NCBI RefSeq assembly: GCF_000620845.1
Contig: NZ_KK211189.1
Location: 2,077,878-2,141,877 of the forward strand
Length of the DNA: 64,000 bases
Source: Exiguobacterium marinum DSM 16307
Lineage (GTDB): Bacteria; Bacillota; Bacilli; Exiguobacteriales; Exiguobacteriaceae
Reading direction: 5' to 3'
The notes under the pieces are model-generated. The model saw only the letters and a list, made by a program, of their open reading frames with translations, was not told the DNA's origin and did no database searches. Below, piece by piece: positions 1 through 64,000 of the stretch (positions are counted from its first letter, which is position 1; each line of letters starts with the position of its first letter). Both the position numbers and the translations under genes were made by a program.

Positions 1-115
1 AATATGCGGCGTACTGTTCGAGCGTTTGCTCGTAAGAGCGTTTCGTATGAGGAGACAGTCGACGTTCAATTTGGCAATAGCGTAAAAATGATTGTCGATC
101 CTCTAAGAATCCCAT
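1..115 (-). CDS. xerC: Tyrosine recombinase XerC, N-terminal fragment (runs off window)
   Basis: Only the first 38 codons are inside the window. The translation (MGFLEDRQSFLRYC, later SPHTKRSYEQTLEQY) looks like the N-terminal SAM-like, core-binding domain of XerC/CodV recombinases, which resolve chromosome dimers at dif with XerD. The catalytic domain lies beyond position 1. The ATG at 115 is preceded by a strong GAGGAGG ribosome site, and a promoter sits at 170-198. The position after topA-trmFO matches the Bacillales order topA-trmFO-xerC-hslV-hslU-codY, which is the main support for the name. Function is inferred from this fragment plus context. Confidence 0.75.
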   Translation of the reverse strand, partial: MGFLEDRQSFLRYCQIERRLSPHTKRSYEQTLEQYAAY

Positions 116-169
116 TTTATCGCCTCCTCGATGACACGTAAAAACGCATGTTCTCGTCAAATCGAAATT

Positions 170-198
170 AGCATAGCATACAGAATGTACGGTGACAA
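170..198 (-). promoter_or_regulatory. Sigma-A promoter for xerC
   Basis: On the minus strand, TTGTCA (198-193) and TATGCT (175-170) are separated by exactly 17 bp. It lies between the trmFO terminator and xerC, about 55 bp before the xerC start, so it would start the xerC (and probably hslVU-codY) transcript. Confidence 0.6.
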
Positions 199-273
199 TA
201 GATAGTCGTTCAATAATCTGAAAATTTTCAAAGTATGAAACAAAATACACAATTGAAATTTTACTTCAAAACA

Positions 274-294
274 AAAGAGCCAAAAATTGGCTCT
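274..294 (-). terminator. Intrinsic terminator after trmFO
   Basis: Perfect 8-bp stem AGAGCCAA/TTGGCTCT (276-283 with 287-294) and a 3-nt loop, followed on the minus strand by a T-rich tract (TTTGTTTTG). It starts just after the trmFO stop codon (302-300) and ends the dprA-topA-trmFO transcript. Confidence 0.75.
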
Positions 295-299
295 CTTTT

Positions 300-1610
300 T
301 CAAAGGTTTTTAAATTGTTGAATCGTATCTAAAGCTCGATTGGCATAACGTTCGTACCGTTCTTGCTTTTTCATTTTCTTCGGAGTGTCTTCGAGTGAAG
401 GGACTAATCCGAAATTCGCATTCATCGGTTGGAAGTGTTTCCCGTCAGCTGTGGTGATATAATGCGCCATCGAACCAAGCATCGTCTCTCTTGGTAAAAC
501 GACAAGTTCTTCACCCGCAATCATCTTCGCTGCATTAATTCCAGCTAAAAGTCCAGATGCCGCTGATTCTACGTATCCTTCAACACCCGTCATCTGACCG
601 GCAAAGAAGAGTGTATCACGCGTGCGTGCCTGATACGTCGGCTTGAGCAGGCTCGGTGAATTGATGAATGTATTTCGGTGCATGACACCGTAACGGACGA
701 TATCTGCATTTTCAAGCCCAGGGATCAGTCGAATGATTCGCTTTTGTTCGCCCCACTTCAGATGCGTCTGGAAGCCAACTAAATTATAAAGCGTCCCTGC
801 TGAGTTGTCTTGGCGAAGTTGCACGACCGCATACGGACGTTTGCCCGTCTTCGGATCTTCTAATCCGACCGGCTTCATCGGTCCGAATAGAAGTGTCTTC
901 TTCCCACGCTCCGCCATGACTTCAAACGGCATACATCCTTCGAAGTAAATTTCTTTTTCGAACTCTTTGAGCGGGACGACTTCCGCTTTGACCAGTTCTT
1001 CATAAAACACATCAAACTCTTCTTCTGTCATCGGACAGTTCAAGTAAGCAGCTTCACCTTTGTCGTAACGCGACTTCAAATATACTTTTTCGCGATCGAT
1101 TGTATCGCCATCTAAAATTGGGGCAGCCGCATCATAGAAGTAGAGATAATCTTCACCTGTAAACGCTTTGAGTGACGCAGAAAGATCAGGAGACGTCAAT
1201 GGGCCTGTCGCTACAATGACAATGCCTTCTGGAATTTCTTTTAACTCTTCAGTATGCACTGTGACGTTCTCATGATTTTTTAGTTTCTCGGTGATGAATC
1301 CGGCAAACTCATGACGATCGACAGCGAGGGCGCCACCAGCTGGCACGCTTGCCGTGTCTGCCGCTTTCAAGATGAGTGAATCAAGCGTCCGCATCTCTTC
1401 TTTCAAGACACCGACCGCGTTTTGAAGACCGTTCGCACGGAGCGAGTTCGAACAAACGAGCTCTGCGAATTGATCTGTGTGGTGAGCCGGTGTTTGGCGT
1501 ACCGGTCTCATTTCATACAAATCGACTTGAATGCCGCGTTTGGCGAGTTGCCATGCCGCTTCGGAACCGGCCAAACCAGCCCCGATTACAGTTACACGTT
1601 GTTGCAACAT
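300..1610 (-). CDS. trmFO: Methylenetetrahydrofolate-tRNA-(uracil-5-)-methyltransferase TrmFO
   Basis: Folate- and FAD-dependent enzyme that makes 5-methyluridine-54 in the T loop of tRNAs, using methylenetetrahydrofolate as carbon donor. The N terminus carries the FAD dinucleotide motif [10 protein letters not shown] (G10, G12, G15), and the conserved Cys in [11 protein letters not shown] is C53. Length is 436 aa, normal for the family. The frame extends 16 codons upstream, but the ATG at 1610 has an AGGAGG site ten bases upstream and forms a TAATG overlap with the topA stop codon, so translation is coupled to topA. The name gid is the older synonym. Confidence 0.95.
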
Positions 1611-3706
1611 TAATCCTCCTCTTGCTGATGTACCTCGGTATGGGTACAGTTCGTACATTGATATTTCAGACCGTCTTTAATTTTCTTCTCGACCATCAAG
1701 CTGTCGCACACTGGACACGGTTTCGCAACCGGTTTGTCCCATGAAACGAACTCACATTCCGGATAATTCGAGCACCCATAGAAAAGACGACCTTTTTTAC
1801 TGCGTCGTTCCACGATTTGCCCATCCTTACAATTTGGACAAGGAACCCCGATTTCGACTTGTACCGGTTTCGTGTTAGTGCAGTTCGGGAAATTCGAACA
1901 AGCCATAAATTTACCGTATCGTCCCATTTTGATGACCATCGGCGAACCACAGACTTCACAGTCGATTCCCGCAGGCTCATCTTTTACTTCGATTTTTTCA
2001 ATTTCTTCTTCGGCACGCTTCAAGCGCTTCTCGAATGATCGATAAATCGGTGCGACGACCTCGGTCCACTCGACTTCCTTATGCTCGATTGAGTCAAGGA
2101 GTGTCTCCATATCGGCCGTGAACTGAACAGTAATAAAGTCATTGAAATACTCATCAATCATTTCAATCACGAGTTCTCCAAGTTCAGTCGGAACAAACTT
2201 CTTCTCTTCTAAAACGACGTAACCTCGTCGTTGAATCGTGTCGAGTGTCGGTGCATAAGTCGACGGTCGACCGATACCGAGTTCTTCCATCGCCCGAACG
2301 AGGCGCGCCTCTGTATAACGTGGTGGCGGTTGCGTGAAGTGTTGCTTCGGTTCGATCGTTTCGAAACTAACCGTATCCTCCACTTCAAGAGGAGGTAGTA
2401 GCCCTTCCTTCTCTTGATTCGTATCCACGATATCATCATCTTTCGATTCAATATACACTTTCATGAAACCTGGGAATTTAACGGTCGATCCATTGGCACG
2501 GAAAATCATGCCGTTCGACTCGACATCGATTTTAACTGTGTCTAATACTGCTGGTGCCATTTGGCTTGCAATTAAACGCTCCCAAATCAATTTATATAGT
2601 CTCAACTGGTCGCGTGACAGATAAGGCTTCAAGGAAGCCGGGTCACGTAGCGCTGAAGTCGGACGAATGGCTTCGTGGGCATCTTGTGCGTTTGCTGCTT
2701 TCTTTTCCTTTTGTTTCTGCAGAGCTACATATTCCTCGCCGAATGTCGATTCAATGTATTCTTTTGCCTCTGTCTTCGCCAAATCAGAGATCCGTGTCGA
2801 ATCTGTACGCATGTACGTGATCAGACCGACCGTGCCCTCTTTCTTACCAAGATCGATTCCTTCATATAATTGTTGGGCGAGCATCATTGTTTTCTTCGCA
2901 CGGAAATTCAATTTACGCGCCGCATCCTGTTGCAACGAACTCGTCGTAAACGGTAGCGAAGCGTTTCGCTTTCGTTCTTTCTTCGTTACGTCAATGACTT
3001 TAAACGTGTCATCGATGGTATCAAGAACTGATTGAGCGTCCTCTTCCGACTTCAATTCCATCTTCTTCCCATCTTTTCCGTAAAATGAAGTCTCGAACAT
3101 TTCCCCATCATGATTCAAATCAAGCTTGATTGTCCAATACTCTTCCGGGTCGAACGCATTGATTTCGCGTTCACGGTCGATGATCATCTTTACAGCAACC
3201 GATTGGACTCGTCCAGCAGATAGTCCTTTTTTTACTTTCTTCCATAATAAAGGACTCATCCCATAACCGACGAGACGGTCTAGAATACGCCGGGCTTGCT
3301 GCGCATCGACGAGGTCATGATTAATTTTACGTGGGTGTTTAAACGATTCTTTAATCGCATCTTTTGTGATCTCGTTAAAGACGACGCGACATTCAGTCGT
3401 CTCATCGACACCGAGCGCGCGAGCCAAATGCCAGGCAATCGCTTCCCCTTCTCTATCGGGGTCGGCCGCGAGAAAGATTTTCGTGGCTTTTTTAGCCGCC
3501 GTCTTCAATTCTTTCAATACCGGCCCTTTACCACGGATGGTAATATACTTCGGTTCAAAGTCGTGTTCCACGTCTACACCGAGTTGACTTTTCGGTAAAT
3601 CGATGACGTGTCCCATCGAAGCTTTGACCATATAATTCGGACCTAAATAACGTTTAATAGTTTTTGCTTTCGCAGGTGATTCGACGATCACCAAATATTT
3701 TGCCAT
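1610..3706 (-). CDS. topA: DNA topoisomerase I (type IA)
   Basis: Relaxes negative supercoils by cutting one DNA strand. The Toprim domain begins at residue 4 ([14 protein letters not shown]) and has the acidic motif DPDREGEAI (83-90). The catalytic tyrosine is Y298 in [12 protein letters not shown]. Three four-cysteine zinc ribbons follow in the C-terminal 120 residues (CEVCGS...CSNFPNC, CPNCKD...CSNYPEC, CPVCDS...CTNC). At 698 aa it is of normal length. It lies 65 bp after dprA, with its own promoter in the gap, and its stop overlaps the trmFO start. Confidence 0.97.
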
Positions 3707-3745
3707 ACATCTGCTCCCCTTTTAGAGGTCATTTAAATCCCTACC

Positions 3746-3775
3746 ATAATATTCATGTTCTCACCGGTTTGTCAA
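3746..3775 (-). promoter_or_regulatory. Sigma-A promoter for topA
   Basis: Minus strand: TTGACA (3775-3770, perfect -35) and TATTAT (3751-3746) with an 18-bp spacer. The -35 overlaps the dprA stop codon, and the start site would be about 35 bp before topA. TopA can therefore be made independently of dprA. Confidence 0.65.
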
Positions 3776-4566
3776 CGTACAATCTTGAGATCTTGAATAA
3801 TTTGATCAGAATTCGTCAATGGAATCGCACCTTCTTCAATCAATCGATTCGGTCCTTCAGCAAGTGGATCGAGTGGTGAACCTGGTACCGCGAATACCGT
3901 CTTTCCTTGCTCTAAGGCGTGTCCGACCGTATTCATGGTTCCGCTCTTTCTCCTTGCTTGTAAGACGACGAGTGTATCACCGAGACCACTCACCAATCGA
4001 TTTCTTTCCAAAAATTGAAATTTTTGAATCGGGGTGTCGGGCGTGTACTCACTCAACAAAATTCCATTCAGAGGAAGTCGTAGAAGCATGTTCCGGTTCG
4101 CTGCTGGATAGAGGTTTTTTAACCCCGCTCCGAGCACCGCCACGGTCGGACGATTTTTATTTAAGGCAAGCTCGTGGACAAGGCCATCAATGCCAAGCGC
4201 TCCGCCTGAAACCGAAACAGTTTCTTCTATTAAAGAGTGATAATGATTCACGAGCGATTGACTGATTCGATTCAACTCACGACTTCCGACCATCGCAGTC
4301 GTTCTTTCTTGTAGTACCTCTAAATCTCCATCGTAAAACAAGCAATATGGTGGGTTGGGGATGTCGAGTAACCGTTTTGGAAACAGCTCATCTTCCCACG
4401 TGACGAACTGAGTATAGGACTCAGACGCGTGCAACGCCCGTTCAGCCCGCTTCCAAACGTGTGTAGAGATTTGAGTGCGATGTGCTTCTAGCGTCCCGTT
4501 CAAATAATGATGCACAAATTCAACCGGAATTCGTGCAGCGGCAAACCGAGCTATTGTTTGATTCAT
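3772..4566 (-). CDS. dprA: DNA-processing protein DprA (Smf)
   Basis: Loads RecA on incoming single-stranded DNA during natural transformation. The Rossmann core is visible: MVGSREL, then VSVSGGALGIDGLVHELA, VAVLGAGLKNLYP, and the late glycine-rich region KTVFAVPGSPLDPLAEGPNRLI. Length is 264 aa, at the short end for the family, with no obvious C-terminal winged helix. The frame extends 26 codons upstream, but ATG 4566 has AAAGGAG 9 bases ahead, and the longer version would run through the sucD terminator hairpin. The family's usual GLARGID appears here as GALGID, a minor divergence. Confidence 0.9.
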   Translation of the reverse strand: MNQTIARFAAARIPVEFVHHYLNGTLEAHRTQISTHVWKRAERALHASESYTQFVTWEDELFPKRLLDIPNPPYCLFYDGDLEVLQERTTAMVGSRELNRISQSLVNHYHSLIEETVSVSGGALGIDGLVHELALNKNRPTVAVLGAGLKNLYPAANRNMLLRLPLNGILLSEYTPDTPIQKFQFLERNRLVSGLGDTLVVLQARRKSGTMNTVGHALEQGKTVFAVPGSPLDPLAEGPNRLIEEGAIPLTNSDQIIQDLKIVR

Positions 4567-4581
4567 CACAAACTCTCCTTT

Positions 4582-4610
4582 AAAAAAATGAGGGATGCAA
4601 GCATCCCTCA
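4582..4610 (-). terminator. Intrinsic terminator after sucD
   Basis: Perfect 10-bp stem TGAGGGATGC/GCATCCCTCA (4589-4598 with 4601-4610), then seven U on the minus strand (4588-4582). It ends sucCD but lies only 15 bases before the dprA start codon and runs into its ribosome site, so dprA depends on read-through. Confidence 0.9.
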
Positions 4611-4616
4611 AGACTC

Positions 4617-5534
4617 TTATGTCGTCGGTTGACCCGTGACACACGCTTCGTATAAACCTTCATTTTTCAAGACACGAATCAATGTTTCACCGATGACAGC
4701 TGGCGTTTCAGCTACTTCGATCCCATTTGCGTTCAATGTCTTAATTTTCTCTGCAGCCGTCCCTTTGCCGCCTGAGATAATCGCGCCGGCATGTCCCATG
4801 CGCTTGCCTTCAGGTGCCGTTTGGCCACCGATGAACCCGATGACTGGTTTCGTCATGTTCGCTTTCACCCATTCAGCAGCCTCTTCTTCAGCTGTTCCAC
4901 CGATCTCCCCGATCATAATGACAGCTTTCGTGTCTTCATCTTCGTTGAACGCTTTGAGCGTATCAATGAAGTTCGTTCCGTTGACTGGGTCTCCCCCGAT
5001 TCCAACAGCCGTTGATTGACCGATTCCCGCAGTCGTCAACTGATGTACCGCCTCATACGTGAGCGTCCCAGAACGTGAGACGATTCCGACATGCCCTTTC
5101 GTATGAATATAGCCAGGCATGATGCCAAGTTTTGCTTCTCCTGGTGTGATGATTCCAGGACAGTTCGGTCCAATCAAGCGCGCCGGTTTGTCCTCGAGAT
5201 AGCGTTTCACTTGAATCATGTCTACAACAGGGATTCCCTCTGTGATACAGATGATCAATTCGATGCCGCTGTCCGCAGCTTCCATAATCGAGTCCGCTGC
5301 GAAAGCTGGTGGAACATAGATGATGGATGCATTGGCACCTGTCGCTTCTACCGCTTCAGACACCGTGTTGAAGACTGGCACGTTGTCGAGAACCGTCGTG
5401 CCACCTTTACCAGGTGTGACACCACCGACTAATTTCGTGTTATATGCAAGCATCTGTTCGCCGTGGAACAGACCTTGTTTCCCTGTAATCCCTTGAATGA
5501 TTACTTTCGTATCTTTATTCGCCCAAATACTCAT
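4617..5534 (-). CDS. sucD: Succinyl-CoA ligase (ADP-forming), alpha subunit
   Basis: Alpha subunit of succinyl-CoA synthetase, the substrate-level phosphorylation step of the TCA cycle. The N-terminal CoA-binding Rossmann fold holds [11 protein letters not shown] (15-25). The phosphorylated active-site histidine is H248 in [14 protein letters not shown]. It is 305 aa long and follows sucC by 12 bp, with a GGGGG ribosome site in the gap. Together with sucC it forms the usual two-gene operon. Confidence 0.97.
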
Positions 5535-5546
5535 GTCGTTTCCCCC

Positions 5547-6707
5547 TTATCGAACAAGTGCTGCGATTTTTTCCGCACCATCAGCCATCGAGTTGGCTGT
5601 CGTGATCGCAAGTCCAGATTCATCGAGAATGCGTTTCCCGGCATCAACGTTCGTTCCTTCTAAGCGAACGACGAGTGGCAAGTCGAGTCCGATTTCTTTC
5701 GTCGCTGCGACAATCCCCTCTGCGATGATGTCACACTTCATGATTCCACCAAAAATGTTAACGAAGATTCCTTTGACCTGGTCGTCTGACAAAATCAATT
5801 TGAATGCTTCTGTTACCTTTTCTTTCGTCGCGCCGCCGCCTACATCGAGGAAGTTAGCGGGTTCGGCGCCGTAATGTTTGATGATATCCATCGTTGCCAT
5901 CGCAAGGCCGGCACCGTTGACGAGACAGCCGATGTTCCCGTCAAGTGCGATATAGCTGAGGTCATGTTTAGACGCTTCCACTTCACGCGGGTCTTCTTCT
6001 GTCGTGTCACGGAGCGAAAGGATCTCCGAGTGACGATAGAGTGCGTTGCTATCGAAGTTCAATTTTGCATCGAGCGCGATGACGTTGCCGTCTTTCGTCG
6101 TAACGAGCGGGTTAATTTCTGCAATCGTGCAATCTGTCTCGACGTACACTTTGTACAACTTCATGACCATGTCACTGAACTTGTTGACGAGTTTCGTCGG
6201 GACTTCCATCTTGAATGCGAGACGACGAGCTTGGAATGGACGTAAGCCCACGACTGGGTCGACGATCTCTTTATGAATCTTCTCCGGTGTATGTTCAGCG
6301 ACTTCTTCGATGTCCATACCACCTTCAGATGAACCCATGATGACAATTCGGCCGATCGAACGGTCAAGCACGAGTCCTAAGTAAAATTCTTGGTCAATCG
6401 CAGAACCTTCTTCGATATAGAGACGCTGGACAACTTTTCCTTCCGGACCAGTTTGGTGTGTCACGAGCGTTTTCCCGAGAATCTCTGAAGCGTATTGCTT
6501 CACTTCCTCATCTGTCTTCGCAAGTTTGACGCCGCCAGCTTTACCGCGGCCACCTGCGTGAATTTGTGCTTTTACAACTTTCACTTCACCATCAAGCTTC
6601 GCAGCTGCTGCTACAGCTTCTTCAACCGTAAAGGCTGGATAACCCGTCGGAACGGCTACCCCAAACTCTTTTAGCAATTCTTTTGCCTGATACTCATGGA
6701 TATTCAT
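5547..6707 (-). CDS. sucC: Succinyl-CoA ligase (ADP-forming), beta subunit
   Basis: Beta subunit with an N-terminal ATP-grasp fold ([36 protein letters not shown]) and a C-terminal CoA-ligase domain ([16 protein letters not shown]). It is 386 aa long, as usual. It pairs with SucD to interconvert succinyl-CoA and succinate with ATP formation. It is the first gene of sucCD, with a good promoter overlapped by a cre-like site (6747-6776), which predicts repression by CcpA when preferred sugars are present. Confidence 0.97.
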
Positions 6708-6746
6708 ATGTTTTCCCCCTTAGTCCCCTTTAATATCGGCACGTCT

Positions 6747-6776
6747 ATTGTAACGAAAAACTGAAAGCGCTGTCTA
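6747..6776 (-). promoter_or_regulatory. Sigma-A promoter of sucCD overlapped by a cre (CcpA) box
   Basis: Minus strand: TAGACA (6776-6771), 18-bp spacer, TACAAT (6752-6747). The plus-strand sequence TGAAAGCGCTGTCT (6762-6775) matches the consensus TGWAARCGYTWNCW at 13 of 14 positions. It covers the -35 and half the spacer, the classic arrangement for repression by CcpA. CcpA control of sucCD is an inference from the site. Confidence 0.65.
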
Positions 6777-6827
6777 TCGTTCTTGCTTTAAGTTTTCATC
6801 TTTTTTTCACATATATCCCTAGACAAA

Positions 6828-7088
6828 TCAAATTTTATCCTGTTCCATCTGATAAAGAAACACAAAAAGTTCGGCAATGACTTGATAGACGTCCTCCGGA
6901 ATCTGATCTTCGATATTCAAAGCAGAGAGTAAGGAAAGCAGTGCTGGGTCTTCATGAACAGGTATTCCGTTTTCGAGTGCAATCTCAAGCATGCGTTCGG
7001 CTACAATTCCCGTTCCTTTGGCGACGACATGTGGCGCATCCATCGACTGCTCATAGGAGAGCGCCATCGCTTTCTTCTGGTCTTTCAT
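6828..7088 (-). CDS. FlhB C-terminal-domain homolog (FlhX / YlqH-like)
   Basis: An 86-aa cytoplasmic protein resembling only the C-terminal part of the flagellar export switch FlhB: APHVVAKGTGIVAERMLEIALENGIPVHEDPALLS follows the pattern seen after the self-cleaving NPTH motif of FlhB. NPTH itself and all membrane segments are absent. In B. subtilis the equivalent gene is ylqH, in the same place. Its start overlaps the ylqG stop by 4 bases (ATGA). A role in export-substrate switching is inferred from family, not shown. Confidence 0.75.
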   Translation of the reverse strand: MKDQKKAMALSYEQSMDAPHVVAKGTGIVAERMLEIALENGIPVHEDPALLSLLSALNIEDQIPEDVYQVIAELFVFLYQMEQDKI

Positions 7089-7930
7089 ACTTGGAGGTCC
7101 ACCTTTCCAAGCGGCGCGAACGTAGCAGGAACATGTTCTCGTTTCGCTTCATACGAAAAAGAAGATAGTTCGAACGAAACGCGATTCAAGCTCTCTTTCA
7201 AGAGCGGTTCATATGCGCTAACATATTGACTTAAATCGTGTCGCTCATTGAACACTCGAACAGACACGTATCGCTTTTGAATCAACACATCGATTCCCGT
7301 TTCGCCAAACTTTGGCGTCTCAAGAAACAACACGATCCTTGCATGATCAGAGTCAATTACATCCCGCTTCGGTGCCTCTAACCGAAATTGGACGTTTTCA
7401 AACGGACCTAATTGCGGTATGTGAAATGCTTGAGCGACGAATGGTGGATGTTGGGCTGCGTTGAACGCCTCCTGTGCTCTCACGAACTGCTCAAACTTTG
7501 GCTCGCCTTTCGCTTTGAACAGTTCTCCGACGAGTGTCTTCACATCATTGCCGGATCCGCTCTCTAGCATTGTTTTTCCCGCGTTTTTGAGTGATTCCGG
7601 CGTCTGCATCGGCTCCCGCATGAATCGCGCCAGTTGCTCCCCTAGCACTTGTAGCGGGGACTTAGCAGTCATGAGTGACTCTGTCGCTTGGGTAACCACT
7701 TTCAAGACAAGCTTTGGTTCGACGTCCGTGACGACCATCTTATACGTCACATTCTCCTTGACGTTCGCATTGACTCCGACTCGGAACATGCCTTGCGGTA
7801 GTTGCATAACCGCCTCGTTGCCGGGTAACAATTGCAACACCTTTCCGACCACTGTATTGCCTAGCAAAAGCGGTCGCGATGTCTGTTCGGTCACTTTGAA
7901 CGGTAATACTCCTTGGTGATCGATACGCAA
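7085..7930 (-). CDS. YlqG-like protein, possible FliK-related
   Basis: A 281-aa soluble protein of no confirmed function, in the slot of B. subtilis ylqG (rnhB-ylqG-ylqH). It has no signal peptide, membrane segment or catalytic motif. The N-terminal third is strand-rich (RIDHQGVLPFKV) and the C-terminal third is hydrophobic-patterned (LGPFENVQFRLEAP, VLIQKRYVSVRVF), which loosely recalls FliK hook-length proteins. Pairing with an FlhB-tail gene supports that idea weakly. The track-style GTG start at 7948 is probably wrong: AAAGGAG directly after the rnhB stop points to the TTG at 7930. Confidence 0.7.
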   Translation of the reverse strand: MRIDHQGVLPFKVTEQTSRPLLLGNTVVGKVLQLLPGNEAVMQLPQGMFRVGVNANVKENVTYKMVVTDVEPKLVLKVVTQATESLMTAKSPLQVLGEQLARFMREPMQTPESLKNAGKTMLESGSGNDVKTLVGELFKAKGEPKFEQFVRAQEAFNAAQHPPFVAQAFHIPQLGPFENVQFRLEAPKRDVIDSDHARIVLFLETPKFGETGIDVLIQKRYVSVRVFNERHDLSQYVSAYEPLLKESLNRVSFELSSFSYEAKREHVPATFAPLGKVDLQV

Positions 7931-7944
7931 CGCGATCACTCCTT

Positions 7945-8697
7945 TCACATATGCTTGATAGGGGCAAACGTACGACGATGAATTGGCGTCACCCCGAGGC
8001 GCCTCAACCCTTCTATATGTGCCTCGGTCCCGTATCCTACGTTCTTGTCAAATCCGTATCCAGGATATGTAAGGTCGTATTCTTCCATCATCCGGTCCCG
8101 AACGACTTTGGCGACGACACTTGCCGCGGCAATCGAGACACTGAGCGAGTCCCCTTTGATTAGAGATTGTTGTGGAATATCGAGGTCAAGCTTCATCGCG
8201 TCAATCAATAAGGCATCGGCGTCTCCGACTTGACTGATGGCCTCCATCATTGCAAGTTTTGTCGCTTCATATATGTTGATATCATCAATTGTCCCCGACT
8301 CGACGGTTCCGACACCAACTTCTGCAACTTCCATGATTTGATTGTAAGCCGCATCTCGTGCCGTTTTCGTCATTTTTTTAGAATCATTCAACCCCGCAAC
8401 GTAAAATCCTTCAGGTAATAAAACGGCAGCCGCCACGACTGGTCCTGCGAGTGGACCGCGACCGACCTCATCCACGCCGACAATCCGTTCATATCCTGCA
8501 CGTGTTAACTCGCGCTCATATGTCAAGCGTCGTTCGAAATCGGACCGTAACATCCGCTCCCGTTCAAATTGCAGCTCCTTCTGCCGAATCAACGTCTGCA
8601 CACCCACCCGTGGGTCTTGTGATAAAGTTGACTTCATTTGTATCCACTCTTCATATCGGATATCTTGAAGCTGTTGTTTAATCTGTTGAATCGTCAC
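7945..8697 (-). CDS. rnhB: Ribonuclease HII
   Basis: Cuts RNA in RNA-DNA hybrids and at single misincorporated ribonucleotides. The family signature DEVGRGPLAGPVVAAAV carries the first two catalytic acids; later acids lie in LLIDAMKLDL and around VVRDRMMEEY. An N-terminal extension of about 70 residues before the catalytic core is typical of Bacillus RNase HII. I chose the GTG at 8697 (250 aa) because AGGAGGAG lies just upstream; an upstream ATG at 8745 would put the start inside the rbgA terminator. Confidence 0.93.
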   Translation of the reverse strand: MTIQQIKQQLQDIRYEEWIQMKSTLSQDPRVGVQTLIRQKELQFERERMLRSDFERRLTYERELTRAGYERIVGVDEVGRGPLAGPVVAAAVLLPEGFYVAGLNDSKKMTKTARDAAYNQIMEVAEVGVGTVESGTIDDINIYEATKLAMMEAISQVGDADALLIDAMKLDLDIPQQSLIKGDSLSVSIAAASVVAKVVRDRMMEEYDLTYPGYGFDKNVGYGTEAHIEGLRRLGVTPIHRRTFAPIKHM

Positions 8698-8715
8698 AAT
8701 CTTTCTCCTCCTACT

Positions 8716-8741
8716 CAAAAAAGCCCTGTTTTCACAGAGCT
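8716..8741 (-). terminator. Intrinsic terminator after rbgA
   Basis: Stem GCCCTGT/ACAGAGC (8723-8729 with 8734-8740, one G-U pair) with a 4-nt loop, then six U on the minus strand. It lies immediately after the rbgA stop and 20 bases before the rnhB start codon. Confidence 0.8.
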
Positions 8742-9602
8742 TCAAATCATTTCATGGTCGGCCGGTGTCTCGAGAGAGACCCGTCCGATTTTTTCATGTC
8801 GAAGTTCATTCAAAAGTAGTTCGCTCGTTTTTTCAAAATCGACGTATCCACCACTGAGTAAACCACGTTTCTTCCCAATCGTCTCGAGAAGTTCCACCGC
8901 ATCATCAGGTAACGTCTCGATTTTGAATCGTTCCTTTAATTGCTCCGGGTAACGCGCCTGCAATTCTCGGACGGTGTACAGGGCGATGTCGTCCAAGTTG
9001 AGAATCTCATCTTTGATGGCGCCTGTTGCGGCCAAGCGATAACCAACTTGTTGGTCCTCAAATTTCGGCCAGAGAATACCTGGCGTGTCCAAGAGTTCCA
9101 TCTCGCCGCCTTTCATCTTGATCCACTGTTGACGCTTCGTCACACCCGGACGGTCGCCCGTGATGGCGATGTTTCGTCCTGCGAGACGGTTGATGAGTGT
9201 TGACTTCCCGACGTTTGGGATACCGATAATGAGTGCACGAATCGGTCCAGGGTTACGCCCTTTTTCACGCATGCGGTCATGTTTTTCTTTCATCAACTTT
9301 TGAGCACCCGTGATGAGTTGTTTCAAGCCTTTACTATGCTTTGCATCGACGGCGACGACCTCGACGTCATCGCGCTTCAAGGCGCGGAGCCAAGCGTCGG
9401 TGACGACGGGATCCGCCATGTCTGACTTGTTCAAGACGATAAGACGGGGTTTGCCCGCCGTAATCTCATCGACCATCGGGTTACGGCTCGATTGCGGCAC
9501 ACGCGCATCTACGAGCTCGATGACGACATCAATCAGTTTTAACTTTTCAGTAACTTGTCTTCTTGCTTTGGCCATGTGGCCAGGAAACCATTGAATTGCC
9601 AA
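8742..9602 (-). CDS. rbgA: Ribosome biogenesis GTPase RbgA (YlqF)
   Basis: Circularly permuted GTPase needed for late 50S subunit assembly. The G motifs occur in permuted order: G4 NKSD (58-61) comes first, then the P-loop GIPNVGKS (127-134) and G3 DTPG (172-175). The N terminus [16 protein letters not shown] is characteristic. Length is 286 aa. The start codon is TTG (9602) with AAGGTGGT upstream. It is downstream of rplS-lepB, within the ribosome-maturation cluster rpsP-rimM-trmD-rplS. Confidence 0.96.
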
Positions 9603-9614
9603 AAAAGCACCACC

Positions 9615-10163
9615 TTAATCTTCTATCGTGCCAACATCATCGAGCGGCCAGAAGATGAAGTTTGTCTTGCCGACAATCTCCTCTTTCGACACAAACCCAA
9701 TCTCACGGCTGTCTTTCGAATTTTGACGATTGTCTCCCATGACGAAATACGAATCCTCAGGAACGACCGACTCACCCGTCACTTGTTCAAGTGTAAAGTT
9801 CTCCGTCAGCGGAAACCCGTTCATCTGTGCACGGAACTCATCTAAATACGGCTCTTCAACCGCTTCATCATTAATATAGAGCACGTCATCTCGATATTCG
9901 AGCGTGTCGCCTGGAATAGCGATGACACGTTTAATATAATCTTTTGATTCTGTCGCATGGAATACGACGATATCGCCTCGGTCTAGCTCTCCAACATAGT
10001 TCGAAATTTTACTGACGATCATTCGATCCGCATTGTGGAGCGTCGGCATCATCGACTCTCCTTCAACGATGACAGGAACGAAGATGAACGTCCGGATAAC
10101 GAACGCGATGACAAGAGCGACGACGATGGCTTTTAGCCAACTAAACACTTCTTTCAACTTCAC
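9615..10163 (-). CDS. lepB: Type I signal peptidase
   Basis: Membrane protease that removes signal peptides from exported proteins. One N-terminal transmembrane helix (residues 10-31) is followed by the catalytic serine S37 in GESMMPTL and the lysine base K78 in KDYIKRVIAIPGD. The late motif MGDNRQNSKDSR is intact. It is 182 aa long, the single-TM SipS type. The start is GTG with GAGGAG ahead. In many Firmicutes a signal peptidase gene sits here between rplS and rbgA. The symbol sipS is equally suitable. Confidence 0.95.
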   Translation of the reverse strand: MKLKEVFSWLKAIVVALVIAFVIRTFIFVPVIVEGESMMPTLHNADRMIVSKISNYVGELDRGDIVVFHATESKDYIKRVIAIPGDTLEYRDDVLYINDEAVEEPYLDEFRAQMNGFPLTENFTLEQVTGESVVPEDSYFVMGDNRQNSKDSREIGFVSKEEIVGKTNFIFWPLDDVGTIED

Positions 10164-10187
10164 TCACTCCTCTATCCATTTGAACTT

Positions 10188-10217
10188 ATTGTACTAGAAA
10201 AAAATAAGCTTGTCGCA
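10188..10217 (-). promoter_or_regulatory. Possible lepB promoter overlapping the rplS terminator
   Basis: Minus strand: TACAAT (10193-10188) lies 18 bp after GCGACA (10217-10212), which is part of the rplS terminator hairpin. The -10 is good and the -35 weak. If real, lepB-rbgA restart transcription right after the terminator. Confidence 0.35.
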
Positions 10218-10229
10218 AGCGACAAGCTC
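10198..10229 (-). terminator. Intrinsic terminator after rplS
   Basis: Perfect 9-bp stem AGCTTGTCG/CGACAAGCT (10208-10216 with 10221-10229), loop CAAG, followed on the minus strand by TTA and eight U (10205-10198). It lies 11 bases past the rplS stop. Confidence 0.88.
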
Positions 10230-10239
10230 AATTCCCATC

Positions 10240-10593
10240 TTAACGACGGATTTCTTTAATACGTGCTGCTTTACCGCGAAGGTTACGGAGGTAGTAAAGT
10301 TTCGCACGGCGAACTTTACCGTAGCGTACAACTTCGATTTGCGCAACGCGTGGTGAGTGAAGCGGGAATGCACGCTCAACACCTACACCGTAAGAAATCT
10401 TACGGACTGTGAATGTTTCGCTGATGCCGCCACCTTTACGCTTAATGACTACGCCTTCGAAGATCTGGATACGCTCGCGCGTTCCCTCTACAACTTTAAC
10501 GTGGACACGTACTGTGTCACCAGGACGGAAAGCAGGTACGTCCGATTTGAATTGTTCTTCTGTGATTTCACGGAACAGTTTTTGTGTGTTCAT
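10240..10593 (-). CDS. rplS: Ribosomal protein L19
   Basis: Large-subunit protein at the 30S-50S interface. The 117-aa sequence is typical: [56 protein letters not shown]. It has an AAAGGAG ribosome site and a structured leader (10641-10687) of the L19 type in front, and follows trmD in the rpsP-rimM-trmD-rplS group. Confidence 0.98.
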
Positions 10594-10640
10594 GAATCAT
10601 ATCTCCTTTTTCTTCAATGTTCATATCTTCATATGCCCAA

Positions 10641-10687
10641 GCATCCAACAGCGGAACATCGGTAATCGGTGGGTTTAACCCACATGC
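10641..10687 (-). ncRNA. L19 leader (ribosomal protein autoregulatory element)
   Basis: The 114-base trmD-rplS gap holds, on the minus strand, a perfect hairpin GTGGGTT/AACCCAC enclosed by GCAT/ATGC, with the unpaired stretch GATGTTCCGCTGTT between them. Firmicutes carry a conserved L19 leader at this place, and the arrangement fits my memory of it. The assignment should be confirmed with an Rfam covariance model. Confidence 0.6.
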
Positions 10688-10690
10688 TCA

Positions 10691-10719
10691 AACATAGCAT
10701 ATATTTCTCAATCGCGCAA
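10691..10719 (-). promoter_or_regulatory. Possible rplS promoter
   Basis: Minus strand: extended -10 TGC-TATGTT (hexamer 10696-10691) and TTGCGC (10719-10714) with a 17-bp spacer. The start site would fall at the first base of the L19 leader, which supports it, but the -35 is poor. Confidence 0.4.
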
Positions 10720-11424
10720 CGATTGCAGAAACTTTTTATCATGTTCCGTCAACTCGGCATGTTCGAGCAAATCCGGCCGTTTTCGATAGGTCCGCTCGAG
10801 CGATTGTTCCCGCCGCCATTCCTCGATTCGGGCATGGTTCCCCGATAGGAGGACGTCCGGTACTTTCAACCCACGAAATTCAGCCGGTCGTGTATAGTGC
10901 GGATACTCAAGAAGTCCGGTCGAGAAAGAATCATCTTCATGGCTCGCCTGATCGCCGAGGACGTCCGGAAGTAGTCGCACGGTCGCATCGATCATCACCA
11001 TCGTCGCAAGCTCTCCACCAGTCAGAACAAAGTCCCCAATCGACACCTCATCGGTCGCCAGTTCATCATGGATGCGCTGGTCAAACCCTTCATAATGCCC
11101 GCATAAAAAGATCAGATGTTCTTCCTTTGCCCATTCCTCTGCCATCTGTTGATTGAACGGTTTTCCAGTTGGGGTCGTGAGGATGATTCGAGGCTTTCGT
11201 GCCTCGAGAGAGTCAAACGCATCAAAGATTGGTTGTGGCGTGAGTAACATGCCCGCCCCGCCGCCATACGGATAATCATCGACTTTATGATGCTTGTTCG
11301 TTGAAAAGTCCCGAAAGTTGACGAAGGTCATGTCCACCTGCCCGAGCGCTTTCGCCCGGCCAACGATGGAATGATCGAGCGCCTGAAACATGTCCGGGAA
11401 CAACGTCAACACATCAATCTTCAT
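10708..11424 (-). CDS. trmD: tRNA (guanine-N1)-methyltransferase TrmD
   Basis: SPOUT-class enzyme that methylates G37 next to the anticodon, preventing +1 frameshifts. The knot region is readable: [26 protein letters not shown], and [25 protein letters not shown]. About 238 aa. Its start overlaps the rimM stop by 11 bases, so it is translationally coupled; I chose ATG 11424 over the TTG two codons earlier. Confidence 0.97.
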
Positions 11425-11932
11425 CGTCAATCATTCCAGGAATCGGTGTGATGACAACTCGCTTCGTTTCCAAGTCGATTTCTTTAACGACCGATTCGAT
11501 ATAGGGGATGAGAGCATCCGACTTACCTGGGCGCTTGATCACCCACACATCGTTCGCACCGTTCGTTTCAAAGATGTCATCGACGACACCGATGACAATC
11601 CCGTCCACGATGGCCTTACAACCAATGATTTCATGATAATAAAATTCATGTTCATCCAACTCGTGGACGTGTTCGGCATGAACATAAAGCTTCAACCCTT
11701 TATATTTTTCTACGAGGTTGATATTCTCAAGTCCTTTGAACGTGACAAGATGAAACTGCTTATGCGGACGATATGTCGTGATTGTCATTTCTTGTTTCGT
11801 TCCGTTCACATCAAGAAACAGCGTGTTTCCTTTTTTAAAACGTTCTTCCGGAAAGTCTGTTGCCGCCAAAATCTTCACTTCGCCTTTAAGTCCATGCGTA
11901 TTGGCGATTTTTCCAACATATAACCAATCCAT
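11414..11932 (-). CDS. rimM: Ribosome maturation factor RimM
   Basis: 16S rRNA processing and 30S-assembly factor that binds S19. The N-terminal RimM domain starts [21 protein letters not shown]; the C-terminal PRC barrel includes [22 protein letters not shown] and [13 protein letters not shown]. The 172-aa length is standard. GAGGAGGG precedes the ATG. The ylqC (khpA) and ylqD genes that separate rpsP from rimM in B. subtilis are missing; only a 54-base gap with a hairpin is present. Confidence 0.95.
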
Positions 11933-11956
11933 CTCATTTCCCTCCTCAACAAAATA

Positions 11957-11980
11957 GGCCGACCTCAGAAAAGGTCGGCC
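11957..11980 (-). terminator. Hairpin between rpsP and rimM (weak terminator or attenuator)
   Basis: Perfect 9-bp GC-rich stem GGCCGACCT/AGGTCGGCC (11957-11965 with 11972-11980). The following minus-strand tract TATTTTG is short, so termination is probably partial, giving more S16 than RimM. Confidence 0.6.
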
Positions 11981-11986
11981 ACATCA

Positions 11987-12262
11987 TTACTTCGCGTTTT
12001 TCGCGTTGTGGAATTTCTCCATGATCCCTGCTTTAGAGAACAAGTTACGTACTGTGTCAGATGGCTTCGCGCCGTCTGCCAACCATTTGAGCGCGAGTTC
12101 TTCGTTGATGCGAACTTCTGCTTCTGGTTTTGCAACCGGGTTGTAGTGACCAACTTGCTCGATGAAGCGACCGTCACGTGGTGAACGTGAGTCTGCTACA
12201 ACGATACGGTAGAAAGGTGATTTTTTTGCGCCCATGCGCTTAAGACGAATTTTAACTGCCAT
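11987..12262 (-). CDS. rpsP: Ribosomal protein S16
   Basis: Small-subunit assembly protein of 91 aa with the standard N terminus [20 protein letters not shown] and the motif [19 protein letters not shown]. The ribosome site GGAGG precedes the ATG. It has its own strong promoter at 12307-12335 and a hairpin after it, so it is a separately boosted gene inside the ffh-to-rplS cluster. Confidence 0.98.
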
Positions 12263-12306
12263 GGTAATATACCTCCATCATGTGTTTAAGAATTGACAAC
12301 TTTTAT

Positions 12307-12335
12307 AGTATACAGCTTTTTCGTTCGACTGACAA
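12307..12335 (-). promoter_or_regulatory. Sigma-A promoter for rpsP
   Basis: Minus strand: TTGTCA (12335-12330), 17-bp spacer, TATACT (12312-12307), in the 82-base ffh-rpsP gap. Ideal spacing and near-consensus hexamers. Confidence 0.7.
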
Positions 12336-12344
12336 AAGTTTTTG

Positions 12345-13685
12345 TTAGAAGAATGGAAGACCGAGGCCTTTTTTCTTCCCTTTCATTTGTCCTGACATTT
12401 GTTTCATCATCTTCTTCATGTCATCGAACTGTTTGATGAGACGGTTCACTTCTTGAATCGAGCGACCGCTCCCTTTTGCGATTCGCTTACGACGACTCGC
12501 ATTGAGAACTTCCGGGTTGGAGCGTTCATGTTTCGTCATCGAGCGAATGATCGCTTCGACGTGATCGAGTTGTTTCTCGTCGATTTGGACGTTCTTCAAC
12601 CCTTTCATTTTACCTGCACCAGGTAACATCGAAAGTAATTCATCAATTGGTCCCATGTTTTTCACTTGAGCCAACTGTTCAATGAAATCATCGAACGTGA
12701 ACGACGCATCACGAATTTTGCTTTCTAGCTCTTTCGCTGCGTCTTGGTCCATCTGTGTCTCGGCTTTTTCAATGAGTGAGAGCACGTCCCCCATTCCAAG
12801 AATGCGTGACGCCATGCGCTCTGGATGGAACGGTTCGAGGGCATCCAACTTTTCTCCGAGACCGACGAACTTAATCGGCGCTCCCGTGACTGCCTTAATC
12901 GAAAGGGCTGCCCCGCCTCGTGTATCTCCGTCGAGCTTTGTCAGCACGACCCCGGTGATTCCGAGTTTCTCATTGAAACTGTCGGCCACATTGACCGCAT
13001 CTTGACCCGTCATCGAATCGACGACGAGGAAGATCTCATTTGGTTTGGCAATCGTCTTCACATTTTCGAGCTCGCCCATGAGCGTCTCATCGATATGAAG
13101 GCGACCGGCCGTATCGATCAACACGAAATCGTGATGATTTGTTTTTGCGTACTCGAGCGCTTTCGTCACAATCTCTTCCGGCTTCACTTGATCACCAAGT
13201 GAAAAGACCGGTAAATCGAGTTGTTTTCCGAGTGTCTCAAGTTGCTTGATTGCCGCCGGACGATAAATATCCGCCGCGACGAGAAGTGGACTGCGGTTAT
13301 GCTTTTTACGAATCAAGTTCGCTAGCTTCCCGGTCGTCGTCGTTTTACCCGCACCTTGCAGACCGACCATCATGACGACTGTCGGTGGTTTCTGACTAAA
13401 TGAAATCGGGACGACGTCGCTTCCCATCAAATTTGTCAACTCTTCGTGAACAATCTTGACGACTTGTTGTCCTGGCGTCAATGATCTCATGACATCCTGA
13501 CCAATCGCACGTTCTTTCACGTCATTGACGAATTGTTTGACCACTTTAAAGTTGACGTCGGCTTCTAGAAGGGCGAGGCGAACCTCACGCATCATCTCTT
13601 TGACATCGGCCTCCGAGATTTTTCCTTTACCGCGCATTTTGGAAAGTGTCGATTGCAATCGTTCTGATAATCCTTCAAATGCCAT
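12345..13685 (-). CDS. ffh: Signal recognition particle protein Ffh
   Basis: SRP GTPase that brings nascent membrane and secreted proteins to FtsY. It has an N domain, then the G domain with P-loop GLQGAGKTTT (108-117), DTAGR and TKLDGDTRGGAALS, and a methionine-rich M domain ending in MMKQMSGQMKGKKKG, which binds the 4.5S/scRNA signal-sequence groove. It is 446 aa long. It lies directly after ylxM, the usual partner order. Confidence 0.97.
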   Translation of the reverse strand: MAFEGLSERLQSTLSKMRGKGKISEADVKEMMREVRLALLEADVNFKVVKQFVNDVKERAIGQDVMRSLTPGQQVVKIVHEELTNLMGSDVVPISFSQKPPTVVMMVGLQGAGKTTTTGKLANLIRKKHNRSPLLVAADIYRPAAIKQLETLGKQLDLPVFSLGDQVKPEEIVTKALEYAKTNHHDFVLIDTAGRLHIDETLMGELENVKTIAKPNEIFLVVDSMTGQDAVNVADSFNEKLGITGVVLTKLDGDTRGGAALSIKAVTGAPIKFVGLGEKLDALEPFHPERMASRILGMGDVLSLIEKAETQMDQDAAKELESKIRDASFTFDDFIEQLAQVKNMGPIDELLSMLPGAGKMKGLKNVQIDEKQLDHVEAIIRSMTKHERSNPEVLNASRRKRIAKGSGRSIQEVNRLIKQFDDMKKMMKQMSGQMKGKKKGLGLPFF

Positions 13686-13696
13686 GCTTCAGCCCC

Positions 13697-14020
13697 CTAC
13701 TCTAAATTCTCAAGCGCAGATATCGTAGCACTCACATCATCTGTGAGTTCGACTTGACGTTTGAGGGTCTGAAGAAGTTGCTGGCGCTCTATGAATTTTT
13801 CGAATAGAGCTAGCTTTTCCTCGTACTGTTCAAGCATCGTTTCTGTACGCTTTATGTTATCGTAGACCGCTTGACGGCTGACTTCAAACTCTTCCGCAAT
13901 CTCTCCGAGCGAGTAGTCATCTAGGTAATAAAGAGACATATAGTTGCGCTGTTTCGGTGTGAGGAGCGCTTGATAAAAATCGATGAGATAGTTCATACGA
14001 TTCGTTTTTTCGAGCGTCAA
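13697..14020 (-). CDS. ylxM: SRP-associated DNA-binding-like protein YlxM
   Basis: A small (107 aa) sigma-70-region-4-like helix-turn-helix protein: [34 protein letters not shown], followed by a helical tail. Homologs are encoded next to ffh across Firmicutes and in streptococci bind Ffh/scRNA and stimulate SRP GTPase activity. The start I prefer is TTG 14020, because GGAGGTGAAAGG lies just ahead of it; an in-frame GTG at 14035 is inside that ribosome site. Confidence 0.88.
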
Positions 14021-14065
14021 ACCTTTCACCTCCACATGTTAAGTGAAATCCCTTTACAACTACCA

Positions 14066-14094
14066 ATAGTACAGCCGTCCCAAGTACTTGTCAA
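14066..14094 (-). promoter_or_regulatory. Sigma-A promoter for ylxM-ffh
   Basis: Minus strand: perfect TTGACA (14094-14089), 17-bp spacer, TACTAT (14071-14066), in the ftsY-ylxM gap. It starts the ylxM-ffh transcript separately from smc-ftsY. Confidence 0.7.
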
Positions 14095-14116
14095 GTTTTT
14101 TTCTTAACAGTAAAAC

Positions 14117-15142
14117 TTAGGCGAGGTCTTTGTTTGTGTCGTCTTTTTCAGTCGAGTCACCCTGTGTCTTGTCTTCAAAAACATCACCGAACAATCCAAG
14201 GACGAACTGTTCCGGATTGAACACCTGTAAATCATCCATCTTCTCTCCGAGACCGACATATTTAACCGGAATGTCGAGTTCATTACGGATTGCAAGGACA
14301 ATTCCGCCCTTTGCCGTCCCATCGAGTTTAGTCAAGACGATCCCACTTACGTTCGTTGCCTCTTTGAACGCTTTCGCTTGAATCATGGCGTTTTGTCCCG
14401 TCGTTGCATCGAGTGCGAGCAAGACTTCGTGTGGTCCGTTCGGAATTTCTCGTTCGATGACACGTTTCACTTTCTCGAGCTCTTTCATTAAATTGACCTT
14501 ATTTTGGAGACGTCCTGCCGTATCACAGATGAGTACATCCATGTTACGTGACTTCGCAGACTGAACGGCATCGTATACGACTGCCGCTGGGTCCGATCCT
14601 TCCGTTTGACGAATGACCGGCACCCCGACACGTTCTCCCCACACTTCAAGTTGCTCTATAGCACCGGCACGGAACGTATCACCTGCCGCGAGCATGACGG
14701 AGCGACCTTCTGACTTCAATTGGTGCGCCAGTTTCCCAATCGTCGTCGTCTTTCCGACGCCGTTGACGCCGACAAACAAAATGACAGTGAGTCCATCCTG
14801 CATATTGAGTTCACGATCCGATTCATCTTCTTGAAGCCGATTCGCTACGACCTCGACGAGTGCGTCACGGACAAGGACCGGGTCTTTCAAATTGCGTCGT
14901 TTCACTTCTTCCTTCAAGTCTTCGACGAGGTCCATCGTCGTCGTGACACCGACGTCCGCTTGGATGAGCAAATCTTCGAGTTCATCGAAGAAATCCTCAT
15001 CCACCTCACGGAAACGATAGACGAGGTCATTGACGGCACTCGCAAATCCGTCACGTGTCTTCGTCAATCCATCTGTAAACTTCTGTGACACCTCTTGGGT
15101 AGATGTCGTTAATTTATCTTTTAACTTTTTAAAAAAACTCAA
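14117..15142 (-). CDS. ftsY: Signal recognition particle receptor FtsY
   Basis: Membrane-associated SRP receptor GTPase, the partner of Ffh. It has a short charged N terminus, an NG domain with P-loop GVNGVGKTTT, DTAGRL, and the closing loop TKLDGTAKGG. The 341-aa length is that of the short Gram-positive form without the long acidic A domain. Its ATG overlaps the smc stop by 4 bases, so the two are coupled. Confidence 0.97.
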   Translation of the reverse strand: MSFFKKLKDKLTTSTQEVSQKFTDGLTKTRDGFASAVNDLVYRFREVDEDFFDELEDLLIQADVGVTTTMDLVEDLKEEVKRRNLKDPVLVRDALVEVVANRLQEDESDRELNMQDGLTVILFVGVNGVGKTTTIGKLAHQLKSEGRSVMLAAGDTFRAGAIEQLEVWGERVGVPVIRQTEGSDPAAVVYDAVQSAKSRNMDVLICDTAGRLQNKVNLMKELEKVKRVIEREIPNGPHEVLLALDATTGQNAMIQAKAFKEATNVSGIVLTKLDGTAKGGIVLAIRNELDIPVKYVGLGEKMDDLQVFNPEQFVLGLFGDVFEDKTQGDSTEKDDTNKDLA

Positions 15143-18100
15143 CGTGATTCCTCCATCTCTTCATCCATTTCGACGACACGTTTTGCTTCAGACAGTTCAA
15201 CCGAGAGCACCTCGGACACCCCATTCTGTTGCATCGTGACGCCGTATAGCGTATCTGCAGCTTCCATCGTACCTTTTCGGTGCGTGATGATGACGAATTG
15301 CGTGTCAATCGACAGCGTACGAATGTATTCTCCAAATCGATGTACGTTCGCCTCGTCAAGAGCCGCCTCGACTTCATCGAGGACACAAAACGGTACCGGA
15401 CGCGTCTTCAAAATCGCAAACAACAAAGCGATGGCCGTCAACGCACGTTCCCCTCCGGACAATAGACTGAGCGTCTGTAACTTTTTGCCAGGTGGTTTGG
15501 CCACAATATCGATTCCCGTATTCAGTAGATCCGACTCATCTATTAATTTCAAATCCGCTTCACCTCCACCGAACAGTTCAGTGAACGTCTGTTTGAAGTG
15601 AGCACGAACGCTCGTATACGTCTCCTTGAAGAGACGAGTCACTTCACGGTCCATTTCGGCGATAATGTCATATAAATCCCCTTTTGCGCTGACGAGGTCG
15701 TCTCGTTGCTCAGATAAGAATGTGAAACGTTCATGAACACTATCGAACTCTTCGATTGCATTCAAATTGACAGGTCCGATCTCCTCAATTTGACGAACGA
15801 GCAGCTTGAATTCCTCTTTCGCATCTTCGAGCGGGATCTCGAGTTCTGGTAGTAGCTCGGCGACGAGTCCGTTCTCTTCTAACGCATCGAGCTTCCATTG
15901 TCGTTTTAATTCGAACTCTTGTTTGGCCGTTTCAAACTTCCGAACAATCGTGTCTGCTTGACGTCGCGCTTCCGTCGCCTGGTCGACTCGCTGACGCATG
16001 ATGCGGTACGCCTCTTCATTCGACTTGAGTGTTGTCGTCAACTCGTGAAGTCGTCCTTGGATTGCTATGAACTCTGTCTCCGCAGCTGCGAGCGTCTCTT
16101 CAAGCTGTGCCGATGAGACGACTTCTCCACTGTCGAGTCGCGCGAGCTCACGCTCTAACTGACTCAAACGGTCCTTCAAACGATTCCGTTCAGTCGTCAA
16201 GCGATCCATTTCATGCCGAACTCGCTCTTCTTCAAGGGTATGCCGTTGCAAATCGAGTTCGTTTTGACGAAGCAACGTTTCGAATTGGCCCGTGCTCTCA
16301 GCGCTTTTCGCTTGTTCAGCACGGAGTGACTCGAGACGGACACGAATTTCTGCCTGCTCGCGGTCCGTATTGGCTAATTCTATCGTCAATCGTTCTAGTT
16401 CAGCGGTCGACGTCTCAATCGTTTGCTCATAGCGCATCATTTCATGGTCGAATAATTCAAGTTGTGACTTCGCATCGAGCGAGGCACGCTCGGCCGTACG
16501 ATAAGCTGCCTCGACCTCTCGAAACGTCACTTCGACGGTACGTTTCTCGTTTCGGAGTGTTGATAACGCTTGCGTGATATTTGTCAACGCGTCTGTATAC
16601 TCTTCAAGACGTTGTTTTTGCTCGTGAAGCATAGCAAGACCTTGTGTCAAACCTTGTTTCAAGTCATCTAATTCACGCGATTGCGTGAACAGGGCCACCC
16701 CTTGCTTACGACTACCACCCGTCATCGAACCGCCGACGTTGACGATGTCCCCTTCTAACGTGACGACACGGAAACGGTATCCTGTCGATTGTGCGATTTG
16801 GTTCGCGACTTCAAGCGTCTCGGCAACAAGTACCGCACCAAGAAGTGATTTTTTCAGCGTTTCGAACGATTCATCCGTCTCGACGAGCTCCGATGCCACG
16901 CCAATAAATCCACGCATCGATTCGAGTCGATGCAACACTTCACTCGGTACGAATCTTGGTTTGATGGTCGTCATCGGTAAGAATGTCGCACGACCCGCGT
17001 TTGCTTTTCGTAATTTGTCGATTTCCCGTCGTCCCACCGTTTCATCCCGAACAACGACATGTTGTTGTGTCTGCCCAAGAGCCGTTTCAATCGCGGCTTC
17101 ATACGAAGGACGAACACGAATCAATTCAGCGACAGCACCAAGTACTCCCGGGGAGCGCTCTTTCAAGACGAATTTGACCGCATGGAAATAGCCTTCATAC
17201 GATTGCTTCATCCGTTCGAGCATTTCAATTCGGTCTTCTGTCTTTTGACGACGGCGTTCGAGGTCATAGTACGATGTCTCTGCTCGCGTTAATTTTTCAC
17301 GGATTGTCGTCTCTTCTTCGCGAAGTTCCGTCTCTTTTTCACTCAAGTGTTCGAAGCGACTTTGTACTTGTTCATATTGCTCTCGCGCCTCATTGAGTGT
17401 CGCTTCTTGTGAGGAACGTTCATCAAGACGGTGTTTATTCTCCCGTAGAAGACGTTCCTTCGACTCGACGGCGACATCGATATCCCGTTGCTCCCGTTTT
17501 TGTTGGTTACTAATCGTCGCTCGCGTTGTCGCGAGTTCGAACGCTTCGCTTTGTACCGCTTCGATTTCGGAATTAAAATCACGCGAGGCTGCTGTCAATT
17601 GTTGTTGAAGCGCATTTCTCGACTCAGTCGTCTGGCGCAACGTGGCTACTTTTTGAGACAAGTCGTCACGAACGACTTGTAGCCGCGTCTCAAGTTCTAC
17701 CATCTCGGCGCTCACTTCTTCACGTTGACGAAGGAGACGGTCTTTCATCTCGGCGCCGTGCTCTTCTTGTGCTTTGGCGAGCTTGATGTCACCTGTCAAT
17801 CGTTCGACGTATGTCGAATGTTCACGCTCTGTTTGATTCAATTCGGTCAACTCGTCACGAAGCGTCGAAAGTGCAGCCTCGAGTTGACTTCGTTCTTCAG
17901 TAAGGTCACGAACCGAATGGTCGCAATCGGATAACTGTTGAACAGATTCTGCATGACGGACCGTCACTTGTTCAATCTCACGTTGAAGCAACTGAATTTC
18001 GGCACCCATAATGCCTGTTTCAAGTTCATCGTGTCTTGCTTTCGCGACTTTATACTCTCTTGCAAGTGCTGCCTGTTCACGTAGCGGTTCGACACGATCA

Positions 18101-18696
18101 GCCAATTCAAATAAAATATCATCGACTCGGGACAAATTTAACTCGGTGTCCTGTAATTTACGCTCAGCCTGTTTTTTACGCTGACGATATTTGAGGACTC
18201 CCGCTGCCTCTTCGATGACGGCTCGGCGGTCTTCTGGTTTCCCGGAAATGACTTGTTCGACCCGACCTTGCCCGATGATGGCGAACGCATCCCGGGAAAG
18301 ACCTGTATCGAGAAACAAATCAATCACGTCTTTTAATCGACAAGGTTTTTTATTCACAAAATAGTCGCTGTCCCCACTTCGGGTCACGCGACGGGTCACA
18401 CTCACTTCTTCATAAGGCAAACGTAACTGTTCGTCGCGATTATCAAGGACGAGCGTGACCTCGGCGACGTTACGGTGATTCTCACCCTCACTTCCGGCAA
18501 AGATGACATCTTCCATCTTGGCACCACGAAGTGATTTGGCCGACTGTTCTCCGAGTACCCAGCGAACAGCGTCCGATATATTTGATTTCCCGCTCCCGTT
18601 CGGCCCAACTACAGCCGTGACGCCGGGACGGAAATCTAATTCAATTCGCTTGGCAAATGATTTAAAGCCAGCGAGTTCGATTCGTTTTAAGTGCAT
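15139..18696 (-). CDS. smc: Chromosome condensation ATPase SMC
   Basis: Head-hinge-head SMC protein that acts with ScpA/ScpB to organise the chromosome. Walker A is GPNGSGKSN (31-39). Two long heptad coiled-coil arms flank a hinge (about 510-650, with GGSMTGGSRKQG), and the C-terminal head carries the signature LSGGERALTAIALLFAIL and Walker B VLDEVEAALDEAN. About 1,185 aa. I chose the ATG at 18696 (MHLKRIELAGF) over upstream in-frame starts since all family members begin this way. Confidence 0.96.
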   Translation of the reverse strand: MHLKRIELAGFKSFAKRIELDFRPGVTAVVGPNGSGKSNISDAVRWVLGEQSAKSLRGAKMEDVIFAGSEGENHRNVAEVTLVLDNRDEQLRLPYEEVSVTRRVTRSGDSDYFVNKKPCRLKDVIDLFLDTGLSRDAFAIIGQGRVEQVISGKPEDRRAVIEEAAGVLKYRQRKKQAERKLQDTELNLSRVDDILFELADRVEPLREQAALAREYKVAKARHDELETGIMGAEIQLLQREIEQVTVRHAESVQQLSDCDHSVRDLTEERSQLEAALSTLRDELTELNQTEREHSTYVERLTGDIKLAKAQEEHGAEMKDRLLRQREEVSAEMVELETRLQVVRDDLSQKVATLRQTTESRNALQQQLTAASRDFNSEIEAVQSEAFELATTRATISNQQKREQRDIDVAVESKERLLRENKHRLDERSSQEATLNEAREQYEQVQSRFEHLSEKETELREEETTIREKLTRAETSYYDLERRRQKTEDRIEMLERMKQSYEGYFHAVKFVLKERSPGVLGAVAELIRVRPSYEAAIETALGQTQQHVVVRDETVGRREIDKLRKANAGRATFLPMTTIKPRFVPSEVLHRLESMRGFIGVASELVETDESFETLKKSLLGAVLVAETLEVANQIAQSTGYRFRVVTLEGDIVNVGGSMTGGSRKQGVALFTQSRELDDLKQGLTQGLAMLHEQKQRLEEYTDALTNITQALSTLRNEKRTVEVTFREVEAAYRTAERASLDAKSQLELFDHEMMRYEQTIETSTAELERLTIELANTDREQAEIRVRLESLRAEQAKSAESTGQFETLLRQNELDLQRHTLEEERVRHEMDRLTTERNRLKDRLSQLERELARLDSGEVVSSAQLEETLAAAETEFIAIQGRLHELTTTLKSNEEAYRIMRQRVDQATEARRQADTIVRKFETAKQEFELKRQWKLDALEENGLVAELLPELEIPLEDAKEEFKLLVRQIEEIGPVNLNAIEEFDSVHERFTFLSEQRDDLVSAKGDLYDIIAEMDREVTRLFKETYTSVRAHFKQTFTELFGGGEADLKLIDESDLLNTGIDIVAKPPGKKLQTLSLLSGGERALTAIALLFAILKTRPVPFCVLDEVEAALDEANVHRFGEYIRTLSIDTQFVIITHRKGTMEAADTLYGVTMQQNGVSEVLSVELSEAKRVVEMDEEMEESR

Positions 18697-18733
18697 CGTG
18701 ACCATCCTATCCGCAGTAAGCATTCATCTGTAT

Positions 18734-18760
18734 ATTTTACCACAGTTAACAGTTCGTCAA
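18734..18760 (-). promoter_or_regulatory. Possible smc promoter
   Basis: Minus strand: TTGACG (18760-18755) and an extended -10 TGG-TAAAAT (hexamer 18739-18734), but with only a 15-bp spacer. The region also has to serve the divergent DUF1128 gene. Confidence 0.35.
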
Positions 18761-18810
18761 AATGCCCGAATCATGCTATTCTTAAAAGAACTGTAGAAAG
18801 GGGAATACAG

Positions 18811-19005
18811 ATGACGAATGAACAGATGATTGAAGCTATTTTGGATAAGATGAATATTATTAACCGCGGTGCGATCAAAGCGGAAGAATATAATGCAGCC
18901 GACCCATCAGCGGTGAAAGAGATTTACGAGTACGTAATGACACGTTCTTCCCTTTCTATATCGGAAGTTGACGGGATTGTCGAAGAGCTCGGTCAATTGA
19001 CATGA
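18811..19005 (+). CDS. DUF1128 (UPF0435) family protein, YfkK-like
   Basis: A 64-aa soluble acidic protein, MTNEQMIEAILDKMNIINR... with AEEYNAADPSAVKEIYEYVM and SISEVDGIVEELG. It matches the DUF1128/UPF0435 family known from Bacillales (yfkK in B. subtilis); function unknown. The reading frame is open further upstream, but GAAAGGGG nine bases before the ATG at 18811 fixes the start. It is one of the few plus-strand genes and sits convergent to rnc and divergent from smc, a place where B. subtilis has no gene. Confidence 0.85.
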   Translation: MTNEQMIEAILDKMNIINRGAIKAEEYNAADPSAVKEIYEYVMTRSSLSISEVDGIVEELGQLT

Positions 19006-19006
19006 A

Positions 19007-19038
19007 AAAGGAGTGGACCTAATCGGGTCCACTCCTTT
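19007..19038. terminator. Bidirectional terminator shared by the DUF1128 gene and rnc
   Basis: Perfect 13-bp stem: 19007-19019 pairs with 19026-19038 (core GAGTGGACC/GGTCCACTC). It has a T-rich end in both directions, falls 1 base past the plus-strand stop and 3 bases past the rnc stop, and so serves both convergent genes. Confidence 0.85.
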
Positions 19039-19041
19039 CGT

Positions 19042-19821
19042 TTATAAATCTGCGTAACGCCTGTTAAAGGCGATGAGCGCTTCTTTCGCCGCCAATTGCT
19101 CGGCTTCTTTTTTAGAGCGTCCAATCCCTTCACCGACAATATCGTCACTGAGACGGGCATGCGCCACGAATTCACGGCTATGCGCCGGACCACGCTCTTC
19201 GATAATCTCATACGATACAGGACCGAGCCCTTCGCGTTGCACACTTTCCTGCAACTGACTTTTAAAATCAGTCTGTTCTTCAAATACACCCGCTAAGACT
19301 TTCGGAAAAACCGCTTCGGCGAGGAATCGTTCGACTGCCTCAATTCCTTGGTCCAAATAAAGAGCACCGATATAGGATTCGAATACATCGGCAAGTAGTG
19401 CCGGACGTTTTCGCCCACCGGTCAACTCTTCACCTTTTCCAAGCAAGGTGAAGTCAGAAAAAGCATAGGCTTCCGCAAAATTCACGAGTGACGGTTCGCA
19501 AACGATCGCCGCTCGTAATTTCGTTAATTCCCCCTCGGAGCGCTCCGGATAAGTCTCATATAAGAAGCGAGATACAGTTAACTCTAGAACAGCATCCCCT
19601 AAAAATTCTAAACGTTCATTATCTTTCCGTAACCCTCGTTGTTCATTCACATAAGAAGAATGGGTGAACGCCTGCATGAGTAAGTCGCGATCTGAAAATT
19701 GAACGTCTAAACGTTCTTCTAATGATTTGAATAATTCTAAGATGCGTGCTCGTTCCATCTCCTGTCGCCGACGTCGCTGCGCCGACCCTTGACGGTCAAA
19801 CCGTCTTTTGTCTTTTGTCAT
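19042..19821 (-). CDS. rnc: Ribonuclease III
   Basis: Double-strand-specific endoribonuclease for rRNA processing and RNA decay. The catalytic signature [14 protein letters not shown] (E72 and D76 among the metal ligands) and the second acidic site [15 protein letters not shown] are intact. A C-terminal double-stranded-RNA-binding domain ends with [17 protein letters not shown]-type spacing ([16 protein letters not shown]). The ATG at 19821 has GGAGGGAACT in front; the ORF's 10 extra upstream codons overlap the ribosome site. Confidence 0.95.
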
Positions 19822-19846
19822 AGTTCCCTCCATGAATAAGCACAAG

Positions 19847-19872
19847 CCCACCGCTCGGTTCCGGGCGGTGGG
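19847..19872 (-). terminator. GC-rich hairpin between acpP and rnc
   Basis: Perfect 8-bp stem CCCACCGC/GCGGTGGG (19847-19854 with 19865-19872), without a strong U tract on the minus strand (TTGTGCTTATT). Probably a partial terminator or a 3'-end stabiliser for abundant acpP mRNA. Confidence 0.5.
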
Positions 19873-19881
19873 ATGGCTTGA

Positions 19882-20121
19882 TTACACTTTTGTTTCGATA
19901 TAAGCCACTACGTCGCCGACAGTCGCAAGTTTTTCAGCGTCCTCGTCTTCGATTGTGATGTCGAATTTATCTTCGAGGTCCATCACCATTTCCATCACTT
20001 CGAGCGAGTCAGCGCCAAGGTCATCCTTGAATGATTTGTCCGCTGTGATCTCAGATACATCTTTCCCGAGCTTCTCTGCCACTGCTTCTTGTACGTCTAC
20101 TAAAATTTGTTCTTTTGTCAT
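19882..20121 (-). CDS. acpP: Acyl carrier protein
   Basis: 79-aa acidic carrier of growing fatty acyl chains. The phosphopantetheine attachment serine is S39 in LGADSLEVMEMVMDLE. Last gene of the FapR operon order fapR-plsX-fabD-fabG-acpP. It has a promoter of its own in the 58-base gap (20143-20171), fitting the high demand for ACP. Confidence 0.98.
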   Translation of the reverse strand: MTKEQILVDVQEAVAEKLGKDVSEITADKSFKDDLGADSLEVMEMVMDLEDKFDITIEDEDAEKLATVGDVVAYIETKV

Positions 20122-20142
20122 GATAAAATCCCTCCAAAGGTA

Positions 20143-20171
20143 AGTATATTAAATGTCAGTCTGTTGGTAAA
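20143..20171 (-). promoter_or_regulatory. Internal sigma-A promoter for acpP
   Basis: Minus strand: TTTACC (20171-20166), 17-bp spacer, TATACT (20148-20143), just before a GGAGGG ribosome site. Confidence 0.5.
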
Positions 20172-20179
20172 GTTCTCTT

Positions 20180-20920
20180 TTACGCCATTGTCATGCCACC
20201 GTCGACGGCAATTGTCTGTCCGGTCACATATGCGGCTTGTTCTGATGCTAGGAACGAGACGAGATTCGCCACCTCTTCGACTTGACCAAAACGGTTGAAC
20301 GGAATCTGCTCGAGTGTAGCCTCTCGTTGTGCATCTGTCAAGGCATCGGTCATGTCGGTTTGAATAAAGCCAGGACACACGGCATTGACTGTCACATGAC
20401 GTCCCGCGAGTTCGCGAGCAACCGATTTTGTCAATCCGATTAACCCTGCTTTCGCAGCCGCATAATTCGCCTGTCCCGCATTTCCAGTAATCCCGACAAC
20501 CGAGGCGATATTGATGATTCGACCTGCATTCGATTTGAGCAAAGGTCGCGTGACGGCTTGCGATGTCAGAAAGGCCCCTTTCAAGTTCGTCGATAGCACG
20601 TCTTCGAAGTCGGCTTCTTTCATTCGCATGAGTAACCCGTCACGTGTAATCCCCGCATTGTTGACGAGGCAATCGATTCGTCCAAATGAATCGACTGTCG
20701 TCTTGACGAGCGCTTTAACATCATCTGCGTTTGAGACGTCTGCCTTCACGGCAATGGCTTCTCCGCCTGCCTCCACAATCGCTGTCACAACGTCATTTGC
20801 CTTCTGTTCACTACCCGAGTAGTTCACGACGACTCGAAAACCGTCTTCCCCTAAACGTTTCGCGATGGCCGCACCGATTCCACGGGACGCGCCAGTCACA
20901 ATCGCTACTTGATCATGCAC
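20180..20920 (-). CDS. fabG: 3-oxoacyl-[acyl-carrier-protein] reductase
   Basis: NADPH-dependent short-chain dehydrogenase doing the first reduction of each fatty-acid elongation round. Cofactor motif TGASRGIG (9-16), NNAG, and the catalytic Ser-Tyr-Lys set in IASVVGITGN and NYAAAKAG. 246 aa; C terminus YVTGQTIAVDGGM. The start is GTG (20920) with AGGGGGAG ahead, overlapping the fabD end by 8 bases. Confidence 0.96.
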   Translation of the reverse strand: MHDQVAIVTGASRGIGAAIAKRLGEDGFRVVVNYSGSEQKANDVVTAIVEAGGEAIAVKADVSNADDVKALVKTTVDSFGRIDCLVNNAGITRDGLLMRMKEADFEDVLSTNLKGAFLTSQAVTRPLLKSNAGRIINIASVVGITGNAGQANYAAAKAGLIGLTKSVARELAGRHVTVNAVCPGFIQTDMTDALTDAQREATLEQIPFNRFGQVEEVANLVSFLASEQAAYVTGQTIAVDGGMTMA

Positions 20921-21833
20921 GAACTTCTCCCCCTAACGAGGCGACTTCTTCGAGCGTGGTCGCCTTTTGAATCGAAACGCTCGAATCGATTCGTTTAATC
21001 AATCCAGAAAGTGGTGAAGACGGACCGAATTCAATGAATGTGTCCACACCATCTGCAATCGCTTTTCGAACACAATCCTCGAAGCAGACTGACGAATAAA
21101 GTTGTTTCGTCAATAGCACCTTCAATTGTTCAGGGTCACGATGTACAGCAGCATCCACGTTCGAGATAAAGTCGACTGAAGCCGCTTCAAACGGTGACGA
21201 GGCGAGGACATCTTGGAATCGTGTCGCTGCCGGCATCATGTACGAACTATGAAACGCTCCAGATACATTCAATGGCAATACCCGTTTCGCACCAGCGGTT
21301 TTCAATTCAACGCTCGCCTGTTCGACAGCGTCGACATGCCCTGAAATCACAAATTGACCAGGACAATTCAAGTTAGCGATTTGAACCAAATCCCCGCTCG
21401 CACTGATTTTTTCTGTGATGTGATGCGCTTCTGTCAAATCGGTCATCCCGACGACAGCCGCCATCGTTCCGTCCTTCACATCAGACATCAAATGACCACG
21501 TTCACGGACGAGCACGGTCGCCTCTTCTAAATCGATGACACCCGCACTGACGAGCGCTGCGTATTCACCTACGCTATGCCCAATCACGACATCTGGTGCC
21601 GCCCCTTTATCCGCATAGGCTTTTGCGAGCAACGAGGCATGCGCCACGATGGCCGGCTGTGCGACTTCAGTTGCTTGAAGGTCTTCTTTCGATCCCGATG
21701 ACATGACTTCAAGAAGGTCAAACCCGAGTCGACGCCCGATTGCTTGAAGTGTCTCCGGATGATCTAAAAATGTCTGTCCCATTCCTACGGCTTGAGAGCC
21801 TTGTCCTGGGAACACCCATGCTACTTTCCCCAT
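20913..21833 (-). CDS. fabD: Malonyl-CoA:ACP transacylase
   Basis: Transfers malonyl from CoA to ACP. N terminus WVFPGQGSQAVGMGQ; nucleophile serine S87 in GHSVGEYAALV; catalytic histidine in the VSGAFHSSYM motif. 306 aa, as usual. It lies between plsX (18-base gap) and fabG (overlap). Confidence 0.96.
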   Translation of the reverse strand: MGKVAWVFPGQGSQAVGMGQTFLDHPETLQAIGRRLGFDLLEVMSSGSKEDLQATEVAQPAIVAHASLLAKAYADKGAAPDVVIGHSVGEYAALVSAGVIDLEEATVLVRERGHLMSDVKDGTMAAVVGMTDLTEAHHITEKISASGDLVQIANLNCPGQFVISGHVDAVEQASVELKTAGAKRVLPLNVSGAFHSSYMMPAATRFQDVLASSPFEAASVDFISNVDAAVHRDPEQLKVLLTKQLYSSVCFEDCVRKAIADGVDTFIEFGPSSPLSGLIKRIDSSVSIQKATTLEEVASLGGEVRA

Positions 21834-21851
21834 GTCCTCACCTGCTTTCGC

Positions 21852-22841
21852 TTAGTCTATCGCTTTGGCACGCTTGATTTTATCGACGACGTCGTGGTCT
21901 ACCATGATTTTTGCCTGTTTTAATGCACTCATGATTGCGAGTGCATCACTCGACCCATGAGCTTTGATGACAGGCGCATTGATCCCAAATAATCCAGCTC
22001 CACCATGTTCGCGATAATCAAGCGTTTCTTTCAATCGTCTTAATTTTGGTTTTAAGATGAGAGCGGCGAGTTTTGATACAAGATTGCTCGTGAATTGTTC
22101 TTTCATCATTTTCATGAGCATCGCCGACGAGCCTTCTACACCTTTTAATAAGATGTTTCCAGCAAATCCTTCTGTCACGATGACGTCCACGTCACCTGAC
22201 ATCGCTTCACGTGCCTCGACATTTCCAACGAAGTGGACAGGGGCCTCTTCAAGGAGGGGGAACGCATCTTTTGTGAGCGCATTTCCTTTCCCGGCTTCTG
22301 TCCCAATATTGAGAAGGGCGACACGTGGCGTTTTAATGCCACGAACGTGTTCCGCATAGAGTGAACCCATGATCGCATAATCTACAAGGTGTTCGGCCTT
22401 CGCATCCGGATTCGCTCCGACATCCAGTACGACGACACCACTACCTGTATATGTAGGGAACGTCGGAGATAATGCCGGACGCTCGATTCCCGGGATTCGT
22501 CCGATGATGAAAAGAGATGCCGCCATCAATGCCCCGGTATTTCCGGCAGACACGAGGGCATCCGCTTTCCCTTCTTTGACGAGCTTTGCCGCTACAACGA
22601 GCGAACTGTCTTTCTTACGGCGAACCGCTCGAACCGGTTCATCCTCACTTGTGATGATCTCACTTGCTGGAACGACCGTCACACGCGGGTCGTCAAGACC
22701 GTATGAGGAAATTTTTACCTCATCACCGACTAAAAAGAGTTCCATCGATTCGTTCGGATATTGTTCGACGAACCGTTTCACACCTTCCACAATCGCCTTC
22801 GGTGCGTGATCGCCACCCATTGCATCAATCGCTAACTTCAT
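21852..22841 (-). CDS. plsX: Phosphate acyltransferase PlsX
   Basis: Makes acyl-phosphate from acyl-ACP for phosphatidic acid synthesis with PlsY. The N terminus [20 protein letters not shown] and the motifs [14 protein letters not shown] and [16 protein letters not shown] are diagnostic. 329 aa. It overlaps the fapR stop by 4 bases (ATGA), so regulator and enzyme are coupled. Confidence 0.96.
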
Positions 22842-23407
22842 GCTTGTTCCTCCTCACCACGTCGGTAAATCGTGAAGTCGCCGTCAAAGACGCACTCCTC
22901 ACCGACATAACTTTCGACCGTGACATCTGTTCTCCCGTCCCCACGTAGCTTCATCACACGAGCCTTGGCAACGACTCGCTCTCCAAGATGGACTTGGCGA
23001 CTGAAGCGGATGTCCGCTTTAGTGGTCAACGCCAATTCATCATTGATGAGCGCCACCGCTAACGAGTTGGCTTGCGCAAACAAGACGTGTCCACGGGCAA
23101 TCTCATTGCGGCTAAAGACGTGTTCTTTTTCTATATCGAGGACTGAGATGGCAGAGTCATCTAGTTTTAAGTCAATCATATCACCGATGACCTCGCTCAT
23201 TGAAAGCGATTTGACTTCATCGAGATGTTCGGAAGCCACATGTTTGATTCGTTCCCTTACTTCTGGAATTTTTAATTCCATCCGGTCGAGCCGAATCGTC
23301 TGGATGCTGACGGAAAACTGTTTTGATAGTTCTTCGTCTTTGATGAACGGGTTGTGTTCAATCGTCTCTTGTAACAAGCGTTGCCGCTCTTTCTTAGGTA
23401 CCCGCAT
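22838..23407 (-). CDS. fapR: Transcriptional repressor FapR (fatty acid and phospholipid synthesis)
   Basis: Repressor of lipid synthesis released by malonyl-CoA. It has an N-terminal DeoR-like helix-turn-helix (residues about 8-50, [22 protein letters not shown]) and a C-terminal hot-dog fold that binds malonyl-CoA ([32 protein letters not shown]). 189 aa. It heads fapR-plsX-fabD-fabG-acpP, and its own operator overlaps the start site (23440-23457), predicting autoregulation. Confidence 0.96.
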
Positions 23408-23439
23408 TCAGTTCCCTCCTAAACTAATCACTAAAGAAC

Positions 23440-23457
23440 TTAACACCTGGTACTAAT
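23440..23457 (-). promoter_or_regulatory. FapR operator
   Basis: The imperfect palindrome TTAACACCTGGTACTAAT (plus strand) fits the FapR box built around TTAGTACC/GGTACTAA. It covers the expected transcription start, just downstream of the -10. Confidence 0.75.
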
Positions 23458-23460
23458 AGC

Positions 23461-23489
23461 AGTATATATTCTTTAGTCGTCATTTTCAA
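23461..23489 (-). promoter_or_regulatory. Sigma-A promoter of the fapR operon
   Basis: Minus strand: TTGAAA (23489-23484), 17-bp spacer, TATACT (23466-23461). The FapR box begins 3 bases downstream. Confidence 0.75.
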
Positions 23490-23492
23490 GTA

Positions 23493-25523
23493 TTATTCTA
23501 ACCTTTCCCCTACGAGAAGGTCGAGTTGTTTTAAATAGCTACGTAGCACCTTAAACTGGTCTTCATGCCAAAATGCGTCACTTTCGAGCATTGCCACAGC
23601 ATCTTGTCTCGCCACTTCCATCACTTTCAAATCGAGAACGGGATCGGCGACCCGGAAGCTTGGTAGACCACTCTGCGCGGTACCGAAGAAATCACCGGCA
23701 CCACGTAACTCCAAATCTTTTTCCGCTAATACGAAGCCGTCGTTCGTTTCAGTCATCGTTTTCAGCCGAACTTTTCCGACGTCGGACTTAGGGTCTCCGA
23801 CAAGGACACAGAATGATTGATGGGCGCCACGACCAACCCGGCCTCTCAGCTGATGCAACTGGGCGAGCCCAAAACGTTCGGCATCATGAATGATAATGAG
23901 AGAAGCGTTCGGAACGTTCACGCCTACCTCGACGACAGTCGTCGACACAAGAATTTGTGTCGCATTATCGGCGAACGACTTCATCACGTCATCCTTTTCA
24001 GCACTCGATAACTTTCCGTGCATCAGTCCGACTTCATGATTCGGGAAGCGGTCTTTCAAAATTTCATACAAAGCCGTCGCACTCTCCACTTCGAGCGTAT
24101 CCGACTCTTCAATGAGTGGCGCAATCACGTATGCTTGGCGACCGAGCGACAGTTCCCGATCGACCATCGAATGAACACGATCGATTTGGTCATGTTTCGC
24201 CCAATACGTTTCAATCGGTTTTCGTCCTTTTGGCATCTCATCGATTGTCGAGACGTCCATCTCTCCGAACGCACTGATAGCAAGTGTTCTTGGAATCGGA
24301 GTCGCGGTCATATATAACACGTCCGCAAATTCAGCCTTGTCTCGTAGCTTCTTCCGCTGCTCGACACCAAAACGGTGCTGTTCGTCCGTGATCGCCAAAT
24401 GTAAATTCGAAAACTCGACCGGCCCTTGAATGAGTGCATGTGTCCCTACGATGATGTCGACGTCTCTTGATTGGATTGCTGTAAGGAGCGCTTCTCGCGC
24501 CTTTCCTTTTACCGAGCTCGTCAACAGGGCGATCGTGATGCCAAACGGTTCAAACAATTCCTGTAAAGACGTCGCATGTTGTTCTGCTAAAATCTCGGTC
24601 GGCACCATCAATGCACCCTGATACCCTGCCATGACGGTCGCATACAAGGCAATCGCGGCAACGACGGTCTTCCCGCTCCCGACATCCCCTTGTAATAGTC
24701 GGTTCATCCGTTCTGGTTTTTCAAGGTCAGATACAATTTCACGGATGACCCGTGTCTGAGCTCCCGTCAACGGAAATGCGAGTCGTTTGACGAATTCATT
24801 CAATTGATGTTTGTCGAGTTGAAGGGCCCGACCGTTTCCTGACCGCTCCATTTTCCGAAACGCCTGCAATTTCAATTGATACATGAGACATTCTTCATAT
24901 ACATAACTTCGTCTCGCTCTTTTATAAGTGTCAACAGTATCTGGAAAGTGCATCCCACGAAGCATCGTCATCCGATCTTCTAGTCGATACCGGTCGCGAA
25001 TGACTTGCGGCACCTGTTCCGGGAGATCGCTCACCTGTTCAAAAGCCAGTTTCACGATTCGACTGAAATTCTTTTGCGTCAGCCCGGCTCGAAGTGAATA
25101 AATCGGCTGTAGTCCGCCTGACGGGGCACCAAATTCGAGGTCGGTCGCGCTGATCGTCATCCGATTCATGTCCCATTTTCCTTTGACCGTCACCGTTTCG
25201 CCAATCACTAGCTTGTCCTTGTAAAACGCGCGATTGAACATCGTCACTTGGACTGCATACCGTTCTTCTAGTAATAGTCTGAACTGAAGGCGATTTTTAC
25301 CTTTACTATAATAACGAACGAGCGGTTCGCCTTGGACTGTCCCACTCCATTTGACAAGGTCCCCATGTATAGCCGTGGTCACAGTTCCGCTATTATAATT
25401 CTCATAACGAAACGGGACGTGCTCTAGCACGTCCTCGATTCGAACAAGTTCCATCACTTCTAATTTTTTGGCCATTTCTGGCCCGACTCCTTTCAAAGTC
25501 GTCAGTCGTTCATTGTTTCGCAT
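23493..25523 (-). CDS. recG: ATP-dependent DNA helicase RecG
   Basis: Branch-migration helicase for stalled forks and Holliday junctions. An N-terminal wedge/OB domain (PFRYENY, LRFQLLLE-type strands) precedes superfamily 2 motifs: LLQGDVGSGKTVVAAIAL (Walker A), ITDEQHRFGVEQR (motif II), MTATPIPRTLA, and QLRGRVGRG (motif VI). I start it at ATG 25523 (676 aa, MRNNERLTTLKGVGP), which has GGAG upstream and overlaps the sdaAA end; the open frame runs 21 codons further. Confidence 0.95.
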   Translation of the reverse strand: MRNNERLTTLKGVGPEMAKKLEVMELVRIEDVLEHVPFRYENYNSGTVTTAIHGDLVKWSGTVQGEPLVRYYSKGKNRLQFRLLLEERYAVQVTMFNRAFYKDKLVIGETVTVKGKWDMNRMTISATDLEFGAPSGGLQPIYSLRAGLTQKNFSRIVKLAFEQVSDLPEQVPQVIRDRYRLEDRMTMLRGMHFPDTVDTYKRARRSYVYEECLMYQLKLQAFRKMERSGNGRALQLDKHQLNEFVKRLAFPLTGAQTRVIREIVSDLEKPERMNRLLQGDVGSGKTVVAAIALYATVMAGYQGALMVPTEILAEQHATSLQELFEPFGITIALLTSSVKGKAREALLTAIQSRDVDIIVGTHALIQGPVEFSNLHLAITDEQHRFGVEQRKKLRDKAEFADVLYMTATPIPRTLAISAFGEMDVSTIDEMPKGRKPIETYWAKHDQIDRVHSMVDRELSLGRQAYVIAPLIEESDTLEVESATALYEILKDRFPNHEVGLMHGKLSSAEKDDVMKSFADNATQILVSTTVVEVGVNVPNASLIIIHDAERFGLAQLHQLRGRVGRGAHQSFCVLVGDPKSDVGKVRLKTMTETNDGFVLAEKDLELRGAGDFFGTAQSGLPSFRVADPVLDLKVMEVARQDAVAMLESDAFWHEDQFKVLRSYLKQLDLLVGERLE

Positions 25524-26397
25524 CTTCTTTCGCTCCAAATATATTTCGTTCGAGACGACGAGCCGTTGGTGTATTGGCAAGTCCACCTTTTGCCGTCTCT
25601 TTTAATGCGGTCGGCATCATTTGACCGACTTCATGCATCGCCGAGATGACTTCATCACATGGAATACGCGAGGTGATGCCCGCGAGCGCCATGTCTGCGG
25701 CGACAATTGCGTTGGCACCACCCATAGCGTTACGTTTCACGCATGGGACTTCTACGAGACCCGCCACAGGATCACAGACGAGACCAAGCATGTTTTTAAG
25801 TGCGATTGCAAATGCTGTAGCCGATTGGTCCGGTGTTCCGCCGGCCGCTTCGACGATTGCAGCTGCAGCCATCGCGGTCGCCGATCCGACCTCGGCCTGG
25901 CATCCGCCCGCCGCTCCCGATATGGAGGCGTTGTTCGCCACGACGAATCCGAATGCACCTGATGTGAACAAGTAACGAATCATCGCATCACGGTCCATCT
26001 CGAGACGATCCTTCACTGCAAACAACGTTCCTGGCACGACGCCCGCGCTCCCCGCAGTTGGTGTCGCACAGATTCGTCCCATCGCGGCATTCACTTCGTT
26101 CGTCCCGATTGCTTTTGACACCGCATCTAAAATGAGGTCTCCGGCAAGCGATTTGCCTGAGCGAATATAGTCTTGCATGAGTACGGCATCGTTCCCCGTC
26201 AATCCCGTAACAGACGTGACACCTTGGAGCGCACGTTCGACCGCTTCTTCCATCACCTCGAGATTCCGGTTCATCATACCGATGATGTCCTCCCGACTTG
26301 AGCGTCTGACGTGCATCTCTTGTTCGATCATCACTTCAGAAATCGGAATGCCTCGTTCTGTGGCAATCGTCACTAACTCTTCTACTGATTTAAACAT
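25510..26397 (-). CDS. sdaAA: L-serine dehydratase, iron-sulfur, alpha subunit
   Basis: Catalytic subunit of the two-chain 4Fe-4S serine deaminase (serine to pyruvate and ammonia). Cluster-type cysteines lie in GRICATPTAGSAG, GGCQAEVGSATAMA and GLVCDPVAGLVEVPC. About 295 aa. The ATG at 26397 is favoured over a GTG one codon earlier by spacing from AAGGAG. It follows sdaAB by 12 bases, in the same order as in B. subtilis. Confidence 0.95.
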   Translation of the reverse strand: MFKSVEELVTIATERGIPISEVMIEQEMHVRRSSREDIIGMMNRNLEVMEEAVERALQGVTSVTGLTGNDAVLMQDYIRSGKSLAGDLILDAVSKAIGTNEVNAAMGRICATPTAGSAGVVPGTLFAVKDRLEMDRDAMIRYLFTSGAFGFVVANNASISGAAGGCQAEVGSATAMAAAAIVEAAGGTPDQSATAFAIALKNMLGLVCDPVAGLVEVPCVKRNAMGGANAIVAADMALAGITSRIPCDEVISAMHEVGQMMPTALKETAKGGLANTPTARRLERNIFGAKEDAKQ

Positions 26398-26409
26398 CAC
26401 ACATTCTCC

Positions 26410-27072
26410 TTATTCCCCAAAAATAGCTATCCGTTCAATTTGTGGTAACCGCTCGAGTTCTGCTAGCACGTCAGCAGGAATGGTCTCATCAATCTCAATG
26501 GCCATCAAGGCCTGCATTCCTTTTTCGTGACGGCTCACTTCCATATGACCGATGTTCAATTGGTGATTCGCCAAAACTCCCGTAACTGCTGCGATTGCAC
26601 CGAATCGATCATGGTGTAAGACGACGAGTGCAGGTCCCCCTCCTGTCAATTTTAACGGGAACCCGTTCAATTCGGTAATTTCAATCGTTCCCCCACCGAT
26701 TGAGACGCCGACGATTTCAAATGTCCCAAGTTCATCTTCGAGCAGGACGCGTGCCGTATTCGGATGATCTGTCAACAAATCACTCGTTTCAAAGATGACT
26801 TCGATGCCTTTCTCACTAGCGATGTCTAACGCCTGCGGGATTCTCAAGTCGAACGTATCAAACCCCATGATTCCACCGACGATGGCAACATCTGTCCCGT
26901 GACCTCGATATGTGTCAGCGAATGACCCGTAAAATGTGATATGCGCGATACGTGGTGTTCTCCCGAACAACTTCCCTGCCATCAACCCAATTCGAGCGGC
27001 TCCTGCTGTATGTGAACTCGACGGACCGACCATGACTGGACCGATAATGTCAAACACACTACGATATTTCAT
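26410..27072 (-). CDS. sdaAB: L-serine dehydratase, iron-sulfur, beta subunit
   Basis: Beta chain with the N-terminal motif FDIIGPVMVGPSSSHTAGAARIG and a C-terminal ACT domain (VLHHDRFGAIAAVTGVLANHQLNIGHM pattern) that usually binds an amino-acid ligand. 220 aa from ATG 27072, which has AAGGGGG in front. It lies right after the fakA terminator. Confidence 0.94.
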   Translation of the reverse strand: MKYRSVFDIIGPVMVGPSSSHTAGAARIGLMAGKLFGRTPRIAHITFYGSFADTYRGHGTDVAIVGGIMGFDTFDLRIPQALDIASEKGIEVIFETSDLLTDHPNTARVLLEDELGTFEIVGVSIGGGTIEITELNGFPLKLTGGGPALVVLHHDRFGAIAAVTGVLANHQLNIGHMEVSRHEKGMQALMAIEIDETIPADVLAELERLPQIERIAIFGE

Positions 27073-27090
27073 CAATTTTCCCCCTTTCAA

Positions 27091-27123
27091 AAATCCCTAC
27101 CTTCATTATACAGAAGGTAGGGA
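27091..27123 (-). terminator. Intrinsic terminator after fakA
   Basis: Perfect 11-bp stem TCCCTACCTTC/GAAGGTAGGGA (27094-27104 with 27113-27123), followed by TTTTTG on the minus strand. The loop carries TATAAT on the minus strand; no convincing -35 accompanies it, so an sdaAB promoter inside the hairpin is only a possibility. Confidence 0.8.
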
Positions 27124-27134
27124 CTTGAAACAGC

Positions 27135-28814
27135 TTATTCCACACTAAAAATATAAGAGTAAAGCGGTTGTTTGCCGTCGTGAACTTCAATTTCTATCTC
27201 GTCATTCACTGATTCGATATATGACGTCAACGCTTCTACATCTGATTCAGATGAACCTTCACCCGTTAGAATTGTGATGATTTCGTCATCCGCATCGATG
27301 AGAGCATCGACTAGTCGCTTAGCCGCTTCAAGGCTTGATGAAGACGACGAGACGATTTTCTTCTCTGCAATCGCCATATGCTCGTCCTTTTTAATCTCAA
27401 CGCCATCGATGCTCGTATCACGAACAGCGTACGTCACCTGGCCGGATTTCACTGTCTCAGCAGCCGACTTCATCGCTTGTTCGTTCATCTCGACATCTGC
27501 CTCAGGATTAAAGGCGATTGCTGCTGCAAGGCCTTGCGGGACCGTCTTCGTTGGAATGACCGACACGCCACAAGGTGCGACAGACGCTGCTTGTTCAGCA
27601 GCCATGATGATATTTGAGTTATTCGGGAAGATGAAGACATGTTCCGCATGTGCAGATTCAATCGCCTTGACGATATCTTCTGTTGATGGGTTCATCGTCT
27701 GTCCGCCTTCGATGACGTGTGCCGATCCGAGGGAACGGAACAACTCACTGACACCTTCACCCATTGCCACCGTCACGATTGCAAATGGTGCTTTTGGTTT
27801 CTCATCTTGTTGAACGCCTTGTAGATTTATGCCGTGTTCTTCTTCGAGAATGGTCGAGTGCTGTTGACGCATGTTCTCGATCTTGACTGCGACGAGTTCA
27901 CCGAAGCGCTGCCCTTTCGTAATGACCTCACCTGGTGTCTCGACGTGAACGTGAACTTTTAATAATTCTTCGTCCGCAACGACAAGAAGTGAGTCCCCTA
28001 GTTCAGACAATTCGTTACGGAACGTGTCTTCGTTGAATGGTGTATCTTTCAACTTATCATCTTGGAAACGAACCATAATTTCCGTGCAGTAGCCGAATTC
28101 AATGTCTTCTGTTGACATGAATCCTTGCGCCGCATGCGCGTGATGCTCTGCCTCGATCAACGCATCCATCACTGGAGCATGAGGTTTTTCGAGTTCTTTG
28201 CCTTCTAGGCTCGCGAGGAATCCTTCATAGATGACGAGAAGTCCTTGACCGCCAGAGTCGACAACACCGACTTCTTTTAATACCGGTAACAAGTCCGGCG
28301 TACGATCTAACGATGCTTTCGCTTCAACGATGACACGTTTCATAAATTCAGTGAAATCACTTGTCGACTCTGATGCAAGGAGCGCTTCGTCGGCCGCTTC
28401 ACGAGCAACCGTCAAAATCGTTCCTTCAACCGGTTTCATAACCGCCTTGTATGCCGTGTCGACACCTCGCTTGAGAGCTTCCGCAAAATCAACTGTCGTG
28501 AGTTCTGTCTTTCCTTCAACGGCTTTACCGAATCCGCGGAACAACTGACTTAAAATAACGCCCGAGTTCCCACGTGCCCCCATGAGCAGTCCGCGAGCGA
28601 ACTTTGATGACACCTCTGCAATATTTGATGAGTTCATGGCCGCTACTTCTTTCGCACCTGACGTCATCGTCAAATTCATGTTCGTTCCCGTGTCTCCGTC
28701 TGGAACCGGGAAGACGTTAAGCGAATCTACATAATCTGCGTTTTGGCTCAAGTTGGTCGCTCCGTTCGCAATCATGTTTGAGAGCGCCAATCCATCTAAA
28801 CGTTTTAAACCCAC
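27135..28814 (-). CDS. fakA: Fatty acid kinase subunit FakA (DhaK/DhaL-type, YloV)
   Basis: Kinase that phosphorylates FakB-bound exogenous fatty acids for phospholipid synthesis. The N-terminal DhaL-like domain has the nucleotide motif NVFPVPDGDTGTNMNLT and GARGNSGVILSQ; a middle DegV-linked domain and a C-terminal domain follow (about 560 aa in all). FakB partners are not in the window. I prefer the GTG at 28814 because GGAGG lies 7 bases ahead; the longer ATG version would start inside asp23. Confidence 0.93.
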   Translation of the reverse strand: MGLKRLDGLALSNMIANGATNLSQNADYVDSLNVFPVPDGDTGTNMNLTMTSGAKEVAAMNSSNIAEVSSKFARGLLMGARGNSGVILSQLFRGFGKAVEGKTELTTVDFAEALKRGVDTAYKAVMKPVEGTILTVAREAADEALLASESTSDFTEFMKRVIVEAKASLDRTPDLLPVLKEVGVVDSGGQGLLVIYEGFLASLEGKELEKPHAPVMDALIEAEHHAHAAQGFMSTEDIEFGYCTEIMVRFQDDKLKDTPFNEDTFRNELSELGDSLLVVADEELLKVHVHVETPGEVITKGQRFGELVAVKIENMRQQHSTILEEEHGINLQGVQQDEKPKAPFAIVTVAMGEGVSELFRSLGSAHVIEGGQTMNPSTEDIVKAIESAHAEHVFIFPNNSNIIMAAEQAASVAPCGVSVIPTKTVPQGLAAAIAFNPEADVEMNEQAMKSAAETVKSGQVTYAVRDTSIDGVEIKKDEHMAIAEKKIVSSSSSSLEAAKRLVDALIDADDEIITILTGEGSSESDVEALTSYIESVNDEIEIEVHDGKQPLYSYIFSVE

Positions 28815-28836
28815 ACCAAATCCTCCTCCGTTTTCG

Positions 28837-29199
28837 TCAGTCATTCGTCAGACGAACGCCTTGAACGAATATATTTACCGACGAAACGTTTAATCCTAAA
28901 GTTTCTCCGAGCGTGTACTTCACTCGGCTTTGCACGTTGTATGCGACTTCAGATACTTTCGTTCCGTAGCTTACAATGATGTGCATGTCGATATGTACGT
29001 CTTCATCTTCTTGACGTACGACGACACCACGTGCATAATTTTCACGTTTTAACAATTCAGCAATGCCGTCTTTCAATTGTGCTTGTGAAGCCATGCCGAC
29101 CACACCGAAGCATTCCATCGCTGCACCACCTGCGAGTGTTGCGATGACGTCACTTGTGATGTCAATATTGCCATATGTTGTCTTCATTTCAATTGCCAT
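28837..29199 (-). CDS. Asp23/Gls24 family envelope stress protein (YloU)
   Basis: 120-aa cytosolic protein of the Asp23 family: YGNIDITSDVIATLAGGAAMECFGVVGMAS, then VHIDMHIIVSYGTKVSEVAYNVQ and LGLNVSSVNIFVQGV. In staphylococci Asp23 is membrane-anchored through partners and linked to envelope stress. It stands directly before fakA, as yloU-yloV in B. subtilis, with an AAAGGAGG site. Role here inferred from family only. Confidence 0.92.
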   Translation of the reverse strand: MAIEMKTTYGNIDITSDVIATLAGGAAMECFGVVGMASQAQLKDGIAELLKRENYARGVVVRQEDEDVHIDMHIIVSYGTKVSEVAYNVQSRVKYTLGETLGLNVSSVNIFVQGVRLTND

Positions 29200-29336
29200 A
29201 TGGAGTAGCCTCCTTTATTCGGAATGATTCCTAATGTACATTCTACAATAAGTACCTAGTTATTAAAAGAACCTGCTCCAGAAACTCGGTCAATTAGCGC
29301 GATAACCTCATTCATTATTCAAATCCTTGCGAGTAA

Positions 29337-29366
29337 TGTCAAGTTTTTTTCTTGTCATGGTATGAT
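29337..29366 (+). promoter_or_regulatory. Promoter for rpmB
   Basis: Plus strand: TGTCAA (29337-29342), 18-bp spacer, extended -10 TGG-TATGAT (hexamer 29361-29366). It leaves a leader of about 80 bases that contains a 6-bp stem CTAATA/TATTAG. Confidence 0.55.
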
Positions 29367-29451
29367 TTTCTAGTTGCATCGGGAAAAAAGCCGTGCTAAT
29401 ATAAACGAGTGTCTATTAGGACGAACCCACATAAAAAAGGAGGGGAAACGC

Positions 29452-29640
29452 ATGGCACGTAAATGCTACGTAACAGGTAAATCACCTAAATCAGGTAACA
29501 ACCGTTCGCACGCACTCAACAAGACAAAACGTACTTGGGGTGTGAACGTACAAAAAGTTCGTATTCTCGTTGACGGTAAACCGAAACGCGTTTGGGTTTC
29601 AGCTCGCGCACTTAAATCTGGTCTCGTTGAACGCGTATAA
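29452..29640 (+). CDS. rpmB: Ribosomal protein L28
   Basis: 62-aa large-subunit protein, [20 protein letters not shown]..., ending in [13 protein letters not shown]. It keeps only the first cysteine (C5) and lacks the CxxC pairs, so it is the zinc-free type, as in B. subtilis L28. The ATG at 29452 has AAGGAGGGG ahead; the upstream extension of the frame is untranslated leader. Plus strand, divergent from asp23; spoVM, which lies nearby in spore formers, is not present. Confidence 0.97.
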
Positions 29641-29660
29641 TACTTATACACGAACGAATA

Positions 29661-29694
29661 AATCCCAGCGGCATTCGCCGATGGGATTTTTTTT
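29661..29694. terminator. Bidirectional terminator between rpmB and thiN
   Basis: Stem AATCCCA-CGGC/GCCG-TGGGATT with one mismatch, then eight T on the plus strand. It ends 3 bases before the thiN stop (convergent), and a shorter T run also exists on the minus strand. Confidence 0.88.
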
Positions 29695-29696
29695 GC

Positions 29697-30281
29697 TTAT
29701 TTTTTGACGACCATGACGAGAACGATCCCCCGATGAACCGTCAATCGGGCAAATGCTTCAGTCCATTCATTGGAAATCGTCAGCGCTTTTTCACTATTGA
29801 TGTCATGATGTTCGAGCGGGTACTTGACACCATCAATAGAAATAGTCGCTGTCTTCCAAGGTATGAAAGACAAATAGTAGCCTTCTTTTTTTGAAAAGCT
29901 ATAATCACCGGCTTTAACGAGATAGACCGTTTGACCATTCCCATGCAAAACCATCTCAGGATACTTCTCGAGCAAACCGACGTTCGCGAACGTCATATCG
30001 ACTCGTCCACCGAGCGCCCCGTATACGTGCATCCTCGTTGCCCCTCGCTCTCTTGCCAATTGAAGCGCAATCTCAAGGTCCGTCATATCTTTCTCGGACG
30101 GATAGCGTAACGCTTCTTTCGGTGGTTTTCCCACAAACGAGTCAAAATCTCCGACCACGACGTCCGGTTCAATCCCTTCATCTAACAGTTTCTGATAACC
30201 TCCATCAACGCCGATGACATAATCGGCATGACGCGGTAATGGAATAACTTCCGGACTTGCCGCGACGATCAAGACATTCAT
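29697..30281 (-). CDS. thiN: Thiamine pyrophosphokinase
   Basis: Converts thiamine and ATP to thiamine diphosphate (TPP). Motifs: IGVDGGYQKLLDEGIEPDVVVGDFDS, then SEKDMTDLEIALQLA and YGALGGRVDMTFANVGLL. 194 aa. Its ATG overlaps the thiT stop by 4 bases, so transporter and kinase are translated together under the TPP riboswitch. Confidence 0.95.
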   Translation of the reverse strand: MNVLIVAASPEVIPLPRHADYVIGVDGGYQKLLDEGIEPDVVVGDFDSFVGKPPKEALRYPSEKDMTDLEIALQLARERGATRMHVYGALGGRVDMTFANVGLLEKYPEMVLHGNGQTVYLVKAGDYSFSKKEGYYLSFIPWKTATISIDGVKYPLEHHDINSEKALTISNEWTEAFARLTVHRGIVLVMVVKK

Positions 30282-30853
30282 TGACGAATGTCCCGTGTAG
30301 CTACACGTGTGAAACGTGGAGCTGTTGTAAAGAGTAATACTAATACGATGGCTGAAATAATAAAGGATGGGGCCATGTACGTCGCGTTATAACCGAGTGA
30401 ATACGCTACGACCGGACCTTCCGCATACTCGGCGAAAAAGACGATACCCGAGATGACATGTGCCGCATAACGCAACACCGACCCGATCAAGGCACCGAGC
30501 ACCAAATATGTCGCGAGTGTCTTCGTCGCACCTTGACCGGCCGCCTGTTTCACACGACCAGCAAACATACCCGCCATACCGACGAGGCCATAAGCGACCG
30601 TATAGTCGAGCAAGAACTGTACAGGTGTGAAGATGTAGGCACCGAACAACAGTTGAAGCGTCCCGACGAGTGCACCTGTCGCAAGTCCCCCTTTCAATCC
30701 GTGACGGAATGCCATCACAAAGATTGGGAGCATCGCTAGACTAATCGAACCCCCTTGTGGCAAGCGGTATGGGATGAGTAAATCAAAGATTAGCCCGAGC
30801 GCCGCAAACAATGAAATTTCGATGAGCGCTTGTAATTTAAAACGTGATTTCAT
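30278..30853 (-). CDS. thiT: Thiamine ECF transporter substrate-binding subunit ThiT (YuaJ)
   Basis: A 191-aa membrane protein with about six hydrophobic helices (LIEISLFAALGLIFDLLIPY, ISLAMLPIFVMAFRHGLKGG, LATYLVLGALIGSVLRYAAH and others), the S component of energy-coupling-factor thiamine uptake. Function assignment rests on family resemblance plus the TPP riboswitch in front and thiN behind. The ATG at 30853 has AAAGGAGGAAG upstream. In B. subtilis the homolog is unlinked to thiN. Confidence 0.92.
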   Translation of the reverse strand: MKSRFKLQALIEISLFAALGLIFDLLIPYRLPQGGSISLAMLPIFVMAFRHGLKGGLATGALVGTLQLLFGAYIFTPVQFLLDYTVAYGLVGMAGMFAGRVKQAAGQGATKTLATYLVLGALIGSVLRYAAHVISGIVFFAEYAEGPVVAYSLGYNATYMAPSFIISAIVLVLLFTTAPRFTRVATRDIRQ

Positions 30854-30882
30854 CTTTCTTCCTCCTTTAACTGTTTGAACGA

Positions 30883-30916
30883 CAAAAAGCAGCATGACGT
30901 AAACGCCATGCTGCTT
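30883..30916 (-). terminator. Riboswitch-controlled terminator before thiT
   Basis: Ten-bp stem AAGCAGCATG/CATGCTGCTT (30887-30896 with 30907-30916), then five U on the minus strand. It is the expression platform of the TPP riboswitch and ends 30 bases before the thiT start. Confidence 0.88.
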
Positions 30917-30937
30917 AGATTCGCAACGTGCATTTTC

Positions 30938-31019
30938 GCCACATCCCTACGTCCGTGTGAACGGAACAGGTTCAAAGGGTTAGCGTATGCCTCTCAGCCA
31001 CATCATGTGACACCCCTTG
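30938..31019 (-). promoter_or_regulatory. TPP riboswitch (THI element)
   Basis: On the minus strand all hallmark segments appear in order: GGGGTG, GGCTGAGA, ACCCTTTGAACCTG and ACGTAGGGA. It precedes an intrinsic terminator and thiT-thiN. TPP binding would favour the terminator and lower both uptake and phosphorylation of thiamine. A TATAAT hexamer at 31052-31047 (overlapping the rpe stop) probably drives it, though no good -35 was found. Confidence 0.95.
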
Positions 31020-31047
31020 CGACAATATCTTGTTGTTCTATCGTTGA

Positions 31048-31704
31048 TTATACACGAGATGCGCCACGAATGCTATCGATGGCTGCTTTATAATCCGGTT
31101 GATTGTAGATGGCCGAACCGGCAACTAGTACATCGGCACCCGCATCGATGCAATGTTTCGCCGTCTCTTCGTTGACCCCACCATCGATTTCAATTTCAAA
31201 ATCAAGTTGGCGATCTTGACGCAGTTGGTTGAGCGCTGAAATTTTCGGTACGACCGATTCAATGAACGCTTGTCCACCAAACCCTGGGTTGACGGTCATG
31301 AGCAATACCATATCAACATCTGGGAGCACATGTTCGATCGTCGACAATGGTGTATGCGGATTCAAGACGACTCCACATTTCGCACCAGCCACTTTGATTT
31401 GTTGCAAGACACGATGCAAATGGTTCGTTGCTTCCACATGAACGGTCACGATATCCGCGCCTGCCTTCACAAAATCTTCCACGTATCGCTCCGGTTGGTC
31501 AATCATCAAGTGCACATCGAGGACCATATCTGATTTTTTACGTAAGCTCGCGAGCACAGGTAGACCAATCGAAATGTTTGGCACGAACTGACCGTCCATC
31601 ACATCGAAATGGATATAGTCTGCTCCCGCTTCTTGAACAGCTTTCACTTCTGCCTCCAAATTGGCAAAATCGGCAGCTAAAATGGATGGTGCAATTTTAA
31701 TCAT
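31048..31704 (-). CDS. rpe: Ribulose-phosphate 3-epimerase
   Basis: TIM-barrel enzyme of the pentose phosphate pathway, interconverting ribulose 5-phosphate and xylulose 5-phosphate. Motifs: KIAPSILAADFANLE, HFDVMDGQFVPNISIG, LLMTVNPGFGGQAFI, and IEIDGGVNEETA; the histidine and aspartate metal ligands are present. 218 aa. It starts 3 bases after rsgA ends. Confidence 0.97.
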   Translation of the reverse strand: MIKIAPSILAADFANLEAEVKAVQEAGADYIHFDVMDGQFVPNISIGLPVLASLRKKSDMVLDVHLMIDQPERYVEDFVKAGADIVTVHVEATNHLHRVLQQIKVAGAKCGVVLNPHTPLSTIEHVLPDVDMVLLMTVNPGFGGQAFIESVVPKISALNQLRQDRQLDFEIEIDGGVNEETAKHCIDAGADVLVAGSAIYNQPDYKAAIDSIRGASRV

Positions 31705-31707
31705 CTG

Positions 31708-32592
31708 TCAATACCTCCGTTTTCGATCATTTAACTCTTCCATAAAGGTAACATAATTATCGTAGCGAGTTGAAGCAATTTTACCATCTTGAACGGCTTG
31801 TTTAATGGCGCAGCCTGGTTCGTTGATGTGAACACATCCTCGGAACTTGCAATCGTCGTGTCGTTCGACAAACTCCGGGAAACACCATCTGAGCTCATCA
31901 GTCTCGAGTTCCTGCGGAAACTCCAAACTCGAAAATCCCGGTGTATCTGCTACTAGTCCGTCCGCCAATTGAATCAACGTCACATGACGCGTCGTATGCT
32001 TCCCCCGACCGAGCGACTTGGAGATTTTGCCGGTTGCTAACTCGAGTTCTGGTGCGACTGCATTCAGTAGCGAACTTTTTCCGACGCCCGTCTGCCCGGC
32101 GAAGACACTCGTCTTCCCTTTAAAGAGTCTCCGTACTTGCTCGACTCCATCCGAAAGCTCCGTTGACGTCTCAATCACATCATATCCGATTGCACGATAG
32201 CAATCCGCCGCCTCTTGAATCGATCCGGTTTCTGTTTCACTCAGCAAGTCCATCTTCGTCAAGACGATGATCGGATGGATCTGTTTTGACTCAATCAGAA
32301 TGAGGAATCGATCAAGCAAATGATAGGAAAATGCTGGCTCTTTTACTGAAAAGAGGAGAAATGCTTGATCGATGTTGGCAATTGGCGGTCGGACGAGATG
32401 GTTCTGACGCTCCTCTACTTCAAGAATATATCCGGTCCCATCCTCTTGGTCTTGAATCACTACATCGTCACCAACTACAGGCGAGATGTTACGTTTCCGA
32501 AAGTTTCCTCTGGCGCGACACCGAATCTCTTGATTCGATTCGGTCATGACATCATAAAATCCACCCTGTAAGCGAATAATCGTTCCTTTCAA
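31708..32592 (-). CDS. rsgA: Ribosome small subunit-dependent GTPase RsgA (CpgA)
   Basis: Circularly permuted GTPase for late 30S maturation. It has an OB fold (MKGTIIRLQGGFYDVM), then G4 TKMDLL, P-loop GQTGVGKSSLLN, and DTPGFSS, and a zinc knuckle CKFRGCVHINEPGC. 294 aa. The start is TTG 32592, with AGGAGG 9 bases ahead. It follows prkC, which phosphorylates CpgA in B. subtilis; that link here is inferred. Confidence 0.95.
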   Translation of the reverse strand: MKGTIIRLQGGFYDVMTESNQEIRCRARGNFRKRNISPVVGDDVVIQDQEDGTGYILEVEERQNHLVRPPIANIDQAFLLFSVKEPAFSYHLLDRFLILIESKQIHPIIVLTKMDLLSETETGSIQEAADCYRAIGYDVIETSTELSDGVEQVRRLFKGKTSVFAGQTGVGKSSLLNAVAPELELATGKISKSLGRGKHTTRHVTLIQLADGLVADTPGFSSLEFPQELETDELRWCFPEFVERHDDCKFRGCVHINEPGCAIKQAVQDGKIASTRYDNYVTFMEELNDRKRRY

Positions 32593-32608
32593 TATGACTA
32601 CCTCCTTT

Positions 32609-32638
32609 AAAAAGAGGTGACGCTACCGTCACCTCTTT
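32609..32638 (-). terminator. Intrinsic terminator after prkC
   Basis: Perfect 12-bp stem AAAGAGGTGACG/CGTCACCTCTTT (32611-32622 with 32627-32638), then a U-rich end on the minus strand. It overlaps the prkC stop and lies only about 19 bases before the rsgA start. Confidence 0.8.
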
Positions 32639-34589
32639 ATTGTGCCTCTTTGGCTTGCGCATATGTGACTGAATCAGTTCGGACGATCTCACCATCAACT
32701 TCAATCGTTGCTGTCCCGACTTCGTTGGGGGCAATGACGAGCGTATACGAATACGTTGTTGTTTCTGTGATTTCATCTCGTAATACTTCAATTTCACCAC
32801 GTGCATCGACCGTACGAATGACGACTTCGACCGCTTTCGGTTTTTTGTCTTTATCCGGTTGCTCGACTTCGACACTGACTTCTCGTTCAATCGAAACATC
32901 GGTCGGTTCAACGCCCTCTGAGACGATGACTGTGAGTTCTGTACCAGGGTCAACTGCAGTCCCTGCCGTCGGAAGTTGGCGGATGATTTGACCTTTTGGA
33001 ACACTTGTCGAAAATTCATCACGTCTCACAATTTTCAGTTTGTTATGCTCAGCATAGGTCGACGCTTCCTCGAACGTGTACCCGGCAAGATTCGACAGTT
33101 CCACTTTGTTGCTTCCTGTCGATACGACGAGCGTGACCGTTACTTCGGACGGCACGACCTCTTCACCTGGTTCGAGCGATTGGGAAATAACATCTCCGTT
33201 GTCGACCGTTTCTGAAGCCTCTGTTTTAATTTCGAGGTCACTGAACGCCAAGTCTTTTAGCATTCGTTCAGCCGCAGTTTGCGACAGTCCTTCCACATTC
33301 GGCATCTCGACCGTCTCTTTACCGGCAGAAACGACAATTGACACCGTCGTGCCTCGTTTCGGTTTACGTCCTTCTTGAGGGTTTTGCGAAATGACCTCAC
33401 CTTCTTTGACGTCATCGCTCGCCCGCTCTGTCACTTCGACGACAAAGCCTGCGTTTTCAAGTTCAGACGTGGCATCACCGATACTCATTCCGACAACATC
33501 AGGTACGACGGCACGTGACACCTCATCAGCGACCACGTATGCTGCGATACCACCACCAATTAATAACACGACGAGCAAAATCCAAATCCACCATTTACGC
33601 TTCTTCTTTTTGACCGGTGGCTGTTCTTCAGCTTCCTGCTCTTTTGATGCAGAAATTGAAGATTTCGATCCAGGTGTTTCCGTTTTTTCTTCAGTCATGA
33701 TTGGTGTCATGACGAGCGTTTTGTCGAACTCATCCTGATTGGTTGGGAGACGTCTCGGTTCATCGGCACGTTCACGACTCAATGCGGTCATACAATCTTT
33801 CTTGAAGGCTGCAACCGAAGTATGACGGGCACCCGGTGACTTCGCCAACGCTTGCATGACACAGTTTTCAAGTGCTTGGGGAATATTCGGATTCAAGTCC
33901 ATCGGTCGAATTGGATCGTCCTGCAGATGTTGAAGCGCAACGGCAACCGGTGTCTCTCCTATGAACGGCACACGACCTGTCAACAGCTCATAAAGGACGG
34001 CACCGAGCGAATAAATATCTGACTTCTCATCAGCAAATTTACCACGTGCTTGTTCAGGCGAGAAATAGTGGACAGATCCAAGTACCGACATCGTATGCGT
34101 CAACGTCGCATTCGACATCGCAACCGCAATCCCGAAATCGGTCACCTTCACGTTTCCAAGTTGATCAATCATCATATTTTGTGGTTTGATATCACGATGA
34201 ATGATTCGGTTTGCATGGGCATGATCTATCGCATCACAAATCTGTCCCATGATACGTAGTGCCTCATCGACAGATATGTACTCCTCTTGCAAATATTGTT
34301 TCAAGGTCACCCCATCGACATGCTCCATGACGATATAGTACAAATCTTCTTCATCGCCGACGTCATAGATGGCGACGATATTCGGATGGTTCAGACTCGT
34401 AGCCGCATGGGCTTCTCGCTCGAACCGGCGTATAAATTGTTCGTTATGTGAGAATTCAGATCGCAACACCTTGATGGCGACGGTTCGGTTTAAGATCTCG
34501 TCATGAGCTCGGTAGACATTTGCCATGCCTCCGCTGCCGATTTGTTGTTCGATCCGATAACGATCGTTGATTCGTTCTCCGCTTCGCAT
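32637..34589 (-). CDS. prkC: PASTA-domain serine/threonine protein kinase PrkC
   Basis: Membrane kinase that senses cell-wall muropeptides. The kinase domain has GSGGMANVY, invariant lysine K40 (VAIKVL), catalytic D133 (HRDIKPQN) and DFG 151-153. A basic juxtamembrane run (KKKKRK) precedes one transmembrane helix (about 332-353, WILLVVLLIGGGIAAYVV), then three PASTA repeats and a beta-rich C-terminal domain. 650 aa from ATG 34589, which fits the GAGAGG ribosome site and the family start better than the ATG three codons upstream. Next to its phosphatase gene. Confidence 0.95.
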   Translation of the reverse strand: MRSGERINDRYRIEQQIGSGGMANVYRAHDEILNRTVAIKVLRSEFSHNEQFIRRFEREAHAATSLNHPNIVAIYDVGDEEDLYYIVMEHVDGVTLKQYLQEEYISVDEALRIMGQICDAIDHAHANRIIHRDIKPQNMMIDQLGNVKVTDFGIAVAMSNATLTHTMSVLGSVHYFSPEQARGKFADEKSDIYSLGAVLYELLTGRVPFIGETPVAVALQHLQDDPIRPMDLNPNIPQALENCVMQALAKSPGARHTSVAAFKKDCMTALSRERADEPRRLPTNQDEFDKTLVMTPIMTEEKTETPGSKSSISASKEQEAEEQPPVKKKKRKWWIWILLVVLLIGGGIAAYVVADEVSRAVVPDVVGMSIGDATSELENAGFVVEVTERASDDVKEGEVISQNPQEGRKPKRGTTVSIVVSAGKETVEMPNVEGLSQTAAERMLKDLAFSDLEIKTEASETVDNGDVISQSLEPGEEVVPSEVTVTLVVSTGSNKVELSNLAGYTFEEASTYAEHNKLKIVRRDEFSTSVPKGQIIRQLPTAGTAVDPGTELTVIVSEGVEPTDVSIEREVSVEVEQPDKDKKPKAVEVVIRTVDARGEIEVLRDEITETTTYSYTLVIAPNEVGTATIEVDGEIVRTDSVTYAQAKEAQ

Positions 34590-34594
34590 CGGAT

Positions 34595-35329
34595 TCATCC
34601 TCTCTTTCTATCTGTAAATTGAATGAGGGCGACCGTGATGTTGTCGCTCCCTCCCAATTGATTGGCTTCCGCAATGAGTTGTTCAGCTTTTTGTTCAGCC
34701 GATACAGCTTGTTGTAAAACGTGTTGAATCGCCCCATCGGTCATATGCGTCGTCAATCCATCCGTACAAATTAAAATCACATCAAACTCAGGGTCAGCGA
34801 GCACTTGCACGTCAGGTTTGACCTGTTCGCTTGAACCGATCGCCCGAGTGATGACATTTCGTTTCGGATGAATCCGCATCTCTTCTTCCGTCAATTCACC
34901 GAGCTGTTTGAGCACGTTGACGTAAGAATGGTCTTCCGTAAGACGTCTCAATTCGTTCGCTTGGAGCGCATAGACACGACTATCTCCAATATGGACAATC
35001 ACAACCGTCTCCCTGCTCCAACAAACGGCCGCTACAGTCGTTCCCATCATGACGAGATCGGATTGCTTCGCAAATTGTAGCACTTGTTCATTCGCCAGGT
35101 CGATGTGATGGCGGAACCATCGTTCGATTTCGACAGGAGTTTGAGGGAGCGACGGGAAAGCACGTCGAAACTCTTCAATCACGATTTGACTCGCGACCTC
35201 TCCCGCTGCATGTCCACCCATCCCGTCTGCAACTAGCGCAATTCCTGATAAGGTATCGCCTAAGATTAAAACTGCATCTTCATTTTGTGTGCGTACTTGT
35301 CCGCGATCTGTTCGAAATGCTAATTCCAT
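34595..35329 (-). CDS. prpC: PP2C-type protein phosphatase PrpC (Stp)
   Basis: Manganese-dependent serine/threonine phosphatase that reverses PrkC phosphorylation. Metal-binding motifs RTQNEDAV, VADGMGGHAAGE, VHIGDSRVY, LICTDGLTTHM and GGSDNITVALI are all intact. 244 aa. It directly precedes prkC; together they form the usual signalling pair. Confidence 0.96.
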   Translation of the reverse strand: MELAFRTDRGQVRTQNEDAVLILGDTLSGIALVADGMGGHAAGEVASQIVIEEFRRAFPSLPQTPVEIERWFRHHIDLANEQVLQFAKQSDLVMMGTTVAAVCWSRETVVIVHIGDSRVYALQANELRRLTEDHSYVNVLKQLGELTEEEMRIHPKRNVITRAIGSSEQVKPDVQVLADPEFDVILICTDGLTTHMTDGAIQHVLQQAVSAEQKAEQLIAEANQLGGSDNITVALIQFTDRKRG

Positions 35330-35337
35330 CTATCTGA

Positions 35338-36423
35338 TTACCTCGTTTCTTGTTCGCGCTCCTTCGCTCGAAGCTGTCCACAAGCGGCATCGATATCCGA
35401 TCCTTGCTCGCGGCGAATCGTTACGTTCACGTTGCGGTCTTTGAGCACTTTTTCAAAGGCGAAGATTTGAGCTCGTGGTGTCCGTACGTAATCACGTTCG
35501 AGTACATGGTTGACGGGGATCAAGTTGACGTGACATTTGATTCCTTTCAATAGGTCCGCTAAAAGATGGGCATACTCTTCCGTATCATTTACGCCACCGA
35601 AGAGTCCATATTCAAACGTGATCCGACGACCGCTCTTTTCCGTGTAATAACGGACCGAGTCCATCAACTTGTCTAAGTCAAAGGCACGGTTGATTGGCAT
35701 GAGCTTGGTGCGCAATTCAGTCGTTGGCGCGTGAAGCGAGATGGCGAAGTTGATTCGCATTCCTTCATCGGCAAACTTATAAATTTTAGGAACGATCCCA
35801 CTTGTTGATACCGTGATATGACGCGCTCCGATGTTGAGCCCGTTGTCATGGTTGACCGTACGTAAGAAACGCATCAACTCATCGTAGTTGTCGAACGGCT
35901 CGCCGATTCCCATGACGACGACCGAGTCGACACGCTCTCCTGTTGCGTCTAATGCACGCTGCACGTCGAGAACCTGCGCCGTGATTTCACCGGCTTCTAA
36001 ATTTCGTTTCAATCCACCGAGTGTGGACGCACAGAACGTACATCCGATGCGACATCCGACTTGTGTCGTGACACAAACTGAGTTTCCGTATTCGTGACGC
36101 ATGAGAACCGTTTCAATCGAATAACCGTCTTGTAATTCAAATAGGAACTTGATTGTACCGTCCTGTGATTCTTGTTTGACCAATTCTTTTAATGTCGTCA
36201 ATTGGAAGGATGCTTCAAGTTTGTCGCGAAGCGCTTTCGGGACGTTCGTCATATCGTCGAAAGTTATGACACGTTTGACGTACATCCAGTCATATAACTG
36301 TTTCGCTCGGAATGACTTTTCTCCTGCTTCGATCACCCATGCCTCGAGTTCAGGAAACGTCAACGAATAGAGTGACGGCTTTGCGCCTACGAGTGGATTC
36401 TTTTCAACTGCTTTTGGATTCAT
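35338..36423 (-). CDS. rlmN: 23S rRNA (adenine-2503-C2)-methyltransferase RlmN
   Basis: Radical-SAM dual-specificity enzyme methylating A2503 of 23S rRNA and A37 of tRNAs. The iron-sulfur cysteines are C124, C128 and C131 (CRIGCTFC). The methyl-carrying cysteine pair includes one near the C terminus (DIDAACGQL) and C117-type upstream (VCVTTQVG). 361 aa. Four bases separate it from rsmB. Confidence 0.96.
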
Positions 36424-36427
36424 TGTT

Positions 36428-37759
36428 TTATACCTCTTTCTTAAATGCGGCGATATAGAAGCCGTCGGTACCGAATGTCGTCGGTAATAATTTTAGTTCA
36501 GCACGGTCCGATTCCATGATCGGACGAACAGATTGCGGGAGACGTCCTTTGAGCGTTTCGTCCCACGCCAATCCTTTCGACAGAATGTAGTCAGCCTGTA
36601 TCTCATTTTCAGACGGGTCGATCGTACATGTCGAGTAAACTAGCGTACCACCTGGTTTGAGCAGTGGCAATACGGCATCGATGATTTGTCGTTGGATCTT
36701 TGGTAAGTTTTCAAGCTGGGTCTTATCCTTCGTCCATTTAATATCCGGCTTCCTGCGAATGACGCCGAGTCCTGAACACGGAACGTCTAAAAGAATCCGA
36801 TCAAAGCTCTCTCGTTCAAACCGTTCACCTGCTAAACGAGCATCAAGGGCAAGTGCGGTCACTCCATTGATGTGTAAACGTTTGGCTTGCTGGTCGATCA
36901 ACTTTGCTTTATGTGGATGTAAATCTAGTGCGGTGAGCGACCCATTTTCCATTCGCTCGGCCGTATGCATCGCCTTCCCACCAGGGGCGGCACACGCGTC
37001 CAAAATATGATCATTTGTCGAAACACCGAGAGCATCTGCGACAATCATCGAACTCTCATCTTGAATCGACAAAAGGCCTTCCTCGATGAATGAGGTCGAA
37101 TGGACGTTTCCGGACTCTACTACTAGTCCATCAATGGATAGTTCAGACCGCGACGTCAGAACACCTGCGTCAGCCAATTTGTTCATCATCTCATCTACCG
37201 TAATACGTTTGCGGTTGACCCGAACCGTTACAGGAGCAGGTTCGTTGTTCAATTGACAAATCGCCTCTGCCGTCTCGACCCCATACAAGTCAATCCAGTC
37301 TGCGACGAGCCATTCCGGGTGACTATGCTCGATTGAAATCCTTTCCGCGTCGGTCAAGCCACTGAAGTCCGGAAACCCTTCACGGAGGACGTTACGTAAC
37401 ACCCCGTTCACAAACTTACTCGTTCCGAGATGATGCCCCCGTTTCTTCGCGATTTCGACCGCTTCATGTAGGACGGCTCGGTCCGGTACTTTATCGAGAT
37501 AAAAGAGTTGATACACACTCATTCGAAGTAGCGGGAGGACGAACTTATCGAGCTTCTTCGGGGAACGAATGCGATCTTTTAAAATGTAATCGAGTGTTCC
37601 CTTACGGCTTAGTGTCCCGTAAACGAGTTCTGTATAAAGGCCGACATCTTTTGGGCCCACCTTTTTTTGTTTCAATGTGTCATTGACGGCAATCGTAGAG
37701 TACGCGCCGCCCTGTTCAATTTTCATCAGCGTATCAAGCGCTGCTTCACGTACGTTCAT
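36428..37759 (-). CDS. rsmB: 16S rRNA (cytosine-967-C5)-methyltransferase RsmB
   Basis: Makes m5C967 in 16S rRNA. It has an N-terminal NusB-like RNA-binding domain (residues about 1-130) and a C-terminal Rossmann methyltransferase with [12 protein letters not shown], the [17 protein letters not shown] motif and the catalytic-cysteine motif [11 protein letters not shown]. 443 aa. It overlaps the def-fmt reading frame by 14 bases. Confidence 0.96.
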
Positions 37760-39146
37760 GATTTCCTCCTAATCGGTCGCCAACACGTAGCTTCTGTCCG
37801 GCGCCACGCATGAAGGTCGCACCATCCATTCGTTTTTTACCGGCCGGTTGCAAATCCGTCACTTTGATGGCAACATCGTTTCCGGTCGCCACGACAAATC
37901 CGTCTTCTTCGAGACGAATAACTTCTCCAGGTTGTCCTGTGCCGGTCGTTTTTTCTCCCATGAACAACTTCACCCGTTCTCCGTCCAGCGTTGAATAGGC
38001 AGTCGGGAAGGGATTCATACCTCGAATATGGTTGTATACGGCTTCCCCGTCCATCGTCCAATCAATCTGTTCCCGCTCACGGCTGATATTTGGCGCAAAT
38101 GTTACCTCACGTTCATCTTGAGGGACTGCTTCAATCCATCCTTCCAAGAAGGCCGGAAGGGTGCGAATGAGCAGGTCACTGCCTGCTACAGCTAGTTTAT
38201 CAAACAATGATCCGACTGTATCCGTTTCTTTAATCGGTACAATCGTATTGGCAATCATATCACCTGCGTCCAACTTGTCGACCATATACATGATCGTCAC
38301 ACCCGTCTCAGACTCACCATCGAGGATCGCTTGATGAATCGGTGCACCTCCACGGTATTTTGGAAGAAGAGAGGCATGGACATTGATGGCTCCGTTTGGC
38401 GGTGCCTCGAGTAATCCAGTCGGAACGATTTGTCCGTACGCCGCTGTGACGATGATGTCTGGGCGTAACTCTAAAATCTCTGCATAATCTGTTCGAACTT
38501 TCTCGGGCTGTAGAACCGGAATCCCATGACGAAGGGCACATTCTTTTACAGGCGTCGGCTTCAGCTCACGTTTTCGTCCGACCGGTTTGTCGGGCTGAGA
38601 AACGACACCTACGACATTGTATCCTTCTTCAAGCAGTCGCTCAAGTACAGATACAGCAAAGGTCGGTGTTCCCATGAAGACGATGCGTTTGTCCTTCCCG
38701 GAATTAGGCACCGCGAGCTTGTCTGTGAACAAGACGCCGTCCAGATGGTCCATCTCATGTTGAATCGCACGGGCAAAAAAGCCATTCGCTTTAACCGTAT
38801 AAGTACGTCCTTTCAAGTCCTGATTTTTGACGACAATCGATTCATGTCGTTCCACGAATCCGAATTCACCCGGGATACTTAAACATCCTTCAAGTCCGAC
38901 TTCTCGACCTGACGTCTCAATGATTTCCGGATTGATCAAGACGAGCGGTCCCGTCTCATCGTCTGTATGGACGACCGCAAGTCGCTGATTCAAATTGACT
39001 TGCGGTGCCGCGACACCGACTCCATCATACTCATACATTGTATCGAATAAACGGTCGACCGTTTGACGTAACTTTTTATCGAACTTTGTCACTGGTTCGC
39101 ACGTCACGCGTAAAATTTCATTTGGTACTTCTACTACTTTATACAT
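37746..39146 (-). CDS. def-fmt: Fusion protein: peptide deformylase (N) plus methionyl-tRNA formyltransferase (C)
   Basis: One uninterrupted 466-aa frame joins two enzymes that are normally separate adjacent genes. Residues 1-146 are a complete peptide deformylase: GVGVAAPQ (42-49), EGCLS with ligand C88, and HEMDH with H130, E131 and H134. After a short linker (VPNSGKD, about 146-152), residues 153-466 are a complete formyltransferase: [14 protein letters not shown]255 and H257 in [13 protein letters not shown], and DKLDAGDM. The first enzyme removes the N-formyl group that the second installs on initiator Met-tRNA. Start ATG 39146 has GAGGTGGAGAG upstream. No stop or second ribosome site is seen at the join. 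Confidence 0.93.
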
Positions 39147-39157
39147 GTCTCTCCACC

Positions 39158-41482
39158 TCACATGAATACGTATGGGTTCACATCGATACTCATTTGATAT
39201 TCTTTCTTACTGATCGCTTTTGCTCTCGCTTGCTGTAATCGTGCCAGCTCCACATAGAGCGCTTCGGGTTGTTTCGTTTTTATAAACACTTGATAGCGAT
39301 ACGCGTTCTTCAGCTTTGACAAAGGCGCAGGCATTGGACCGTTCAAGCGGCTGTTTTCCACTTGCGCTTGTAAAAAGTCGGATGCGAACAATTCCGCCTC
39401 ACTCTTGGCGACAAGCGGATTTTCCGCCGAAAACGTGACGAGCGTCAAAAACCAATACGGAGGATGATTTCCGACCTGCCTTAGACCCATCTCTTTGGCA
39501 AAAAACGACTCATAATCATGTTCACTCGCTGTTTCAATCACATAATGGTCAGGATTATACGTTTGGACGAATGCCTCACCTGGAAGTTTTCCCCGTCCCG
39601 CACGTCCTGCCACTTGTGTGACAAGCTGGAAGGTACGTTCGGTCGCCCGAAAATCAGGCATTCCGAGCGTCGCATCCGCTGCGAGCACCCCGACGAGTGT
39701 GACGTTCGGGAAGTCGAGTCCTTTTGCGATCATCTGCGTGCCGAGTAAGATATCCGCCTCTCCTTCTTCGAAACGGCGCAACAATTGCTCATGTGAACCT
39801 TTTCGTGACGTCGTATCTTGATCCATACGAATGATGCGCGCCTCTGGAATTCGGTTCAGTAATTCTGTCTCGATTTTTTGAGTGCCTGACCCGAACTGTT
39901 TGATTTTCTTACTGCTACATGACGGACACGTCGATGGCATACCTACCTCGTAGCCGCAATAATGACACTTCAACCGGTCTCCATGTTGATGATACGTTAA
40001 ATTGACGGCGCAATGCGGACATGTCATCCCTTCTCCGCAATCACGGCACATGACGAATGTAGTAAATCCGCGACGATTCAGCAAAATAACGCACTGCTCT
40101 TTTTTCTCGATTCGGTCGAGGATGCCGTTAAACAATTCTTCCGAGAACATTGTCGTATTGCCCTTGGCCAGCTCACGACGCATATCGATGATGTGGACCG
40201 GCGGCATCTCGCCACCATACCGCTCTTTCAAATGTAAATAGCGGTAGACACCTTTTTGTGCTCTAGCATACGATTCAAGTGATGGGGTCGCACTGCCTAA
40301 TACGACCGGACACCCATGATACCGCGCCCGCCAAATGGCGACATCACGCGCATGATAGCGCGGATTCTCTTCTTGCTTGTACGTCGTCTCGTGCTCTTCA
40401 TCTAATATGATCAGACCAAGTCGGTCGAGCGGGGCAAAGATGGCAGAACGTGCGCCGACGACGACGTCGACTTCACGACGTTTGATTTTTCGCCACTCAT
40501 CATACTTCTCACCTTTTGAAAGTGCACTGTGTAAGACTGCGACCCGTTCACCGAACCGTCGCTTAAACCGTTTCACCATCATCGGGGTCAAGCTGATCTC
40601 AGGGACGAGTAAGATCGCCTGTTTCCCTTCATCGATGACTTGTCCGATTGATTCTAAATAGACCTCAGTCTTCCCACTCCCCGTCACACCATGGACGAGA
40701 AGTGTCTCGCCCGCGTCCGCCTCATGGATGGCCTGGACCGCTCTCGCCTGACTGTCATTTAATTGGACCGTTTCTTTGACTTGTTCAATCGTCGCGTACG
40801 GATCACGATTCAATTCTACCTCGGTCAATCGAACTGCACCTAAGTCCGCGAGCTTTTGTAGCTGCGGACGGGTCAATCCGATTTGTCGAAGCGCGGACCA
40901 ATACATGCGAGGAGTCTCTTCAAGCTGACGGATTGCCTCGAGTTGCTTTTTCGCACGTTTCGAGACGACAGTCGCATCGAGTAGCTCGACAAGGACATCA
41001 GTTTTGACCGTTTTCTTTTCTTTCAAGACAGGTGCAAGAGTCAATTCCCCCTTTTTAGCTAGCCCGAGGATGAGCGATTGTACGTCTTTCGGATATTCGG
41101 ACAAGTGTGTCCCAAGTCGGACGCCATCAGGTACCAGACCTTCTTTGATTTCTTTGTCATAGCTGACCTTGAGCGCAGCCGGGAGCATCGCAAGAAGAGC
41201 GGATGACCGAAAGCAAAGCGTCGTCTCTTTCACATGGATTGACAGGTCGAGTAATTCTTCCGTGAGTGAGGATTCCTCATCTAACAAGGCTTCTAACGGT
41301 TTCAATCCTTCTCTCGTCCCGTCTGACGTTCCGACGACGATTCCGAGTAAACGTCGTGACCCGAACGGAACCGATACACGCATACCTGGTTCAATCAACG
41401 TCTCAAACTGTTCGGGTACTTCATAATCAAACGGGCGATCAATCGTGATCACCGGCGCATCGACATGGACATGTGCAATCAT
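39158..41482 (-). CDS. priA: Primosomal protein N' (PriA helicase)
   Basis: Restarts replication at collapsed forks. An N-terminal DNA-binding domain is followed by helicase motifs [14 protein letters not shown] (Walker A), [14 protein letters not shown] (motif II), LGSATPS (III), two zinc-binding sets ([30 protein letters not shown]), and QVAGRAGRG (VI). 774 aa. Its ATG overlaps the coaBC stop by 4 bases. Confidence 0.96.
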
Positions 41483-42669
41483 CGGACCGCTTCCTTAAAG
41501 TATGTGAGCAACTCGAACGCCAACTCTTTTTTCGATTGTTTCGGCAACTTAAGAATCGAACCGTCCCCTCTAAACAAGACGACCTCATTGTCGTCCGCAC
41601 CGAATCCGATGTCACTGCCAGATACATCGTTAGCAACGAGGAAATCGACATTCTTTCGCTTCAGCTTGGCTGCCGCATGCTCCTCGAGTCGTTCCGTCTC
41701 TGCCGCAAAGCCGACCAACACTTGATGGGTCTTCTGTTCACCAAGTGTCTTTAAAATGTCTGTCGTTTCTTCAAGTTCGATTGTGAGCGGACCGTGAACC
41801 TTTTTATGTTTTTCTGAATAAACGTTTTTCGGGCGATAGTCCGCGACCGCTGCCGACTTCACAACGAGGTCGAGCAACTCGAAGCGGCTCGTCACTTCTC
41901 GAAGCATCTCTTCACTCGACTCGACCGGAATGGCCGTCACACCGTCTGGGACCGGGACTTGAAGAGGACCGTGGACGAGTGTGACGCGTGCGCCCATATC
42001 ACGTGCCACTTCAGCGAGCGCTACACCCATTTTCCCAGAAGAGTCGTTTGACAAGTAACGGACCGGATCGATGCGTTCGACAGTTGGACCAGCCGTGATC
42101 AAGACGTCTTTCCCCATATATAGTTTCGGAACGAACTGACTCTCGATGATGCGAACCAAATCTTCAGGTTCCGGTAGACGTCCACCGCCAATCCACCCAC
42201 ATGCCAAATTGCCGACGCCGGGCTCAATCAACTGATAGCCGTATGATTTCAACGTCTCGATGTTTCGCTGTGTCGCAGGATGTTCGAGCATATTCACATT
42301 CATCGCCGGTGAGACGATAACTGGACACTTCGCCGCCAAAATCGACGTCGTGATGAAGTCGTCGGCAATCCCGTTCGCTAATTTCGCAATGGTATTTGCC
42401 GTTGCTGGAGCCACGACGATCAAGTCGCTCGAGTCGACCACATCGATATGGGCAATTTTTGTCGGGTCATGCTCTTCGAATACGTCCGTATAGACCGGGT
42501 TTCGACTGAGTGCCTGGAAGGTCGCCTGACCCACGAATTGTTCTGCTGACTTTGTCATCGCGACGTGAACATTCGCTCCGGCTTGAACCAATTTCGATGT
42601 GAGCGAACACGCTTTATAAGCCGCGATGCCACCACTCACACATAACAAAATAGTACGATCCTTCACCAT
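41479..42669 (-). CDS. coaBC: Bifunctional phosphopantothenoylcysteine decarboxylase/synthetase CoaBC
   Basis: Two consecutive steps of coenzyme A synthesis. The N-terminal flavin-dependent decarboxylase has CVSGGIAAYKACSL, the PAMNVNM loop and the cysteine flap ACGWIGGGRLPEPEDL. The C-terminal synthetase has TAGPTVERIDPVRYLSNDSSGKMG and KSAAVADYRP. 396 aa from ATG 42669. It lies between rpoZ and priA, as in B. subtilis. Confidence 0.96.
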   Translation of the reverse strand: MVKDRTILLCVSGGIAAYKACSLTSKLVQAGANVHVAMTKSAEQFVGQATFQALSRNPVYTDVFEEHDPTKIAHIDVVDSSDLIVVAPATANTIAKLANGIADDFITTSILAAKCPVIVSPAMNVNMLEHPATQRNIETLKSYGYQLIEPGVGNLACGWIGGGRLPEPEDLVRIIESQFVPKLYMGKDVLITAGPTVERIDPVRYLSNDSSGKMGVALAEVARDMGARVTLVHGPLQVPVPDGVTAIPVESSEEMLREVTSRFELLDLVVKSAAVADYRPKNVYSEKHKKVHGPLTIELEETTDILKTLGEQKTHQVLVGFAAETERLEEHAAAKLKRKNVDFLVANDVSGSDIGFGADDNEVVLFRGDGSILKLPKQSKKELAFELLTYFKEAVR

Positions 42670-42696
42670 TCCCAAACTCCCCCTTATAGACAATGA

Positions 42697-42722
42697 GACC
42701 CAAGTCGCAAACGACTTGGGTC
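42697..42722 (-). terminator. Hairpin between rpoZ and coaBC
   Basis: Perfect 11-bp stem GACCCAAGTCG/CGACTTGGGTC (42697-42707 with 42712-42722) and a 4-nt loop, with no U tract on the minus strand (TCATTGTC). More likely a 3'-end stabiliser or partial attenuator than a full terminator. Confidence 0.5.
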
Positions 42723-42727
42723 ACACT

Positions 42728-42937
42728 TCATCCGTTGTTTTTTTCGTTCACGATGATTGTCGTATCACCCGAAAATAGTTCTTCTAACGCTTGACCGACC
42801 GGCTTATATGATTTTGGCTCGGCGACTTTCGGTGCTTTTCCATCTTGAATCTGACGCGCCCGTTTTGCAGCGACCGTAACGATCGTGTATTTTGACGGGA
42901 TAACACGTTGTAAGGCATCAATCGAAGGGTATAACAT
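42728..42937 (-). CDS. rpoZ: RNA polymerase omega subunit
   Basis: 69-aa omega subunit: [20 protein letters not shown], then [11 protein letters not shown] and [13 protein letters not shown]. It supports RNA polymerase assembly. The start overlaps the gmk stop by 1 base (TAATG), the standard gmk-rpoZ arrangement. Confidence 0.95.
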
Positions 42938-43560
42938 TAAATGACCTCCATCATAGCTTTTTTATAGAGTGACGCAACACGTTCACGTTTACAATGCTCA
43001 GCTGTCACGATCGCTTTAATTCGATCGATGGCTTTGTCGACCTCGTCGTTCGTGACGACGTAGTCATAGGCATCCATCAACTCGATTTCCTCACGCGCGA
43101 CGAGCAGGCGTTGCTTGATGACTTCTTCTGACTCTGTTCCCCGTCCGATGAGACGATTACGGAGCTCTTGAAGGCTAGGTGGTGCCAAGAATAAAAAGAC
43201 GGCTTCCGGGAGAAGTTCCTTCACTTGGAACGCCCCTTGCACCTCAATTTCAAGAATGACATCTTGGCCGTTTTCGAGCGTTTCACGCACCCACTCTACA
43301 GGCGTCCCGTAATAGTTGCCGACAAATTCGGCATGTTCAAGCAGTTCTTTTTGTTCAATCATCCGTTCGAACTCTTCTCTCGATTTAAAAAAGTAATGTA
43401 TTCCCTCAACTTCCCCTTCACGTGGCTTTCGAGTCGTAGCCGACACCGAATATTGAAGGTTGTTGTCCTCTTCCTCACGAAGAGCACGACAAACGGTTCC
43501 TTTACCGACACCGCTTGGTCCAGACAAAACGATTAATAATCCTCGTTCTTTAAAATTCAC
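42937..43560 (-). CDS. gmk: Guanylate kinase
   Basis: Phosphorylates GMP to GDP. P-loop [19 protein letters not shown]-binding region [17 protein letters not shown], and [11 protein letters not shown]; lid region [16 protein letters not shown]. About 207 aa from the GTG at 43560, supported by GGAGGG six bases ahead. The neighbour remA, which precedes gmk in B. subtilis, is missing. Confidence 0.96.
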
Positions 43561-43595
43561 TGCAAGCCCTCCATCTTCTAACATCACATTTAATT

Positions 43596-43625
43596 ATAAT
43601 AGCAGTCAATCAATTGTTCCGGCAA
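43596..43625 (-). promoter_or_regulatory. Possible gmk promoter
   Basis: Minus strand: TTGCCG (43625-43620), 18-bp spacer, TATTAT (43601-43596) in the divergent gmk-rqcH gap. Confidence 0.4.
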
Positions 43626-43715
43626 GAAGAAGTTCGGATTTCCTACTCCATCGTACCATATTTTCTGTTTTTCTGATAACGTAGAGACAGAAAATGAACA
43701 AAGGTGATGAGATCA

Positions 43716-45407
43716 TTGGCTTATGATGGATTAATGACATATCGTGTCGTAAAAGAATTACAATCGCTCGTCGGAGGACGAGTCAACAAAGTACATCAAC
43801 CGTATTCACTCGACTTGATGCTACAGATTCGCTCGAATCGACAGAACGCGCAACTACTCATATCAGCAAACGCAATGTATGCCCGTCTCCAATTGACGGA
43901 TACACCGATTAAAAATCCGCAAGAACCACCGATGTTTTGCATGATGCTTCGTAAGCATATAGAAGGCGGATTCATCACGGCGGTCGAACAAATCGGACGG
44001 GACCGCGTCATCGTCATTTCGGTTCGCTCTCGTAATGAGCTCGGCGATGAAGAATCGAAGAAAGTATACATCGAACTGATGGGGCGCCACTCGAACGTCG
44101 TCTTGACGACGGAAGAGGGCAAGATTTTAGATGCAATCAAACATCTTCCCCCTTCACAAAATACGTACCGGACGATCATGCCAGGAAGTGACTATCTACT
44201 CCCGCCTGAACAAAACAAGTTTGATCCGTTGACAGAAATGACGGAAGGATTGAAGCGCATCGATTGGAATGCCGGTAAGTTGGATAAACAAATTGTCGCC
44301 ACGTTCGCAGGCGTCAGCCCTCAAATCGCTCAAGAAGTCGTCCATCTCACGAAGATGCCGAACCGTGATTCCTTGCAGCAAGCGTTCGAGAACGTTCTAC
44401 GTCAACTCGACGGACCATACGTCTTTCAACAACTCGCGAGTGGGAAAGAACGATTCGCTCCGATTGCGTTGACAGCTGGAGACATCGAAACCGAGGAAAC
44501 GTATGAATCGAGTAAAGAAGTGCTCGACCGTTTCTATTATGAAAAGGCGAACCGGGACCGCGTCAGACAACAAGCGCACGATGTCGAACGTCTCTTAAAA
44601 TCAGAACTCGAAAAGAATCAATTGAAACGCCGCCGCCTCTTGGATGATTTGAAAGCGACGGAGCGGGCGGATGAGTTACAAAAATACGGTGAGTTGTTGA
44701 CGACATATCTGTTCCAATTGGAGAAAGGGATGCGTGTTGCCGAAGTCGTTGATTATTATGACGAGAATGGTGCGACCCTCACGATCCCGCTCAACCCGCT
44801 CAAAACACCAAACGAGAATGCTCAGCAGTACTATAAAAAGTACAACAAGCTAAAAATCGCAAAGGTGGAAGTACAGAAGCAACTCGAACTAAACGATGCG
44901 GAAATCGAGTATTTAGAGACGCTCATCGCACAACTTGACGTCGCCTCCCCTTCCGACATTCTTGAGATTCGTGAAGAGCTCACTGAAGAAGGATACATTC
45001 GTCAAAAACGTCAAAAGAAAAAAGCGAATCCGAAAATTTCGCTTGAAGCGTACACGTCATCGACCGGCACGGAATTTTATGTCGGGAAGAACAATACGCA
45101 AAACGACCATTTGACGTTCAAGTTCGCACGACGTGATGAAATTTGGCTACACGTTAAAGATATCCCGGGCTCACACGTCATCATCCGTTCGACGGAACCG
45201 GATGAGACGACGCTTCTTGAAGCCGCATCAGTCGCCGCTTATTTCTCGAAAGCTCGTGCGTCAAGCGGCGTCCCTGTCGATTATACGCGCGCCCGCTTCG
45301 TGAAAAAACCGAGCGGTGCAAAACCAGGATTCGTCATCTATACGGATCAACAGACCGTCTACGTGACACCAGATGAACAAGTGATGAAGTCACTGAAACA
45401 GTCGTAA
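43716..45407 (+). CDS. rqcH: Rqc2 homolog RqcH (NFACT protein, YloA)
   Basis: Ribosome-associated quality control factor that adds alanine tails to stalled peptides on 50S subunits. The NFACT-N domain begins AYDGLMTYRVVKELQSLVGG and holds the conserved Asp-Arg pair in IGRDRVIV; a central coiled coil (about 270-430) and a C-terminal NFACT-R domain (FYVGKNNTQNDHLTFKFA, DIWLHVK-like EIWLHVKDIPGSHVII) follow. 563 aa. The start is TTG 43716: AAAGGTG is nine bases upstream and homologs begin at the equivalent residue (MSFDG). Divergent from gmk. Confidence 0.93.
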   Translation: MAYDGLMTYRVVKELQSLVGGRVNKVHQPYSLDLMLQIRSNRQNAQLLISANAMYARLQLTDTPIKNPQEPPMFCMMLRKHIEGGFITAVEQIGRDRVIVISVRSRNELGDEESKKVYIELMGRHSNVVLTTEEGKILDAIKHLPPSQNTYRTIMPGSDYLLPPEQNKFDPLTEMTEGLKRIDWNAGKLDKQIVATFAGVSPQIAQEVVHLTKMPNRDSLQQAFENVLRQLDGPYVFQQLASGKERFAPIALTAGDIETEETYESSKEVLDRFYYEKANRDRVRQQAHDVERLLKSELEKNQLKRRRLLDDLKATERADELQKYGELLTTYLFQLEKGMRVAEVVDYYDENGATLTIPLNPLKTPNENAQQYYKKYNKLKIAKVEVQKQLELNDAEIEYLETLIAQLDVASPSDILEIREELTEEGYIRQKRQKKKANPKISLEAYTSSTGTEFYVGKNNTQNDHLTFKFARRDEIWLHVKDIPGSHVIIRSTEPDETTLLEAASVAAYFSKARASSGVPVDYTRARFVKKPSGAKPGFVIYTDQQTVYVTPDEQVMKSLKQS

Positions 45408-45416
45408 ACAAGAAAA

Positions 45417-45440
45417 CCCGCCATGATGATGGCGGGAGTT
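45417..45440 (+). terminator. Intrinsic terminator after rqcH
   Basis: Perfect 8-bp stem CCCGCCAT/ATGGCGGG (45417-45424 with 45429-45436), followed by AGTTTGTT. The stem contains the first copy of a 14-nt direct repeat. Confidence 0.7.
45418..45431 (+). repeat. 14-nt direct repeat, copy 1
   Basis: CCGCCATGATGATG, identical to 45869-45882. The two copies bracket the structured RNA and the small ORF. Confidence 0.6.
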
Positions 45441-45463
45441 TGTTGACTAACATGAATAATATC

Positions 45464-45623
45464 GCTCGCCTTTCCGGCGCCCATGCTTTCCGCCGGCAAT
45501 CCCGGAGCCGCATCGCGACTTGGGTCGCTGCTGGGTCTCCGTTGGATTGCTTTCCTGCATGAGTCGGGGCGCCGTCGGGCGAGCAACGCAAACGGTCGTC
45601 ATCTGGCGGCCGTTTGTCTTTTT
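45464..45623 (+). ncRNA. Candidate structured small RNA (rod-like fold with own terminator)
   Basis: Positions 45464-45584 fold into one long irregular rod: GCTCGCC with GGCGAGC (ends), CGGCGCCC with GGGCGCCG, ATGC with GCAT, GCAATCC with GGATTGC, CGGAG with CTCCG, and GCGAC with GTCGC around apical loop TTGG (45520-45523). Three TTTCC segments (45471, 45487, 45551) fall in or at the edge of internal loops. A terminator (45589-45623) follows with no gap. Neither strand has a credible protein. The block is much more GC-rich than its surroundings. Identity unknown; the overall shape recalls 6S-type RNAs, but no central bubble was recognised. Strand is chosen from the terminator. Confidence 0.6.
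45589..45623 (+). terminator. Intrinsic terminator of the rod RNA
   Basis: Ten-bp stem CAAACGGTCG/CGGCCGTTTG (45589-45598 with 45607-45616, one G-U pair), then TCTTTTT. It has no U tract in the minus direction. Confidence 0.75.
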
Positions 45624-45734
45624 CTGAGGCATCGATGGCCGAAGAAAAAGCCCGGTACATACTTCGAATCGGTCCAAACGGGGAAAAGGAAGGGAAACGC
45701 CGAGCCCACCCGTCATCAAAAGGAGGAGTCCGAT

Positions 45735-45908
45735 ATGTACCGCGCCCATCCTGAGATCATCATCATAACATTTCTTCAATTTTGTGGGGTAGAACGCCTC
45801 AAGAAATCGAAACCTACAAAAAAAGACGAACCAGATCGCAAAATGCGATTTGGTTCGTCAACAGCCTGCCGCCATGATGATGAGCATAAAAATGTTTGGT
45901 CGTTCTAA
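45735..45908 (+). CDS. Small ORF, unrecognised (57 aa)
   Basis: Starts MYRAHPEIIIITFLQF and is lysine-rich in the middle (KKSKPTKKDEPDRK). An excellent AGGAGGAG site precedes the ATG at 45735 by 6 bases, which is the main reason to list it. Against it: no recognised family, ordinary hydrophobicity only at the start, and a strong minus-strand terminator (45818-45859) dictates many of its codons. Its 5' region (45624-45734) is purine-rich with no clear promoter. It may be a leader peptide or chance. Confidence 0.3.
   Translation: MYRAHPEIIIITFLQFCGVERLKKSKPTKKDEPDRKMRFGSSTACRHDDEHKNVWSF
45818..45859 (-). terminator. Strong minus-strand terminator
   Basis: Sixteen-bp stem (45825-45840 with 45844-45859, one G-U pair; ends GACGAACCA/TGGTTCGTC), 3-nt loop, then seven U on the minus strand. 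It would stop any transcript coming from the exporter gene or from an unseen minus-strand RNA between 45860 and 45955. Confidence 0.85.
45869..45882 (+). repeat. 14-nt direct repeat, copy 2
   Basis: CCGCCATGATGATG, identical to 45418-45431; here it is not part of a hairpin. Confidence 0.6.
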
Positions 45909-45910
45909 AT

Positions 45911-45940
45911 GTGGCCCACCATTTCTTGATGGTGGGCCAC
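45911..45940 (-). terminator. Hairpin after the exporter-like gene
   Basis: Perfect 12-bp stem GTGGCCCACCAT/ATGGTGGGCCAC (45911-45922 with 45929-45940), with only ATTT after it on the minus strand. It lies 15 bases past the stop at 45956; together with 45818-45859 it forms a tandem pair. Confidence 0.6.
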
Positions 45941-45955
45941 TAACGTATAGCTTGT

Positions 45956-46894
45956 TCACGCTTTTGGGTCATGCTTAAACGCCTCGAGCTGTTCATGATA
46001 ATCGAGCAAATGCCCATGTAAAATTTCTGAAACGGATAAATCTTCATGTGGAAGTTTGAAGAGCGAATAGGGCTTGTCACATGTATAAAGAATATCGTGA
46101 TGGTGTGCCAGTAAATATAAAAATTCGGATTCGAACGCTTGTCGTTCTTCCTCACTCATCATTAAAAGCGCTTCTCGATGTTCGGCTAAACTTTCTAGTA
46201 ACAATACGAGTTTGTCTTCAAGGTGAATCAATAATCGGTACTGTTTAATCGTCATATATTTCAACTTAACGTTCGTCACTTTCATATCCTCTTGAAGCAT
46301 CATATGCAACTCTTGATGTCCTAGAATACGGGCTCGCGTCTCCAATAGTTCAGCCGGTGAGCCGACGAGTTCGCGCCAATGATGAAATAGAAAGGATGAA
46401 GTCTTTCGTACCTCATTTAATAACCGATCTTCATAACGAGGCGGCAAAAACGCATAGTTGACGCCAAGTGAGACGAACACTCCGACCGCCGTCAATAACG
46501 AACGCGTCCATGCATAATGAAAGAAATCAGAAGTCGGACTTTCGAGCATCATGACGATGGCAAATGCCGCATATGTCGACATATGTGTCTTATCAAACGT
46601 CGTATTGAGCGTGAGGGCCACGATGACGGCCAATCCGATTGATAGCGGATTGACGCCGAATAAATAAACGATAAAGAGTCCGCACATGAGACCGACTACC
46701 GTTCCAAAGATTCGGCTGAATACAATATTTGAGGAACGTTTGACCGTCGGTTGCATCGCAACAACGGCTGCGATGGCCCCCATTCCAGAATAAATTCCAA
46801 ATACATACCATGAGATAGCGACGGTAATCGAAACGGCAATACCAGTCTTTAACGTACGAAGCCCGACTTTCGGGATGTATCGTTTTCCATTCAT
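45956..46894 (-). CDS. Aromatic acid exporter family membrane protein (ArAE_1-like)
   Basis: 312 aa. The N-terminal half carries about five to six hydrophobic segments (GIAVSITVAISWYVFGIYSG, VVGLMCGLFIVYLFGV, LSIGLAVIVALTLNTTF, AAFAIVMMLESPTS, LLTAVGVFVSLGVNYAFLPP); the C-terminal 150 residues are soluble and helical. This layout, with MGAIAAVVAMQPTVKRS near residue 40, is that of the aromatic-acid-exporter/DUF939 family. Substrate unknown. It overlaps the preceding DUF4097 gene by 4 bases. Confidence 0.75.
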   Translation of the reverse strand: MNGKRYIPKVGLRTLKTGIAVSITVAISWYVFGIYSGMGAIAAVVAMQPTVKRSSNIVFSRIFGTVVGLMCGLFIVYLFGVNPLSIGLAVIVALTLNTTFDKTHMSTYAAFAIVMMLESPTSDFFHYAWTRSLLTAVGVFVSLGVNYAFLPPRYEDRLLNEVRKTSSFLFHHWRELVGSPAELLETRARILGHQELHMMLQEDMKVTNVKLKYMTIKQYRLLIHLEDKLVLLLESLAEHREALLMMSEEERQAFESEFLYLLAHHHDILYTCDKPYSLFKLPHEDLSVSEILHGHLLDYHEQLEAFKHDPKA

Positions 46895-47721
46895 TTCAAA
46901 TCGACCTTCCCTGTTTCAGAAATCAACTCCACGACTGGTCGATTCGAGGTAGACAATTGATAGACACCCGGCTCGACTTCCTCATAACGGTCGCTGCTTG
47001 TAACCTTCCCCGCTGTCGTCACGTTCACTTGCCCGGTCGCATGTTTTGGCGTATAACTGAGCGTTCCGGCTTCCGTTTGAATGGTCATCGCCTGATTGAC
47101 GACGACGTCACTGACGGTCGCATGGCGATAAGAACGAATGGCCCCGCTCACGAGCCTTGCCGACTCGATCGTCGTATCACTTTTTGATTCGATTCGCAGA
47201 CGGTCGCTATCGATTTGTTTCAAATTCACAGCATTCGCATCCATCACAATCGTCTTCGCATTCAATCCTTGTCCGGTCACTTGCTCAGCCTCAAGGTGAA
47301 CAGATGTCATAGAGCTCGGTAACGAGACACGTATCTTATAGCGTGAAGGTTCATCACTCGCACGGCTACCAACATAACTAAACCATCCATATCTCTCGAC
47401 AACGTAAATGGTATCTCCGACTGATTTGACCTTGATTCGTCGTTCTTTTGAGTTCGTTTGCATCACTTCAATCTGAACTTTTTCATTTGGACTTCGCACA
47501 AATTCGACGTTGCCATGATTCGTTTCGAGTCGCAACTTTTTCATTTGATATCGGTCTTCGTATTGGTCTCCTAACGCTAATAAATGGCTGAATACAAATA
47601 AATTCACGAAAAAAAGCGTTGGGATGATGGTCAAGACAAGACCGAAGGCAATTTTACGGTGTTTCGGAATCGCACGAAACCGTGCGCTCCATGTCTTCTC
47701 TTTGCTTCTTGAATACGCCAT
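46891..47721 (-). CDS. DUF4097-type membrane-anchored beta-repeat protein
   Basis: 276 aa. Short basic cytoplasmic N terminus, one transmembrane helix (about residues 28-49, GLVLTIIPTLFFVNLFVFSHLL), then a repetitive beta-rich extracytoplasmic part (LRIESKSDTTIESARLVSG, MTIQTEAGTLSYTP, VVELISETGKVDLK) like the putative-adhesin DUF4097 family, which includes LiaG-type envelope-stress proteins. Function unknown. A TGG-TAAAAT extended -10 precedes it (47759-47751). Confidence 0.7.
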   Translation of the reverse strand: MAYSRSKEKTWSARFRAIPKHRKIAFGLVLTIIPTLFFVNLFVFSHLLALGDQYEDRYQMKKLRLETNHGNVEFVRSPNEKVQIEVMQTNSKERRIKVKSVGDTIYVVERYGWFSYVGSRASDEPSRYKIRVSLPSSMTSVHLEAEQVTGQGLNAKTIVMDANAVNLKQIDSDRLRIESKSDTTIESARLVSGAIRSYRHATVSDVVVNQAMTIQTEAGTLSYTPKHATGQVNVTTAGKVTSSDRYEEVEPGVYQLSTSNRPVVELISETGKVDLK

Positions 47722-47750
47722 ATGCCTCTCCTTTTTGAATCACTTCCGTT

Positions 47751-47759
47751 ATTTTACCA
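47751..47759 (-). promoter_or_regulatory. Extended -10 element for the DUF4097-exporter unit
   Basis: Minus strand TGG-TAAAAT, 30 bases before the start codon at 47721, just beyond the pyrE terminator. No good -35 is visible. Confidence 0.35.
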
Positions 47760-47783
47760 TGAAGTATGACATATGCCGAATCG

Positions 47784-47812
47784 AAAAAGAATCCGCCCGA
47801 GGGTGGATTCTT
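47784..47812 (-). terminator. Intrinsic terminator of the pyr operon
   Basis: Eight-bp stem AAGAATCC/GGATTCTT extended by G-U and CC/GG pairs, then five U on the minus strand. It overlaps the pyrE stop codon. Confidence 0.82.
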
Positions 47813-48420
47813 AAGAGGTGACCAAATCGCTCCAAGCACGGGGGTCTTGCTGCCACTCACGTAAAGAATTAAGTTCCGAACGGTTGAGGATTCCTTTCGT
47901 TTCTGCAACTTCAATTAATTCTGAGAATGTCGTCAATGACTCTGCAGAAAGGTTTGCCGCGGCTAGATTTTTTTCGAGAATCGGCAATTCGTAAGAGAAG
48001 ATGGCTTGAATCCCAACGACCTTACTACCCGCTTCAAGAATCGCTTTCGCTGCATCGATACTTGACATCCCTGTCGACAACAAGTCCTCGATGACGAGCA
48101 CGCGTGCGCCTATATCGAGTTTCCCCTCGATTTGATTTCCCTTTCCATGTCCTTTCGCACTCGAACGAACATAGATGAAAGGAAGACCAAGTCGGTCAGC
48201 GAGCAATGCCCCGTGAGGAATACCGGCCGTAGCTGTGCCTGCGATGACATCAACCTGTGTAGGGGTAATCGACTTCACCAACTTATCGATGATCACCTGA
48301 CGAACTTCAGGATAACTGAGTGTTAACCGATTGTCGCAATAAATCGGACTCTTTAGCCCGCTCGACCATGTATATGGCTCGGTCGGCGAAAGTGTGACAG
48401 CTTCAATCTGTAATAGTGCT

Positions 48421-48437
<17 letters not shown>
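47811..48437 (-). CDS. pyrE: Orotate phosphoribosyltransferase
   Basis: Transfers ribose phosphate from PRPP to orotate to give OMP. PRPP motif VLVIEDLLSTGMSSIDAAKAI, flexible loop RSSAKGHGKGNQIEG, and the N-terminal SGLKSPIYCDNR. 208 aa. It is the last gene of the operon and overlaps pyrF by 17 bases. Confidence 0.97.
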
Positions 48438-50738
<2,301 letters not shown>

Positions 50739-50742
<4 letters not shown>

Positions 50743-53700
50743 ACCATCACCCCGAACTTTGTGAACGCCGGAATGCTGACCGTTTGGAACGATAGACTTT
50801 CAATGACTTGTAACAAGGCTTCGGCTGTATCGAGCGATGTGAGGCAGAGCGTGCCTTGTTCTGCAGCCATACGCCGAATCAAGAAGCCATCTTTTGTGAC
50901 GAGGGCATCACGACTCGTCGTATTGATAATCAAGTCGACGTCTCCTCGCTCGATCACGCTGAGCATCGTCTCACCATCTTCTTGAATTTTGCCGACTCGA
51001 CGAACACGCATCTGTTCCGCTTCGAGACCATCTGCCGTCCCACTCGTTGCCATGAGGCGGAAACCGAGACGGTCGAAACGTTTCGCCAAGGCGATGGCCT
51101 CATCCTTATCATGATCGGCAATCGTCATGAGCACGTTCCCTTTCAAGGCGATGTTCATCCCTGCTGCGACGAGCCCTTTGTAGAGCGCTTTTTCGAGCGT
51201 CCGGTCTGTCGCCATGACTTCCCCTGTCGACTTCATCTCTGGTCCGAGCGATGGGTCTACCTCTTTCAATTTCGCAAACGAGAAGACTGGTACTTTGACC
51301 GAGATACCGTCTGACTCTGGATGAATGCCCGTCCCGAGACCGAGTTCTTTCAAGCTCGTCCCAAGAATCGTCTGAGTCGCGATTCGTGCGACCGGTAAAC
51401 CTGTCACTTTCGAGATGAACGGCACGGTACGACTCGCACGTGGGTTCACCTCGATGACGTATAGGTCGTCCGCATAGACGAACTGGATATTGAGAAGCCC
51501 TTTGATTCGGAATGCTTTCGCCAATTTGATCGTATAGTCGACGACTTTTTGTTTCAGTTCGTCACTGAGACGTTGTGGCGGATAGACGGCAATCGAATCG
51601 CCCGAGTGTACGCCGGCACGTTCGATATGCTCCATGATCCCTGGGATGTAGACGTCCGTCCCGTCACAGATCGCATCGACTTCAATCTCAATTCCTGTCA
51701 AATAGCGATCGATGAGTACCGGTCGATCTTTCGAGGCGATGACCGCATGTCGCATGTACCGCTCAAGCTCAGACTGTTCATAAACGATTTCCATCGCCCG
51801 TCCACCGAGGACATACGATGGTCGGACGAGTACCGGATAGCCGAGTTCATTCGCACAAACGACGGCGTCTTCCACATTTGTCGCTGTCTTCCCTGGTGGT
51901 TGAGCCAATCGCTCAGCGGACAATGTGGCTTCAAACGCCTTCCGGTCTTCGGCACGGTCGATATCTTCCAGAGCCGTCCCAAGAATCTTTACGCCGTTCG
52001 CTTCTAGCGATGCCGCCAAATTGATGGCAGTCTGCCCACCGAATTGGACGATGACACCAAGAGGATTCTCGTTCTCGATGACCTCTAATACATCTTCTGT
52101 CGTCAACGGCTCGAAATACAATCGATCGGAGATGGAGAAGTCCGTCGAGACCGTTTCTGGATTGTTGTTGATGATGATTGCTTCGTAACCCGCATCTCGA
52201 ATCGTTTGGATCGAGTGAACGGTCGCATAGTCGAATTCGACACCTTGACCGATTCGAATCGGTCCCGACCCGAGGACGAGGATGGACTCCCGGTCTGTCT
52301 TGACCGCTTCATTCTCCACTTCATACGTTCCATAGAAGTATGGCGTCTCAGAAGCGAACTCGGCCGCGCACGTATCGACCATCTTATAGACGGGACGTAT
52401 GTTCCATTCTTTCCGTTTCGTGCGAACCGCTTCTGTATCCATCGAGAGCATGCGGGCGATTGCCACATCACTGAAGCCGATGCGTTTCACATCGAGTAAA
52501 CGTTCTGACGTTAACGGCTCCGCGACGAGTTGTTGCTCAACTTGCCAAATCCGACTCAGTTTGTGTAAGTAGAATCGATCGATTTTTGTCAGTTGGTGTA
52601 GCGCTTCTACCGTGTATCCGCGACGAAGGGCCTCATATACGATGAACAAACGCTCGTCTGTCGGATGGGTGAGTCCATTCTCGAGCTGTTCTGTGTCTAA
52701 TGCTTGAAGTTGTGAAACATAGAGTTCTTCCGTGCCCAGTTCGAGCGAACGTACCGCTTTTAACAGTGCCTCTTCTAAATTTCGACCGATGGCCATGACC
52801 TCACCCGTCGCCTTCATTTGTGTGCCTAAGCGGCGATCCGCGGACTCAAACTTATCGAAAGCGAAACGTGGGATTTTGGCGACGACGTAATCGAGCGCCG
52901 GTTCGAACGAGGCGTAGCTCGTCTCTGTGACCGGGTTTTTCAATTCTGATAACTTGTAGCCGACAGCGACCTTTGCAGCGAGTTTGGCAATCGGATAGCC
53001 TGTCGCTTTTGAAGCGAGCGCCGAACTTCGGGAAACACGTGGATTCACCTCGATGACGTAGTACGTGAAGCTGTCTGGGTCGAGGGCGAATTGGATGTTG
53101 CATCCTCCCTCAATCCCAAGTGCCCGAATGATGTCGAGCGAGACGCTACGTAGCATCTGGTAATCCCGATCTGACAGCGTCTGAGTCGGGGCGAACACAA
53201 TCGAGTCACCGGTGTGGATTCCGACCGGGTCAAAGTTTTCCATCGCACAGACGATGATGGCTTGGTCACTCGAGTCACGCATCACCTCGAACTCGACTTC
53301 TTTCATCCCGGCAATCGATTTCTCTAACAAGACTTGCGTCACAGGACTCGCTTTTAGTCCAGATTCGACGATTTGCTCGAACGATTCCCGGTCATGGGCA
53401 ATCCCTCCACCGGTTCCCCCGAGCGTGTACGCAGGTCGGATGATGATCGGATACCCAATCCGTTCCGCAAATCCCCAAGCAGACTCGAGCGTATGGACGA
53501 TCTCACTTTCAGGTACACCGTGACCGAGTTCAAACATCAAGTTACGGAACTGTTCCCGGTCCTCCGCCTGAACGATCGCAGACAGTTTCGTCCCGAGAAG
53601 TTCCACGCCACAATCACGTAAGACACCCCGTTTGTCGAGTTCAAATGCCAAGTTCAAACCTGTTTGTCCTCCTAGCGTCGCCAGAAGTGCATCGGGACGT

Positions 53701-53942
53701 TCTTGTCGGATAATCCGCTCGACGAATTCTGGTTCGAGCGGTTCGATGTAGACACGGTCCGCTGTCGTCGGATCCGTCATGATTGTTGCAGGATTCGAGT
53801 TGACGAGAATGACTTCATAGCCTTCTTCTTTCAAGGCAAGACATGCCTGTGTACCAGCATAATCAAACTCCGCTGCTTGTCCGATTACAATCGGTCCTGA
53901 TCCGATTACGAGGATTTTCTGAATATCTGGTCGTTTTGGCAT
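50739..53942 (-). CDS. carB: Carbamoyl-phosphate synthase, large chain (pyrimidine-specific)
   Basis: Makes carbamoyl phosphate from bicarbonate, ammonia and two ATP. Two homologous ATP-grasp halves are visible (each starting at [13 protein letters not shown] and [13 protein letters not shown]), followed by a C-terminal MGS-like regulatory domain ([14 protein letters not shown]) where UMP or PRPP usually acts. 1,067 aa. The ATG at 53942 is one base past the carA stop; the frame's upstream extension lies inside carA. Also called pyrAB. Confidence 0.96.
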
Positions 53943-53943
53943 G

Positions 53944-55026
53944 TCAAATTCCCACTTTCTGTTTGTTTTCTTGTACGAGTTGCATGAAACGGTCAAACAA
54001 GTCGTTGGCGTCGTACGGTCCCGGTGCTGCCTCGGGATGGTACTGTACCGAGAACGTCGGATGGTGGAGGTGTCTCACCCCTTCAATCGTTCCATCGTTG
54101 ACCGCACGATGTGTCACGATGAGCGGTGTATCGAGTAGTGACGTTTCCTCTACCGCATATCCATGATTTTGTGACGTGATGGTCACGGCACCTGTCTCGA
54201 GCTCAAGTACCGGATGGTTCGCGCCACGGTGTCCGAACGGAAGCTTGAACGTGTCCGCCCCGTTTGCGAGAGCGATCAGCTGGTGACCGAGACAAATCCC
54301 GAACATCGGAGTCGTCGGCATGAGTTGTTCGATGAGTGGTAGTGCCGTCGGAACATCTTTTGGATCTCCAGGTCCGTTCGACAACATGATACCGTCCGGC
54401 TCATACCGCAATACGTCTTCTGCCGTCACGTCGTGCGGGAAGACGATGACCTCACACTCTCGCTTCATCAGTTCACGCATGATACCGAGTTTCGCCCCGA
54501 AGTCGATCAAGGCGATGCGAGGACCAGTTCCCGTACTCACATACGTCCGTTTCGTCGATACGCGTGCCACCTGATCTGTTGGAGAAACTTCATCAAATCG
54601 AGCCCGTACCTCGTCCCAAGTCAACTCTCCATCGATGAGGACGCCGCGCATGACCCCTTTTGCACGTAAATGACGTGTCAACATCCGTGTATCGATATCC
54701 GATAGTCCTGGAATGCCGAAGCGGGTAAGTGTCGCGTCGAGTGTCGCCGTTGAACGAAAGTTCGATGGCGTATCGCACGCCTCTTTCACGATTAGTGCTT
54801 TTGCCATCGGTACCGTCGTTTCAAAATCCTCACGATTGACGCCATAGTTCCCGATCAGTGGGTTCGTAAGAACAATCATTTGGTCGCAGTACGATGGGTC
54901 CGATAAGATTTCTTGGTAACCTGTCATCCCTGTCTGGAAGACGACTTCCCCCATCGTATCCGCCGGTGCCCCGAATCCTTTACCGACAAATGCCATGCCA
55001 TCCTCAAGCCATAATGTTCGTTTCAT
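53944..55026 (-). CDS. carA: Carbamoyl-phosphate synthase, small chain (glutaminase)
   Basis: Glutamine amidotransferase subunit supplying ammonia to CarB. N-terminal domain [20 protein letters not shown]; class I glutaminase with nucleophile in [13 protein letters not shown] and catalytic His/Glu in [11 protein letters not shown]. 360 aa from ATG 55026, with AAGGGG upstream; it overlaps pyrC by 23 bases. Also called pyrAA. Confidence 0.96.
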
Positions 55027-56284
55027 CAAATCGCCCCTTATATACAATTTCGCCGCCGACCATCGTCATGACTGGCCACCCGACAAGCTCTCTCCCCGCG
55101 AACGGTGTATTCTTTCCTTTTGAATAAAAAGTAGTGGGATCGACCACACGCGTCGTTTCCGTGTCGATGAGAACCATGTCCGCGTCCGCCCCCACCTGAA
55201 GTTCCCCTCTCGATAAGCCGAATACGTCACTCGGACGTTTCGTCATCCAGTCGAGCAACTGACGCTCTTCCATGACCCCGGTTTTTACAAACGTCGTGTA
55301 AAGAAGTGGAAGTGCTGTTTCGAAACCGGTAATGCCAAACGGAGCCCGCTCCATCCCTTGTGTTTTTTCTTCAGCTGTATGGGGAGCATGGTCCGTTGCG
55401 ATCATGTCAATCGTCCCGTCGAATAATCCTTCGATGAGGGCTTGTCGATCATCCTCGCTTCGGAGCGGTGGATTCATCTTGAAGTTTGCATCGAGACCCG
55501 GGATGTCCTCTTCGCTCAAGACGAGATGATGGGGCGTCACTTCTGCGGTCACTTTGATGCCTGCCCGTTTCGCATCCCGGATGACACGAACCGATTGCCG
55601 CGATGAGACGTGACAGACGTGATAGTGACACCCTGTCTCTTCAGCAATCAAAACGTCGCGAGCGATATGAATGCTTTCGGCGAGGCTCGGAATCCCTTGA
55701 ATTCCATGCACCTCACTGAATTTCCCTTCGTGGACCGCGCCCGCTTTAAGCGTATTGTCCTCACAGTGAGCGACAATTGCTTTGTTCAATCGTTTCGCTT
55801 CACGCATCGCTTCACGCATCATCGCTGCTGATTGGACGCCGACCCCGTCATCGGTGAAAGCAAACGCATCTGCGAGCGATTCCATGTCGACTTGTTCTTC
55901 ACCGAGCTGTCGTTTCGTGATGGCGGCGTATGGAAGGACACGGACGACCGCATCCTGTTCAATCTTTTGAAGGAGAACATCCATCGTCTCGCGATTGTCT
56001 GGAACCGGTCGCGTATTCGGCATAGAGCAGATGGTCGTGAAACCACCTGCCGCAGCAGCCAGCGTCCCTGTCTTGATCGTCTCTTTCGCTTCGCCTCCTG
56101 GTTCTCTTAAATGAACATGCACATCGACAAGTCCTGGAGCGAGCAAATAGCCCGATGCATCGACGATTTCTTGTCCCGTCGTCTCCCCTTTATAGTCAAG
56201 TGATTCAATCTTTCCGTCTTTCACTTGAATGGCTGTCGTACGCTTCGTTCCCTTGTCATACCATGTCGCGTGTTGAAGTATCAT
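55004..56284 (-). CDS. pyrC: Dihydroorotase
   Basis: Zinc hydrolase closing carbamoyl-aspartate to dihydroorotate. Metal motif [11 protein letters not shown], lysine/cysteine region [15 protein letters not shown], histidines in HYHVCHVSS-type [10 protein letters not shown], and catalytic aspartate in [13 protein letters not shown]. 426 aa, class I. It overlaps pyrB by 4 bases. Confidence 0.97.
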
Positions 56285-57195
56285 TGTTGACCTCCTAATG
56301 CTCGATTTAAGATGCTCATACGGGCGTATACCCCATTCTTCATTTGCGGGAAGATTCGTGACCGTTCATGCTCAATCAAACATCCGGCAATCTCGACATC
56401 CCGATTGACCGGAGCCGGGTGCATGATGATGGCACCTTCTTTCATTCGTTCGATTCGTTCGACCGTCAAGCCGTAACGCGTGTGGTACTCTTCTTTTGAA
56501 AAGATGTCACCCATAATGTGGCGCTCGTGCTGGACACGGAGCAGCATGATGACATCACTTTCACCTAAGACATCATCAAGCTCTTTTCGCTCCAACCCCA
56601 TCGAATCGTCCCACCAAGAAGCCGGACTACATCCGACCACATTTGCCCCGAGGCGATTCAGAACACTTGCATTCGAGCGAGCGACACGACTGTGAACGAG
56701 GTCTCCACAGATGGCGACGTTCAATCCTTGAAACGTTCTGAACTCTTCAAAGATGGTGACGAGATCGAGTAACGATTGGGATGGGTGTTCGCCACTGCCA
56801 TCACCCCCATTCAGTACCGGGATGTTCAATTTCTCAACGAGTTCATGATAGTACCCCGCTTCCGGGTGTCTGATGACGAGCGCGTCTACTCCGATTGCTT
56901 CAAGCGTCTTGCATGTGTCATACAATGTTTCACCTTTTGTGACAGATGATGTCGTCACATCGAACGGAATCTCTTGCATGTTCAAATGTCGCTCGGCCAT
57001 TTGAAACGAGTTTTTCGTCCGGGTCGAGTTTTCAAAGAACAAGTTTGCGACCGTCTTTCCGTCAAATAGTGGCGGAAGATCACCTTGCTTGTAGCGCAAC
57101 GACTCTTCAATCATGCCCATGATTTCATCGAGAGAAAGTGTGTCTAAGCTAACGAAGTGTTTGACTGGTTTGACATTGGTTTGCATCGTATTCAT
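56281..57195 (-). CDS. pyrB: Aspartate carbamoyltransferase
   Basis: First committed pyrimidine step. Carbamoyl phosphate loop [27 protein letters not shown], and [12 protein letters not shown]. About 304 aa from ATG 57195, with AAGGAGGAG upstream. An attenuator with a PyrR hairpin sits in front of it. No pyrI regulatory-chain gene is present, as expected for Bacillales. Confidence 0.97.
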
Positions 57196-57227
57196 GTTCG
57201 TCTCCTCCTTTTGTAGAGGCAAAGAGA

Positions 57228-57319
57228 AAAGGCGTCTCTTCACCGAGTGAAGGGACGCCTTTACTTGAGCAGAGTACGCCCAAATAAACGAGCCTTCACT
57301 TTGCCGACCTCACGGGATC
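57228..57319 (-). promoter_or_regulatory. PyrR attenuator between pyrP and pyrB
   Basis: Minus strand: PyrR-binding loop GATCCCGTGAGGTC (57319-57306) flanked by CTTT/AAAG arms, then a terminator with 9-bp stem AAAGGCGTC/GACGCCTTT (57228-57236 with 57254-57262). When PyrR-UMP holds the first hairpin, the terminator forms and pyrB onward is shut off. The PyrR loop lies just past the pyrP stop. Confidence 0.88.
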
Positions 57320-57322
57320 GAT

Positions 57323-58627
57323 TTAAAAGTTACTTGCTTGTTTCGTTTCTTCAGTTGTGTTGACTTCGTCAATCGAATCGTCTTCTTCTTTCGGTAAAAT
57401 GACGTTTAAGAGAATCCCGACGACTGTCGCGAGCGCCATTCCTTGTACAGGGAAGCTGCCAAGTTGTACCATTGCCCCGCCTAGACCGATGACGAGGATG
57501 ACCGATGAGATAATCAAGTTGCGTTTCTCCGCCAAGTCGACTTTACTTTCCACCATCGTGCGCAGCCCGTTTGAGGCGATAACCCCGAACAAGAGGATCG
57601 AGATGCCCCCTTTTACCGGATTCGGGATGGTCGAGATGAACGCTTCAACGTGACCGAGGAATCCGAAGCTGATGGCCATGAGCGCCGCTCCTGCGATGAC
57701 ATACACACTGTACACCCGTGTGATCGCCATGACACCGTTGTTTTCCCCATACGTCGTACACGGTGGACCACCGAGCGCAGAAGCGACTGCCTTCCCTACC
57801 CCATCACCTAGTAGTGTCCGGTGGAGACCCGGATCTTTCATCGTCTCCCGTCCAATGATTTTTGAGGTGACCATTTGATCTCCGATATGCTCCGTCATCG
57901 TGACGAGTGCGACGGGTACGATGGCGAGGAGCGCACCGACTTGCCACATCGGCATATAGTCGACGAACACCATTGTGAAGTCAGGAAGTTGGAACAAGCT
58001 AGCTTGTTGGATTGGTGAGTAGTCGATGATTCCGAACGCAGCGGCGATGGCATACCCTCCAACGATTCCGAATAGAATCGGAACCGCTCCCCAAACACCT
58101 TTCAATTTCGTCATGGCGAGCATCGTGATCCCAAGTGTAAGTAGTGCAATCATCATGAATGTGCCATTGTATGCACCATCTTGATTCATCGACATGTCGA
58201 TGGCGACTGGTGCGAGCGAGAGCCCGATGACCATGATGACCGGTCCGACAACAACTGGTGGAAGCAATCGAAGCAACCAATTGACACCTGTTTTATAGAT
58301 GATCAACGAAACAACACCGTATACGGAACCGGCAACGATGCCGCCGAACAGTGCGGCTTCGACACCCCATTGCTGGCTGACCGCAATGATTGGCGCGATG
58401 TAGGCAAAACTTGAACCTAAGTATGTTGGGACTTTGAAGCGAGTGATCGCTAGGAATGAGAGCGTGGCCACTCCGGAAGCGACGAGGGCGACCGATGTAT
58501 TTAATCCTGTCAAAATCGGGACTAAAATCGTCGCTCCGAACATGGCGAAGACGTGCTGAAGGCTGAAAAGTAGCCATTGTGGAAAGTGAGCGGGACGCTC
58601 GTGGATGTGTAGAACGGGTTGTTTCAT
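57323..58627 (-). CDS. pyrP: Uracil permease
   Basis: 434-aa nucleobase-cation symporter (NCS2/UraA family) with about 12-14 hydrophobic segments; family motifs FAYIAPIIAVSQQWG, VTMTEHIGDQMVTSKI and GGPPCTTYGENNGVMAITRVYS. Takes up uracil for salvage. Second gene of the pyr operon; a PyrR hairpin overlaps its ribosome site. Confidence 0.95.
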   Translation of the reverse strand: MKQPVLHIHERPAHFPQWLLFSLQHVFAMFGATILVPILTGLNTSVALVASGVATLSFLAITRFKVPTYLGSSFAYIAPIIAVSQQWGVEAALFGGIVAGSVYGVVSLIIYKTGVNWLLRLLPPVVVGPVIMVIGLSLAPVAIDMSMNQDGAYNGTFMMIALLTLGITMLAMTKLKGVWGAVPILFGIVGGYAIAAAFGIIDYSPIQQASLFQLPDFTMVFVDYMPMWQVGALLAIVPVALVTMTEHIGDQMVTSKIIGRETMKDPGLHRTLLGDGVGKAVASALGGPPCTTYGENNGVMAITRVYSVYVIAGAALMAISFGFLGHVEAFISTIPNPVKGGISILLFGVIASNGLRTMVESKVDLAEKRNLIISSVILVIGLGGAMVQLGSFPVQGMALATVVGILLNVILPKEEDDSIDEVNTTEETKQASNF

Positions 58628-58635
58628 ATTGAATT

Positions 58636-58668
58636 TCTCCTTCCTGGCCTCTCTGGACCACCTTAAAG
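58636..58668 (-). promoter_or_regulatory. PyrR-binding hairpin merged with the pyrP ribosome site
   Basis: In the 48-base pyrR-pyrP gap the minus strand reads CCTT, TGG, the PyrR loop GGTCCAGAGAGGCC (58659-58646), then GGAAGGAG (58644-58637). The AAGG of the Shine-Dalgarno sequence can pair with the upstream CCTT, mirroring the CCTTT/AAAGG lower stem of the pyrR leader. There is no terminator, so translational repression is the likely mechanism. Confidence 0.75.
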
Positions 58669-58675
58669 GTATGAT

Positions 58676-59233
<558 letters not shown>

Positions 59234-59234
59234 T

Positions 59235-59276
59235 CAAAAAAGAAGACTCCCTCGTCCGGCTGGAAAGGGAGTCTTC
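59235..59276 (-). terminator. Attenuator terminator in the pyrR leader
   Basis: Perfect 10-bp stem GAAGACTCCC/GGGAGTCTTC (59242-59251 with 59267-59276), then six U on the minus strand. It lies between the PyrR hairpin and pyrR. Confidence 0.88.
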
Positions 59277-59318
59277 ATCAAAAACGGCAGTCTGATGCCG
59301 GGGTTGAATTGACGTAAA

Positions 59319-59334
59319 TGTGACCTCGGTCACA
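59319..59334 (-). promoter_or_regulatory. Perfect dyad TGTGA-N6-TCACA in the pyrR leader
   Basis: The 16-base dyad equals a CRP/FNR-type half-site pair, but it lies about 50 bases after the transcription start, between the PyrR loop and the terminator. It more probably forms a hairpin of the attenuator RNA. Confidence 0.3.
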
Positions 59335-59344
59335 ATCCTTTCGC

Positions 59345-59358
59345 AGCCTCTCTGGACT
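59345..59358 (-). promoter_or_regulatory. PyrR-binding loop in the pyrR leader
   Basis: Minus strand AGTCCAGAGAGGCT matches the PyrR consensus exactly and is enclosed by CCTTT/AAAGG arms. It is the anti-antiterminator of the first attenuator. Confidence 0.9.
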
Positions 59359-59384
59359 GGGTTTAAAGGTGTTATGCTTCCTAG

Positions 59385-59413
59385 ACTATAAATCGGAACG
59401 GGATAGAAGTCAA
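59385..59413 (-). promoter_or_regulatory. Sigma-A promoter of the pyr operon
   Basis: Minus strand: TTGACT (59413-59408), 17-bp spacer, TATAGT (59390-59385). The -35 overlaps the rluD stop codon; the leader is about 170 bases. Confidence 0.8.
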
Positions 59414-60321
59414 CGAGTTTTCTCGATTTTATCTAACTTTGCGAGTTCCGCTTTAAAGTCTTCAGGGAGTGGCGCCTCAAATTCCATCCATAGTTTTGTT
59501 CGAGGATGGTAAAAACCGAGTGTCGCCGCATGCAATGCTTGACCCCCTAAATCGATTGTACGACGCGGTCCATACTTCGGGTCTCCCGCGAGCGAATGAC
59601 CGATATAGCGCATATGCACACGAATTTGGTGCGTACGACCTGTCTCAAGCTTACATTCGACGAGGGTAAAGTCTTTATAGCGTTCGAGCAAACGGAAATG
59701 TGTAACGGCTTCTTTTGCGTTCCGGTCCGTCACCGTCATACGCTGACGATCATTCGTATCGCGTCCAATCGGCGCTTCAATTGTCCCAAGTTCATGGACA
59801 AGTTCACCATGGACGAGCGCGATATATTCACGTTTGATCGTCTTGTCTTTCAATTGACTCGCAAGTGACTCGTGAGCCAAGTCATTTTTGGCGACCATGA
59901 GGAGTCCTGTCGTATCCTTATCAATTCGGTGTACGATTCCCGGACGCTTCACACCATTGATACCTGATAGGTCATCACAATGTCCGAGCAGGGCGTTGAC
60001 GAGCGTTCCGGACGTGTGACCGGCTGCAGGGTGAACGACCATCCCTCGTGGCTTATTGACGACGATGACGTCTTCATCTTCATATACGATATCGAGTGAA
60101 ATTTGTTCAGGCAACACTTCTAGTTCTACCGCTTCCGGTATGTTCACTTCAATCTCATCGCCCAATTGGAGCTTATAGTTCGGTTTGACGGCAGTACCAT
60201 TAACGAGTAATACCCCTGTCTTTATCCATTCTTGTACTTGCGAGCGTGACCATTCTCCACGGTCACTTACCCACTTATCAATCCTTGCCTTTTCATCGGC
60301 GACAAAAGTATAGGATTCCAT
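59410..60321 (-). CDS. RluD-family 23S rRNA pseudouridine synthase (YlyB)
   Basis: 303 aa. N-terminal S4 RNA-binding domain (ARIDKWVSDRGEWSRSQVQEWI) and a catalytic domain with the aspartate motif GIVHRIDKDTTGLLMVAKN, plus TGRTHQIRVHMRYIGHSLAGD. The family makes pseudouridines in helix 69 of 23S rRNA (RluD) or nearby sites; exact target here not proven. Its ATG overlaps the lspA stop by 1 base. Confidence 0.92.
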   Translation of the reverse strand: MESYTFVADEKARIDKWVSDRGEWSRSQVQEWIKTGVLLVNGTAVKPNYKLQLGDEIEVNIPEAVELEVLPEQISLDIVYEDEDVIVVNKPRGMVVHPAAGHTSGTLVNALLGHCDDLSGINGVKRPGIVHRIDKDTTGLLMVAKNDLAHESLASQLKDKTIKREYIALVHGELVHELGTIEAPIGRDTNDRQRMTVTDRNAKEAVTHFRLLERYKDFTLVECKLETGRTHQIRVHMRYIGHSLAGDPKYGPRRTIDLGGQALHAATLGFYHPRTKLWMEFEAPLPEDFKAELAKLDKIEKTR

Positions 60322-60794
60322 TACGATTGTCCCCTTTCTTTGTGTAATTTTTCTTCAAATAAAATACCAATAACCATCAAAATGACACCGAACGTGAGCG
60401 CCATATCAGCCACGTTAAAAATCGGGAAGTTGTAGCCAAACGGATACGTGTCGACAAAATCGACGACTTCGCCACGAAACAAGCGATCGATAAAGTTACC
60501 GATGGCACCGGCCAACAATAATCCGACGCTATATCCAAGAAGTTGATACCCGTTCACCTCTTTGTGTAAGAAGTATACCAAACCGGCGACGACGAGAATC
60601 GTGATGATGAAGAAAAACACCATCTGTCCTTCTAACATCCCCCAAGCCGCTCCCTTATTGCGATAAGAAGTCCAATACAACAAATTCGGGATGACCTCAA
60701 TTGATTGACCAATCGTCATCGTCTGTACAACGACCCATTTCGTTAGTTGGTCGAGCAAAATCAAGATGAAGGCCAATCCATAATATCGTTTCAT
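60321..60794 (-). CDS. lspA: Lipoprotein signal peptidase
   Basis: Aspartyl protease of the membrane that cleaves prolipoproteins. Four transmembrane helices in 157 aa; catalytic aspartates in GAIGNFIDRLFRG and FNVADMALTFG. Placed between ileS and rluD as in B. subtilis, but the ylyA gene is missing. Confidence 0.96.
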   Translation of the reverse strand: MKRYYGLAFILILLDQLTKWVVVQTMTIGQSIEVIPNLLYWTSYRNKGAAWGMLEGQMVFFFIITILVVAGLVYFLHKEVNGYQLLGYSVGLLLAGAIGNFIDRLFRGEVVDFVDTYPFGYNFPIFNVADMALTFGVILMVIGILFEEKLHKERGQS

Positions 60795-60821
60795 ATACGT
60801 CTCCTTTCAAGCCGTTAAGAA

Positions 60822-60846
60822 ACCGGAGTGGGGACGCCACTCCGGT
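60822..60846 (-). terminator. Hairpin between ileS and lspA
   Basis: Perfect 10-bp stem ACCGGAGTGG/CCACTCCGGT (60822-60831 with 60837-60846), 5-nt loop, with only TTTCTTAA after it on the minus strand. Partial terminator; lspA starts 28 bases later. Confidence 0.6.
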
Positions 60847-60851
60847 TCGTC

Positions 60852-63578
60852 TTAACCGATTACTGATGCACAGCGTGGGCAAAGCTCAGGATACTCTTCG
60901 TTTTGTCCAACCTCTGTCGAGTACGTCCAACAACGTGCACAAGCGGCACCATCTGCTTTCATGACTGTGATTTTTGTCGTCGCATAATCAACGTCTGCCG
61001 TCTCAGCCCACTCCACTTGTGATACTTGAAGCAGTTGGCTTACGTTGTCGATTGTATTCAACAAGCCGGCAGTCTCGGCTTTCGGTGCAAGAATCAACTT
61101 CGCCTCAAGCGGTTTCCCGATCAGCTTCTCGCCACGTGCGATTTCGATCGCTTTGAGGACATCGTCACGGAAGACGAGGAATTTCGACCATTTCTCTAAC
61201 AACGTTTTCTCGTCAGTAGTCAACGCATCGACTTCTTCAAGATCAGTCAAGAAGATGCTTGCTTCTGACTTCCCAGGAACCTCTTTCCACGCCTCGTCGG
61301 CAGTGTGTGGAAGGATTGGCGCCAACAGTTTTGTCAAGAGGACGACCGCATCGTACATGACCGTCTGAACGGCACGACGACGGAGATCGTCTTCACGCTC
61401 GATATACAAAATATCTTTTGTGAAGTCAAGGTAGAACGATGACAACTCGTTGACGCAGAAGTTATGAACGAGATGGTACACGGCCATGAAGTCAAATTCA
61501 TCGTAGGCTTTAACAACTTTCGCCTGCAATTGCTTGAGCTTCGTTGCCATGAAACGGTCCGCTTCCGGCATATCTTCAAACGCGACACGCATCGATGGTT
61601 CAAAGCCGTTCAAGTTTCCAAGAAGGAAACGGATTGTGTTACGCATCTTCCGGTAAACTTCTGATACTTGTTTAAAGTTGTCATGTGACGCACGTACATC
61701 AGACTGATAGTCGACAGATGCGACCCAAAGACGTACGATTTCAGCACCGTACTGCTTCACGAGATCGTTCGGTGCAATGGTGTTACCAAGAGATTTCGAC
61801 ATTTTGCGTCCGTCCCCATCAAGAACGAAACCATGGCTCAAGACGTTACGGTACGGTGCTTTGCCTGTCGTCGCAACAGCCGTTGAGAGTGATGAGTTGA
61901 ACCATCCGCGGTATTGGTCAGATCCTTCAAGGTAAAGATCTGCCGGACGACGAAGATTTTCACGTTCTTCTAACACACCGGCATGGGATGACCCTGAATC
62001 AAACCAGACGTCCATAATGTCGAGTTCTTTACGGAATTCTCCGTTCGGGCTGTTCGGATGTGTGAATCCTTCCGGAAGAAGATCTTTTGCTTCTCGCTCA
62101 TACCAAACGTTTGAACCGTGTTCACGGAACAAGTTTGCGATGTGATCGATCGTCTCGTTCGTGATGATTTCCGTTCCATCTTCCGCATAGAAAATCGGGA
62201 TCGGAACACCCCACGCACGCTGACGGCTGATGACCCAGTCTCCACGGTCACGAACCATGTTGTAAAGACGAGTCATTCCCCATTCCGGGACCCAGTTCAC
62301 TTTTTCGACTTCACGGAGCATATCCTCTCGGAAATCTTTAATTGAAGCGAACCATTGCGGTGTCGCACGGAAGATGACCGGTTTCTTTGTACGCCAGTCA
62401 TGTGGATACGAGTGTTTGATGAACTTTAAGTTGAGCAAATATCCATTCTCCTCAAGTTTCATCCCGATTTGCTTATTTGCATCCTCGTAGAATAGCCCTT
62501 CGTATCCAGGTGCTTCATCCGTCATATATCCACGGTCATCTACCGGACAAAGGACATCTAAGCCATATGCTTGTCCGACGCGATAGTCGTCTTCCCCGTG
62601 CCCAGGAGCTGTGTGGACGAGTCCTGTCGCATCCGCTGTGACGTGATCGCCAAGGACGACGAGTGACGTGCGTTCATACAACGGGTGTTGTGCCGTCATG
62701 TACTCGAAGTCACGTCCATTCCAAGAACCGCTCACTGTGTAATCTGACCATCCGAGCGCTGTCGTCACTTCTTCGACAAGCGTCTCAGCGACAATATAAC
62801 CTTTTCCTTCATGTTCGATGCGCGTATACGTCAACTCATCACTCACCGCGATACCAAGGTTCGCCGGGATTGTCCAAGGTGTCGTCGTCCAGATGACAAA
62901 GTGATCGTTTGACGTCAACGTATCTTTCCCATCTACGACACGGAATGCCACGTAGATTGCTGGTGACTTTTTATCATAGTATTCAATTTCTGCCTCAGCG
63001 AGTGCCGATTCAGAAGATGGTGACCAATAGACAGGTTTTTTCCCTTTATAGATATAACCTTTTTCAGCCATCGTTCCGAACAAGCGAATCTGTGCAGCCT
63101 CATACTCAGGAAGGAGGGTGATGTATGGATTTTCAAAGTCTGCGAGAAGACCGAGACGTTTGAATTGTTCACGTTGCGAATTCACTTGCTCCATTGCATA
63201 CTCCGCACACTTCTCTCGGAATTCAGCGACCGTCATCTCTTTACGGTTGACGCCTGCTTTTTGAAGGGCATTCTCGATTGGAAGTCCGTGTGTATCCCAA
63301 CCTGGAATCATTGGAGACTGATATCCGTTCATCCCTTTGAAACGAACGATGATATCTTTTAATACTTTATTCATCGCGTGTCCCATGTGGATGTCGCCAT
63401 TCGCGTATGGAGGTCCATCATGCAAGATGTATTGTGGTTTCCCAGCATTTTTTTCTTGCACCTTGTTATAAAGGTCCATGTCTTCCCATTCCGTTTGCAT
63501 CGCTGGTTCGCGTTTTGGTAAATTCCCGCGCATCGCGAATTCAGTGTTTGGCATTAATAGCGTATCTTTGTAGTTCAT
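60852..63578 (-). CDS. ileS: Isoleucyl-tRNA synthetase
   Basis: Charges tRNA-Ile. Class I signatures HMGH (64-67, in [16 protein letters not shown]) and [12 protein letters not shown]1 editing domain between them ([25 protein letters not shown]); C-terminal zinc ribbon CARCWTYS...CPRCASVIG. 908 aa. GGAGGAG precedes the ATG. Controlled by a T-box leader. Confidence 0.98.
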
Positions 63579-63608
63579 CGAAACTCCTCCATCAACATTT
63601 TTTAGAAA

Positions 63609-63885
63609 ACAAAAAAAACCAACCCATCCCTGATAGGGACGAGTTGGTTGACTCGCGGTACCACCCTACTAGTCTCACCTCAAATGAGACCGCTCTCGGT
63701 AACCGATAACGAGGTCAGGCGGACACGCTTACTCAAGTTCAGCGTGACAACTCATAGGGGATACCGATTCGAGTCTTTCTCTTAGGCTCTCACCGCCCCT
63801 AAGTCGCTTCGTAGGTATGACTCGATCGACGCGTCCTACTCAACGTGTTGATCATTTATCCATGTTGTTCTTCATTCTGTGTGAC
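63609..63885 (-). promoter_or_regulatory. T-box leader (Ile) of ileS
   Basis: Minus strand holds the invariant T-box AGGGTGGTACCGCG (63668-63654 region) just before a terminator with a 15-bp stem (63617-63631 with 63635-63649, two G-U pairs) and eight U. Stem I lies at about 63740-63840, with a candidate ATC isoleucine specifier at 63762-63760 (GGTATCCCC). Uncharged tRNA-Ile would favour antitermination. Confidence 0.93.
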
Positions 63886-64000
63886 TTCGTCGTCATTATA
63901 CGCAAGTTCAGTTCTATCGTCAAGAACCGTCTGTACAGGCGGCTCGCCGACAATCGTTTCCCACTCCGTACTATTGAGGAGCTCCATTTGGGCATCTACG
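63856..64000 (-). CDS. divIVA: DivIVA, C-terminal fragment (runs off window)
   Basis: The last 47 codons of a gene that enters from beyond 64000. The motif VDAQMELLNSTEWETIV matches the conserved end of DivIVA (VEAQLDLLKNDDWDHLL in B. subtilis), followed by a longer acidic tail (TELAYNDDEVTQNEEQHG). DivIVA marks poles and division sites. Position before ileS agrees with B. subtilis. The ileS promoter lies inside this coding end. Confidence 0.75.
   Translation of the reverse strand, partial: VDAQMELLNSTEWETIVGEPPVQTVLDDRTELAYNDDEVTQNEEQHG
63895..63923 (-). promoter_or_regulatory. Sigma-A promoter of ileS
   Basis: Minus strand: TTGACG (63923-63918), 17-bp spacer, perfect TATAAT (63900-63895), within the 3' end of divIVA. 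Start site about 63888, directly before T-box stem I. Confidence 0.82.

Follow-up and report, generated by a model that had tools for sequence, protein, structure and literature searches.

The imperfect inverted repeat of 121 nt at positions 45464-45584 (in the following called the rod), together with the terminator-like hairpin behind it, is probably the non-coding left end of a dead insertion sequence (IS) of the IS1182 family, and the rod appears to be at the same time one member of a mobile or copied family of palindromes which extends over the class Bacilli. All positions refer to the window, i.e., the whole stretch of 64,000 nucleotides from Exiguobacterium marinum DSM 16307 that was analysed. 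A wider formulation is put forward only tentatively: large, internally patterned palindromes of a class-wide family, recognised in the folded state by some protein of the host or of a mobile element, may have been recruited repeatedly into IS1182 leaders as a regulatory module.

Fold and sequence of the rod

Rod and terminator hairpin, when folded jointly, gave a minimum free energy of -90.1 kcal/mol, compared to a mean of -64.1 kcal/mol (sd 3.8) for shuffled sequences; this corresponds to z = -6.8, and 0 of 200 shuffles reached the value. The inverted repeat, which had been noted in a preliminary description of this DNA, was confirmed by the fold, and the three TTTCC segments mentioned there were found as three CTTTCC segments. 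The terminator-like hairpin (45589-45623, plus strand) and its T5 were likewise present, although the stem contains 13 pairs, not 10 as described; it is followed by TCTTTTT. No convincing protein is encoded at the rod, in agreement with the earlier statement. A search of Rfam, as had been recommended, yielded no family above gathering score on the rod and terminator of the window, and with loose thresholds only matches at chance level were obtained. On the rods of 13 loci no family was found at gathering scores, and none on the rods of six Bacilli loci in a loose search. A simple scan of positions 45300-45960 for sigma-70-like promoters found none. Elsewhere in the window, the Rfam search gave matches to a T-box leader (63632-63852, minus strand) and a TPP riboswitch (30927-31027, minus strand).

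The IS1182-family relic

A query of 321 bases, which included the rod, matched four further copies in the source genome, three near-full (93-97%) and one with an internal deletion, and the repeated block containing the rod measures 316 bp; the element is not single-copy there, contrary to what the window alone could show. Copies of the query were present in 18 of the 19 genomes of the genus. In three of the loci (L002, L003, L008) the left block, which ends at the equivalent of 45756, and the right block, which begins at 45764, are situated about 1.34 kb apart, and the gap encodes two transposase ORFs of IS1182 type. It follows that the window copy (45436-45868), made up of the rod, the terminator and some 430 bases around them, is an insertion sequence of the IS1182 family which has undergone an internal deletion. 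Its transposase is not intact, since about 1.34 kb is missing at the deletion junction (45757-45763, plus strand), and the element is a relic. When the L003 ORFs were compared with the model NF033551, scores of 183 and 247 bits were obtained over the two halves of the protein, each half being below the whole-protein cut-off of 270 bits; the Pfam domains DUF772 and DDE_Tnp_1_6 scored above cut-off in the same ORFs.

Comparison of the flanks of the IS copies delimited the left terminal inverted repeat at 45436-45451 (plus strand; GAGTTTGTTGACTAAC, or CAGCTTGTTGACTAAC in intact copies), and comparison of the copies placed the right one at 45853-45868 (minus strand; GTTCGTCAACAGCCTG). A right-end hairpin, recognised from the sequence and from the other copies, spans 45825-45859. 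At 45719-45737 (plus strand) the transposase gene still has its ribosome-binding site and its start codon (ATG at 45735), and intact copies continue with MYRAHPE. In the intact elements the transposase is split into two ORFs, which are joined at a conserved heptamer, A-AAA-AAG, immediately in front of the stop codon; this site is located around 2360-2375 in L003 and occurs also in L002, L008, L033 and L064. The heptamer would be compatible with programmed -1 frameshifting.

Insertion at the rqcH terminator

The sequence CCGCCATGATGATG is present on both sides of the window IS. The left copy of the duplicated target is the terminator stem-loop of rqcH (CCGCCATGATGATGGCGG, 45418-45435), as judged from the repeat to the right of the IS and from the empty site in sister genomes; of the right copy, CCGCCATGATGATG is preserved at 45869-45882 and the remainder has decayed. 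Whole terminator stem-loops were found duplicated at the insertions in L002, L003, L004, L008 and L030 as well as in the window. Empty sites were available from five sister genomes (G012, G002, G016, G003, G006), in which one terminator stands behind rqcH and nothing has been inserted. The element (45436-45868) inserted into the rqcH terminator, the stem-loop of which was duplicated in the process. Duplication of the stem-loop is one of the routes which were modelled for the stem-loop-targeting IS1272 of the IS1182 family (PMC5678879).

Among the regions downstream of rqcH in other Exiguobacterium genomes (L353-L362), those of one clade contain inverted pairs of rods, which occupy a common intergenic site and are oriented in two opposite ways; in G009 and G017 hybrid deletions have fused the halves of the two rods at this place.

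Leader of the insertion sequence

In 8 of 8 copies of the IS clade the ATG of the transposase lies 292-294 nt from the terminal repeat, and a third hairpin accompanies the rod and the terminator-like hairpin in each of the eight left ends. Thus, the terminator belongs to the IS, being kept with the rod in all eight leaders; it is not the rod's own, as had been supposed before, and rods elsewhere occur without it. The third hairpin (CTTTTTCTGAGGC...GGCCGAAGAAAAAG, 45618-45650, plus strand) overlaps the T run and, in the IS leader, could form in place of the terminator tail. Pairs of copies with 79-84% identity in the transposase DNA show 91-98% identity in the rod, and the rest of the leader has diverged, as seen in an ungapped comparison which gives a lower bound for the identity of the leader.

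In several lineages of IS1182 a rod lies between the left end and the transposase gene. A rod on the same strand was found in 4 of 40 IS1182 left ends that were fetched; the rod is therefore not a fixed component of every IS1182 element. In some copies it is located 101-107 bp upstream of the transposase, and in the lineages seen all IS-borne rods are on the transposase strand. L162 and L175 are close IS1182 relatives, the former without and the latter with a rod, joined at a shared GCA; a rod has either entered an IS here or been deleted from one. On plasmids of Priestia, units of about 335 bp consist of IS1182-like ends around a rod. In L215 (7394-7825) part of the start of an IS1182 transposase lies between two direct rods, as if an IS had inserted into a rod and duplicated it, and insertions of this type could yield tandem copies. 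IS1182 is linked to the rods in several ways but leaves the solo copies unexplained.

The rod is most likely a mobile DNA palindrome which was captured by the leaders of insertion sequences, probably independently in the different lineages. The leader hairpins of IS10 and IS200 shield the transposase from transcription and translation which enter from outside. Rod and terminator of the IS1182 leaders probably have a similar effect, in that transcription and translation from outside would be stopped ahead of the transposase.

Distribution of the rods

With the covariance model R1, rods were detected in 35 of 38 genomes of the Exiguobacterium family (order) and in 92 of 399 sampled genomes of Bacilli, representing 28 of 145 genera. 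Twelve rod-bearing genomes were searched more deeply and contained from 2 up to at least 115 copies each, three of them reaching at least 90-115; 150 candidates were scored per genome, so the high counts are minimum values. In a Bacillota-wide sample of 398 genomes, model R2 matched five, namely the source genome and other Bacilli (four in all) and a fifth with a weak match; the family is almost absent outside Bacilli. The consensus pattern was found in Peribacillus, Neobacillus, Lysinibacillus, Sporosarcina, Oceanobacillus, Psychrobacillus, Halobacillus and others, and similar sequences were present on 14 plasmids of Bacillales. Two matches carried the labels Arthrobacter and Pseudomonas; these records are probably mislabelled. 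A search of phages gave no rod match.

Rods occur sometimes in inverted pairs, and in Peribacillus frigoritolerans (L246, 4661-5127) three tandem rods are spaced at 185 bp. No clean short target duplication was seen at solo copies, and a comparison of plasmids for empty sites of solo rods gave no informative pair. On plasmids of Priestia megaterium, two annotated hypothetical proteins, WP_081732889.1 (L315, 1416-1604) and WP_205664564.1 (L317, 1467-1604), overlap rods; both are probably spurious genes.

Covariation and conserved loop letters

In an alignment of 20 diverse rods, the 26 pairs of the structure were 91.5% paired. Double-sided changes occurred in 15 pairs, compared to 10.4 in shuffles, and in 88 cells, compared to 30.7 in shuffles and 18-35 when the structure was slid by up to 3 columns; since the structure had been derived from the same alignment, the test favours it over the slid versions. 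The covariation analysis which had been proposed earlier thus showed helices covarying beyond the shuffles. Of the claim that an undescribed element is present, a conserved and covarying structure without an Rfam family stands; the free-standing small RNA does not. Around the bulges and internal loops the letters GCTTTCC, GAGCC, GGGTCTC and GGAGTC are fixed, while the helices vary freely, which suggests specific recognition and not a palindrome maintained by arm correction alone. Solo rods may behave like repetitive extragenic palindromes, which are read by a protein as a folded hairpin or cruciform.

A helix under selection as RNA on one strand usually accepts G-U much more readily than A-C. 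Among 79 non-redundant rods, 44 G-U cells and 35 A-C cells were counted after exclusion of the invariant pair (p 0.37, in a comparison without positive control); the excluded U-G pair was invariant in 76 of the 79 rods. The rods are intergenic and favour the 3' ends of genes. For 72 rods with callable neighbours, convergent gaps were more frequent and divergent gaps less frequent than expected (p 0.003 each), and between tandem genes 31 rods lay on the opposite and 18 on the same strand, which is not significant (p 0.085); all these values are based on ORF-based gene calls. Rods elsewhere lack the terminator of the IS and occur in both orientations relative to the neighbouring genes. Intergenic placement, preference for 3' ends, lack of a fixed strand and lack of a clear G-U excess are more easily reconciled with a DNA palindrome than with an RNA gene.

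Alternative explanations

Among the alternatives, a rod that acts as RNA, i.e., as a hairpin recognised by a protein or RNase in leaders and at 3' ends, with a role in mRNA stabilisation, processing or attenuation, is considered rather unlikely. The conservation of internal-loop letters inside covarying helices and the preference for 3' ends of genes would agree with it. The common transposase strand of the rods in IS leaders and the invariant U-G pair are compatible with an RNA role in the leader and count against our preferred explanation of a DNA palindrome. The strand relative to neighbouring genes, however, is not fixed (31 opposite and 18 same), and G-U is not significantly commoner than A-C.

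It appears quite improbable that the rod is a functionless, self-maintaining palindrome whose arms are kept complementary by template switching during replication (arm correction). Such a process could produce double-sided changes in the DNA that show no G-U bias, and the hybrid deletions which sister genomes have at the rqcH locus point in the same direction; but arm correction would also remove the asymmetric bulges and the loop letters, and these are instead the best conserved part across many genera.

Mobilisation of the rods as REP/REPIN-like elements by a RAYT (Y1 HUH transposase) is very doubtful. Imperfect palindromes, intergenic position, high copy number and occasional inverted pairs would be expected of such elements, and Y1 transposases, many of them of RAYT length, occur in 13 of 18 rod-rich genomes. 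Y1 genes are absent, however, from the source genome and from 20 of the 38 genomes of the Exiguobacterium family, yet 35 have rods; none of 30 Y1 loci of this family contains a rod, no rod is situated within 1.5 kb of any full-length RAYT, and the rod units measure 80-130 nt or longer, not 21-65 nt. RAYT mobilisation was tested twice and remained unsupported, in view of the missing Y1 genes and the lack of rod adjacency.

The gene for a trans-acting small RNA, with exposed UUUCC loops for pairing with Shine-Dalgarno sequences, which had been the original proposal, can hardly be upheld: the strong fold, the terminator hairpin and the lack of both an Rfam match and a protein speak for it, but the element is part of a transposon end, is multi-copy in the source genome, shows no sigma-70-like site between 45300 and 45960 and no strand signature (44 G-U and 35 A-C cells are not a significant excess), other rods lie in either orientation and without terminator, TTTCC is invariant in copies of either orientation and of unrelated contexts, and in the consensus structure GGAG pairs with some of the letters of the 5' TTTCC.

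Relation to known elements and significance

The window IS clade resembles the IS1182 family, such as staphylococcal IS1272, in its DUF772 and DDE transposase, its terminal inverted repeats and its insertion at terminator stem-loops. It differs in the rod and terminator between left end and transposase, in the split of the transposase at the conserved A-AAA-AAG, and in the target stem-loop, which is duplicated and not replaced. Bacterial MITEs (bcr1, RUP, NEMIS, ERIC) are short, dispersed and non-coding, and either derive from IS ends or ride on them; the window copy resembles them in being an IS1182 derivative without transposase. Solo rods, in contrast, are without IS1182 termini or known target duplications.

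Like REP, BIME and REPIN sequences, the rods are high-copy, intergenic, imperfect palindromes near the 3' ends of genes, some of them in inverted pairs. They are several times larger, however, are conserved over a whole class and possess fixed letters in the internal loops, and unlike REP and REPIN they have neither a GTAG/GTGG tag among the conserved columns nor an adjacent RAYT. In B. halodurans, an intergenic stem-loop family of 74 bp with 36 copies, Bhal-1, was described (Petrillo 2008, PMC2267715). Compared by its description only, this family of a Bacillus-group genome resembles the rods, and Bhal-1 could be a local instance of the rod family. A literature search by concept and by literal sequence, which covered subscription journals only to a small extent, found no paper naming the family. 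Thus, the dispersed palindrome as a kind is already known, and the rod family itself looks new; the sources searched contain, for Bacilli, no description of repetitive extragenic palindromes that are as large, as numerous and as widely distributed.

The family explains spurious hypothetical proteins, such as the two which overlap rods on Priestia plasmids, and without its context individual rods would be mistaken, copy by copy, for novel small RNAs. The fixed loop letters, set in helices that covary freely, imply that the rod is recognised specifically; it should therefore be possible to find a factor which binds it and an enzyme which mobilises it.
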